DNA from: Terriglobia bacterium
GTDB taxonomy: Bacteria; Acidobacteriota; Terriglobia; UBA7540
Assembly: GCA_020072655.1 (NCBI GenBank)
Contig: JAIQGH010000020.1
Span: 1 to 36,690 of the forward strand
Direction: 5' to 3'
Length of the DNA stretch: 36,690 nucleotides
Shown: piece after piece, positions 1 through 36,690 of the stretch
How the letters are laid out: each line of letters begins with the position of its first letter
Position numbering within the stretch: the first letter of the stretch is position 1
Notes under the pieces: model-generated
The model's database searches: none
What the model was told of the DNA's origin: nothing
Seen by the model: the letters and a program-made list of their open reading frames with translations, nothing else
Translations under genes and position numbers: made by a program

Positions 1-437
1 GGGATGGTCCGTAATCTCGCGCGCGGCGACGGCGGCCAACACGTTCTCCCCACGCACGTGGGGATGGTCCGATGTCGAGCGCGGCGGAACTCTCCTTGCT
101 TTCGTTCTCCCCACGCACGTGGGGATGGTCCGTGAATCCTTCCGCGAATTTCGTCTCGAAAAACGTTCTCCCCACGCACGTGGGGATGGTCCGAATACCG
201 GCAGGCTTCGGAGATGGCCGTGCCCGTTCTCCCCACGCACGTGGGGATGGTCCGTCAACTTGGCATTCAATAATTTGGCGCGCGTCGTTCTCCCCACGCA
301 CGTGGGGATGGTCCGGGGGCTACTACCCCTTGCCGGCGCGGGAACGAGTTCTCCCCACGCACGTGGGGATGGTCCAAGAAGCGGGCGACGGAGCATCCCC
401 TCTATCACGTTCTCCCCACGCACGTGGGGATGGTCCG
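1..437 (+). CRISPR. CRISPR array, type I-E-like repeat, distal part
   Basis: Seven complete 29-nt repeats start at 43, 104, 165, 226, 287, 348 and 409. An eighth is cut by the window edge (its last 11 nt are 1-11). The repeat opens GTTCTCCCC and ends GGGGATGGTCCG, with an inner palindrome CCCCACGCACGTGGGG. Spacers are 32 nt (period 61), except the first visible one at 31 nt. All repeats are identical except 348-376, whose last base is A instead of G. Length, palindrome and the GGGGAT end match type I-E repeats (established knowledge). In that orientation the leader and newest spacers lie to the left, outside the window, and 437 is the old end. After 437 there are 83 bases with no repeat and no evident gene. 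No cas gene is present in the window, so the subtype rests on the repeat alone. Confidence 0.97.
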
Positions 438-520
438 AACTAGGGTTTTGTCAGCTATCTGCACCACCGCTAGCCGCCCGTTCGACAGACCGACAACCGC
501 CATGATCGCCGTGAGGGTCA

Positions 521-1363
521 TCAACCATTACGGCGACGAAGTGCTGAAGGTTTATCCGATACGCTAGCATTGGAATCAAGCCGACCGTTTAATTGGTTGC
601 TTGCCCCTCTCAGATATTCCTTCAGTTGCGGGAGTATGTACGGGTAGATGATTTTCAGCCAGTATCGCGGTAGTGCATGACGCTCCGGGTGGTGTAGCCG
701 GTACGATTTATACCAGCTCCAAAGGTTTGAGACTGTAATCCAATCCCGCTTTACTCCCCATGCTTTGAGGGCTTCAACGACCATCTGACAGCGGGCCTTC
801 TGGCCGCACTGGCGTAATAGCTCAACACTGGCAATGATTCGTTTCTGATGTTCGCTCAAGCGCCGTCCGCGCCGTGGTGTCCCCTTCGGAAGTTTTTCCC
901 AAGCCTTTGCTTCCAGAAGCTCCAAATCCTCGTCTATGAGCATCCAGTTGATGTCTGTGGCATCTCCTTGCCACTCCCGCATGAGCCGCAGCACCAGCCC
1001 CAACTGCCGTACATCCCTCTTGAGAGCAGGCGGGCCTGAAAGTAACTGCGTCCGAATCCATGATAGCAGCATGTCCCGCACCTTATCCCAGCGGTCAAGA
1101 GCTGTCACCTCCTGGTTTTTCTCCTGACAAACGGTGCTTCCTGCCACGTCCGCGACTTTCAATGCAGTTAGAAGCCTTGGAAACCCAACTCTTGGCGGCC
1201 CAAAGTATGTAGCGGGCCTTACGAGCGCTTTGACGAGTATTTCTCGGACCTCGCTGGAACGCTTTGCTAAGGCCATCAGAAAGTCCACTGCCTTATCCGG
1301 ATCTCCCCAGGAAATGGGGACGACTTTTTGATTTGTCGGGGAAACCGAGGAAACAGAATTCAC
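521..1363 (-). CDS. Hypothetical protein between CRISPR array and integrative module
   Basis: I do not recognise this 280-residue protein. It has no signal peptide or membrane segment. It is rich in charged and helical stretches, with a basic patch near residue 165 (PRRGRR) and many Trp and Arg residues in the C-terminal half (WGVKRDWITVSNLWSWYKSY region). That would fit a nucleic-acid-binding helical protein, but this is inference only. The listed start is GTG; a GAGAGG just upstream sits too close to be a good ribosome site, so the true start could be internal, for example the Met near residue 30. It is divergent from the ATPase gene at 1437, with about 70 bp between them, suggesting a shared control region. 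The protein ends about 80 bp from the last CRISPR repeat. It is probably cargo or a regulator of the integrative element. Confidence 0.6.
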   Translation of the reverse strand: MNSVSSVSPTNQKVVPISWGDPDKAVDFLMALAKRSSEVREILVKALVRPATYFGPPRVGFPRLLTALKVADVAGSTVCQEKNQEVTALDRWDKVRDMLLSWIRTQLLSGPPALKRDVRQLGLVLRLMREWQGDATDINWMLIDEDLELLEAKAWEKLPKGTPRRGRRLSEHQKRIIASVELLRQCGQKARCQMVVEALKAWGVKRDWITVSNLWSWYKSYRLHHPERHALPRYWLKIIYPYILPQLKEYLRGASNQLNGRLDSNASVSDKPSALRRRNG

Positions 1364-1436
1364 CCTCTCATTCTACATCGAGGCACGTGCCTTGGCGCAG
1401 AAGGGCCGAGAGGCACCTTGCCAAGCGAGGTTCACG

Positions 1437-2804
1437 ATGAGTGGTGACGTTGCGCGGTTCGAGCGCGAGTTTCTAAACGACCCCGCGCTGGCCGAACGGG
1501 TGCTGGGGAACGCCAAGGAAAGCCGCGCACCTACATATCAGCACTCCCCGGCTGACGGGCGCCTGTGGCCCGACCCTCCAGCGGTGGAGGCGTACCAGGG
1601 ACTGGCGGGCGATTTTGTTGCAGCAATCGAGCCGCACTCCGAAGCCGACCCCATAGCGCTCCTTGTGCAATTCCTCTGCATGTTCGGGAATGTCATCGGG
1701 CGCGGTTCTCACTTTACAAGAGAGGCCGACCGGCATTTTACGAATCTGTTCGCGGTGTTAGTAGGCGCAACCTCGAAGGGGCGCAAGGGCACAAGCCAGT
1801 CACGCGCGCGCGCGGCGTATGAGGCGGTGGACACCCAGTGGGCGCAGACCCACATTTTGAGTGGCCTTTCAAGCGGCGAGGGAGTGATTTGGGCCGTGCG
1901 CGACCCAATCACCAAGCGTGACCCGATCCGCGAGCGTGGCCGGGTCACTGGATTCCAGGAGATCGAGGCAGACCCCGGCATCGCCGACAAGCGACTTCTC
2001 GTTTTTGAATCGGAGTTCGCGCTGGTACTCAGAGTTATGACCCGCGAGAGCAACACGCTCGCCGCAATCATCCGGCAAGCGTGGGACACCGGGAATCTCC
2101 GCACGCTCACCAAAAACAGTCCAGCGGCAGCCACGGGAGCGCATATCTCTATCATTGGGCATATAACCGTTGAAGAATTGCGCCGCTATATCACCGAGAC
2201 AGAACTTGCCAGCGGATTTGCAAATCGCTTCCTCTGGCTCTGCGTCAAACGCTCAAAATGCCTCCCGGATGACGACCACCGGATAGACCAAGCGAATCTC
2301 GCGTTCCTGACTGACCGGCTCCGGCGAGCCGTTGAGTTCGCGCGCCAGTTTGGGGAAATCAAGCGAGACGATGCAGCGCACGCTGACTGGAGGGGAATCT
2401 ATTCTGCGCTGACGGCGGGCAGACCAGGTTTGTTAGGCGCGGCCACCTCACGCGCCGAGGCGCAAACCATGCGGGCTGCTATGGTTTACGCCTTACTGGA
2501 CTGCTCCCCTGCGATTCGGCAGGAGCATCTCCGGGCGGCACTCGCGCTGTGGCAATACGCCGAAGCGTCGGCGAAATTCATCTTCGGCGATGCCCTCGGC
2601 GACCCCACGGCTGACGCGATTCTTGAAGCCCTCCAGCGGAATCCGCTCGGACTGACGCGAAACGAAATATGCGACCTGTTCGGTCGTCATAAGTCTAGGC
2701 AGGAAGTCGAACGGGCACTACGCACGATCCTTGCAGTCGGAGCGGGCAAATTTGTCCAAGAACAGTCAGGGGGCAGGCCAACCGAAAGGTGGTTAGCTTT
2801 GTGA
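1437..2804 (+). CDS. DUF3987-type phage/plasmid ATPase (helicase-like)
   Basis: A 455-residue protein resembling DUF3987 proteins of phages, plasmids and integrative elements, thought to act in element replication beside a primase (family knowledge). A variant P-loop, GATSKGRKGTS, lies near residue 115. A Walker-B-like strand with acidic residues (LLVFESEFA) lies near residue 190. The family-typical segment TGAHISIIGHIT and the FANRFLW segment follow. The C-terminal 80 residues look like a winged helix (LTRNEICDLFGRHKSRQEVERAL). I chose ATG at 1437 because GCGAGG lies 6 nt upstream; an in-frame TTG at 1392 has no better site. It is the first gene of a plus-strand run ending in integrase. No primase active-site domain is visible in it, so whether it loads or unwinds DNA is open. 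Confidence 0.75.
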   Translation: MSGDVARFEREFLNDPALAERVLGNAKESRAPTYQHSPADGRLWPDPPAVEAYQGLAGDFVAAIEPHSEADPIALLVQFLCMFGNVIGRGSHFTREADRHFTNLFAVLVGATSKGRKGTSQSRARAAYEAVDTQWAQTHILSGLSSGEGVIWAVRDPITKRDPIRERGRVTGFQEIEADPGIADKRLLVFESEFALVLRVMTRESNTLAAIIRQAWDTGNLRTLTKNSPAAATGAHISIIGHITVEELRRYITETELASGFANRFLWLCVKRSKCLPDDDHRIDQANLAFLTDRLRRAVEFARQFGEIKRDDAAHADWRGIYSALTAGRPGLLGAATSRAEAQTMRAAMVYALLDCSPAIRQEHLRAALALWQYAEASAKFIFGDALGDPTADAILEALQRNPLGLTRNEICDLFGRHKSRQEVERALRTILAVGAGKFVQEQSGGRPTERWLAL

Positions 2805-2868
2805 CCCCTGCGAGTAAAGCGAGACAACCCGTTTTTTCGCTTATTTCGCACCGCAAGAGGTTTCACCA

Positions 2869-3129
2869 ATGGACTACCTCGCAATTTTGAAAGAGGCTGA
2901 CCAGAGACGTGAGCCGGAAAATTCTCAGTCGGCAACTCGACCCCACACCACCGAAGCAGAGGCTTCAAAACCAATGGGGACTTCGGCGACTGGCGGTAGC
3001 GTGATCTGCGACTCTCCCTGCTGCGCCGACTGTTACGAGCTGTGGTTTGGCGGCCCGAAGATTCACCCTCCCAAAGCATCTCCAGAGTGGCAACGATGGC
3101 GAGAGCGCTGGGAAAAGGTGAAACAGTGA
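2869..3129 (+). CDS. Small Cys-rich hypothetical protein
   Basis: An 86-residue protein of unknown family. The N-terminal half is polar and probably disordered. The C-terminal half carries a C-x4-CC-x2-C cluster (CDSPCCADC) and ends in a Trp/Arg-rich tail (WQRWRERWEK). The cysteines suggest a metal site, by inference only. AAGAGG precedes the ATG by 8 nt. The stop codon overlaps the start of the next gene (TGATG at 3127-3131), which argues that it is translated and coupled to the zinc-finger gene. It sits 64 bp after the ATPase gene, inside the element's plus-strand run. Confidence 0.6.
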   Translation: MDYLAILKEADQRREPENSQSATRPHTTEAEASKPMGTSATGGSVICDSPCCADCYELWFGGPKIHPPKASPEWQRWRERWEKVKQ

Positions 3130-3746
3130 TGACGGCAACCGCGCAAGTCGAATTCAGCTTGCCAGACCTCTTACGCTGCGCGGGCGCGCGGATCGTTTCT
3201 GAACGCCGGGCCGATTGTCCCAGTTGCCGGGGACGGCGAACCATTTCGTACACAGCGGACGTTTTCAACTGCCACCACGCAGGCTGTGGGTTTCGTGGAA
3301 GTGCCACCACACTAGCCCGCGATTTGGGCTTGGCGAAGCGTCTTTCAGCAGCGGAGCGGCGCACCAGCGCCCGCGTCCGGGCGCAAGCCCAGCAAGCCGC
3401 CGCGTGGCTAACGGCAGAGCTGCGCGCCCGCCGTTTCGCGCTTTACGACGCGCACCAGGCTTTGCTCAGCATCGTGTTTGGCGCGAGTGCCAGGTTCCGG
3501 CGCGATATGAGCGATGAAATCGCTTGGGCCGGTCTCGCCTATGCGTATCCGCAACTTGACTCAGTGCGTGCTGAGCTTAGCGTGCTGGAAGCTGCCCCGA
3601 TCCCAGATCGCCTGATACTGCTCAAACAAAGCGACTCCCACCACAAGGAGATTATCCGCCGCGCCATCGAACGAGGCGGAGTCAAGGACGCCAACGGGCG
3701 TTTCGTAGAGATCGAAGTTTACTGTCCCGGAGTGTTCCAGGTATGA
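3129..3746 (+). CDS. Zinc-finger protein, CHC2/primase-like N-terminus
   Basis: A 205-residue protein starting at the ATG that overlaps the upstream stop; the open frame continues further up to 3042 but without a ribosome site. The N-terminus has a zinc-ribbon pattern, CPSC then CHHAGCGFRG about 17 residues later, as in the CHC2 finger of DnaG-type primases that binds single-stranded DNA (family knowledge). The remainder is Ala/Arg-rich and helical, with no recognisable TOPRIM motif. It is therefore at most the DNA-binding part of a primase, or a stand-alone finger protein. The next gene begins inside its stop (ATGA at 3743-3746). Neighbourhood with a DUF3987 ATPase supports a role in element replication. 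Confidence 0.65.
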   Translation: MTATAQVEFSLPDLLRCAGARIVSERRADCPSCRGRRTISYTADVFNCHHAGCGFRGSATTLARDLGLAKRLSAAERRTSARVRAQAQQAAAWLTAELRARRFALYDAHQALLSIVFGASARFRRDMSDEIAWAGLAYAYPQLDSVRAELSVLEAAPIPDRLILLKQSDSHHKEIIRRAIERGGVKDANGRFVEIEVYCPGVFQV

Positions 3747-4012
3747 CGACGAATGACGAGATTCTCACTGTTGCCGAGGTGGCCGCAGATTTGCGATGTT
3801 CCAAGGCCCACGTCCACAATGCCATCAATGGCAAGGTAGCGGGTGTCACACCACTCCCAGCCATACATATGGGCCGCAGGAAACTTGTCCGCCGCAGCGC
3901 CCTTGAGCGGTGGAAGAGGGCCAACGAGAAAGGCTCGTTTGATGCTATGATTCCGGCATCGCCGGAAGTTGACGCCGTTAGACCCATGAGAGGAGAACCT
4001 CATGCCTCGTAA
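3743..4012 (+). CDS. Excisionase-like helix-turn-helix protein
   Basis: An 89-residue protein with an N-terminal winged helix of the MerR/AlpA/excisionase kind: LTVAEVAADLRCSKAHVHNAI is the helix-turn-helix, followed by a wing ending in GRRKLVRRSALERW. Such proteins bind attachment-site DNA and bias integrase towards excision, or regulate the element (family knowledge). It overlaps the previous gene by 4 nt (ATGA) and the integrase gene by 11 nt, so these genes are translationally coupled. Xis next to int is the usual arrangement at an element end. Whether it acts as excisionase or only as a transcription factor cannot be told from sequence. Confidence 0.8.
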   Translation: MTTNDEILTVAEVAADLRCSKAHVHNAINGKVAGVTPLPAIHMGRRKLVRRSALERWKRANEKGSFDAMIPASPEVDAVRPMRGEPHAS

Positions 4013-5093
4013 ACGGCATCAGCAAGGAAGTTTGAAAGTCGTTCGCGGACGTTGGATAGCCCAATGGTGGGAAGACGGCCACCGCCGAAACAAACTGCTT
4101 GGGAAGGTAAGCAAGGTCACGAAATCGAAGGCAGAGGACGAGCTAGCGAAGATCGTGGCCCCGCTCAACGCGAAGCAGCGAGGCCTATCGGAAGACTTGA
4201 AATTCGGTAGTTTCGTGAATCAAGTCTACCTCCCCTGGTATCGCCGAAAGTGGAAGAGTTCAACGACGATGTGCAACGTTGACCGCATAGAACATCACCT
4301 CGCCTGTGAATTCGCCGACCTTACACTGAAATCACTTAGGGCGAGCGGATTGCAGGATTTCTTGGAGCGGAAGTCTGCCGCCGGACTCTCGTTCAGCACA
4401 GTGGATCATTTGCGGTGGGACTTGAAGCAAATCTTCGGAATGGCGGTCGCCGAAGGCTCTTTGCAGAAGAATCCCGCCGCGCTTCTGTTCACTCCCAGCA
4501 AGACCGAGCGTCCTACCCAGCGGGTGATGGCATGGCGGGAGGTTAGGTTACTTTTTTCGGTCCTTGAGGCGAGAGAGCTCGCTGTCTGTATGCTTGCGAC
4601 CGTTGCAGGTATGCGGCCTGGCGAGATTTTCGGCCTCAAGTGGCGCAATGTGGAAGGCGACGAAATCAAGATCGAGCAGCGCTTGTACCGGGGACAGATC
4701 GACTCTCCGAAAACACCCAAGTCCAAACGGAGCGTCGCGCTGTCCGAGGGCTTACAGTCTGTAATAGCTGAGTGGAGTCTGCTATCCGGCTCCCCCGGCC
4801 CGGATGCGTGGGTATTCCCCTCAGAGACCATGAAGACACCGCTTGCGAAAGACAATTGTTGGAGGCGATGGATTGCACCAAAGCTGAGGGCCGTCGGCCT
4901 CGAATGGGTGAATTTCCAAGTGATGCGACGCACACACGCATCCCTCATGCGAGAGCTGAAGGTCGATCCAAAGACCGTCGCCGACCAGCTTGGGCATTCT
5001 CTTGATGTGGACTTGAACGTCTACACCAAAACCGCGCTGGGGCCGCGCAAGGAAGCCGTCAACAGCTTCGAATCGGCCCTGCGCGTCATGTAA
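4002..5093 (+). CDS. int: Tyrosine recombinase / integrase
   Basis: A 363-residue phage-type integrase that would catalyse site-specific recombination of the element. The N-terminal 55 residues resemble an arm-type DNA-binding domain (QQGSLKVVRGRWIAQWW). A SAM-like core-binding domain follows at about 65-150, and the catalytic domain from about 170. Catalytic Arg I is in AGMRPGEIFGL. The beta-hairpin Lys is probably in SPKTPKSKRSV. Box II reads QVMRRTHAS, with Gln where most members have His. LGHS supplies the later His, and the nucleophile Tyr is in LNVYTKT. GGAG precedes the ATG. The gene ends 53 bp from the 3' end of tRNA-Gly, the classic position of an integrase beside its attachment site. 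Length and domain order are complete, so it may be active. Confidence 0.93.
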   Translation: MPRKRHQQGSLKVVRGRWIAQWWEDGHRRNKLLGKVSKVTKSKAEDELAKIVAPLNAKQRGLSEDLKFGSFVNQVYLPWYRRKWKSSTTMCNVDRIEHHLACEFADLTLKSLRASGLQDFLERKSAAGLSFSTVDHLRWDLKQIFGMAVAEGSLQKNPAALLFTPSKTERPTQRVMAWREVRLLFSVLEARELAVCMLATVAGMRPGEIFGLKWRNVEGDEIKIEQRLYRGQIDSPKTPKSKRSVALSEGLQSVIAEWSLLSGSPGPDAWVFPSETMKTPLAKDNCWRRWIAPKLRAVGLEWVNFQVMRRTHASLMRELKVDPKTVADQLGHSLDVDLNVYTKTALGPRKEAVNSFESALRVM

Positions 5094-5221
<128 letters not shown>

Positions 5222-5482
5222 GCGCAGATTCCTAACAGAAGATAGCACGGGCTCGAACGGCCCGCAACAATCACGGCAGGGCCATCATGCCGGAGCTTGC
5301 GCGCCGCACCTGCGCAGGGACACCTTCCTCACGCCGGGGGTGAGCGACAATCGCCGTTCTCTCCCCCAATAATGAAACCCGGCCAGCGCAACGATCAAAG
5401 CCCAGCTCGACATCGCTTGGGCAGGATGCTATCCGCACTCCGGCTCATGCCAGGGATTGCGGCGCGCGCCGTCGTGGAGGTC

Positions 5483-5557
5483 TGGCTCCTCGGCCAGGAC
5501 TCGAACCTGGAACCCTTCGGTTAACAGCCGAATGCTCTACCATTGAGCTACCGAGGA
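5483..5557 (-). tRNA. tRNA-Asn(GTT)
   Basis: A complete cloverleaf on the minus strand. The acceptor TCCTCGG pairs with CCGAGGA, the D arm is AGCTCAATGGTAGAGC, the anticodon loop CTGTTAA gives GTT, and the T arm is CCAGGTTCGAGTCCTGG. The discriminator is G and CCA is encoded. The 260 bp between it and tRNA-Gly hold no credible gene. Confidence 0.96.
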
Positions 5558-5700
5558 GTGGCGGAGGCAGAGGACTCATCCCCAGCTCCGGGCATCTTTC
5601 TTATATCACAGCGCGGAAATTTCCGTCAACGCGCCGCGGCGACACGATCGTCGTTCTCCGCACCTTGGCGCCTCACGTGATGAGCAGGTTGCGCCGGGCT

Positions 5701-5719
5701 GGCACGAGTGCCTCGTGCC
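5701..5719. repeat. Perfect hairpin in the tRNA-Asn/tatA gap
   Basis: GGCACGAG and CTCGTGCC form an 8-bp perfect stem around a 3-nt loop. It lies 110 bp past the tatA stop in the intergenic stretch 5558-5830, which otherwise holds nothing recognisable. There is no T-run, so it may be a REP-like palindrome or an RNA 3'-end stabiliser rather than a classic terminator. Confidence 0.5.
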
Positions 5720-5830
5720 CACGCCCGAGGAAGTGCCTCAGGCTGCATTCAGCACCCGCTGCCTGTCTGTCTACTCCAAGGAAAGGCAAAGGGTTGAAGG
5801 TTCGCTCGGAGGGAATATCGAGGAGGCGGT

Positions 5831-6016
5831 TTAGTCCTTCTTCTCTTCGACTTTCTTTTCGGTGGTCCCGTCCATCCCGCCGCGGAGGGCATCCTTGAAC
5901 TCTCGAATCCCCTTCCCGAGACCTTTCCCCAATTCCGGCAGCTTTCCCGGGCCAAACAGAATCAACACGATGAGCAGAATAAAAATCAGGTGGGTCGGCT
6001 GGAATAAACCTTCCAC
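5831..6016 (-). CDS. tatA: Sec-independent translocase subunit TatA/E
   Basis: A 61-residue protein of TatA/E type. The N-terminus EGLFQPTHLIFILLIVLIL is followed by FGPGKLPELGKGLGKGIREFK, which is the membrane helix, the conserved FG hinge and the amphipathic helix of TatA proteins. The C-terminus is a short charged tail (EKKVEEKKD). TatA oligomers form the pore of the twin-arginine export system in the inner membrane (family knowledge). I chose GTG at 6016 because AGGAGG lies 6 nt upstream on the minus strand; the open frame runs 12 codons further to an ATG without such a site. No tatB or tatC is adjacent, which is common when tatA is a stand-alone gene. It is last in the minus-strand group headed by larC/metG, 100 bp after the CYTH gene. 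Confidence 0.93.
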   Translation of the reverse strand: MEGLFQPTHLIFILLIVLILFGPGKLPELGKGLGKGIREFKDALRGGMDGTTEKKVEEKKD

Positions 6017-6115
6017 GAAATGCCTCCTGGCATCAAGTATTTCCTCCCACACGGCATCGCAGCGTGACCGTGCGGTCTATGGATTGATTATACTCTTCCC
6101 CCTCTCGAAACCCAA

Positions 6116-6703
6116 TCACGATTTGCGATGGGCAAAAACCATGTCGGTGGGGGGAGTGCCGCTCTCCTCGCAGTGCTCCCGATAGAGTGCCGCATAACTC
6201 GCGGTAATGTAACGGTCCCGTGAGTAGCCCAAGCGCGTGGCCACACGGTCGATCCACGCCGCCGGGCCTTCCAGCTCCAGATAGTTGCCAATCGGAGTCT
6301 CGTCCAACTCCGCGAGCGCGGCTGCTTCCCGGCGCCAGCCGGCGGTCGGGGCGAAGACCGTGCGGTATTTTTCATACCGAAAGGCCGGGTTCAATCCCAA
6401 CCCGGCGAGGATTCCGGCAAAAACCGCGCCGTCGTCGACGCCAGTTTCTAGTTCCTGCCGGGTCTTGTATGCACGAGAGCCGCAGGGTGCGCCTTTGAAG
6501 GTCAGGACCCACTCGCGACCCGCTTGGCGCAGGCGCAGCAGGCAGCGCGTCCGCCAGAGACGCAGGTCGGGAAAATCGTAGACGACGTTGCTCTCCAAGT
6601 GGCGCGGCCGCACGACGCGGAAACCCAGTTGCCCCAGCCTCCGGCGCAGCGCGCGAAGGTTGGTCACGGCGAGCTTGACTTCCGTCTCAGCGCGGGAGCT
6701 CAT
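6116..6703 (-). CDS. CYTH domain protein (class IV adenylate cyclase-like / triphosphatase)
   Basis: A 195-residue protein beginning with the CYTH signature ExExK (ETEVK at residues 6-10). An alternating basic and acidic barrel pattern follows: CLLRLRQAG, WVLTFKGAP, KTRQELET, KYRTVF, ALAELDETPIGNYLELEGP. These line the tunnel that binds triphosphates and two metal ions in thiamine-triphosphatase, tripolyphosphatase or class IV cyclase members (family knowledge); the actual substrate is not predictable. Of these, bacterial single-domain CYTH proteins are most often tripolyphosphatase-like. ATG at 6703 is chosen because translation from the upstream frame would overlap the preceding gene and adds a low-complexity Arg-rich leader. 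It starts 19 bp after the polyprenyl synthase stop, so the two are probably co-transcribed. Confidence 0.85.
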   Translation of the reverse strand: MSSRAETEVKLAVTNLRALRRRLGQLGFRVVRPRHLESNVVYDFPDLRLWRTRCLLRLRQAGREWVLTFKGAPCGSRAYKTRQELETGVDDGAVFAGILAGLGLNPAFRYEKYRTVFAPTAGWRREAAALAELDETPIGNYLELEGPAAWIDRVATRLGYSRDRYITASYAALYREHCEESGTPPTDMVFAHRKS

Positions 6704-6722
6704 GGCCAACCGCGGGAAACTC

Positions 6723-7715
6723 TCAGGATTCTCGCTCGAGGATGAAGTCCGGCAGCGAGCGAAGCGCGTCCTTGTACGCGGAATCCGGAAGGCCTTCCAG
6801 CGAATTTCTCGCCTGCTCCGCAATATCGCGCGCTTTGTCTCGCGCGGCCTGCAGCGATCCGTAACGCTCGATCAACTCCAGCACTTCGGAGAAGCTCACG
6901 GAATGGAAGCCCGCTTCCTCCTGCACGCGTGAAATCTTCTCCGCCTCCTCGCGGCGGCAACGCTGCAAGAGATAGATGAGCGGCAGGGTCACTTTGCCTT
7001 CCCGAAGGTCGCTGCCAATGGGCTTCCCCAGCTTCTCTTCCGAGGAGGTGAAATCCAGCAAGTCGTCCACGAGCTGGAAGGCCAGCCCGAGGTTGATGCC
7101 ATACGACCCCAGCTTCATCTCCACCTCTTCGCTCTGCCGGCCCAGGATCGCGCCCAGGCGCAGACAAGCGGAAAACAGGCAGGCGGTCTTGCGATAGGAG
7201 AGCTCCAAATACTCGTCCTCGGTGAGATGCAGCCTGCGCAGCAGCGAGAGTTGAAGCAGTTCGCCTTCCACCATCACCTGCGTGACGGAAATCAAGACGT
7301 CCAAGACTCGGAAGTCGCGCTCAGCCACGGCGATGTTGAAAGCCTGCATGTAAAGCCAGTCGCCCGCGAGCACGGACATGTGGTTGCCCCAGCGGGAGTT
7401 CGTGGAAGGGCGACCGCGGCGGGTTTCCGCCCCATCGATCACGTCGTCCTGGACGAGCGTCGCCGTGTGAATGAGCTCCACCACCGCGCCCAGCCGCACG
7501 GCGGCCGGCCCTTTGTACCCGGATAATCGCGAGGAGAGAAGGACTAGCGCGGGCCGCAGTCGCTTTCCGCCGCCTTCCTGCAGGTATTGGCCGATTTCGG
7601 TGATGGCGGGGACACTCGAGACACTCTGCTGGCAGAACTCCGTCTCGACCTTCTGAAGATCGTCGCGGATCAGGTCGAAGATTTCCTTGCCCGTCAGATT
7701 CTTGATGGAAGACAA
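6723..7715 (-). CDS. ispB: Polyprenyl diphosphate synthase (long-chain)
   Basis: A 330-residue trans-prenyltransferase that elongates farnesyl or geranylgeranyl diphosphate with isopentenyl diphosphate to the side chain of a respiratory quinone (family knowledge). GGGKRLRP is at 48-55, the first Asp-rich motif DDVID at 90-94 is followed by RRGRPS, and the second Asp-rich motif DDLLD is at 217-221. A KPIGSDLREGKVTLPL segment follows. Length and motif order match octaprenyl/heptaprenyl synthases. The residues at positions 4-5 before the first motif are small (TATLVQ), consistent with a long product, but product length is not certain. The CYTH gene follows 19 bp downstream; tatD lies upstream beyond a palindromic repeat element. 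Confidence 0.93.
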   Translation of the reverse strand: MSSIKNLTGKEIFDLIRDDLQKVETEFCQQSVSSVPAITEIGQYLQEGGGKRLRPALVLLSSRLSGYKGPAAVRLGAVVELIHTATLVQDDVIDGAETRRGRPSTNSRWGNHMSVLAGDWLYMQAFNIAVAERDFRVLDVLISVTQVMVEGELLQLSLLRRLHLTEDEYLELSYRKTACLFSACLRLGAILGRQSEEVEMKLGSYGINLGLAFQLVDDLLDFTSSEEKLGKPIGSDLREGKVTLPLIYLLQRCRREEAEKISRVQEEAGFHSVSFSEVLELIERYGSLQAARDKARDIAEQARNSLEGLPDSAYKDALRSLPDFILERES

Positions 7716-7865
7716 GAGTTCATTCTCCGATGAGGGAGCCGAATCCTACCCTCATTGCCAACATGCAATGCAACCCCGAGGGGACATCCCGAAACTGCCA
7801 TCCTCCCACAAAAATGCAGGGAAGGAAAGGGAGAAGTTGACGCCGTGCGTTCGTTGCATCATCTG

Positions 7866-7945
7866 GTAGCGCGGACCTGCGTCCTTCAGGTCCGCGGTTC
7901 TTCTCCATCCCGAGCCGCAGACCTCAACAACGGAGGTCTGCGCTA
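7866..7945. repeat. GTAGCGC palindromic element, two nested hairpins
   Basis: The element opens GTAGCGCGGACCTG and closes GGTCTGCGCTAC, its near-inverse. Within it, GCGGACCTG (7871-7879) pairs with CAGGTCCGC (7887-7895), and CGCAGACCTC (7916-7925) pairs with GAGGTCTGCG (7933-7942). It abuts the tatD stop at 7947. The rest of the 7716-7946 gap shows no gene. The same GTAGCGC head recurs at 24888, 36495 and 36592. Confidence 0.8.
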
Positions 7946-7946
7946 C

Positions 7947-8732
7947 TTAGGGTAGTCTGAAAAGGCGCTGAAAATTCTCGACCACCCACCGGCCCATCTC
8001 TTCCTCGCTCACGCTGCGCAGTGTCGCCAGCGCCCGCGTCACCTCCCGAACGTACGCGGGCTCGTTGCGCCTACCGCGGTGCGGCACAGGCGCCAGGTAG
8101 GGGCAATCGGTTTCCGCGAGAATGCTCTCCAGCGGGATATCCTGTGCGATGGCCCGCAGCCGATCTGCCTTTTTGAACGTGATGTTTCCCGCAAAGGAAA
8201 TCAGAAATCCCCACTCGAGAAATTCGACCGCAGTTTCGCGGCTGCCCGAAAAGCAGTGAAGGATTCCGCCCAGGCCCGTGGACTTCCAATGCACCTCAAT
8301 GATGCTGGTGAGATCTTCCCACGCATCGCGACAGTGGATGATGATGGGCAGCTTCAGCTCGCCCGCGATCGCCAACTGGCGAATCAAGACGTGCTTCTGT
8401 TCTTCGCGCGGCGAGTGGTCGTAATAATAATCAAGTCCGATTTCCCCCACCCCGATGACCTTGGGATTCCGGCTTGCGGCGAGCAGCCGCTCGAAGTGCC
8501 GCTCCTCGGCCTTCGTTGCCTCGTGGGGATGGATGCCCACCGTGGCGTAGATCCAGTCGTAGCGCTCCGCGATGGGCAGCGCCGAAGCAAGATCGTCCGG
8601 GCCGCTGCCGCCGCTGATCGCGAGGATGTATCGCAGCCCTGCGGCGCGGGCGCGCTCGATCGCCGCCTCGCGGTCGGCGTCGAAAGCTGCATCATCAAGA
8701 TGGGCGTGGGAATCAACGAAGAATTGAGCCAT
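7947..8732 (-). CDS. tatD: TatD family hydrolase / metal-dependent DNase
   Basis: A 261-residue TatD-like TIM-barrel hydrolase. Metal ligands are visible: HxH in VDSHAHLDD (residues 9 and 11), Glu in GVGEIGLDYYYDHSP, His in IIHCRDAWED, His in GGILHCFSGS, and Asp in LAETDCPYLAP. Members are 3'-5' exonucleases or D-aminoacyl-tRNA deacylase-like enzymes (family knowledge). ATG at 8732 gives the usual start directly before the HxH strand. An in-frame ATG 24 nt upstream (8756) lies in the same octamer repeat arm. Neither has a strong Shine-Dalgarno sequence, so the start is the least certain part. metG lies just upstream (90 bp); a metG-tatD pair is common in bacteria. Confidence 0.92.
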   Translation of the reverse strand: MAQFFVDSHAHLDDAAFDADREAAIERARAAGLRYILAISGGSGPDDLASALPIAERYDWIYATVGIHPHEATKAEERHFERLLAASRNPKVIGVGEIGLDYYYDHSPREEQKHVLIRQLAIAGELKLPIIIHCRDAWEDLTSIIEVHWKSTGLGGILHCFSGSRETAVEFLEWGFLISFAGNITFKKADRLRAIAQDIPLESILAETDCPYLAPVPHRGRRNEPAYVREVTRALATLRSVSEEEMGRWVVENFQRLFRLP

Positions 8733-8818
8733 TGATTCATTGGTCCATTGATTCATTTCTCTGGCGTTCCATCTAGCGTGCTGCCCTCAATGGATCAATG
8801 ATTCAATGGATAAATGGA
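8729..8818. repeat. Inverted pair of octamer repeat arrays (locus A)
   Basis: Four octamers of the type CCATTGAT/TCATTGGT run at 8729-8760. Four of the inverse type TCAATGGA run at 8787-8818, with about 26 bp between. The two arms are imperfectly complementary, so a transcript would form a long hairpin between metG and tatD. The left arm contains the probable tatD start codon. Confidence 0.85.
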
Positions 8819-8822
8819 GCGA

Positions 8823-10979
8823 TCACTTCAATTTTGCTCCGACTTCCACTTCCTCCTTAAACGTGACGAGCACGGGCCTCCCCTCCGACCCGACGGTGGC
8901 GGCGACGATCATGCCGTTGGATTCCACGCCGCGCAGCTTGCGAGACTGGAGGTTGGCGACGATCACCACCTTCATGCCGACGAGCTGCTCCGGCTTGTAG
9001 TATTCAGCGATGCCGGCGACGACTTGGCGGACTTCGCTGCCAATGTCCACGGTCAGCTTCGTCAGCTTTTGCGCGCCCGCCACCGGCTCGGCCGTCAGGA
9101 TCTCGCCGACGCGCATGTCGACCTTCGCGAAATCCTCGATGGAGATCTTCTCCGCGGCGGGACTCGTGAGTCCGGAGTCGGGGCTCGGGGGCTTCGCGCT
9201 TTGTGATTCCATGGATTTCGTCTCCTTCGGCTTGTTGTGCTGGATCTGTGGGGGCACTTCGCGAAGCACCCTTACATTTGCCTTGTCGCGCTCGCGGTCG
9301 GCCTCGGCAAGCTCATCGAGCTTGGCGAGCGTCTTTTCTTTGTCCAGGCGCGGGAAGATGGGTTCGGGCTTACCAACTTTCGCGCCGGGCTTGAGGCCTG
9401 TGGGCTCGGATGGAGCATCCCATGTAGGCCACTCGCCTTGATAGCTTTCGAGCGGGTCACTCCGGCCGAGTTGCTCCCATAGTTCTTGAGCGCCGAGTGG
9501 CAAGACCGGGTAAAGGAGCAGAGCCGTAAGGCGCAGGGTTTCAGCCGACGTACGCAGTATGCTGGCAAGGCGATCCTGTTTTGAGGCGTCTCCGGCCATT
9601 ACCCATGGTTGTGTATAACCTAGATATCGATTAGTGAGAGAGACTAGCTGCCACACTGCTTCCAGACCCCCAGAAAAGTCGAAAGAATCGAAGGAACGTC
9701 GCCAGCGCACAACCGTTGCGTTCCCGACTGCTGCGAACTGATGCTGCGGCAAACTTCCTGCACCTAACGGTTCCGGCGTCTCAGGGAGGACTCCGCCAAA
9801 ATACTGATGGAGCATAGTGAGAGTTCGGGCGGCCAGATTTCCCAGATCATTTGCCAAGTCGGAGTTGTAGCGCTGGATCAACCCCTCGTACGAAAAGCTC
9901 ATGTCCTGGCCGAAGGGGGCTTCGCGGAGGAGGTAATAGCGCAGCGCATCGTTGCCCGGTGCGCCGAAGGACTCGAGCGCGCCGAGAATGGGCTCGGGAT
10001 AAACTACGTTACCTTTGGACTTCGACATCTTATCCTGCTCGTAGTAAATCCAGCCGTGGGCGAAGATTGTCTTGGGCAGCGGCAGGTCGGCGGCCATCAG
10101 GAACGCCGGCCAATAGACGGCGTGGAAGCGCAGGATATCCTTGCCGATCATGTGGACGACTTCCGCCGGCCCCTCCGCACCCATCCAGTACTTCCGGAAA
10201 TCCGGGCCGCCGTTTTCCCCCTGCGCGTAGCCGATGCCCGTGAGGTAACTCGTGAGGGCGTCGTACCAGACGTAAACAACCTGCTCGGGATCATCGCGCT
10301 CAGCATCCAATGGGAAGGGGATGCCCCACTTGATGCGCTTGCGGCTGACGGAAATATCCCGCAGGCCGCTCCTGACGAAGCTCACCACCTCGTTGCGGCG
10401 GAAGTCCGGCTGCACAAATTCAGGATGGGTCTCGTAAAGCTCCAGCAATCGCTCCTGAAACGCCGAAAGCCTGAAGAAGTAATTCTCTTCCCTGATGAGC
10501 TCCGCCGGCCGACCGCAGATGTCGCAATCCGCCGGTTCCGCGCCGTCAGAAATGTAGCGCTCGTCAGAGACGCAGTACCGTCCCTCGTACAGCCGCTTGC
10601 TAATGTAACCCTTGTCTTTGGCCCGTAGCAGCATGCGCCGCACGGAGTTCCTGTGATCGGGGTGGGTCGTGTAAATGAAGCGCAGGGAATCGCGGCCCGC
10701 GTCCGGGTACACACTCACGGACATCCCAAGCTTCTTCCAGAGCTCCACGAAAAGGTGGCGTTCTTCCGCGACGAACTCGCCCGGCGACTTCCCCGCCGCG
10801 GTGGCCGCGCGCTCGAGTTTCTCGCCGTGCTCGTCCGTCCCAGTAAGAAACGCCACGTCGTAGCCGCACATGCGTTTGTAGCGCGCAATCACGTCGCACA
10901 CGATGGTCGTGTACGCGGAGCCCACGTGCGGCCGGGCATTGGGGTAGTAAATCGGCGTGGTGAGATAGAATCTTCTCAT
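8823..10979 (-). CDS. metG: Methionine--tRNA ligase with C-terminal tRNA-binding domain
   Basis: A 718-residue class I synthetase that charges tRNA-Met. The HIGH-like motif is HVGS at 18-21 in YYPNARPHVGS. The zinc-knuckle insert holds CVSDERY followed by CDICGRPAE, where one Cys of the usual four is Asp. The KMSKS loop is in QDKMSKSKGNVV. The anticodon-binding helical domain follows. A Lys/Glu/Pro/Ser linker near 570-605 joins a C-terminal EMAP/Trbp111-like OB fold (FAKVDMRVGEI to the end), which dimerises and binds tRNA (family knowledge). The ATG at 10979 is chosen because the MRRFYLTTPIYY start is typical; the open frame upstream to 11081 is only translated octamer repeat. larC lies upstream beyond repeat locus B, tatD downstream. 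Confidence 0.96.
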   Translation of the reverse strand: MRRFYLTTPIYYPNARPHVGSAYTTIVCDVIARYKRMCGYDVAFLTGTDEHGEKLERAATAAGKSPGEFVAEERHLFVELWKKLGMSVSVYPDAGRDSLRFIYTTHPDHRNSVRRMLLRAKDKGYISKRLYEGRYCVSDERYISDGAEPADCDICGRPAELIREENYFFRLSAFQERLLELYETHPEFVQPDFRRNEVVSFVRSGLRDISVSRKRIKWGIPFPLDAERDDPEQVVYVWYDALTSYLTGIGYAQGENGGPDFRKYWMGAEGPAEVVHMIGKDILRFHAVYWPAFLMAADLPLPKTIFAHGWIYYEQDKMSKSKGNVVYPEPILGALESFGAPGNDALRYYLLREAPFGQDMSFSYEGLIQRYNSDLANDLGNLAARTLTMLHQYFGGVLPETPEPLGAGSLPQHQFAAVGNATVVRWRRSFDSFDFSGGLEAVWQLVSLTNRYLGYTQPWVMAGDASKQDRLASILRTSAETLRLTALLLYPVLPLGAQELWEQLGRSDPLESYQGEWPTWDAPSEPTGLKPGAKVGKPEPIFPRLDKEKTLAKLDELAEADRERDKANVRVLREVPPQIQHNKPKETKSMESQSAKPPSPDSGLTSPAAEKISIEDFAKVDMRVGEILTAEPVAGAQKLTKLTVDIGSEVRQVVAGIAEYYKPEQLVGMKVVIVANLQSRKLRGVESNGMIVAATVGSEGRPVLVTFKEEVEVGAKLK

Positions 10980-10980
10980 C

Positions 10981-11121
10981 GGTCCATGGGGCAATTGAAC
11001 CATTGATTCACTGATCCAGCGGTTCATTGAATCATTGAAAGGCAAAAGGGATCGCATATTCACGGTCGTTTTGCCCTTCAATGGATCAATGATTCAATGA
11101 ATCAATGGTTCGATGAATCAG
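10981..11121. repeat. Inverted pair of octamer repeat arrays (locus B)
   Basis: Eight octamers in one register run from 10981 to 11044 (GGTTCATT, GAATCATT and variants). Five inverse octamers of type TCAATGGA/TCAATGAT run from 11078 to 11117. The inner ends match as GGCAAAA and TTTTGCC. This fills the whole gap between larC and metG and would put a long imperfect hairpin in the metG leader. Confidence 0.85.
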
Positions 11122-11122
11122 T

Positions 11123-12316
11123 CTAGCCCGATTTCTGAACGTATGCAGCTTGTGCCGAGAGAATCACCTGCTTGAGCGGCACATTCTTCTCCGTCGCAAG
11201 CTTCTGGCAGTCTTCGTATTCTGGGGCGGCGTTGAGGACCTTGCCCTGGCGCCGGGCGACCTTCACGCGCACCGTGCCGTAAGGCGTTTCGACTTCAACG
11301 GACTCCCGCTCCAAGACCCTGCGGCGCGCCTCGTGCATCCGCAAACCGATGGTCGTCGTCTGCTCGAAGACGAGTTGGGCGAGCGCGTCCGCGCCCTCCG
11401 GCGGCGAGAGGAGGGTCACGAGAAATCCCGGCCGGTTTTTTTTCATCTGCACCGGCGTGCAGGTAACGTCCAGCGCGCCTGCCGAGAGCGCCCGCTCGAC
11501 GAAATAACCGTAGAGCTGCGGGTTCATGTCATCCAAGCTTGCCTCGATGACGGTGACCAATTCCTCGCCCGGCAATCCCGGCTGCGCTTTCACCGCTTCC
11601 AGGGCTTGGCCGATGAAAATCCGCGCCACATTGGGATGTTGCGGGAATTCTTTCGCGCCCGCGCCGTAGCCAATCCGCTCGATTTTGAACGAGGGGAACG
11701 GCCCGAAGCGCGCGGCCAGCGTCGAGACGATTGCCGCGCCCGTGGGCGTGACGAGCTCGCCTTCGACGCCCGATGAGTAAATCGGAATGTCTTTGAGCAA
11801 CTCCGCGGTTGCCGGTGCAGGCACGGGGAGCGATCCGTGCGCGGCTTGCGTGCGCCCGCCGCCGACGTTCAAAGGCGAGGAAATGAGTTCGGAAATCTCC
11901 AGCGCCTCCACACCCACGCACGCGCCCACGATATCAATGATGGAGTCCACAGCGCCCACTTCGTGGAAGTGGATTTCCGAGGGCGGCTGATTGTGCAGCT
12001 TCCCTTCCACTTCCGCCAGGCGGCGAAAAATCTTGAGCGCTTTTTGCTTCACGCCTTCCGAGATCGCCGCCTTGCCGACGAGCTCTTCGATATCGCCCAG
12101 CTTGCGACGCGGCTGGTCCGGCCCCACCTCGACCTCCCAGCGCGTGCCCACAATGCCGCCGCGCAGGGCCCGGGTGCGTTTCAGCTTGTAGAAACCCAGC
12201 GATAGCTTCTTCAGCTCGTCGAGGAGGTGTCGCGGGTCGAACCCCGCATCGAGCAACGCCGCCAGGAACATGTCTCCGCTGATGCCCGCTGAACAGTCCA
12301 GGTATGCTTGTTTCAT
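11123..12316 (-). CDS. larC: Nickel-pincer cofactor biosynthesis protein LarC
   Basis: A 397-residue LarC (formerly DUF111) protein that inserts nickel, in a CTP-dependent step, to finish the nickel-pincer nucleotide of lactate racemase and related enzymes (family knowledge). The N-terminus YLDCSAGISGDMFLAALLDAG is the family signature. HFHEVGAVDSIIDIVG follows near residue 125, then LVTPTGAAIV, EASLDDMNPQLYGY and MKKNRPGFLVTLL. The protein is a single continuous frame, unlike the split larC1/larC2 of some lactobacilli. At the MKKN codons there is a run of eight A (T at 11436-11443 on the plus strand), a potential slippage site. No larA, larB or larE is in the window. GAGG lies a few bases before the ATG. 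It appears to head the minus-strand group. Confidence 0.93.
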   Translation of the reverse strand: MKQAYLDCSAGISGDMFLAALLDAGFDPRHLLDELKKLSLGFYKLKRTRALRGGIVGTRWEVEVGPDQPRRKLGDIEELVGKAAISEGVKQKALKIFRRLAEVEGKLHNQPPSEIHFHEVGAVDSIIDIVGACVGVEALEISELISSPLNVGGGRTQAAHGSLPVPAPATAELLKDIPIYSSGVEGELVTPTGAAIVSTLAARFGPFPSFKIERIGYGAGAKEFPQHPNVARIFIGQALEAVKAQPGLPGEELVTVIEASLDDMNPQLYGYFVERALSAGALDVTCTPVQMKKNRPGFLVTLLSPPEGADALAQLVFEQTTTIGLRMHEARRRVLERESVEVETPYGTVRVKVARRQGKVLNAAPEYEDCQKLATEKNVPLKQVILSAQAAYVQKSG

Positions 12317-12478
12317 ATCAGCCTCGAAGTTCCCACGACTAGGAAGATTTCCGCGTTCTCACTAGCTTCGGCAGGAAATAATGCCGAAAAAGGATACTAT
12401 GCTTTCGGACGAAATGTTGTCAATTGCGGGTGATGCCGAGCGAGGAACAACAAGAACCTGTCTAGCTGAGCGCTTGAC

Positions 12479-13432
12479 TCACGCGGCGAGACGTTGCGGG
12501 GGCTCTCCGTGGCCGAGCGGGATGAACTCACGGATGAAGCGTCGGCAGTGATGAATGGTCAACCATTTCTCCAGAGGAAGGATCGCGGCGATGATTCCCG
12601 CAGCAATCCACACCTCCCTGCTCGTCAGGGATTCCTGCCCAGGGCTGGCAGGCGTCGGAGCCAAGGCCGCGGCGAGGAAGACGATCAGCAAAATCAAGAG
12701 GTAGGCTTCCGCGAGGAAGTCGCCCAAGCCCAGGAACCAGTGGCCCGTATAGAAGTACCCTCCGCCCGGGATCAGCAGGGAACGTCGAACCATCGTCTTT
12801 TCGTCCTTGAATGCGACACCGCATCTCTCGCATCGGTAAATCCCCGGAGTCAGCATCGACAGGCAGGAAGGACAGAGCGAGACCATCGCTTGCAAAGGGC
12901 TGGTCTCGAGGGCTCCAGCCGATATAATCGCACTGAGAAGCACTTTGATTTTCTTTGCATCCGCACGCTGCAGGTTCCAGTATTTTTCCTTTTTTCCACT
13001 GCGGTATTTGAGTTCGAGGCGAGGGCCGAGCCACCCTTTCACACGCGCCTCCTCCACGTCACCCCAACTCACGGTGCGCAGGGTCCTTTTCCAGTCTCCG
13101 CTCCGCTTGACATCAAGATGTAAAAGGCGGCGATTAGTGAATACTAAGATGGTCCCCGTGACGTAGTAGATGTACCAGCCCAGAGTGGACTGCTCGAGCG
13201 TGCTGACCGGAGCCTGACACCGGGCGAGGTAAAGCACGGCTTCTTCCGGCCCCAACACCCGGCTGAGGACCTCTCGCAACTTCTCGAGGGTCTTCTCGGC
13301 CTGTTTGCGAATTCCCTTTTTCTCTTCACCGAGATGGTTCGAATAAAGGGTATCTTCCCGCACTCGCATGCCATCCAGCGTGACGAGCCGTGCGGGCTGT
13401 TCGGGATGCACGACCAGGTCCGTGAGGGACAT
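12479..13432 (-). CDS. PH-like domain, zinc-ribbon, membrane protein of unknown function
   Basis: A 317-residue protein without a known name. Residues 1-60 are charged and helical (coiled-coil-like, EKKGIRKQAEKTLEKLREVL). Residues 85-170 look like a bacterial PH/GRAM-type beta domain (TGTILVFTNRRLLHLDV, then WGDVEEARVKGWLGPRLELKYRSGKKEKYW). A zinc ribbon follows (CPSC, then CERCG 12 residues later, near 188-206). A glycine-rich GGGYFYTGHWFLGLGDF stretch precedes two hydrophobic helices (about 245-262 and 277-292). GGAGG lies 5 nt before the ATG. It is divergent from the small membrane protein gene at 13622, with 189 bp between; the two may work together, but that is inference. Confidence 0.75.
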   Translation of the reverse strand: MSLTDLVVHPEQPARLVTLDGMRVREDTLYSNHLGEEKKGIRKQAEKTLEKLREVLSRVLGPEEAVLYLARCQAPVSTLEQSTLGWYIYYVTGTILVFTNRRLLHLDVKRSGDWKRTLRTVSWGDVEEARVKGWLGPRLELKYRSGKKEKYWNLQRADAKKIKVLLSAIISAGALETSPLQAMVSLCPSCLSMLTPGIYRCERCGVAFKDEKTMVRRSLLIPGGGYFYTGHWFLGLGDFLAEAYLLILLIVFLAAALAPTPASPGQESLTSREVWIAAGIIAAILPLEKWLTIHHCRRFIREFIPLGHGEPPQRLAA

Positions 13433-13621
13433 GGGGACCTCCAGGGAAGCTTTATTCTTCGGAAAGGCTGGCAGGATTCTAAGGAGAGCTTACCGTAACG
13501 TCAAGGGCATTAGTGCCGGGGCGCAGCCGAACGGAACGCGGGGCTGCAACGCGCGAAAGCCGCTTGACACGCTGACGCGGTCTAACGAAGAGTTAGCCAG
13601 GTCAAATGGAGGTCATCATAC

Positions 13622-14209
13622 ATGGCGAGTGTCTTCCTCAACAAGTTGTGGCCGGGACTGCTGGTTTGGATCGCTCTGTACGTATCTGACTACATCCTGA
13701 CCATTACCTGCGCGCGCCTTTATCAGGCGGGGGTGAAGAACACCATTGTGTTTGAGGGAAGTTACGAGATCACGCCCTACTTTCAGCGTGACGTCAATAT
13801 GCTGAGACGCGTCAGTCCGCGATTCCTGGCAGCGCTGGTGTTGATCGGGGCCGTGTTGTCATCGCTCTGGTGGCTCACTCGCCAGGTCGCCCTGCCTGAA
13901 GCCTACGATTTTGCCCTCGGGGTATTCATCTCTCTGCAGTTAGCCATCCACACCCGTCACCTGAGGAACCTCTTTCTGTTTCGAGCCATTCTCCGCGGCG
14001 ACGGCATTCGCGGCCGAGTGGAGTACTCTCGCCCGCAAATGCTGCGCCTGTCGGCGCTCGAACTCATAGCGTTGGCAGGAGTGTTCGCAGTGTTATTCCT
14101 GTTCACCGAAAACTGGTTTTTGCTAGGAGGCACGATCGGGTGCCTGGGAGTTGCCGGCAAACACTGGCGGCTCGCGCGCGAACACGTACCGAAGCCAACT
14201 GCTACCTGA
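13622..14209 (+). CDS. Integral membrane protein of unknown function
   Basis: A 195-residue protein with four or five predicted membrane helices: about 12-30, 70-88, 96-112, 145-163 and 167-182. There is a conserved-looking polar segment between the first two (VFEGSYEITPYFQRDV). No family is recognised. The acidic and aromatic loop after helix one and the overall layout do not match a transporter I know. GGAGG lies 9 nt before the ATG. It converges on the fucose-isomerase-like gene downstream and is divergent from the PH-like/zinc-ribbon gene, with which it may share a promoter region. Confidence 0.65.
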   Translation: MASVFLNKLWPGLLVWIALYVSDYILTITCARLYQAGVKNTIVFEGSYEITPYFQRDVNMLRRVSPRFLAALVLIGAVLSSLWWLTRQVALPEAYDFALGVFISLQLAIHTRHLRNLFLFRAILRGDGIRGRVEYSRPQMLRLSALELIALAGVFAVLFLFTENWFLLGGTIGCLGVAGKHWRLAREHVPKPTAT

Positions 14210-14284
14210 CACGCGCGTTCGAGAGACGGCTGCCGGAGGGGAGAGCGCGGCCCGCAAACCCCCGACGCAGCCTTTTCTCCCCAA

Positions 14285-15874
14285 CTACTGCAGCGTATCT
14301 TTCACCTTCCCGGCGACGCGGGTGGGGATGCCGAGGTGGAGGCAGGTGGCGACGAGTTCCTGCAGGATGTCACCGTAGCCGATGACGATGTGGTTCGACA
14401 TGTGCGAGGCCATAAGCTGCTCGGGATCGTAGCCGGGAATGTGCGTATTGGCGATCGGCCACTCGCGGGTCGTCTTCCCCAGCCGGTCGTTCACTTCCGC
14501 CTCGGGCAGCGCCACGACCTCGCCGGTGCCGCAATCCATGCCAATTTCGCCCCAGGCCTCGTAAAACCGCGCCCAGGTAATCACGCCGGGCCTGCAAATA
14601 CCTGAGCACGTGCCTCCGCCGAGGGGGAAGTAGACCTTGGGTTGGCGGTAAACCTTGGAATTCTGCCAGCCGCCAAAATGCGCCGGCGGGGCCCCGCCCG
14701 AAATCTCGAGAACCCAAAGGAACTTGCCGTTGTAGCTGCGGCCCCACCGGACGTCATGGAGCGTGGTTTCAGGCGGCAGGCCTTTGCGCAGATAGATGTC
14801 GCGCATCAGCGTCTGCGGCACGCCCGCGCCCATATCGCCTTCGTTGAAGTGGACGATGGGCTTGCCTTTCTCGACCACTTCGCCGCTCGCCGGATCGACC
14901 ACGTCCGGGCGGTCGCTATTATTGAGCATTCCTTCCACTAGGTCCGAGGCGGGCACCAAGCGCACAAGTCCGAGCTGGTAGGGAATGCCGATGGCGCTCA
15001 GGCCAAAGCGTCTGTAAATCCGCGCCGCCGCCGAATACATCTTCATCTGCGTGAGCACCTGCCCGTGGACGAGGTCCTCGAACTGGTCGGTGCCCCAGTT
15101 GAACCACGTGCCCTTCTTGACCAGCCAGTTGAGATGGTCCTGAGCCTCGCGGTCGCTCACCAATCCCATCTCGGCGACCAGGTCCGACTGGTTGAGCAGC
15201 TCGATGGGCATGCCGATGGCGCCCAGCTTGGCGGGATTGATCAGCGCGTTGAGCATCCCCATGCATCCGGGATCGAGCTGGCCCATAATGCGCTTGTGGC
15301 GACGGATGTCACGAGCCAGCTCTTCACCCAAGCGCTGGGCGTCAGCGGAAAGCTTCAGGGTCTCGCCGGAAGCCAGATGCGACATGTCGTACTTGATCTC
15401 CCCGGTTTTGCACCAAGTGTCGAGCCGGCGCATGAAAACCGGATCATCTGCGAACGTTTCCGACCAGATTCTCGAGTGTTTCACGCAAAGCCGATCGAGT
15501 GTCCCTGCATGATTGAGCAACGCCACCAAGCCCGGCCACGTGCCATCAAAATTCGCCATGAGCAGAATGGGGCCCTGGTGGGTCTGTAACGCCCCCGAAA
15601 CATGATGCGCATACGCCCAGATGCTCAGCACCACGACAATCGGGGCCTGGGGATCAAGGGTCGAAAAGAGGGCCGTGCCTTCACATTGCTTCGTCAAGAA
15701 GCCGTGTTGGCGCGTGGGATTGTACGCCGGCAGGACCTCCGTCTTGACCCCCAGCTTGTCAAACGCCGCCTTCACCATGCGCAGCGTTTCATCCTGCTTG
15801 GGCCAACTGGCTCGACAGGTGATGTCGCGAAAATCGCCGTTCGAGATCAGATAGATTTTCTCGTTGCTTGCCAC
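14285..15874 (-). CDS. L-fucose/L-arabinose isomerase-like protein
   Basis: A 529-residue protein of the fucose isomerase C-terminal-like superfamily (COG2407 type). These convert aldoses to ketoses or act on unknown sugars (family knowledge). The N-terminal Rossmann-like part has PIVVVLSIWAYAHHVSGALQ and GPILLMANFDGTWPGLVALL. The C-terminal part has possible metal ligands in KPIVHFNEGDMGAG and a late His in THIPGYDPEQLMASHMSNHIVIGYG. GTG at 15874 is chosen because AGGAGG lies 4 nt upstream; the frame extends 15 codons to a TTG with no ribosome site. It stands alone on the minus strand, between a membrane protein and the variable region. The substrate cannot be assigned; a link to the sugar cluster at 20557 is possible. 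Confidence 0.8.
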   Translation of the reverse strand: MASNEKIYLISNGDFRDITCRASWPKQDETLRMVKAAFDKLGVKTEVLPAYNPTRQHGFLTKQCEGTALFSTLDPQAPIVVVLSIWAYAHHVSGALQTHQGPILLMANFDGTWPGLVALLNHAGTLDRLCVKHSRIWSETFADDPVFMRRLDTWCKTGEIKYDMSHLASGETLKLSADAQRLGEELARDIRRHKRIMGQLDPGCMGMLNALINPAKLGAIGMPIELLNQSDLVAEMGLVSDREAQDHLNWLVKKGTWFNWGTDQFEDLVHGQVLTQMKMYSAAARIYRRFGLSAIGIPYQLGLVRLVPASDLVEGMLNNSDRPDVVDPASGEVVEKGKPIVHFNEGDMGAGVPQTLMRDIYLRKGLPPETTLHDVRWGRSYNGKFLWVLEISGGAPPAHFGGWQNSKVYRQPKVYFPLGGGTCSGICRPGVITWARFYEAWGEIGMDCGTGEVVALPEAEVNDRLGKTTREWPIANTHIPGYDPEQLMASHMSNHIVIGYGDILQELVATCLHLGIPTRVAGKVKDTLQ

Positions 15875-16464
15875 GCTTCCTCCTCCGCCGGCTGAAACGT
15901 TTTGGCCGTCAAAAGTCAACAGCGAATGCTACCGTGAAGCCGGCGGGGATGCAATTGTTCCGTAGGGGTCCCGCAGGCGGCTGGTCATGACCTGCCCTTT
16001 GTTCGCGCTTTTGCCGTTTACGACGGCAGGGGTTGTAGCGTAATTTGCAGGGACACCGCGAGGCCGCGCCGGCAGCCAGCAGACGCCGCACTAGCCGTTG
16101 GATCTAGGCCGCTAGCTCAAGCGGCAAGCATTGCCCCTTTAAGGCGAATTAGGGCACTTTGCAGCAAGCCGCAACGCGATGCACGACCGCGAAAATCCCC
16201 GGTATTCGTGCACCTTCTGTGGCAATGTCCCTCGCGTACTGAAACGCATCCCACCGCACCGAAAAACAAAACCAACTGACACCAAGACTGACACCGGGCT
16301 CCTCCCCTTGAAGCGCCCCGTTCCCGGTGTTCTGAGAGCGGCGGCCCGCGCGCCGGTTTTCCTCTCCGATAGGCGAAAGTCGGCGACTAATTTGGCTTTT
16401 AGCCGCGTGGTGAACTGGGGGAATCCACTTTCTTCGCGTTCTCAGACGACCTCGACAGTAGGAC
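15875..16464. other. Gene-poor gap with a tRNA-like remnant
   Basis: No credible gene. At about 16107-16157 a sequence resembles the 5' half of a tRNA: D-arm-like TAGCTCAAGCGGCAAGCA, then a 5-bp anticodon-type stem TTGCC/GGCGA around CCTTTAA. It has C instead of U at position 33, no T arm and no acceptor partner. It looks like a decayed tRNA-Lys-like fragment or chance. The rest shows only open frames with atypical composition. Confidence 0.35.
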
Positions 16465-16529
16465 TGGACTGGGCCCCAAACCTGAGACAGCGAGTCTAGA
16501 CTCATCTTTCATCGAATGGAGGGAGAGTC

Positions 16530-16875
16530 ATGAGTCTGTCTCGAAGGACGTTTTACGAAGGAGTTCAAGGAAGGCGCCGTCCGGCGGCTTTAATTAGGGG
16601 CCTCGGTCGCCGAAGTGGCCCGCGCGTGCGAGGTGAATCCGAATGTGTTACACCGCTGGTGCAGGGAGCTTCGGGAATACGCAGCGAAGGCGTTTCCGGG
16701 CGAAGGTCGCTGCCGGACGGAGGAGAGCCGGATCGCCGAACTGGAGCGCAGGGTCGGCCGCCAGGCGATGGAAATCGATTTTTTGCGGCGATGCTTGCAG
16801 CGTGTCGAAGAGCAGCGGAAGTTGCAGGCATTGACTACCCGCAGCTCGTATACTCCCGCATCCAGAACGAAGTAA
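16530..16875 (+). pseudogene. IS3 OrfA, broken by frameshift and stop
   Basis: OrfA is the helix-turn-helix and leucine-zipper half of an IS3 transposase. From the ATG at 16530 the frame reads MSLSRRTF and then breaks: an extra T in TTTTACG shifts it. In the corrected frame it continues TKEFKEGAVRRL, then meets TAA where a sense codon is expected, then LGASVAEVARACEVNPNVLHRW and a coiled coil (ESRIAELERRVGRQAMEIDFLRR). Two independent lesions in one short gene show decay rather than one sequencing slip. The slippery heptamer TTTTTTG at 16779-16785 would shift ribosomes -1 into orfB, as in this IS family. Confidence 0.85.
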
Positions 16876-17738
16876 GCCTGGCATCGCAGATCCCGATAAG
16901 AGCGATGTGCCGGCAGGCGGGCGTCAGCGGGGCTGGCGTCTACCGCTGGCGGGACGCGCCGCCGGCGGTGGACCCTGACATGGATCTGCGCGACGAGATC
17001 CAGCGGATCGCGCTCGAGTCATCCTGCTACGGCTGGCGACGGGTGACGGCGGAGTTGCGCCGGCGCGGTTGGACGGCGAACCACGAGCGCGTCCGGAGGA
17101 TCATGCGCGAGGATAACCTGCTCTGCTTGCGCCGCAAGAAGTTCGTGGTGACCACCGACTCGAATCACGACCGCCCGGTGTACCCGAACCTGGCCGGGAG
17201 CATGGTGCTGACCGACATCGATCAGCTCTGGGTGGCCGATATTACCTACACCCGGCTGGAGACCGAGTTCGTTTACCTCGCGGTGGTGTTGGATGCGCAC
17301 TCACGCCGCGTGATTGGCTGGGCTCTGAACCGCATACTGGAAGGCGATCTGGTCATTGCGGCCTTACGCATGGCACTACGCCGCCGCTCGCCAGCGCCCG
17401 GCCTGGTCCATCACTCCGACCGTGGCATCCAATATGCCTCGAAGGACCACACCGACCTGCTGAAGGAGCACCGTATCGCCATCAGCCTGAGCCGGAAGGC
17501 GAATCCTTATGACAACGTCACCTGCGAGTCGTTCATAAAAAGGCTCAAGTACGAGGAGGTCTATCGCCAGGAGTGCCAGGATTTGGCCGAGGTTCTCGCC
17601 TCAATCGGGTGCTTTATCGAGCGTGTTTACAACGAAAGGCGTCTGCACTCAGCGTTGGGCTACCGCCCGCCGACGGAGTTTGAACGAATGCTGGCTATCC
17701 CGGCGACCCGGGTGTACGGACGCACTTTTCTGACCTGA
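16791..17738 (+). CDS. IS3 OrfB transposase, DDE integrase core
   Basis: A reading frame of 315 residues from the ATG at 16791, with an IS3-type catalytic core. A HTH_21-like region (SCYGWRRVTAELRRRGW...ERVRRIMRE) precedes the rve integrase core. The catalytic residues are Asp in WVADITYT, Asp in VHHSDRGIQYAS and Glu in CESFIKRLKYEEVY; the IS3 tail YNERRLHSALGYRPPTEFE is intact. It is normally made as an OrfAB fusion by -1 frameshifting at the TTTTTTG upstream, and its frame is -1 relative to orfA. With orfA broken, only OrfB alone could be made, so transposition from this copy is unlikely. Confidence 0.9.
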   Translation: MLAACRRAAEVAGIDYPQLVYSRIQNEVSLASQIPIRAMCRQAGVSGAGVYRWRDAPPAVDPDMDLRDEIQRIALESSCYGWRRVTAELRRRGWTANHERVRRIMREDNLLCLRRKKFVVTTDSNHDRPVYPNLAGSMVLTDIDQLWVADITYTRLETEFVYLAVVLDAHSRRVIGWALNRILEGDLVIAALRMALRRRSPAPGLVHHSDRGIQYASKDHTDLLKEHRIAISLSRKANPYDNVTCESFIKRLKYEEVYRQECQDLAEVLASIGCFIERVYNERRLHSALGYRPPTEFERMLAIPATRVYGRTFLT

Positions 17739-17752
17739 ACTCGATCTGTCCA

Positions 17753-18408
17753 GAGGCATCAAGATTGGGCGCTCGTGCCTTCCCGTCGCTGGCCACCTTT
17801 CCGGGAAGCCGACTTCGCAGGCCGAATCCTGGGCTGTGATCGCAACCGTCCCACCAACAGCGATTTGCAGCGAATCGAGCCAAGTACCAAGCTTACGTCA
17901 CGGTTAAGATTGCACGACCGCGAATGGCGCTGAACCACGCGACCCGTCATTTGTAAAAAGCAAGCTCGCGTCCACTTCTCCGGTAAGCCGAATAACCAGG
18001 GGTTAGCCGAGCTGCCTCGGCGTTACGGATTGTTTCCGAGTACGCCGTCACTCGCCCACAATCTCGATTTGGCCCTGCGGAATCGTCGGTAAACACATCG
18101 GCAAGCGTCCAGCAGACCCGATCTTCCACGATTAACGGTCGCGGCTGATACCGGCGCCCCGCCGCCCCCAGTACACGCGCGGGTACGGCAGGATGTATTT
18201 GGGCCACATCCTCCAGGCATCCGAAGGCTGCGATTTTGATTTTCTGTGCGGCAGAAACGGTGACGAAGCCGACTCCATCCGCCGCTTCCGAAATCCGGGA
18301 GTGTAGGGGCGGTTCTTGAATCACTCCGCCCTTGCACCAGAAGGGCGCAGAGTCTCCAGGAAACAAGGCTCTGCGCTAATCCCTTCTGATTCGACTCGGC
18401 CGCCATTC
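17753..18408. other. Gap after the IS, no supported gene
   Basis: About 650 bp between the IS and the protease gene. An open frame on the minus strand at 17947-18366 (139 codons) has a fairly natural composition but no recognisable motif, no clear ribosome site and competing overlapping frames. I see nothing else. It may be eroded coding DNA. Confidence 0.4.
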
Positions 18409-19209
18409 TCAAGGCAAGAAAGAGTCGATGAACGCCAGCGCGTAGGCCGTGTCGATGCGGTTCGAATACGTAACACCGGCACAGTTGCCGTTGGTCACAA
18501 GAGAGTTGACTGCCAGGACGATATTTCCCAAGAGGTCGGGACCGCCCGAATCGCCAAAGCAGGTCCCGCCCTTGCCCTGCGCCGGGTTGGCAGTGAGTTT
18601 GATATATTCATCGCTCATGCGGTCGTTGCTCTGAACCAACTGAGCCGGAGCGAAGTAACGACTTATATTAATTAGCCACCGATGGGGCGGTATCCCCCGA
18701 GTTTGTTCCTGCCCACCATACCCAACGAGAGTCACAGCGGTGTTCATCGGCAGAAGGTCTACGAAGCCTTGTGTAGGCAGCGCGGCGAACCCCTTGCCGG
18801 TTACTTCTTCGCTCAGGATAACGATTCCGACATCGTGCGTATCGAATCCCGGGAGACCCCGCGCACACCCAATGCAGAAATCTGGGTGCGTGTGAATCGC
18901 TGTCGCCTCTATCGAGGTGCCACCCCCATAGGGGAAATTTGGGTCAGTGACCTGCGAATCGAACCAAACCCTCGCTCCGGCTGCTCCGTCGGTGCAATGC
19001 CCTGCGGTGAGAACGACCGTAGGTGCGATTAAGGACCCGGTGCAAAGCCAAGCAGGCTCGCCGTCGACGTCGAAGACCAGCACGCCTACATAGGGATGCC
19101 CGGTTCCGTCCGGCTGACCGTTCGTAATGGCAGGTGCGCTGCGAACCGATCCCAGGGCCATCCCCAAGAGAGTGACCCACACGAGCAGATACTTGTTTCT
19201 GATTCTCAT
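18409..19209 (-). CDS. Secreted trypsin-like serine protease (S1 family)
   Basis: A 266-residue chymotrypsin-fold protease. The N-terminal signal peptide is basic then hydrophobic (RIRNKYLLVWVTLLGMALGSVRSAPA), so it is exported. The mature part begins near ITNGQPDGTGHPYVG. The catalytic triad is visible: His in VVLTAGHC, Asp in DTHDVGIVIL, Ser in CFGDSGGPDLLG. The Cys pairs expected around the His and Ser loops are present. AAGGAG lies 9 nt before the ATG. It stands alone in the gene-poor variable region, with no inhibitor or partner gene beside it. Bacterial S1 proteases are patchily distributed and often degrade extracellular protein (family knowledge); horizontal origin is plausible from the setting but not proven. 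Confidence 0.93.
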   Translation of the reverse strand: MRIRNKYLLVWVTLLGMALGSVRSAPAITNGQPDGTGHPYVGVLVFDVDGEPAWLCTGSLIAPTVVLTAGHCTDGAAGARVWFDSQVTDPNFPYGGGTSIEATAIHTHPDFCIGCARGLPGFDTHDVGIVILSEEVTGKGFAALPTQGFVDLLPMNTAVTLVGYGGQEQTRGIPPHRWLINISRYFAPAQLVQSNDRMSDEYIKLTANPAQGKGGTCFGDSGGPDLLGNIVLAVNSLVTNGNCAGVTYSNRIDTAYALAFIDSFLP

Positions 19210-20197
19210 TTCGCAATTCTCCTTCCCACCTGATTACCATGGATCTGACGAGACTCCCTGGTCATCGGAGGTGCGGACGTGTTTCTTGTACGTTCTTTAT
19301 CTTGGTAGTTGTGCATTCACATGGTCAGGAGTTCGACCTCCCGGGTGCCCCGCCTGGGGGAGGTCACGTCCAGTCGCTCATCCGGCTCCGTTGCATAATG
19401 CTGAACGGCACTTCTCCCGTATGTGGTGCTGTATGGTGTCCGAGGGATCGTTGAAGATTTACCTAAGGCAGTCCGATCGTGAGTTCTGCTGCAAGGCTTC
19501 CAGCAGGTCCAGTCGCGGGCAAACGATTCCCCGGCGCAGCTTCGGAGCTTGAGGAGCGTGCGCGACGCAAGACGAGAGAAGAGGCGTAACCCGATCACGT
19601 CCTCGCTCTTGGCCTCGCCAACGAGCTTGGCTGATTGGCCAAATGCTTGCGCCGCTAGGTTGAGATGTCAGGTCAAATTAGCAACGGAACTACCGAGGTC
19701 CGTTATGTCCGAGTGCGGTGTTGAGAGGCGTGAGTATGACGATCATCGCGCCCTCGCAGTGAGACCAGTGCGGGGTCAATGCTCTACCCCCGCTGGCCAC
19801 TTGTGGTCCGCCCCACGCTTTCCGGACCTTCTGAGCCGCATGAATTTCCCGCCGTAAGGCCGCCCGCGGCTTTCGGCTCCCCCTTTTCTTACGTCTGCCC
19901 CCGATGCGATTCCGTTCCGTACATACGCAATTGCGGAATCGACTGGCTCCTTGACCCAGGGAGTATAGCCCCTCTGAGCACTTAAGCCGGATTGGTCCTG
20001 AGAAACAGGCTTCCCGGAAAATAGGACGACTGCGCCTTGAAAGCGGACCAGACTCCTATCGGCCTGGCATCAGTTAGGACTGGATCGAATGGCTGTCGGG
20101 CCAAAGCCAATCGGGCAGCGTCGGGAGACTAGACGAACATCCGTCTGTCAGACCTGCCACAATTCAATGGCGGGTAAGTGCTTGCGTGTGTATGATC
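19210..20197. other. About 1 kb without a recognisable gene
   Basis: Only short overlapping open frames on both strands, with irregular codon use and no shared motif or ribosome site. No tRNA, terminator or repeat array stands out until tRNA-Ser. The base composition looks less GC-biased than the surrounding genes. It may be degraded former coding or mobile DNA. Confidence 0.5.
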
Positions 20198-20291
<94 letters not shown>

Positions 20292-20556
20292 GCGAGGGCT
20301 GTTTCAATAACCTATCCCCACTCGCCACCCCCTGTCAACGTCCGCCCTGCACCCTCCCCGAATGCCGACGCGAAGATCGTTGCTACTACCCATTTTCCAG
20401 TTGACGCCACGGGGGGCGACTATTAGATTCTAGCCGCGGGCATGGACTTACGGCTCGATCCGGCGACCGAGGAGCATCGGGAGGTTTTGGGCCGCCACAT
20501 CGCAATCACGCGCGCGACCCGCGTGCCACCGCAAGTCATCTCGCAGGAGCGTTACC

Positions 20557-21516
20557 ATGAAGGTCGGACTTTTCACCGCGCTGTTTGCCCAGCTCAGCCT
20601 GGATGAGGTGCTGAAGAAGATCAAGCCGCTCGGCATCCGCACCGTCGAGTTAGGGACGGGGAACTACCCCGGCGACCCCCACCTGAAACTCGACTGGCTG
20701 AGCGCACCGAGCAAGATCAAGGAATTCAAGAGCCGGCTCGACGACCAGGGAATCGCCATCAGCGCCCTAAGCTGCCACGGCAATCCGCTGCATCCCGACC
20801 GTAAGATTTCCGAAAAGCACGTGGAGACCAGCCGCAAGACTATCCTCATGGCCGAGAAGCTGGGCGTGCGCACGGTCAACGATTTCGCCGGCTGCCCGGG
20901 CGATTGCGAGAATGCCAAGTTCCCGAACTGGGTGACGACGCCCTGGCCGCCCGATTACCTCGAAGTTCTCGCCTGGCAGTGGGAGAAGAAGGTGATCCCG
21001 TATTGGAAGAAGCGCGCCAAATTCGCGGAAGACCACGGGGTGCGCATCGCCATCGAGATGCATCCCGGCTTCGTGGCCTACTCGCCCGAGACGCTGCTCA
21101 AGCTGCGCGCTGCGGCGGGGCACAATCTGGGCTGCAATTTTGATCCCAGCCACATGTTCTGGCAGGGCATCGACCCTTGCACCGCCATCCGCGCCCTGGG
21201 CGACGCGATCTTTCACGTTCACGCCAAGGACACGCGGATGTACGAGGTCAATTGCCGTGTCAACGGCGTTCTGGATACGAAGCCCTATAAAGACGAAAAG
21301 AGTCGTTCTTGGATCTTCCGCACCATAGGCTACGGCCACGGGGCAGAGTTCTGGAGCGATCTGGTCTCGACGCTGCAGATGGTCGGTTACGACGATGTGC
21401 TCTCCATCGAGCACGAGGACAGCCTGATGTCGGTCGACGAGGGTCTGGCCAAGGCCGCCACCCTCCTCAATCAGGTCATCATTAAGGAAAGACTGAAAGA
21501 AATGTGGTGGGCGTAA
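20557..21516 (+). CDS. Sugar phosphate isomerase/epimerase (xylose-isomerase-like TIM barrel)
   Basis: A 319-residue AP-endonuclease-2 superfamily protein, as in IolE, IolI, tagatose epimerase and related sugar enzymes (family knowledge). Likely metal ligands are Glu in IAIEMHPG, Asp and His in CNFDPSHMFWQG, His in FHVHAKD and Glu in LSIEHEDSLMS. The start MKVGLFTALF with AGGAG 7 nt upstream is clear. It is the first gene of a plus-strand cluster with a Gfo/Idh oxidoreductase and xylulokinase, which suggests a route oxidising and isomerising a sugar or inositol-like compound to a ketopentose. A 128-bp octamer array separates it from the next gene. Substrate unknown. Confidence 0.88.
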   Translation: MKVGLFTALFAQLSLDEVLKKIKPLGIRTVELGTGNYPGDPHLKLDWLSAPSKIKEFKSRLDDQGIAISALSCHGNPLHPDRKISEKHVETSRKTILMAEKLGVRTVNDFAGCPGDCENAKFPNWVTTPWPPDYLEVLAWQWEKKVIPYWKKRAKFAEDHGVRIAIEMHPGFVAYSPETLLKLRAAAGHNLGCNFDPSHMFWQGIDPCTAIRALGDAIFHVHAKDTRMYEVNCRVNGVLDTKPYKDEKSRSWIFRTIGYGHGAEFWSDLVSTLQMVGYDDVLSIEHEDSLMSVDEGLAKAATLLNQVIIKERLKEMWWA

Positions 21517-21520
21517 GAAT

Positions 21521-21648
21521 CGATTCATCGGGCCATCGAGCCATCGGTTGATCGGGCGAGCGGTTCCTCGGTCTATCTGGGAATTGTTCAATGATTCGAT
21601 GGATCGATGGCCAGATCAACCGATGACCCGATGGCTCGATGGCTCAAT
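21521..21648. repeat. Octamer repeat array, 16 units in register, inverted halves (locus C)
   Basis: Sixteen consecutive 8-bp units without loss of register. The first seven or eight are of type CGRKYCAT (CGATTCAT, CGGGCCAT, CGAGCCAT). The later ones are of inverse type ending CGAT (GATTCGAT, GGATCGAT, GGCTCGAT). The halves can pair into a long imperfect hairpin between the isomerase and oxidoreductase genes. Confidence 0.9.
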
Positions 21649-21660
21649 CGCCAGTTTTCC

Positions 21661-21688
21661 GTCGCTCGTCACTTGTCACCCGTCACTT
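21661..21688. repeat. Heptamer tandem array
   Basis: Four 7-bp units, GTCGCTC, GTCACTT, GTCACCC, GTCACTT, directly before the ribosome site of the oxidoreductase gene. It follows octamer locus C by 12 bp. Confidence 0.8.
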
Positions 21689-21715
21689 CTTGAGGAGTGA
21701 GTGGAGGAGTGAAGC

Positions 21716-22876
21716 ATGACTGAACTCAACGTCGCCCTGATCGGCCACCTGTTTATGGGCAAGGCGCACTCGAACGCTTATCGCCAGGTGAGCAGGTTTT
21801 TTGATACCAAACTCAAGTTCCGCATGAAGGTGCTGTGCGGCAAAGCCTGCACCGACGAACTCGAAGCCACCGCGCGGAAGTACGGCTGGGAGGAATCGGA
21901 CTGCGAGTGGGAACGGGTCGTCGCACGCCCGGATATCGACGTCGTCGATATCTCGACGCCCGGTTACCTCCACCATCCCATAGCCCTGCGGGCCGCCCAG
22001 GCGGGCAAACACATCATCTGCGAGAAGCCCCTGGCGAACACCTTGGCGGAAGCCAAAGAGATGCTGCGCGCCGTCGAGAAGGCGGGGGTAAAGCACTATG
22101 TGAATTATTGCTACCGGCGCGTGCCCGCCGTCGCCTTCGCTAAGCGCCTCATCGAGGAAGGCCGCCTGGGAGAAATCTATCGCTATCACGGCAGCTATCT
22201 TCAGGACTGGATCATGGATCCGGAATTCCCCCTGGTTTGGCGGCTGGAGAAGAAATACGCTGGCTCGGGCGCGCTGGGTGACATCGCCGCGCACGCGACG
22301 GACATGTCTCAGTACCTCAACTCCGACGTTGCCGAGGTGGCGGGCGCACTAACCACGTTCATCAAGGAGCGCCCGCGCCCCGCCGACCCGTCCGGCGCTT
22401 GGGGCTCCAAAGCGGCGGGAACCAAGAAAGGCAGAGTCACAGTTGATGACGACGCCTGCTTCCTGGCGCATTTCAAGAATAAAAGCATCGGCGTCTTTCA
22501 AGCCACGCGTTTCGCCGGCGGGCGGCGCAATTACCACGCCTTCGAAATCCACGGCAGCAAAGGCAGCCTGGCCTGGAACATGGAACAGTGCAACGAACTG
22601 CAGTTCTTCGATCGAACCGAGCCGTCGGTCCGGCAAGGTTTCAAGACCATTCTCGTGACCGAGGCCGAGCATCCCTACGTCCGCGCCTGGTGGCCCCCGG
22701 GGCACATCATCGGCTACGAGCACCCCTTCGTCCATGCGTTCTACGATTTCCTGACCTGCATAGAAGAAGATCGCGTGCCGGAACCAAGCTTCCGCGATGG
22801 AACGAAGGTGCAGGCCGTGCTCGATGCCGTGGAGCGCTCGGCGAAATCGAGGAGGTGGGAAAGGGTACGCGTCTGA
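21716..22876 (+). CDS. Gfo/Idh/MocA family oxidoreductase
   Basis: A 386-residue NAD(P)-dependent sugar or polyol dehydrogenase-like protein. The N-terminal Rossmann fold has a variant glycine loop (VALIGHLFMGKAHSNAY), the strand DVVDISTP, and the family signature HIICEKPLANT near residue 105 with the catalytic-type EKP Lys. The C-terminal alpha/beta sheet domain contains GSGALGDIAAHATDMSQYL, which holds the usual Asp and His of the active site, and FEIHGSKGSLAWNMEQ. GGAGGAG lies 6 nt before the ATG. Clustered with the isomerase upstream and xylulokinase downstream, it would oxidise or reduce a sugar in the same pathway (inference). Family length is typical and nothing is missing. Confidence 0.93.
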   Translation: MTELNVALIGHLFMGKAHSNAYRQVSRFFDTKLKFRMKVLCGKACTDELEATARKYGWEESDCEWERVVARPDIDVVDISTPGYLHHPIALRAAQAGKHIICEKPLANTLAEAKEMLRAVEKAGVKHYVNYCYRRVPAVAFAKRLIEEGRLGEIYRYHGSYLQDWIMDPEFPLVWRLEKKYAGSGALGDIAAHATDMSQYLNSDVAEVAGALTTFIKERPRPADPSGAWGSKAAGTKKGRVTVDDDACFLAHFKNKSIGVFQATRFAGGRRNYHAFEIHGSKGSLAWNMEQCNELQFFDRTEPSVRQGFKTILVTEAEHPYVRAWWPPGHIIGYEHPFVHAFYDFLTCIEEDRVPEPSFRDGTKVQAVLDAVERSAKSRRWERVRV

Positions 22877-22886
22877 TTTGCAGAGG

Positions 22887-22914
22887 GAAGTCAGAAGCCA
22901 GAAGTCAGAAGAAG
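22887..22914. repeat. Heptamer array, left flank of the four-helix-bundle gene
   Basis: Four 7-bp units of GAAGYCA type (GAAGTCA, GAAGCCA, GAAGTCA, GAAGAAG). Its 22893-22911 part is a perfect 19-bp inverted match to 23286-23304 on the other side of the gene. Confidence 0.88.
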
Positions 22915-22924
22915 GGAAGGTGAA

Positions 22925-23320
22925 ATGGCTGCTGATCGCAGAATGGCGAGGACTTTCGAGGACCTCCTTGTTTGGCAGAAATCTCATGAACTCGTATTGT
23001 CTGTCTACAAACTGACGGCTACTTTTCCCAAATCCGAAACGTATGGTCTCTCGATTCAGATGAGGCGTGCGGTAGTATCTGTTCCGGCCAATATCGCCGA
23101 AGGATTCCGAAAACGCGGTAAACCTGATAAGGCTCGATTCATGAACACCGCCGAAGGGTCGCTGGAGGAAACTCGCTACTACTTGAAGCTGGCCCAGGAT
23201 TTGGGCTACGGTCAGACGGCAGCCATCTTGCGCCAGGTCGAAGAAATCAGCAGACTTCTCGACGCTTATTCAAAGGCTATTCTGGCTTCTGACTTCTGGC
23301 TTCTCGTTCGGGACTTCTGA
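22925..23320 (+). CDS. Four-helix-bundle protein (S23-like, IVP family)
   Basis: A 131-residue protein of the 23S rRNA intervening-sequence (S23) family: FEDLLVWQKSHELVLSVYKLTATFPKSE, YGLSIQMRRAVVSVPANIAEGFRKR and the late helix SLEETRYYLKLAQDLGY are its hallmarks. The role is unknown; members assemble as pentamers of four-helix bundles (family knowledge). It interrupts a sugar catabolism cluster with which it has no obvious tie. It is bounded by inverted heptamer arrays, and its last residues (ASDFWLLVRDF) are translated from the right-hand array. That suggests a unit that was inserted or moved together with its repeats. GGAAGG lies 4 nt before the ATG. A second Met at residue 7 is an alternative start. 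Confidence 0.9.
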   Translation: MAADRRMARTFEDLLVWQKSHELVLSVYKLTATFPKSETYGLSIQMRRAVVSVPANIAEGFRKRGKPDKARFMNTAEGSLEETRYYLKLAQDLGYGQTAAILRQVEEISRLLDAYSKAILASDFWLLVRDF

Positions 23321-23335
23321 CTCCTGACTCCTTCT
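23280..23335. repeat. Heptamer array, right flank of the four-helix-bundle gene
   Basis: Eight 7-bp units of type TTCTGRC in one register (TTCTGGC, TTCTGAC, then variants such as TCGGGAC and TCCTGAC). The first half is the inverse of the array at 22887. It overlaps the end of the four-helix-bundle gene and stops just before the xylulokinase ribosome site. Confidence 0.88.
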
Positions 23336-23352
23336 CTCCGAGGTGGAATCTG

Positions 23353-24882
23353 ATGTCTTACACAATGGGCATTGACGTTGGCACGACCGGCACGCGGGCA
23401 GTGATCGTGCGGCCCGACGGCCACGTAGTGGGCGCGGCGACGGGCGATCACCAGCCGATGCGGATGCTGAAGCCCGGCTGGGCGGAGCAGGATCCGGCCG
23501 ACTGGTGGGAAGCATCCATCAAGGCCGTGCGCGCCGCGCTCGAAGCCGCTGGCCTGCAAGGCAGTGATATCGCCGCGATCGGCATGTCGGGCCAGATGCA
23601 CGGTGTGGTGCTTCTCGACCCAGCCCACGCCGTCCTGCGGCCGTCCTTGATCTGGTGCGACCAGCGCAGCCAGGCGCAGTGCGATTGGATCACGGAAAAA
23701 GTCGGTCCCGACCGCCTGATTCGCCTGGCTTCGAATCCCGCCCTGACCGGCTTCAGCGCGCCGAAACTGCTCTGGGTGCGCGACAATGAGCCACAGGTTT
23801 TCGAGCGCGCCGCGCAATTCCTGCTTCCCAAGGATTTTGTCCGCTTCCGCCTGACCGGCGAGTTCGCTACAGAAGTTTCCGACGCCTCGGGCACGCTGCT
23901 CTTCGACGTCACGAACCGCCGCTGGTCGCAGGAAATGCTGGGGGCACTGGAAATCGATGCGAAGCTGCTGCCCCGCGTCTACGAGTCACCGGAAATCACC
24001 GGCCAGGTCACGCGCGAAACAGCCCTCGTCACCGGGCTCCAGCCGGGGACACCGGTGGTCGGAGGCGGCGGCGACCAGGCGGCAAGCGCCGTCGGCAACG
24101 GCATCGTGCTGCCGGGGCTGACCTCGGCCACGCTGGGCACCTCGGGCGTGATTTTCACTTATACCGACGAGCCCAAGCTCGATCCGCAAGGCCGCATCCA
24201 CACCTTCTGCCATGCCGTGCCCGGCAAATGGCATGTGATGGGAGTGACGCAGGGCGCGGGACTTTCGCTGCGCTGGTTCCGCGAGCATTTTGGGCAATCG
24301 GAAGCTTGGTTCGCGCACGAGACCGGCATGGACGTCTATGACTTGATTATTCAGCAAGCCGAAAAGATTCCACCGGGGAGCGCCGGCTTGCTTTGGCTCC
24401 CGTATCTGATGGGCGAGCGCACGCCACACCTGGACGCCCGGGCGCGGGGGATGTGGTTTGGGCTTACGGCGGCGCACACGCGCGGCCACCTGATCCGCTC
24501 CATTCTCGAAGGCGTCGCCTTCAGCCTGCGCGACTCGCTCGAAATCTTCAAAGAGCTGGAGATTCCCGTTGAGCAAATTCGCGCCTCCGGCGGCGGCTCG
24601 CGGAGTCCCCTCTGGCGGCAGATTCAGGCCGACGTGTATGGGAAAGAACTCGTCACGTTGCGGACCTCCGAAGGCTCGGCATTCGGGGCCGCGCTGCTGG
24701 CAGGCGTCGGCGCCAAGATCTATTCCTCCGTGGAGGAATCGGCGCGCGAGGCAATCCAGATTCGCGAGCGGATGGCGCCGCTGGCGGCGAATGTCGGCAT
24801 TTACGACCGCCAATACGCGATCTACCGCAACCTTTACCCCGCGGTCCGCGAGCTGGCCCACCAGCTTGCCGCGCTCGGCTAG
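23353..24882 (+). CDS. xylB: Xylulokinase
   Basis: A 509-residue FGGY-family kinase that phosphorylates D-xylulose with ATP to xylulose 5-phosphate, feeding the pentose phosphate pathway (family knowledge). Visible features are MGIDVGTTGTRAVIV (phosphate 1 loop), GMSGQMHGVVLLD, WCDQRSQAQ, FLLPKDFVRFRLTGE, SDASGTLLFD, GGGGDQAASAVGNG with the catalytic Asp, and late ATP-site segments FSLRDSLEIFKEL and IRASGGGSRSPLWRQIQADV. Substrate assignment within FGGY kinases is by overall resemblance to XylB (the MHG motif after GQ is typical). GAGGTGG precedes the ATG. It follows the four-helix-bundle unit and precedes a secreted DUF4380 protein. Confidence 0.92.
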   Translation: MSYTMGIDVGTTGTRAVIVRPDGHVVGAATGDHQPMRMLKPGWAEQDPADWWEASIKAVRAALEAAGLQGSDIAAIGMSGQMHGVVLLDPAHAVLRPSLIWCDQRSQAQCDWITEKVGPDRLIRLASNPALTGFSAPKLLWVRDNEPQVFERAAQFLLPKDFVRFRLTGEFATEVSDASGTLLFDVTNRRWSQEMLGALEIDAKLLPRVYESPEITGQVTRETALVTGLQPGTPVVGGGGDQAASAVGNGIVLPGLTSATLGTSGVIFTYTDEPKLDPQGRIHTFCHAVPGKWHVMGVTQGAGLSLRWFREHFGQSEAWFAHETGMDVYDLIIQQAEKIPPGSAGLLWLPYLMGERTPHLDARARGMWFGLTAAHTRGHLIRSILEGVAFSLRDSLEIFKELEIPVEQIRASGGGSRSPLWRQIQADVYGKELVTLRTSEGSAFGAALLAGVGAKIYSSVEESAREAIQIRERMAPLAANVGIYDRQYAIYRNLYPAVRELAHQLAALG

Positions 24883-24887
24883 GAACC

Positions 24888-24939
24888 CCTGTAGCGCCGG
24901 CCGGAGTCTGCCCCGGCGGGCGGGGAGCCGGCGCGACAG
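24888..24939. repeat. GTAGCGC palindromic element
   Basis: CTGTAGCGCCGGC at the left and GCCGGCGCGACAG at the right pair with one mismatch. An inner CCCCG/CGGGG hairpin lies between. It fills the gap between xylB and the DUF4380 gene and belongs to the same family as 7866, 36495 and 36592. Confidence 0.8.
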
Positions 24940-24954
24940 AAAGAGGTATACGCG

Positions 24955-26373
24955 ATGACCTATTTCAAAGGTGTAGCTCTCGCGGTTTTGATCGCTGCTT
25001 CCGCCGTCCCCCTAGCTTTTCAGGCTGGCTGGGGCGGGATTCCAATACTTTCAGCGAGGCTTGCCATGGCATCACCTGTTGCATCTTTCCCTGCAAAGAT
25101 CGAGAAGACCCAATACCGAGGCTGGAGCGCGTATCGCCTGACGAATGGCTTGGTCACTCTATATATCGCCCCGGAAATCGGCGGTCGGGCGATCCAGCTC
25201 CAGCTCGGCGACCAGGAATACTTCTTCATCAACCGCGACCTGGCCGGCAAGGTTCTGCCGCCCGAGCAGAACAATCTCAAATCCGGCTGGGCCAATTACG
25301 GCGGTGACAAAGTCTGGCCGGGACCGGAAGGCTGGACGAGCGATAACCAGTGGCCGAGTATTCCCTACTACATCCTGGACGGAAGCAAGTTCGATTCCGA
25401 GATCACCGTCAACCACGCGGCGGAAGTCGCGGTGAAGGTCACTAGCCCGAAGGACCCACGCACGGGGGTACAGTTCGTGCGGACCTTCCACCTTTTCGCG
25501 AATACGACCCGCATCAAGGTCGAGCAGGTGATGCGCAACATTAGCAAGCGGCGGATCCGTTGGGGCATCTGGCACGTGATTCAGAACGATGCCGCCGACG
25601 CGAGCGATCCGTCAAAACCCAATCCGGAGCTTTACATGTACGTGCCGCTCAACCCGAAGAGTCAGCACCCAGGTGGTTACGCCGTGATGTTCGGCGATGT
25701 GCGCCATCCGAGCTACCAAGTAGTGGCCGACGGGCGGATGCTGCGCATTCACTACCTGTACCGCGTCGGCAAGATCGTGGCGGATTCAAACCAAGGGTGG
25801 TTCGCCGTCGTGAACGGGCAGAAGAACATCGGGCTAGTCGAGAACTTCGAGTACTTTCCCGACCGGGAGTACCCCGACGGCGGATCCATCGAATCCTGGA
25901 ACGATGGCCCGGGAATCATCTCACGCGGCCCCTTTGACCAAATCCTGGCTGATGATCCAAAGAAAACCCCCTATTTCTTCGAGTCGGAAGGGATGAGCCC
26001 TTACGCCACGCTCGAGCCAGGCGAAGAGTACGCGCACCCCATCTATTGGTCGCCAACCCGCGTCACGAATCCGGTCCACGATGCCGTTCCGGCAGGCCTC
26101 ATCAGCGAACCGCTTTCCGGCAAAGCGGAAGCCGGGCGGGTCACCCTGCACGGGAGTTTTGGGGTCTTCGTACCGGGCACCCTCGAGGCGGTTTTCTACA
26201 GCTTGATGGGCGAGGAATTGAGCCACGAGAGCCTGCAGGCGGCTGATCCCCGCGAGGTCGTGAAGCTGGAAACGTCTGTGGCCGTCCCTCCCGAGGCCTA
26301 TCGAGTGAGTATTTACGTGCGCGATGCGGAGGGCGAGAATCGCGGCTTTCTGGGGAACCTCATTCTGAAATAG
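24955..26373 (+). CDS. Exported DUF4380 protein
   Basis: A 472-residue protein starting with a signal peptide (FKGVALAVLIAASAVPLAF), so it is exported to the periplasm or beyond. The body has features of DUF4380, a galactose-mutarotase-like beta-sandwich: LTNGLVTLYIAPEIGGRAIQLQLGDQEYFFIN, WANYGGDKVWPGPEGW, HVIQNDAADAS and NFEYFPDREYPDGGSIESWNDGPG. The family is found beside carbohydrate-active genes and may bind or process glycans (family knowledge; no activity assigned). Its place at the end of the xylB cluster suggests a role at the extracytoplasmic end of the same pathway. AGAGG lies 8 nt before the ATG. Confidence 0.85.
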   Translation: MTYFKGVALAVLIAASAVPLAFQAGWGGIPILSARLAMASPVASFPAKIEKTQYRGWSAYRLTNGLVTLYIAPEIGGRAIQLQLGDQEYFFINRDLAGKVLPPEQNNLKSGWANYGGDKVWPGPEGWTSDNQWPSIPYYILDGSKFDSEITVNHAAEVAVKVTSPKDPRTGVQFVRTFHLFANTTRIKVEQVMRNISKRRIRWGIWHVIQNDAADASDPSKPNPELYMYVPLNPKSQHPGGYAVMFGDVRHPSYQVVADGRMLRIHYLYRVGKIVADSNQGWFAVVNGQKNIGLVENFEYFPDREYPDGGSIESWNDGPGIISRGPFDQILADDPKKTPYFFESEGMSPYATLEPGEEYAHPIYWSPTRVTNPVHDAVPAGLISEPLSGKAEAGRVTLHGSFGVFVPGTLEAVFYSLMGEELSHESLQAADPREVVKLETSVAVPPEAYRVSIYVRDAEGENRGFLGNLILK

Positions 26374-26428
26374 GTCTCCGGTAGGGCAGCAGCTACGTCC
26401 TGGTCCTTTCATGCCCCGGGTTCGCAAA

Positions 26429-26453
26429 GCCGTGGGGCGCAAGAGCCCACGGC
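26429..26453. terminator. Hairpin between convergent genes
   Basis: GCCGTGGG (26429-26436) and CCCACGGC (26446-26453) form an 8-bp GC-rich stem with a 9-nt loop. It lies in the 121-bp gap between the converging DUF4380 and PPC-domain genes. There is no T-run, so terminator function is by position only. Confidence 0.45.
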
Positions 26454-26494
26454 ACAAGACCGGTGCCGCGCCTTTCCTCTTGAGGCGCACGACG

Positions 26495-26992
26495 CTACCG
26501 CCAACTTGCATCGTCGAACCGCTTGAGACTGGCTCCGTCTTCGAGTACTCCCAAGGTGACGATGGCGAAGGTAAAGACTCGCGTGCCGGGCTCGAGGTGC
26601 CCGCCCATGGCTTTTTGCGGATTTGAGAAGGTAATGTGGGCGTGCACGCGGCCGTCGATGATGTAGCCGGTTGTCGCCAGCAGGTCGAATGGACCCTCAT
26701 CTTTCGTGAACGCTTCGGTGGCCGGAAGCGTAGTGTTGCTGACCACGTGGACGTGATAGCTCACCAGCGATCCCGCCCCGCTCAGGATCACCGCGTTCTT
26801 GATCTTTTCCCGCGCCACCGCCTGCCGCAGCCCCGCCAGCATATCCGTCTGGTACTTGAGCCTCACTACGACAATGCGCTGGAACTGGCTCGTGGCAGTC
26901 GCTGCGTCCGGCACCGCGTCAGGATTTGCCGCTTGCACTGCCCCGGCGAAAACGACGCCGCAGAGCACCGGGAGGAATAATCGCTTCTTCAT
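26495..26992 (-). CDS. Exported PPC/DUF296 domain protein
   Basis: A 165-residue protein with a signal peptide (KKRLFLPVLCGVVFAGAVQA) followed by a single PPC/DUF296 domain: YQTDMLAGLRQAVAREKIKNAVILSGAGSL, then GPFDLLATTGYIIDGRVHAHITFSN with a HxH pair, then GGHLEPGTRVFTFAIVTL. PPC domains form trimers. In plants and many bacteria they are cytosolic and linked to DNA-binding AT-hooks (family knowledge), so an exported stand-alone copy must do something else; the HxH could bind metal. ATG at 26992 is supported by GGAGG 5 nt upstream and by the signal peptide starting there. It converges with DUF4380 and follows ribokinase on the same strand by 67 bp. Confidence 0.85.
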   Translation of the reverse strand: MKKRLFLPVLCGVVFAGAVQAANPDAVPDAATATSQFQRIVVVRLKYQTDMLAGLRQAVAREKIKNAVILSGAGSLVSYHVHVVSNTTLPATEAFTKDEGPFDLLATTGYIIDGRVHAHITFSNPQKAMGGHLEPGTRVFTFAIVTLGVLEDGASLKRFDDASWR

Positions 26993-27059
26993 GTAGACCT
27001 CCATGACTCCCAACACTTAGCCGATTTCCGCAATCGCGCGGTCCGGAGATAAGGAAGCA

Positions 27060-28004
27060 TCAGAGATTTTTCGCCAGGCGCGCCGCGAAGGCTTCAACCT
27101 CCTCGTGAGTCGGCAGGGAGGGCTGCGCGCCGAGCTTGGTGACGGCCAGCGCCCCAGCTTGGTTCGCGTAGCGAATCGCCGTCTCGATCTTGGCGCCGGA
27201 CGCAAGTTGTACGGTCAGTGCCGCCGTAAAGGCATCGCCGGCAGCGGTGGGGTCAACGACATTCACTCTGCAGGCGGGAAAGTGCTTGGAAGTCTTTCCG
27301 GTCACCAGCATCGAGCCGTCACTGCCCAACTTCAGAACCACCGTCTTCACCCCCAGCTCCAGGAGCTTCCCCGCGGCCTCGCGGGCCGAGACATGTCCGG
27401 AAACTTCCTCCCCCGTCAGGGATGCTAACTCCGTCTCATTGGGAGAGACGATGTCAGCCAGCTTGAGGATCTCGGTCGGGCAGTTGCGCGGCGGCCCGGC
27501 ATCCAGGACGGTGAGCTTCCCCGCCTTGCGCGCCAGGCGGAGCGCCGCTTCCACGACTTCCGGCGGGACTTCGAGCACCGTCGAAAGGGCGTCCGCCTTG
27601 GCGATGAGCGTTTCGGCCCGCTCGACATCGGCAGGCGTCAGGGACATGTTCGCCCCGGGGTCGACGGTGATACAGTTGTTGCCGTTGGGGAAGAGCATGA
27701 TGAAGGCGGTGCCGGTGCTGCGCTGCGGGTCCCGCTTGACCCAGGTGGTATCAATCGAGTTCGCTTCCAGGCCCTGCATGAGGAAATCGCCAATCACGTC
27801 CTGACCGACGGAACCAATGAACGTGATCTTTGCCCCCAGGCGTGCGGCCCCCACGGCTTGGTTCGCGCCCTTCCCGCCGGGAAAGAACTTCAGATTGCTG
27901 GCCAGCAGGCTTTCGCCTTCTTGGGGCAAGCGGGCCGCCTTCACGACAACATCAAAGTTGGCGCTGCCAACTACGACGACCTGAACTTCCCCTCGACGAG
28001 GCAT
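27060..28004 (-). CDS. rbsK: Ribokinase (PfkB family)
   Basis: A 314-residue PfkB kinase, probably phosphorylating D-ribose to ribose 5-phosphate with ATP (family knowledge). Visible are the N-terminal substrate motif VVGSANFDVVV, the di-Gly FFPGGKGANQAVGAARLG, and the C-terminal VNVVDPTAAGDAFTAALTVQLASG, which holds the catalytic Asp and anion hole. VSPNETELASLTGEEV lies in the middle. AGGAGG lies 4 nt before the ATG at 28004; the open frame to 28064 lacks such a site. It lies beside the xylulokinase cluster but on the other strand, with an exported PPC protein downstream. Other PfkB sugar kinases cannot be fully excluded. Confidence 0.9.
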   Translation of the reverse strand: MPRRGEVQVVVVGSANFDVVVKAARLPQEGESLLASNLKFFPGGKGANQAVGAARLGAKITFIGSVGQDVIGDFLMQGLEANSIDTTWVKRDPQRSTGTAFIMLFPNGNNCITVDPGANMSLTPADVERAETLIAKADALSTVLEVPPEVVEAALRLARKAGKLTVLDAGPPRNCPTEILKLADIVSPNETELASLTGEEVSGHVSAREAAGKLLELGVKTVVLKLGSDGSMLVTGKTSKHFPACRVNVVDPTAAGDAFTAALTVQLASGAKIETAIRYANQAGALAVTKLGAQPSLPTHEEVEAFAARLAKNL

Positions 28005-28328
28005 CGGACCTCCTCTCGGACAATCTGTGCAAGGTGGTCTTCGTCCGCTTCGACCAGTTCGCACCTTTTTGGAGATACTGTCAAGATGGTACGCGTATCA
28101 CCGTTCGATACACGCCCTTGAAGAGCGTTCCGACGGCCGCAGCCCCCGGACCGCACGAGCGCCAAGGCGCTTTACAGGCGGGATTGGCTGCGCTATCTTT
28201 TGTCCTGCAATCGACCCCTCGTATTCGAATTCCAGGAGATTGACCCGGCTTGGACCGTTGCCAAGCAAGACCACGGCCCGGCTGGCAGGTTCTCTCTCTT
28301 TTTCGAGGTAAGGCACTTTGCCGCGCCC

Positions 28329-28388
28329 TGATGAACTCCATTGGGGCGCGGAGGCTCCCACGCTCATCGTCCCCGATGGAGCTCATCG
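28329..28388 (+). promoter_or_regulatory. Long hairpin in the leader of the ACT-domain gene
   Basis: TGATGAACTCCATTGGGG (28329-28346) pairs with CCCCGATGGAGCTCATCG (28371-28388). In RNA this makes an 18-bp stem with two G-U pairs and one mismatch, around a 24-nt loop. It ends 5 nt before the AAGGAGG ribosome site of the ACT gene. A leader structure this close to the start could control translation or attenuation, but I do not recognise a known riboswitch class. The rest of 28005-28328, the divergent gap with ribokinase, shows no gene. Confidence 0.5.
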
Positions 28389-28407
28389 GCGCGAAGGAGG
28401 AATCATT

Positions 28408-28803
28408 ATGGCAAAGGCAAAACAAATCACAGTCTGGGTGGAGAGCACTCCGGGCCAACTCGCCAAAATCGCCAAGGCACTGGGCGATGCGAAAGTGAAC
28501 ATCACAGCCTTCACGGCCTATGGTACCGGCGGTGAAAGCCCGATCCGGCTGCAAGTCACCAGCCCGGCCACTGCCAAGAGGGTGCTCCAAGGTTTGGGGC
28601 TCCGCATCACTGAGGAGGAAGTGCTCCGCGTGACTCTGGCGGACAAACCCGGCATTCTTGCGGAAGTGGCGTCGCGGCTCGGGAAGGCCGGCATCAACGT
28701 GGACTACGCCTTCGGATCGGTGGCCAAGGGCGCCAAGAAGGCGGATGTGGTGCTGGCGGCCTCGGATCTCGCCGGCGCTGCCAAAGCCCTGCGCGGATTG
28801 TAG
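28408..28803 (+). CDS. Tandem ACT-domain protein
   Basis: A 131-residue protein made of two ACT domains. The first is ITVWVESTPGQLAKIAKALGDAKVNITAFTAYG and the second VLRVTLADKPGILAEVASRLGKAGINVDYAFGS. Each has the family pattern of a beta strand, a Gly-Gln/Ile-Leu turn and a helix, which form amino-acid-binding interfaces in dimers (family knowledge). With no catalytic domain, it is a stand-alone regulator or ligand sensor. ATG at 28408 has AAGGAGG 7 nt upstream; the longer frame to 28318 runs through the leader hairpin and is not credible. It converges on fadE across a perfect hairpin. Partner enzyme unknown. Confidence 0.88.
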   Translation: MAKAKQITVWVESTPGQLAKIAKALGDAKVNITAFTAYGTGGESPIRLQVTSPATAKRVLQGLGLRITEEEVLRVTLADKPGILAEVASRLGKAGINVDYAFGSVAKGAKKADVVLAASDLAGAAKALRGL

Positions 28804-28813
28804 AAGCTCCCGC

Positions 28814-28836
28814 GGGAGGGCCGTGAAGGCCCTCCC
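28814..28836. terminator. Perfect hairpin between convergent ACT gene and fadE
   Basis: GGGAGGGCC (28814-28822) and GGCCCTCCC (28828-28836) form a 9-bp stem with loop GTGAA. It lies exactly between the ACT stop and the fadE stop at 28837, so it could serve both strands. There is no T-run. Confidence 0.55.
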
Positions 28837-30547
28837 CTACGAAAACGGGTAGCGGTTGAGCTCCAGGGCGCAGCTGGCCAGGCGCCGCCGCAGCCCGATC
28901 ACATCGCGCGGAGTGCGCCGCAAAAAGCGCCTGAGGAGGGAGAGTTGTGTCCGCAGCTCGTCGCCCTCGGCGATGCGGGCTAGTGCGCGCCGGGCATCAG
29001 ATTCCATGCGGTCGAGCGCGGCAAAGAGGTAGATCCGCGCCGCGTCACATTCGCTTCCAACAGCTTCCGGCCCGCGTCGGCCGAGGGATTTCTGGGTTCT
29101 GAGCAGCATGCTCTCGGTCGCGTAGACTTCCATCACCAGGTTGCTCAGGGCGCCGACGATCTCTTGCTCCTCGGCGAGCGCCTGGAGATACCTCCGCACG
29201 GCGCTGCCCGCCACGAGCAGCACCACCTTCTTCGCACCTTCGAGCAGCTCCATCTCTTCGCCGAGAGGCCGGCCCGGGTCGGTCTCTTCCCTTGTCGTCG
29301 GGCCCAGGACTTCGTCGAGCACGCGCTGCGCGGCGGGAATCAGGTCCAGCTCCCCTTTCATCGAGCGTTTCATCAGCATGTCGGTAATGAGCAGGCGGTT
29401 GATCTCGTTCGTCCCCTCGAAAATCCGGTTGACGCGCTGGTCCCGATAGACGCGCTCCACCTCGTAGTCGCTCGAGAAGCCGTAACCGCCGAAAATCTGC
29501 ACGGTCTCGTCGGCGACGAAATCGAGCGTCTCAGTGCCCATCACCTTGAGGATCGAACATTCGACCGCGTATTGCGCGAGCGCCTCCAGGATTTGTTTGG
29601 CCGCCGACGGCGCACCCTGATCGATCCCTTCCCGGCGCAAGTCCACCATGCCCGCCGTGCGATAGGAGATGCTCCTTCGCCCAGCGGAGCGCCTCCGCGA
29701 GCAAGTATTTGCACGCTCCCACGCAGCCCGCGCCGAGCTTCAGCCGTCCGATGTTGAGAATATTGAAGGCGATCAGGTGTCCCTTGCCGATTTCGCCCAG
29801 GACGTTCTCGACGGGAACCGGGACATTCTCCAGAACGAGGGGCGTGGTCGAAGAACCGCGAATGCCCATCTTGTGCTCTTCGGCGCCGGGTGTGACGCCC
29901 GGAAAGGTTCGCTCGACGATGAAGGCCGTGAATTTCTCGCCGTCCACCTTGGCGAAAACCACGAACACGTCTGCGATGCCGCCGTTCGTCACCCACATCT
30001 TGGTCCCGTTCAAGAGGTAATGCTTTCCGTCCGGGCTGGGCCGCGCCGTCGTCCTGCAGTTCAAGGCGTCGGAGGCGGAAGTCGCTTCGCTCAGGCAATA
30101 GGCGCCCAGCCATTCGGCGCTGGCGAGCTTCGGCACGTAACGGCTTCTTTGGTCGTCGGTACCAAAGAGCGCGATGGGCAGGATGCCGATGCCGGCCTGC
30201 GCGCCGACCACGGTCGCCCACGAACCTTCGCGCGCCATCTTCTCCGAGACAAGGATGGATGAGATCTTGTCAAGCTCCAGGCCGCCGTATTGTTGCGGAA
30301 CGTCGGTGGTCGTCAGCCCGAGTTCTGCTGCCTTCTTGAGAAGGCCGCGCATCAGGGCAGGGTCTTTCCTCTCGAAATCGTGGATGCGAGGGACGATCTC
30401 CTTGTCCACAAATTCCTGCGCTGTCTGGGCGATCAGCCGATGCTGGTCAGTCAGGTCTTCGGGCGTGAAAATCTCTTCCGGCCGGCGCGATTCGATCAGG
30501 AAGTTTCCGCCTTTGATATGCGCAGGCGTGGTGGATGCCGTCTCCAT
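28837..30547 (-). pseudogene. fadE: Acyl-CoA dehydrogenase FadE, internal deletion and frame break
   Basis: A long-form acyl-CoA dehydrogenase catalysing the first, FAD-dependent step of beta-oxidation. The 5' frame (30547 down to about 29672) gives the N-terminal helical and middle beta domains: GSWATVVGAQAGIGILPIALFG, YCLSEATSASDA, KMWVTNGGIADVFVVFAKVDG and LNIGRLKLGAG to EALRWAKE. The next frame (from about 29672 to 28837) resumes at SYRTAGMVD, then ALAQYAVECSILKVMGTE, VQIFGGYGFSSDYEVERVYRDQRVNRIFEGTNEINR (FAD and catalytic Glu region), and the C-terminal extension. Against family members, about 28-30 residues of the helix around RKQFGxPI through AAES are absent between the two, so an estimated 85-90 bp not divisible by three is deleted. 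The product would be non-functional. fadA is upstream, 94 bp away. Confidence 0.88.
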
Positions 30548-30569
30548 TCAACCCTCGTGTGGTGTACTC

Positions 30570-30611
30570 GAAACTGGAAACTGGAAATTGGAAATTGGAA
30601 AATCGAAACTC
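30570..30611. repeat. Heptamer tandem array, fadA-fadE gap
   Basis: Six 7-bp units in register of type GAAAYTG (GAAACTG twice, GAAATTG twice, GAAAATC, GAAACTC), filling most of the gap between fadA and fadE. Confidence 0.9.
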
Positions 30612-30641
30612 GGGATTCGGGCCCGTGACCGACGCTCGGGA

Positions 30642-31823
30642 TCATTGCAGGTTCTCGAAAATGCCTGCGGCGCCCATGCCGCCGCCAATGCACATCGTCA
30701 CCATGCCGTAGCGAGCGCGACGGCGCCTCATCTCGTAGAGAAGCGTCGCGGTGAGCTTGGCCCCCGTGCAGCCGAGCGGGTGGCCAAGCGCCACGGCCCC
30801 GCCGTTCACGTTGACCTTCTCCGGATCCAGTGCCGCCAGCTTGATGACGCTCAGCGCCTGGGCCGCAAAGGCTTCGTTAAGCTCGATCAGCTCGATATCC
30901 GTCAACTTCAGCCCGGCGAGCTTCAGGGCTTTGGGAATCGCGTAGACCGGTCCGACGCCCATTTCCTCCGGCAACGTGCCCGCGGTGGCAAAAGCCACAA
31001 ATCGCGCCAACGGCTTCACACCCAGCGCCCGAGCTTTTTCCATCGACGTGACGACCACCGCCGCCGCGCCATCGCTCATCTGGGAAGCGTTCCCGGCAGT
31101 AATCGTGCCCCGCGCGTGAAAAACAGGCTTGAGCTTCGCCAGTGCTTCGAGCGAGGTGTCGGCGCGCGGGCCTTCATCGGTATCGAAAATAATCGTGCGG
31201 GTCTGCGGTTTGTTGTGGCCGTTCAGGCTGACTTCCACAACTTCGAGAGGCATGACTTCCTCCCTGAACTTCCCCTCCCCGATCGCGGCGATGGCCCGGC
31301 GGTGGCTGCGTAGCGCGAATTCATCCTGCTGCTCGCGTGTGATCGCATGCTTGCGCGCCAAGTTTTCCGCCGTCAGGCCCATGCTCAAGTAAGCGTCCGG
31401 ATAGTGCTCCATCAAGTAGGGATTCGGTGAAAAATGGTAGCCGCCCATGGGAATCATGCTCATCGTCTCGGTTCCGCCCGCGACCATGACTTCTGCAAAG
31501 CCCGCCATAATGCGCTCGGCAGCCAGCGCGATGGCTTGCAGCCCAGAAGAGCAGAAACGATTGACGGTCATTGCCGAACAGCTCACCGGCAAGCCCGCGC
31601 GCAACGACGCCACACGCGCCACGTTGTTTCCCTGTTCGGCTTCCGGCATCGCGCAGCCAAGAATGACGTCTTCGATCTCGGTTGGGTCGAGCCCTGGTAC
31701 CCGCCGAACCGCTTCGCGGATGACCGCGGCGGCCATGTCGTCGGGCCGCGTCGAGCGCAGACTGCCGCGGGGCGCTTTGCCCACCGCAGTTCGTGCAATT
31801 GAGGCGATTACAGCTTCACGCAT
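30642..31823 (-). CDS. fadA: Acetyl-CoA C-acyltransferase (3-ketoacyl-CoA thiolase)
   Basis: A 393-residue thiolase, the last step of beta-oxidation, cleaving 3-ketoacyl-CoA with CoA. Nucleophile Cys 91 is in [19 protein letters not shown], the His is in [18 protein letters not shown], and the late Cys is in [18 protein letters not shown]. The length is typical and the frame intact. GGAGAG lies 3 nt before the ATG. It sits between fadN (upstream) and fadE (downstream) in the order of the Bacillus fadNAE operon (established knowledge). Both of its partners are damaged here while this gene is not. Confidence 0.95.
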
Positions 31824-31836
31824 GGTCTCTCCACAA

Positions 31837-31871
31837 GCTAGGTGTTAGGGACTGGGGGCTAAGGACTAGGG
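31837..31871. repeat. Heptamer tandem array, fadN-fadA gap
   Basis: Five 7-bp units: GCTAGGT, GTTAGGG, ACTGGGG, GCTAAGG, ACTAGGG. On the other strand the core unit reads CCCYAGT, like the CCCCAGT heptamers of filamentous cyanobacteria (established knowledge, resemblance only). Confidence 0.85.
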
Positions 31872-31992
31872 GAACATCCACACGCCGTCACTCCACCTCG
31901 AGCCTCGTCATCATTAGATGCTTCCGGCCCCTCACGGAATGAAGTCACCGAGGATCTGTGCCCTCCGCCTTCTGAATCTTGAATCCTGCCCT

Positions 31993-34366
31993 CTAATTCC
32001 TCAGCGCCTTCCCCTTCTTCAGCATGTGCTGAATGCGTTCCTGGGTCTTCTTCTCGCCGCACAAACTTAGGAAGGCCTCCCGCTCCAGGCCGAGCAGGAA
32101 TTGCTCGGACACGCGCTGCGGTGAAGTGAACTCCCCGCCGCCGGTGAGAATCCTGGCCAGGTGAGTCCTGGAGCACGAGCTTCAGTTTGCTGAACGCCGC
32201 CTGGCCAAGCACCACGACGTCCTCGCGTCGTTTCGCGGGCCGATAGCCCAGGCGCACCATGTCGAGCGCCATCTGCTTGGCGTCCGCGATTTGCCGATCG
32301 CGGTTCATGCTGATGGAATCCTGCGGCCGAAGGTAGCCCAGCTTGCGCGCCTCTTCGACGCTGGAGGAAACCTTGGCCATGCCAATGTTTGTGAACACCT
32401 CCTTTAGATAGAGGAACAGGTCGGAGTCTTGGCCCAACGGCACGGCGTCCAGGGCACGGACCAGCATTTCTTTTGTGCCCTCGCCAGCCGGAATGAGTCC
32501 GACACTCGTTTTCACCAAGCCCATGTACGTCTCCGCTGCTGCCCGCACGCGCGCGGCGTGCAGCACGATCTCGGCTCCGCCGCCGAGCGTCACGCCGTGT
32601 GGCGCGGCGATCACGGGTTTCGCCGCGTATTTCAGCGCCATGTTGGCATTTTGGAAGCTCCGCAGCACCTCGTCGATTTCCTCCCAGTCGCCTTCTTGTG
32701 CCGCGAGAAGCAGCAGCATGAGATTCGCGCCGGCCGAGAACACTTGCCCCTGATTGCCGATCACCATGGCATCGAAGCTGTCGTCAAGTGCCCTCAGGCC
32801 TGCGTGCACCATCTCGACGGCATCGGGGCCGAGCGTGTTCATTTTGGAATGAAATTCCAGGCAAAGCACGCCGTCCCCAAGGTCCATGAGGCTTGCGCCT
32901 GCGTTTCGCTTGATCTCCCGCCTGCCGGCCTTGAGCGGGGCCAGCATCAGCACGCCTGCGCGCTCCGGGATCGCGCGATAGTCACGAATCGCAAGGTCGA
33001 AATAGCACACGGTACCGTTTGTCTGCGAGTAGAAAACCTTCTTCCCTGCCCCGAGGACGCTTTCGACGAGCGGTGGAACCGGGCAATTCTCTTTCTTCCA
33101 TTCCCCAACGATGTCCTCCACGCCCACGGCATCCCACAGCTCAAAGACGCCGCGCTCCCAGTTGTAGCCCCACTTCATGGCATTATCGACGGCCACGATG
33201 TCGTCGGAGATTTCCGGGATACGGCACGCTGCATAATGGAATGTGGAGGAGAGAAGACGCCGGTAGAATTCGCCGACGCGGTCGGAAGACTGCGCGAGCG
33301 ACGCGAGACGCCGACCGGGGTCATCAATGTTCTGCGCCAAGTCGAGCGCGGCGAGCTTCGGCCGTTGCCGGGGGCGGTATTCGAACGAGCCAAGGTCGAG
33401 GGTGAGGATTTCGGTTTCCGGACCTTCGCCCCCGGCTCTTTCGACCTTCTTGTAGAAACCCTGCCCGCTCTTCTCGCCGAGCAGTTGCCGTTCGATCATA
33501 TGCGCGACGAAATCAGGGACTCGGAAGAGGTCGCGGCGTTCGTCGTTGGGGAGCGTTGCAGCGAGATTCTCGACCACGCGCGCGAGCACATCCAAGCCGA
33601 CCAGATCAAGCGTGCGAAACGTCGCGGACTTGGGCAAACCCATCACCGGACCAGTGAGCGCGTCGATCTCCTCGATCGTGTAGCCGCCTTCCTGCATGAT
33701 GCGCAGCACAGTCAGCATGACGCAGGTGCCGATGCGGTTGGCAATGAATCCGGGCGTGTCTTTGGCAACGACGATGCCCTTTCCAAGCACCCTATCGCCG
33801 AAGCACGAAATTCGCTCCACAACTTCGGGGAGCGTCTCGTGCGTCGGGATCACTTCCAGTAACTTTGCGTAGCGGGGAGGATTGAAGAAGTGCGTCCCCA
33901 GCCAGCGCCGGCGGAAATCGTCGCTGAAGCCTTCCGCGATGCTGGCCAGCGAAATCCCGGAGGTGTTTGAGCTGACGACGGCGCCGGGCGCTCGCAGCGG
34001 TTCGACGCGGCCGAACAACGCGCGCTTGATCTCCAGATTTTCCGTGACGGCTTCAATGATCCAGTCGCATTCCTTGACGCCCGCGAGGTGGTCATCGAAA
34101 TTGCCCACGGTGATCAATTGCGCGGCTTCCGGCAGGAAGAAGGCTGGGGGACGGGATTCGAGCGCCGCCTCGAGACCCGCCTGGGCGAGGCGATTGCGGA
34201 CCTCCGCATCGGCGAGCGTGCGCCCCCGCTTCTGCTCTTGGGGCGTCAACGCGCCGGGGCTCATATCGAGCAGAAGGCACGGCATCGAGGCGTTGGCAAG
34301 ATGCGCGGCGATGCGTGAGCCCATGGTGCCCGCGCCTAACACGGCGACTTTGCGGATGGCGCGCAC
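31993..34366 (-). pseudogene. fadN: 3-hydroxyacyl-CoA dehydrogenase / enoyl-CoA hydratase FadN, late frameshift
   Basis: A two-domain beta-oxidation enzyme with the dehydrogenase first and hydratase last, as in FadN. NAD-binding VAVLGAGTMGSRIAAHLANA opens it. HFFNPPRYAKLLEVIP with the catalytic His and the C-terminal dehydrogenase domain (SGQGFYKKV) follow. The hydratase part has FSAGANLMLLL and HGVTLGGGAEIVLHAARVRAAAETYMGLVKTSVGLIPAGEGTKE. GTG at 34366 has GGAGG 6 nt upstream. Near 32160-32166 the frame breaks after KLVLQDS: one CA dinucleotide appears lost from a GACTCACAC-type sequence. Restoring it continues [15 protein letters not shown] to a family-like end ([11 protein letters not shown], stop at 31993). 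Unrepaired, the frame runs on to 31859 with unrelated residues. The product may keep activity because only the last 55 or so residues change. Confidence 0.9.
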
Positions 34367-34452
34367 AACTTGCCTCCGGATGGGTAGTCAAAGCCCTCGA
34401 AGGCATTATGGCGGACAGTCCAAAAGCCGGTCAAGCGCGGCAGGGGGAATTA

Positions 34453-34548
34453 TGAAGGGTGAATTGTGAATGCTGAATAAAAGAACCCCGAACTTCCCGA
34501 CCTCCGTTTTACGCAGTGGACTGTTCACCGTTCACTATCCACTGTTCA
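34453..34548. repeat. Two heptamer arrays between ppiD and fadN
   Basis: First, four units of type TGAATTG at 34453-34480 (TGAAGGG, TGAATTG, TGAATGC, TGAATAA). Second, five units at 34514-34548 of type CTGTTCA (CAGTGGA, CTGTTCA, CCGTTCA, CTATCCA, CTGTTCA). The last CTGTTCA carries the ppiD stop codon (TCA at 34546-34548, TGA on the minus strand). Confidence 0.85.
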
Positions 34549-36483
34549 CGATTTTTGATAGGTCGCCAGGAATTTCTTCATGGCCGCTTCGTTTACCTTC
34601 AGCTTCCCGGAGGCAAGAAGTTGCTGCTTGAGGCTCTGCTGATAGATCTCCCAGGCGAGGCTGCGCTTCCGCTCCAGAAGCTCTTCAGCGATCTGGTCCT
34701 GCTGCCCGGCGAGTTCGGACTCGGGCGCAGGCGTGCGCGCCGTAACACGGAAGACCACGCGGTTTGCCCCCACCTGCACCGCTTCGCTTGTCTGGCCGGC
34801 AGCGAGCCCGAAAGCCGCGGCAAGCTGCGTGCCTGAGCCCACTCCCTCGACGTAGTCCTGCTCGGTGAAGTCCTTGCTCTCCTTAACGGTAAGGCCCATC
34901 GCCTGCGCCACCTTCTTGAAGTCGCCAGCTTTTGCCTTGGCGGCGAATTCCTGGGCCCTTTGCGCAGCCAGTTCCTGCGATTTCGCCGCGCGATAATCCT
35001 CCTCGACCGCGGCGCGGACTTCCTCGAACTTCGGCGTGTGCTCGGGAAGGATCTCGACCACCTGAATGATCGCGGTCCCTTTGGGGACCGAGATGGGCTG
35101 GCCGATAGCGCCCTGACGGAGCTGGAAGGCCAGGTTATGGAACGACTCGCTGGTGCCGAAGTCCGTCACGGGCTGGTTGTAGCGGAAGAGCGGGGTCTCC
35201 TTCGCTTCCAGGCGGTTCTTCGTAGCCACGGCCGCGAAGTTCTGCGGGTCTTGTTGGAGTTGCCGCTCGATGTTGCTGGCGATGGTCTGCTGGGCGTCCG
35301 CCAGGCGCTGCTTGTCGAGCTGCTCGCGAATCTGGTTCTTCACCTCATCGAAGGTTTGGAGATGCGCGGTCTGCCGGTCCAGGACTTTAATGATGTGAAA
35401 TCCATAGGTTGTCTTGATGAGGTCGCTCACCTGGCCGGGCTTCATCGAAAAGGCCGCGTCTTCGAATTCCTTCACCGTCTGCCCGCGAACGATCCAGCCG
35501 ATTTCACCCCCGTTCGAGGCGCTCGAGTCTTCGGAATACTTCTTGGCCATCTCCCCGAAGTCGGCGCCCGCCTTGATTTGAGCCAGAACGTCGCGTGCGG
35601 TCTTTTCGAGCGTCGCAATCTCCTCCGGCGTCTTGCCCTCGGTCTTGAACAGGATGTGGCTTACCTTGACGCGGTCGGAAACCTGGTAATCGGCGAGGTG
35701 TTGGCCGTAGTACTGCGTCAGATCGGCGTCGGTCACTTTCACGCCCGCGCGCACATAGTCGGTATCCATCAACGCGTAGCGAACCCGGCGCTCCTCGGGT
35801 AGTTTGTATTTGGCAGGATCTTTCTCAAAGAACTCCTCGAGCGCCTTGGGCGTCACCTCCACGGCCTTCAGGAATTGACTCGGGTCGAAGAGGACGTAGT
35901 CCATCCGCACTTTGGTATCGCGCCGGACGAATTCGTCGCGCACCTCGTCGGGCGAGACCCGCACGCCGTCGGTGACGATGGCGCGTATCTTCTCGAGCAG
36001 CAGGCTCTCGCGGTACTGGGCTTCGAACTGCGGCACCGACAGGCCCGCCTGTTGCGAGATGAAATCGCGGTAGCGGTCCATGCCCACAAAGGTCCCGTTG
36101 GGATAGAGGAACGGCATGGAGGTACGGATGCTTTCCTGGACCTCGGCGTTGGACACGTCGATACCCAGCTTCTTCGCCTGCCCCCACAGCGCCCGGCGCA
36201 GGATCATGTCATCGAGGACAGTGCCCGCCATCCGCGAGATGATTTGCGGGTCGTTGGCGAGCGGCGAATTGCGCAGGCGGGATTGGATACTGCGCCCCAG
36301 ATCCGTGGAAGTAATCTGCGCGCCGCCCACGCTGGCGAGAACGTTGGACTCCAGGGATTCCGAGTCGCTGCCCGGAAAGATCGGCGCCAGCGTCACCACC
36401 ATGCCGACGGACGTGATACCCAGTATGAAGGCCAAAATCCATTTCTTGACCGCTTCCGGCCTTTTCTTGAATAACCTAAACAT
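34546..36483 (-). CDS. ppiD: PpiD/SurA-like peptidyl-prolyl isomerase, membrane-anchored
   Basis: A 645-residue periplasmic foldase. A short cytosolic start (FRLFKKRPEAVKK) and one membrane helix at about 14-34 anchor it. A SurA-N-like helical domain follows (VGGAQITSTDLGRSIQSRL; MILRRALWGQAKKLGIDVSNAEV). A parvulin domain (VKVSHILFKTEGKTPEE through SASNGGEIGWIVRGQTV to YGFHIIKVLDRQ) lies at roughly 275-380. A second, weaker rotamase-like region and a C-terminal helical part complete the PpiD layout (family knowledge: it helps fold secreted and outer-membrane proteins). ATG at 36483 has GGAGG upstream; the longer frame to 36552 runs into a palindromic repeat. Its last codons end in a heptamer array. 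fadN follows downstream on the same strand but is functionally unrelated. Confidence 0.92.
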   Translation of the reverse strand: MFRLFKKRPEAVKKWILAFILGITSVGMVVTLAPIFPGSDSESLESNVLASVGGAQITSTDLGRSIQSRLRNSPLANDPQIISRMAGTVLDDMILRRALWGQAKKLGIDVSNAEVQESIRTSMPFLYPNGTFVGMDRYRDFISQQAGLSVPQFEAQYRESLLLEKIRAIVTDGVRVSPDEVRDEFVRRDTKVRMDYVLFDPSQFLKAVEVTPKALEEFFEKDPAKYKLPEERRVRYALMDTDYVRAGVKVTDADLTQYYGQHLADYQVSDRVKVSHILFKTEGKTPEEIATLEKTARDVLAQIKAGADFGEMAKKYSEDSSASNGGEIGWIVRGQTVKEFEDAAFSMKPGQVSDLIKTTYGFHIIKVLDRQTAHLQTFDEVKNQIREQLDKQRLADAQQTIASNIERQLQQDPQNFAAVATKNRLEAKETPLFRYNQPVTDFGTSESFHNLAFQLRQGAIGQPISVPKGTAIIQVVEILPEHTPKFEEVRAAVEEDYRAAKSQELAAQRAQEFAAKAKAGDFKKVAQAMGLTVKESKDFTEQDYVEGVGSGTQLAAAFGLAAGQTSEAVQVGANRVVFRVTARTPAPESELAGQQDQIAEELLERKRSLAWEIYQQSLKQQLLASGKLKVNEAAMKKFLATYQKS

Positions 36484-36494
36484 GCACACCCCTC

Positions 36495-36548
36495 CACGGT
36501 AGCGCCGGCCGGAACTTGTCCCGACGATGTCGGGAGCCCGGCGCCGTG
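36495..36548. repeat. GTAGCGC palindromic element upstream of ppiD
   Basis: The outer arms CACG-GTA-GCGCCGG and CCGGCGC-CGTG pair. Inside, TCCCGAC and GTCGGGA make a perfect 7-bp stem with loop GAT. It sits 12 bp before the ppiD start codon, so it would be in the leader or promoter. Confidence 0.82.
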
Positions 36549-36591
36549 CCAAATGCCGCCCTGCCCGCCCGGGCCCTTCGGTCCGGGAACG

Positions 36592-36690
36592 GGCCGGGGA
36601 AGGGCCGCGCTACACTTGCAAGCCCATTATAGGAGCAATCCCTCTAAAGGGACAGTAGCGCGGGACGGAACTTGTCCCGACGATGTCGGG
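36592..36690. repeat. Further GTAGCGC elements, cut by the window end
   Basis: An inverse end, GCCGCGCTAC, lies at about 36605-36614. A new copy starts GTAGCGCGGGACGG at 36655 and repeats the TCCCGAC-GAT-GTCGGG core of the 36495 element to the window edge. Copies this close suggest a cluster of the family upstream of ppiD. Confidence 0.75.

Follow-up and report, generated by a model that had tools for sequence, protein, structure and literature searches.

A five-gene module at tRNA-Gly(CCC) as the probable end of an integrative element with type I-E CRISPR-Cas cargo in Acidobacteriota

Genes and features between the CRISPR array and tRNA-Gly(CCC)

The window analysed here is the entire contig C182 (36,690 nucleotides, JAIQGH010000020.1) of a draft Terriglobia genome in 209 contigs, and its left edge falls inside a CRISPR array. 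Between this array and an intact tRNA-Gly(CCC) gene (positions 5147–5221, minus strand), the presumptive integration target, lies a module of five plus-strand open reading frames at 1437–2804, 2869–3129, 3129–3746, 3743–4012 and 4002–5093. A gap of 64 bp separates the first, DUF3987-like gene from the second, and the remaining four are chained by overlaps: TGATG at 3127–3131 joins the gene for a Cys-containing protein to that for a finger protein, ATGA at 3743–3746 joins the finger gene to the excisionase gene, and the excisionase and integrase genes overlap by 11 nt (4002–4012). The list of open reading frames and the sequence agree on these five genes and overlaps, as claimed in the earlier note; the array, the tRNA-Gly gene and the position of the contig end within the array are additions to it.

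The gene at 1437–2804 (+) encodes a free-standing DUF3987-type ATPase, which matches the C-terminal part of the primase-DUF3987 proteins of its relatives and contains a conserved GxTxxGRKGT motif. The protein is assigned to the DUF3987/primase type by PHROG primase profiles (best match 1.3e-6) and by its homologues; the protein itself has no direct DUF3987 match in Pfam, and three of four close homologues match PF13148. The 86-aa Cys-containing protein (2869–3129, +) has a relative that adjoins the finger gene in genomes G006 and G012 and lies near it in G052. The finger protein (3129–3746, +; 205 aa) contains a CHC2-like zinc ribbon with an invariant C-P-x-C ... C-H ... C pattern, and no TOPRIM match was found in it with Pfam, PHROG or NCBIfam profiles, in keeping with the primase-like finger without TOPRIM that had been proposed.

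The further suggestion that the finger protein and the ATPase form a two-protein replicase found no support. The finger protein is a ribbon with helices, in which neither a TOPRIM nor an AEP catalytic domain was found, and for this reason the idea that it constitutes a primase-helicase with the ATPase by itself is not supported. Relatives carry this ATPase domain as a fusion, either with Prim-Pol (AEP) or with CHC2 plus a weak Toprim-like match. In the present element the ATPase stands alone, and the readable sequence yielded no primase domain, so that priming may be provided by the host or a helper, or the module may have a role other than priming. Structure prediction added little, the AlphaFold model of the ATPase (pLDDT 43) being too poor to use and that of the finger protein (pLDDT 86) giving no confident PDB match.

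The last two genes encode an 89-aa HTH_17 excisionase/AlpA-like protein (3743–4012, +; PF12728, 2.2e-7), which is 84% identical in the related element of genome G026 described below, and a tyrosine recombinase (4002–5093, +; PF00589, 1.3e-14; phrog_1, 6.7e-53), whose close homologues are located at tRNA-Gly genes; Pfam, PHROG and NCBIfam all back their assignment as excisionase and integrase. Only 53 bp separate the end of the integrase gene from the 3' end of the tRNA. The putative attachment core (5147–5191, minus strand) spans tRNA-Gly from its anticodon loop to its 3' end, a common choice of tRNA-targeting tyrosine recombinases, and is identical to positions 11626–11670 of contig C7. A TGGAGTA direct repeat (5094–5110, +; copies at 5094 and 5104) provides candidate integrase arm sites, and the same motif is found at C7:11506, 11517 and 11537, at the far end, and at both ends of the G026 element.

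On the other side of the module, the CRISPR array (1–436, +; repeat GTTCTCCCCACGCACGTGGGGATGGTCC) is truncated by the contig end and comprises seven full identical 28-nt repeats with a period of 61 and six 33-nt spacers, together with one partial unit; a whole-genome search returned no second array with this repeat. Seed patterns of four spacers gave no matches in viral contigs, the array stretch identified no target in phages, and its strong matches in 299 related genomes were other arrays, the remainder being short and marginal, so that no spacer target was found in any of these three sets. Between the array and the ATPase gene lies a minus-strand gene (521–1363) for a 280-aa protein of unassigned family, without a convincing match in Pfam, PHROG, NCBIfam or PADLOC and with only two weak relatives among 399 genomes, making it nearly unique to the present genome. 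Opposite-strand genes of similar size occupy a comparable place in G026 and G032.

The far end on contig C7 and the case for a single element

The 45-bp 3' half of tRNA-Gly occurs in exactly two copies in the genome, one in the tRNA itself and one, in direct orientation, at C7:11626–11670, where ARAGORN detects no tRNA. Outside the C7 copy, at a distance of 115 bp, is a gene for a ROK-family kinase (named from sequence inspection), followed by ordinary chromosome. Inward, on the minus strand, are genes for a 134-aa protein, a 104-aa acidic protein, an HNH protein and a 448-aa HTH/coiled protein (HTH448), and then intact cas3, cas8e, cas11, cas6e, cas7e, cas5e, cas1 and cas2, which are matched by curated Cas models as well as by I-E specific models. 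The cas open reading frames and the array repeats read as intact, and with the contigs placed in the way that the att repeats require, the cas genes and the array point in the same direction.

Arrays next to this cas operon's closest relatives (G021, G162, G324 and G072) have repeats of the kind seen in the window array. In the stretches read around three of these operons (G021, G324 and G162), neither a tRNA nor a homologue of the window integrase was found. In G072:C232 (L223:3147–4734), a tyrosine-recombinase-like gene lies directly against a cas1 that is truncated at its 5' end and belongs to the same I-E lineage. The end of C7 itself is odd: past cas2 (C7:1–270), where the relatives have a leader and the first repeat, come a hairpin resembling a terminator and the beginning of an unrelated open reading frame; the middle of the element may be rearranged, or the contig end may be mis-assembled.

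Both ends are found together in G026 (Acidobacteria subdivision 13 bacterium RH2 MAG17b, NFUN01000059.1), where a complete 10-kb element lies on one contig. It is 83.5% identical in DNA to window positions 3742–5222 (start of the excisionase gene to tRNA) and 75% identical to C7:8808–11670 (near the HTH448 stop codon to the att copy), with no DNA match between these two common ends. The host flanks are also informative: the same-genus genome G001 has relatives of both, and G003 has tRNA-Gly, an integrase remnant, an att copy and the ROK gene on one contig, with about 120 bp between att and ROK. An exact empty site was not found; tRNA-Gly in G001 is without an integrase but is followed downstream by an MFS transporter gene, not directly by ROK.

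We infer the joining of contigs C7 and C182 across one assembly gap, which takes in the leader and the missing array units. Alternatively, two unrelated things may be present, an element beside an array remnant on C182 and the end of another element beside a chromosomal cas operon on C7, a reading that would suit the lack of a physical join and the odd sequence at C7:1–270. This is very unlikely, since the two ends match the two ends of the one assembled G026 element between its two att copies, the exact att pair is unique in the genome, the array, cas operon and att are all oriented correctly, and the flanks in G001 and G003 fit. For these reasons, and because the array repeat kind matches that of the cas relatives with no other such array in the genome, a single element is preferred. 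We thus consider it highly likely, from the sequence, that the module is the tRNA-proximal end of an integrative, satellite-sized element in tRNA-Gly(CCC) whose cargo is CRISPR-Cas I-E; a complete CRISPR immune system is very probably carried on a mobile island of at least 16.9 kb. Read along the minus strand of the window, its order would be tRNA-Gly, integrase, excisionase, zinc ribbon, Cys protein, DUF3987 ATPase, 280-aa gene and CRISPR array, then, past the assembly gap, cas2-1-5e-7e-6e-11-8e-3, HTH448, HNH, the 104-aa acidic and 134-aa genes and the 45-bp att copy, bordered by the host ROK kinase gene.

Relatives with exchanged cargo and the nature of the element

The G026 element resembles the present one in its integrase, excisionase, distal four-gene block and tRNA-Gly att, but differs in its replication genes and cargo. 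Between the common ends it holds a phage-O/DnaA_N replication gene, a small HTH gene and a 251-aa gene, and its slot contains a type ISP/IIG restriction enzyme (PADLOC, 3.4e-273). A larger, 48-kb element lies in tRNA-Gly between identical att copies at G010:C18:128213–176204, with an integrase about 70% and an excisionase about 80% identical to those of the window; it encodes a TrwB-type coupling protein, Replic_Relax and ParB and, beside its far att, a DrmD-like helicase, an SMC-like ATPase and a type III methylase/restriction pair. In the same tRNA-Gly, the stretch G010:C18:128213–180121 comprises two tandem elements with three identical att copies, the second being a decayed 4-kb element. 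G009 has a 15-kb stretch between two att-like copies with an integrase fragment, in which no defence genes were seen by eye.

Across the class, genes for DUF3987, finger or HTH448 proteins lie near an integrase beside a tRNA at 15 loci, where the tRNAs are Gly, Leu, Thr, Asn, Glu, Pro and Met and where replication genes, integrases and tRNA sites are shuffled. The expectation that the five-gene order would recur at tRNA genes is therefore borne out in part: related sets recur at these 15 other loci, but the exact order was not seen and only sub-sets do so, namely Cys with finger (overlapping in G006 and G012), DUF3987 with finger (G005), excisionase with integrase (in most close integrase homologues) and integrase with finger.

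Every strong HTH448 relative in a scan of 84,980 species genomes came from an Acidobacteriota record, and the HTH448 block may be common to other small elements. HTH448-type genes at L191:5304–5930 and L193:4793–8642 lie, by eye, beside possible Rep-like and transglycosylase-like proteins and small proteins with C-terminal membrane anchors. The present genome has a second small integrative element, at tRNA-Glu (G000:C153, about 88200–98350; L194:4218–14350), with an integrase, a 935-aa primase-helicase, an HTH448-like C-terminal protein and, in addition, small proteins that may carry membrane anchors.

What kind of element this is can be judged from both readable halves. No capsid, portal, terminase or tail gene and no relaxase, coupling protein or mating-pair gene was recognised in either half, outside the assembly gap, which upholds the view that the module has no structural or conjugation genes. 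The edge of an ordinary prophage was considered and rejected, the left side being the CRISPR array and probably the I-E cas operon, with no structural genes recognised on either side. The likeness to the replication-integration core of phage satellites and small integrative elements stands for the small integrative element but not for the satellite, neither a packaging gene nor one for capsid remodelling having been recognised, and no helper being known; calling the element a satellite is unproven and goes beyond the evidence.

A true phage satellite of the PICMI or P4-like kind would be induced and packaged by a helper, with CRISPR-Cas or restriction cargo guarding the host against the helper's rivals. 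The combination of an integrase, an HTH_17 protein (PF12728), a DUF3987-type replication gene and a defence slot does resemble the PICMI definition, and a small gene set in which neither half has recognised capsid or conjugation genes would suit such a lifestyle. We nevertheless regard it as rather unlikely, given that packaging, capsid-size and helper-sensing genes were not recognised, the site is tRNA-Gly and not fis, the element, at 16.9 kb or more, is big for a satellite limited by its capsid, large systems such as CRISPR-Cas are described as lacking from P4-like satellites (PMC9122126), and viral contigs gave no confirmed relative of either the DUF3987 ATPase or HTH448. The coupling protein, Replic_Relax and ParB of the 48-kb G010 element, which has the same integrase type, suggest instead a mobilizable or reduced conjugative relative of that element, moved by conjugation. 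This too is unlikely: neither half of the present element has recognised relaxase, coupling or mating-pair genes, and no distal block was detected in the 48-kb element, although this block is part of the DNA common with G026.

For the small integrative element favoured here, a working scheme can be proposed. The integrase would recombine attP with the part of tRNA-Gly from the anticodon loop to the 3' end, restoring a whole tRNA, with the TGGAGTA repeats as candidate arm sites, and the HTH_17 protein is the likely directionality factor that would direct excision. The DUF3987 ATPase and the zinc-ribbon protein may assist replication of the excised circle, with a primase supplied by the host or a helper. 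An exchangeable anti-phage system would occupy the slot that separates the distal four-gene block from the replication genes; in the present element this is type I-E CRISPR-Cas, which, judged by its gene families, presumably gives anti-phage immunity, and the element as a whole may be transferred between hosts.

Comparison with known islands and satellites

If this interpretation is correct, a small tRNA-targeting element in Acidobacteriota can take a full adaptive immune system along as cargo, and similar ends can be combined with differing cargo: CRISPR-Cas I-E, type ISP/IIG restriction or, in the larger element, type III restriction together with DISARM-like genes. Related elements with differing cargo make defence-cargo swapping directly testable, and the uncharacterised distal genes (HTH448, HNH, 104-aa and 134-aa) may serve as markers for further elements.

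P4-like satellites likewise combine a conserved core with an exchangeable anti-phage slot, but their cargo consists of short systems within a small-capsid limit, to which the absence of large systems such as CRISPR-Cas is attributed (PMC9122126), and a P4 core gene was not identified in the present element. PICMI satellites of Vibrionaceae, for which packaging by a helper phage has been shown, integrate at fis and share with the present element an integrase, an AlpA/HTH_17-type regulator, a small gene overlapping the integrase gene and a defence hot spot, and have a DUF3987 replication gene of which the window's ATPase gene is a candidate counterpart; their defence systems are RM, retron, DRT and PARIS (PMC10803314), as opposed to CRISPR-Cas here. 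Measured against the PICMI definition, the element has the integrase (PF00589) and the AlpA-like regulator (PF05930 or PF12728; here PF12728, 2.2e-7), its primase marker (DUF3987, PF13148, or DUF5906) is matched in Pfam by three of four homologues and not directly, and its site is tRNA-Gly in place of fis.

Among the open-access papers searched, the precedent for an integrative CRISPR-Cas I-E island is GI-24 of Vibrio cholerae classical strains, described in PMC6360697 as a 17-kb island that bears an integrase, has attL/attR and contains a complete type I-E CRISPR-Cas, whose excision was shown by PCR and whose class of islands is said not to be self-mobilizing. GI-24 belongs to another bacterial phylum and lies between VC0289 and VC0290, as against tRNA-Gly here, and the available part of that paper does not mention relatives with swapped cargo, in contrast to the G026 relative of the present element. 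As in an island of this kind, a tyrosine integrase lies at an att site with a matching far repeat, here on another contig, and a complete I-E cas set with an array falls within the att boundaries, assuming contiguity across the gap. According to PMC6360697, GI-24 also has the variant gene order seen in the present element, cas3-cas8e-cse2-cas6-cas7-cas5-cas1-cas2.

Follow-up and report, generated by a model that had tools for sequence, protein, structure and literature searches.

Intervening sequences (IVS) of 23S rRNA, known from Coxiella and Leptospira, contain an S23p (PF05635) gene within a long stem-loop bounded by terminal inverted repeats. The described IVS are located in helices 9, 25 or 45 of 23S rRNA and are excised by RNase III. 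To our knowledge, no transposase-like catalysis has been described for PF05635. Two other systems recall the hairpins reported here: REP/REPIN sequences with RAYT, which are many small intergenic palindromes, mostly gene-less, with a dispersed partner protein, and the cyanobacterial STRR, which are intergenic tandem heptamers of unexplained origin. In the Coxiella IVS, the S23p gene is accompanied by terminal inverted repeats and by tandem heptamers whose number differs from strain to strain; in one strain the gene is partly deleted (PMC4990558). The TAACTGA repeats of Beggiatoaceae are likewise intergenic tandem heptamers whose origin is unexplained; they have been described as direct repeats, of which only one is indirect, and the abstract of that report states no link to PF05635 (PMC4679880). 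REPs are reported as palindromes of 20-40 bp that are sorted by a fixed terminal tag (PMC3733652). The open-access papers searched yielded no link between PF05635 and arms of period 7 or 8 beyond the Coxiella IVS.

We analysed a 36,690-nt stretch of DNA from a Terriglobia bacterium (hereafter the window; its genome is G000), in which an array of octamers occupies positions 21521-21648. We consider this array most likely to be a hairpin left by a small selfish element of the IVS-like kind, from which the gene is missing.

Repeat hairpins in the window

The region 21521-21648 consists of exactly 16 octamers, with an identity of 0.625 at lag 8 and 0.589 at lag 16, compared with 0.25 ± 0.04 in shuffled sequences (0/20,000 as high). 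Its plan is that of two inverted arms, (NYCATYGR)n-loop-(YCRATSRN)n. The left arm (21519-21570, units GGCCATCG and AGCCATCG) starts 2 bases past the upstream stop codon and is followed by a poorly conserved centre or loop (21571-21596) and by the right arm of CGATGGCT-type units (21597-21652). As an inverted pair, 21519-21570 and 21597-21648 are 52 nt long, 77% complementary and 26 nt apart, and the predicted fold of the transcript has an energy of -92.9 kcal/mol (z = -4.6). The first-pass annotation had described sixteen register-perfect octamers. The number and the length register hold, but the central units (about 21553-21592) match the consensus poorly, so that the register is one of length rather than of sequence. 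The hairpin contains no gene, and no gene remnant was seen in it. It lies between a sugar-isomerase-like gene (20557-21516, weak match to iolE) and a gene resembling levoglucosan dehydrogenase (best NCBIfam match, under its cut-off).

Two further octamer hairpins are present in the window, one between metG and tatD (8722-8818, arms 8722-8758 and 8787-8818) and one between larC and metG (10976-11120, arms about 10976-11047 and 11069-11120). In a scan of the whole window, the lag-8 signal was confined to the surroundings of the array at 21521-21648 and of the metG locus, while the tatD side was visible at lag 16. The unit at 21521-21648 had been regarded as CG-rich and distinct from those of the metG and tatD loci, but YCRATSRN fits the units of all three arrays, the right arm carrying this motif and the left its complement, which places them in one family; the CG-rich appearance results mainly from an A>G change (CAAT to CGAT) shared by most units of the array. 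Arm complementarity of the three window hairpins was not above that of unit-order shuffles (p 0.57-0.79). The pairing at 21521-21648 is therefore explained by the shared unit, and copying of one arm from the other is unsupported for these three hairpins. The start codons of tatD and metG likely lie inside the last octamer units (8735-8756 and 10975-11081), so the starts listed for the open reading frames (8756 and 11081) probably lie too far upstream.

Heptamers were also found. A CGTCACT array (21659-21687) adjoins the octamer hairpin; three relatives (G008, G023 and G024) have similar heptamers at the corresponding end of the orthologous gap, and in G023 these form the right arm of a full element. 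The window itself contains a full element one gene beyond the hairpin, made up of a left arm of GAAGTCA heptamers (22882-22915), a PF05635 gene on the plus strand (22925-23320; 23S_rRNA_IVP or S23p four-helix bundle, 131 aa) and a right arm of TTCTGAC heptamers (23277-23332), into which the 3' end of the gene extends. The two arms are inverted partners at 19/20 bases. A GAAACTG array (30563-30615) has no clear partner, and a weak heptamer hairpin of GTGAATA / TATTCAC type (34452-34549) has an inverted score of 15/20, which is near background.

Repeat periods and PF05635 lineages

The triple-octamer pattern had 148 matches in G000 and the reversed-pattern control had 0. A census of arrays covered 433 kb of this genome, in stretches picked partly for octamer arrays. 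Period-7 arrays, which played no part in that choice, numbered 61 compared with 2 in shuffles, and period-8 arrays 32 compared with 2, a density that, owing to the choice of stretches, is not representative of the whole genome; the excess was about 15- to 30-fold. Other periods were near background, save 14, which is twice 7, and 12, where the excess was slight. The lag-8 signal had been expected to exceed that of shuffled intergenic sequence, and lags 7 and 8 indeed lay far above the shuffles. An inverted partner was found within 700 bp for about 60% of arrays, above the level of random sites, and most hairpins of the genome were without a gene. Among family relatives, mostly metagenome bins like the other comparison genomes, the octamer pattern had at least one match in 31/36 and none in 5/36, and genomes of the class outside the order had none, stray ones aside.

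The 17 PF05635 genes of G000 all have repeat-like flanks, namely inverted short tandem arrays of element-specific units, and the arms of 16 were classed as period 7 or 8 (L072 was unclassed). We then examined 80 named PF05635 loci from Acidobacteria, Chlorobi, Bacteroidetes, Nitrospirae, Verrucomicrobia, Planctomycetes, Chloroflexi, candidate phyla and others; an inverted pair scoring at least 15/18 was present at 63/79 of the named loci and in 1/185 random pairs. Over 153 loci, including named genomes from well over a dozen phyla, the arms had period 7 at 88, period 8 at 44 and alternating 7 and 8 at 4, and were unclear at 17. Seven- and eight-base steps alternate, with a period of 15, at L078, L122, L146, L172 and L195; such elements are possibly a transition between the two periods. 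PF05635 was the only gene seen within full elements. A complete element is composed of a left arm of 7- or 8-bp tandem units, the PF05635 gene and an inverted right arm.

Period follows protein lineage. On a tree of 148 PF05635 proteins, which was built from few columns and in which near-copies inflate the clustering of period, period changed 10 times, compared with 35.4 times when shuffled (0/500 as low), and period-8 proteins from different phyla clustered together. Octamer counts tracked the presence of an octamer-type protein over 37 family genomes (rho 0.62, p = 3e-4), with G016 (55 octamer matches) and G029 (32), both incomplete MAGs, as exceptions that had no strong octamer-type protein. 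Sister proteins have arm units in common (GGGTGCT in L066/L069, GAAAYTN in L070/L071). In the 107 gene-bearing elements taken as a set, the arm match exceeded unit-shuffled controls (combined p 9e-26), in support of copying between arms, an excess to which array ends may contribute in part.

Several further repeats were observed. At L023:13980-14196, a tandem duplication of about 104 bp takes in the 3' end of the octamer-type S23 gene and its right arm. G000 has a second family of octamer-type hairpins, CCACGAAGACACAAAGGCACAAGG and its inverse, at L023:978-1098, L025:6497-6612, L025:13352-13464 and L030:7664-7770. In relatives (L235, L237, L240 and L242), GxxExxY (PF13366) genes stand between arms of period 8 or 9 that resemble the CCACGAAGACACAAAGGCACAAGG family; this architecture may thus be shared by a second protein family. 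As a mobilising nuclease, PF13366 was rejected, with 0 matches in both G000 and G001.

Shared junctions, orientation and possible origins

The same junctions were compared in relatives. In the gap orthologous to that of 21521-21648, heptamer arms stand in place of the octamer hairpin and surround a four-helix-bundle gene in G001, G003, G011 and G023. No base-level alignment of this gap was obtained with G001, a member of the same genus, because G001 has a different, full element there. At the metG-tatD junction, G021 and G026 have the full octamer element, G000, G001, G008, G009 and G023 the octamer hairpin alone, G003 and G004 full heptamer elements, and G037 no insertion. The first unit there contains the metG stop codon, and the last contains the tatD start codon where tatD follows. 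This pattern fits an octamer element that lost its gene and was replaced in some lineages, and may also come from recurrent insertion at one spot. No target-site duplication and no empty site within a species was seen; the empty sites of G037 and G003 were too divergent for such a comparison. Inside the octamer hairpin of G004 (L224, larC-metG gap, about 1290-1580), a palindromic repeat TGTCATTCTGAGC...CTCAGAATGACA was observed, and a palindrome of the same type is present in the orthologous gap of G016 (L050:1-292).

Arrays also changed within the genus. The metG-tatD hairpin of G001 has one octamer more than that of G000, with an identical loop, and another orthologous octamer hairpin kept its CATTGA cores while spacer bases changed. 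Among further G000/G001 gaps, one hairpin was nearly unchanged and one octamer hairpin was replaced by a heptamer hairpin. The drift interpretation of the first-pass annotation was thus partly right. Local gain and change of units are seen, and orthologous gaps are not conserved base for base, since units were gained and spacers changed between G000 and G001. Its further conclusion, that the arrays are not copies of one mobile sequence, finds no support, given the arms that bracket PF05635 genes at 16 or all 17 of the loci in G000 and at most loci elsewhere, the period that tracks protein lineage, and the sites that hold full elements or bare hairpins depending on the genus. An undescribed repeat-generating process, as it had also suggested, may stand behind the arrays.

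Most elements lie in the sense of their neighbours. Of those with near neighbours, 94/110 were oriented with the upstream gene, and between co-directional genes 73 element genes ran with them and 6 against, in counts that took simple open reading frames as the neighbour genes and in which the strand of some downstream ones was likely miscalled. Operon genes are mostly co-directional anyway, so this bias indicates co-transcription more surely than the mode of insertion. Hairpins sit tightly between stop and start codons, some providing the start codon of the next gene, and are rarer in divergent gaps (2/34 compared with 47/240). Placed between a stop and the next start, with the gene usually in the same direction, an element would be co-transcribed as a long stem-loop.

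An alternative is that slippage and gene conversion make arrays in intergenic DNA, and that PF05635 genes insert preferentially into them, the arrays being targets and not components of an element. Most arrays lack a gene, units are gained between orthologues, and the arms of the window hairpins have the unit rather than the unit order in common, all of which agree with this explanation. We nevertheless consider it unlikely, because period tracks protein lineage across phyla, only periods 7 and 8 are prominent, unlike the spread expected of slippage, arrays occur in inverted pairs, arm units are common to sister proteins, and the sense orientation is strongly skewed. It is less probable still that the hairpins are host regulatory elements under selection, serving intercistronic RNA processing, mRNA stability or termination, with S23 as a host regulator binding them. 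Such a role would suit the tight stop-to-start placement, the depletion in divergent gaps, the strong folding and the start codons supplied by some hairpins; against it, orthologous gaps of the family are variously empty or occupied by a full element or by a hairpin of octamers or heptamers, no conserved association with particular genes was seen, and these positions are also those where insertions do least harm.

The structure of the protein bears on how an element might be copied. The structural model of the octamer-type protein (pLDDT 96) had 2rld as its best match, and the solved relatives 2rld and 2gsc were each deposited with five chains; the S23p structure from Xanthomonas is reported as a homopentamer (PMC4990558). 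The model also matched Avd (4dwl) and a diversity-generating retroelement complex (8ub7) with a probability near 1 and E-values of 0.05-0.2. Reverse transcriptase (PF00078) had 0 matches in G000 (96% complete) and was also absent from G001, G008, G011, G016, G020 and G023, all rich in octamer arrays. Copying of the element via RNA by a reverse transcriptase, which the resemblance of PF05635 to Avd (PMC10053308) and the sense bias of insertions would suggest, is the least probable of the explanations, since in this genome it would need an enzyme missed by PF00078.

For the small IVS-like element, our best reading of the comparative and modelling results is that its protein would act on the element's own periodic stem, as RNA or as DNA. 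The S23 protein may recognise the periodic arms and help to copy the element to new sites, units may be added and homogenised via slippage and arm-to-arm copying, and bare hairpins may be relics or non-autonomous copies. Since most hairpins here have no gene, either a gene-independent process also contributes or relics last long. A broader proposal, which we hold only tentatively and think rather doubtful, is that S23/IVP elements form a very widespread, unrecognised class of tiny mobile elements that move without a transposase or reverse transcriptase, that their protein sets the period (7 or 8 bp) of its own arms, and that its footprint is the short tandem arrays found in many bacterial genomes. 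An IVS-like origin of the hairpins would account at once for the tandem arrays of 7 and 8 bp that are scattered through intergenic DNA and would link these arrays with a very common protein family that has no known function. The rRNA intervening sequences would then be particular instances of a more general element. That period goes with protein lineage can be tested at the bench and could reveal the role of S23p.

Comparison with described elements

Several known elements share parts of this architecture. Foldback/Galileo elements of Drosophila likewise end in long inverted repeats that are internally repetitive (PMC3573991), but Galileo belongs with P-element-type transposases, whereas the sole gene here encodes a four-helix bundle that is small, at about 120 aa. 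Inverted terminal repeats and putatively non-autonomous copies, as in MITE and foldback elements, are found here as well. REP/RAYT differ in architecture on inspection, since the arms here are built of short tandem repeats with many different sequences and the protein is not a Y1 transposase. Avd of the diversity-generating retroelements has the same four-helix-bundle fold, but the reverse transcriptase of those retroelements had no PF00078 counterpart in G000.

The IVS of 23S rRNA come closest. Terminal inverted repeats forming a stem are present here, and the variable number of tandem heptamers beside the Coxiella gene has its parallel in the arms of period 7 or 8 and in the unit gain between G000 and G001. 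An S23p gene in the loop is found in full elements, including that with the gene at 22925-23320, but not in the hairpin at 21521-21648. Unlike the described IVS, the elements examined here have fully periodic 7- or 8-bp arms, occur in many copies that are mostly gene-less, and lie between protein-coding genes. Most likely, the array at 21521-21648 derives from an IVS-like element, lacks its ORF and was inserted not in rRNA but between genes.
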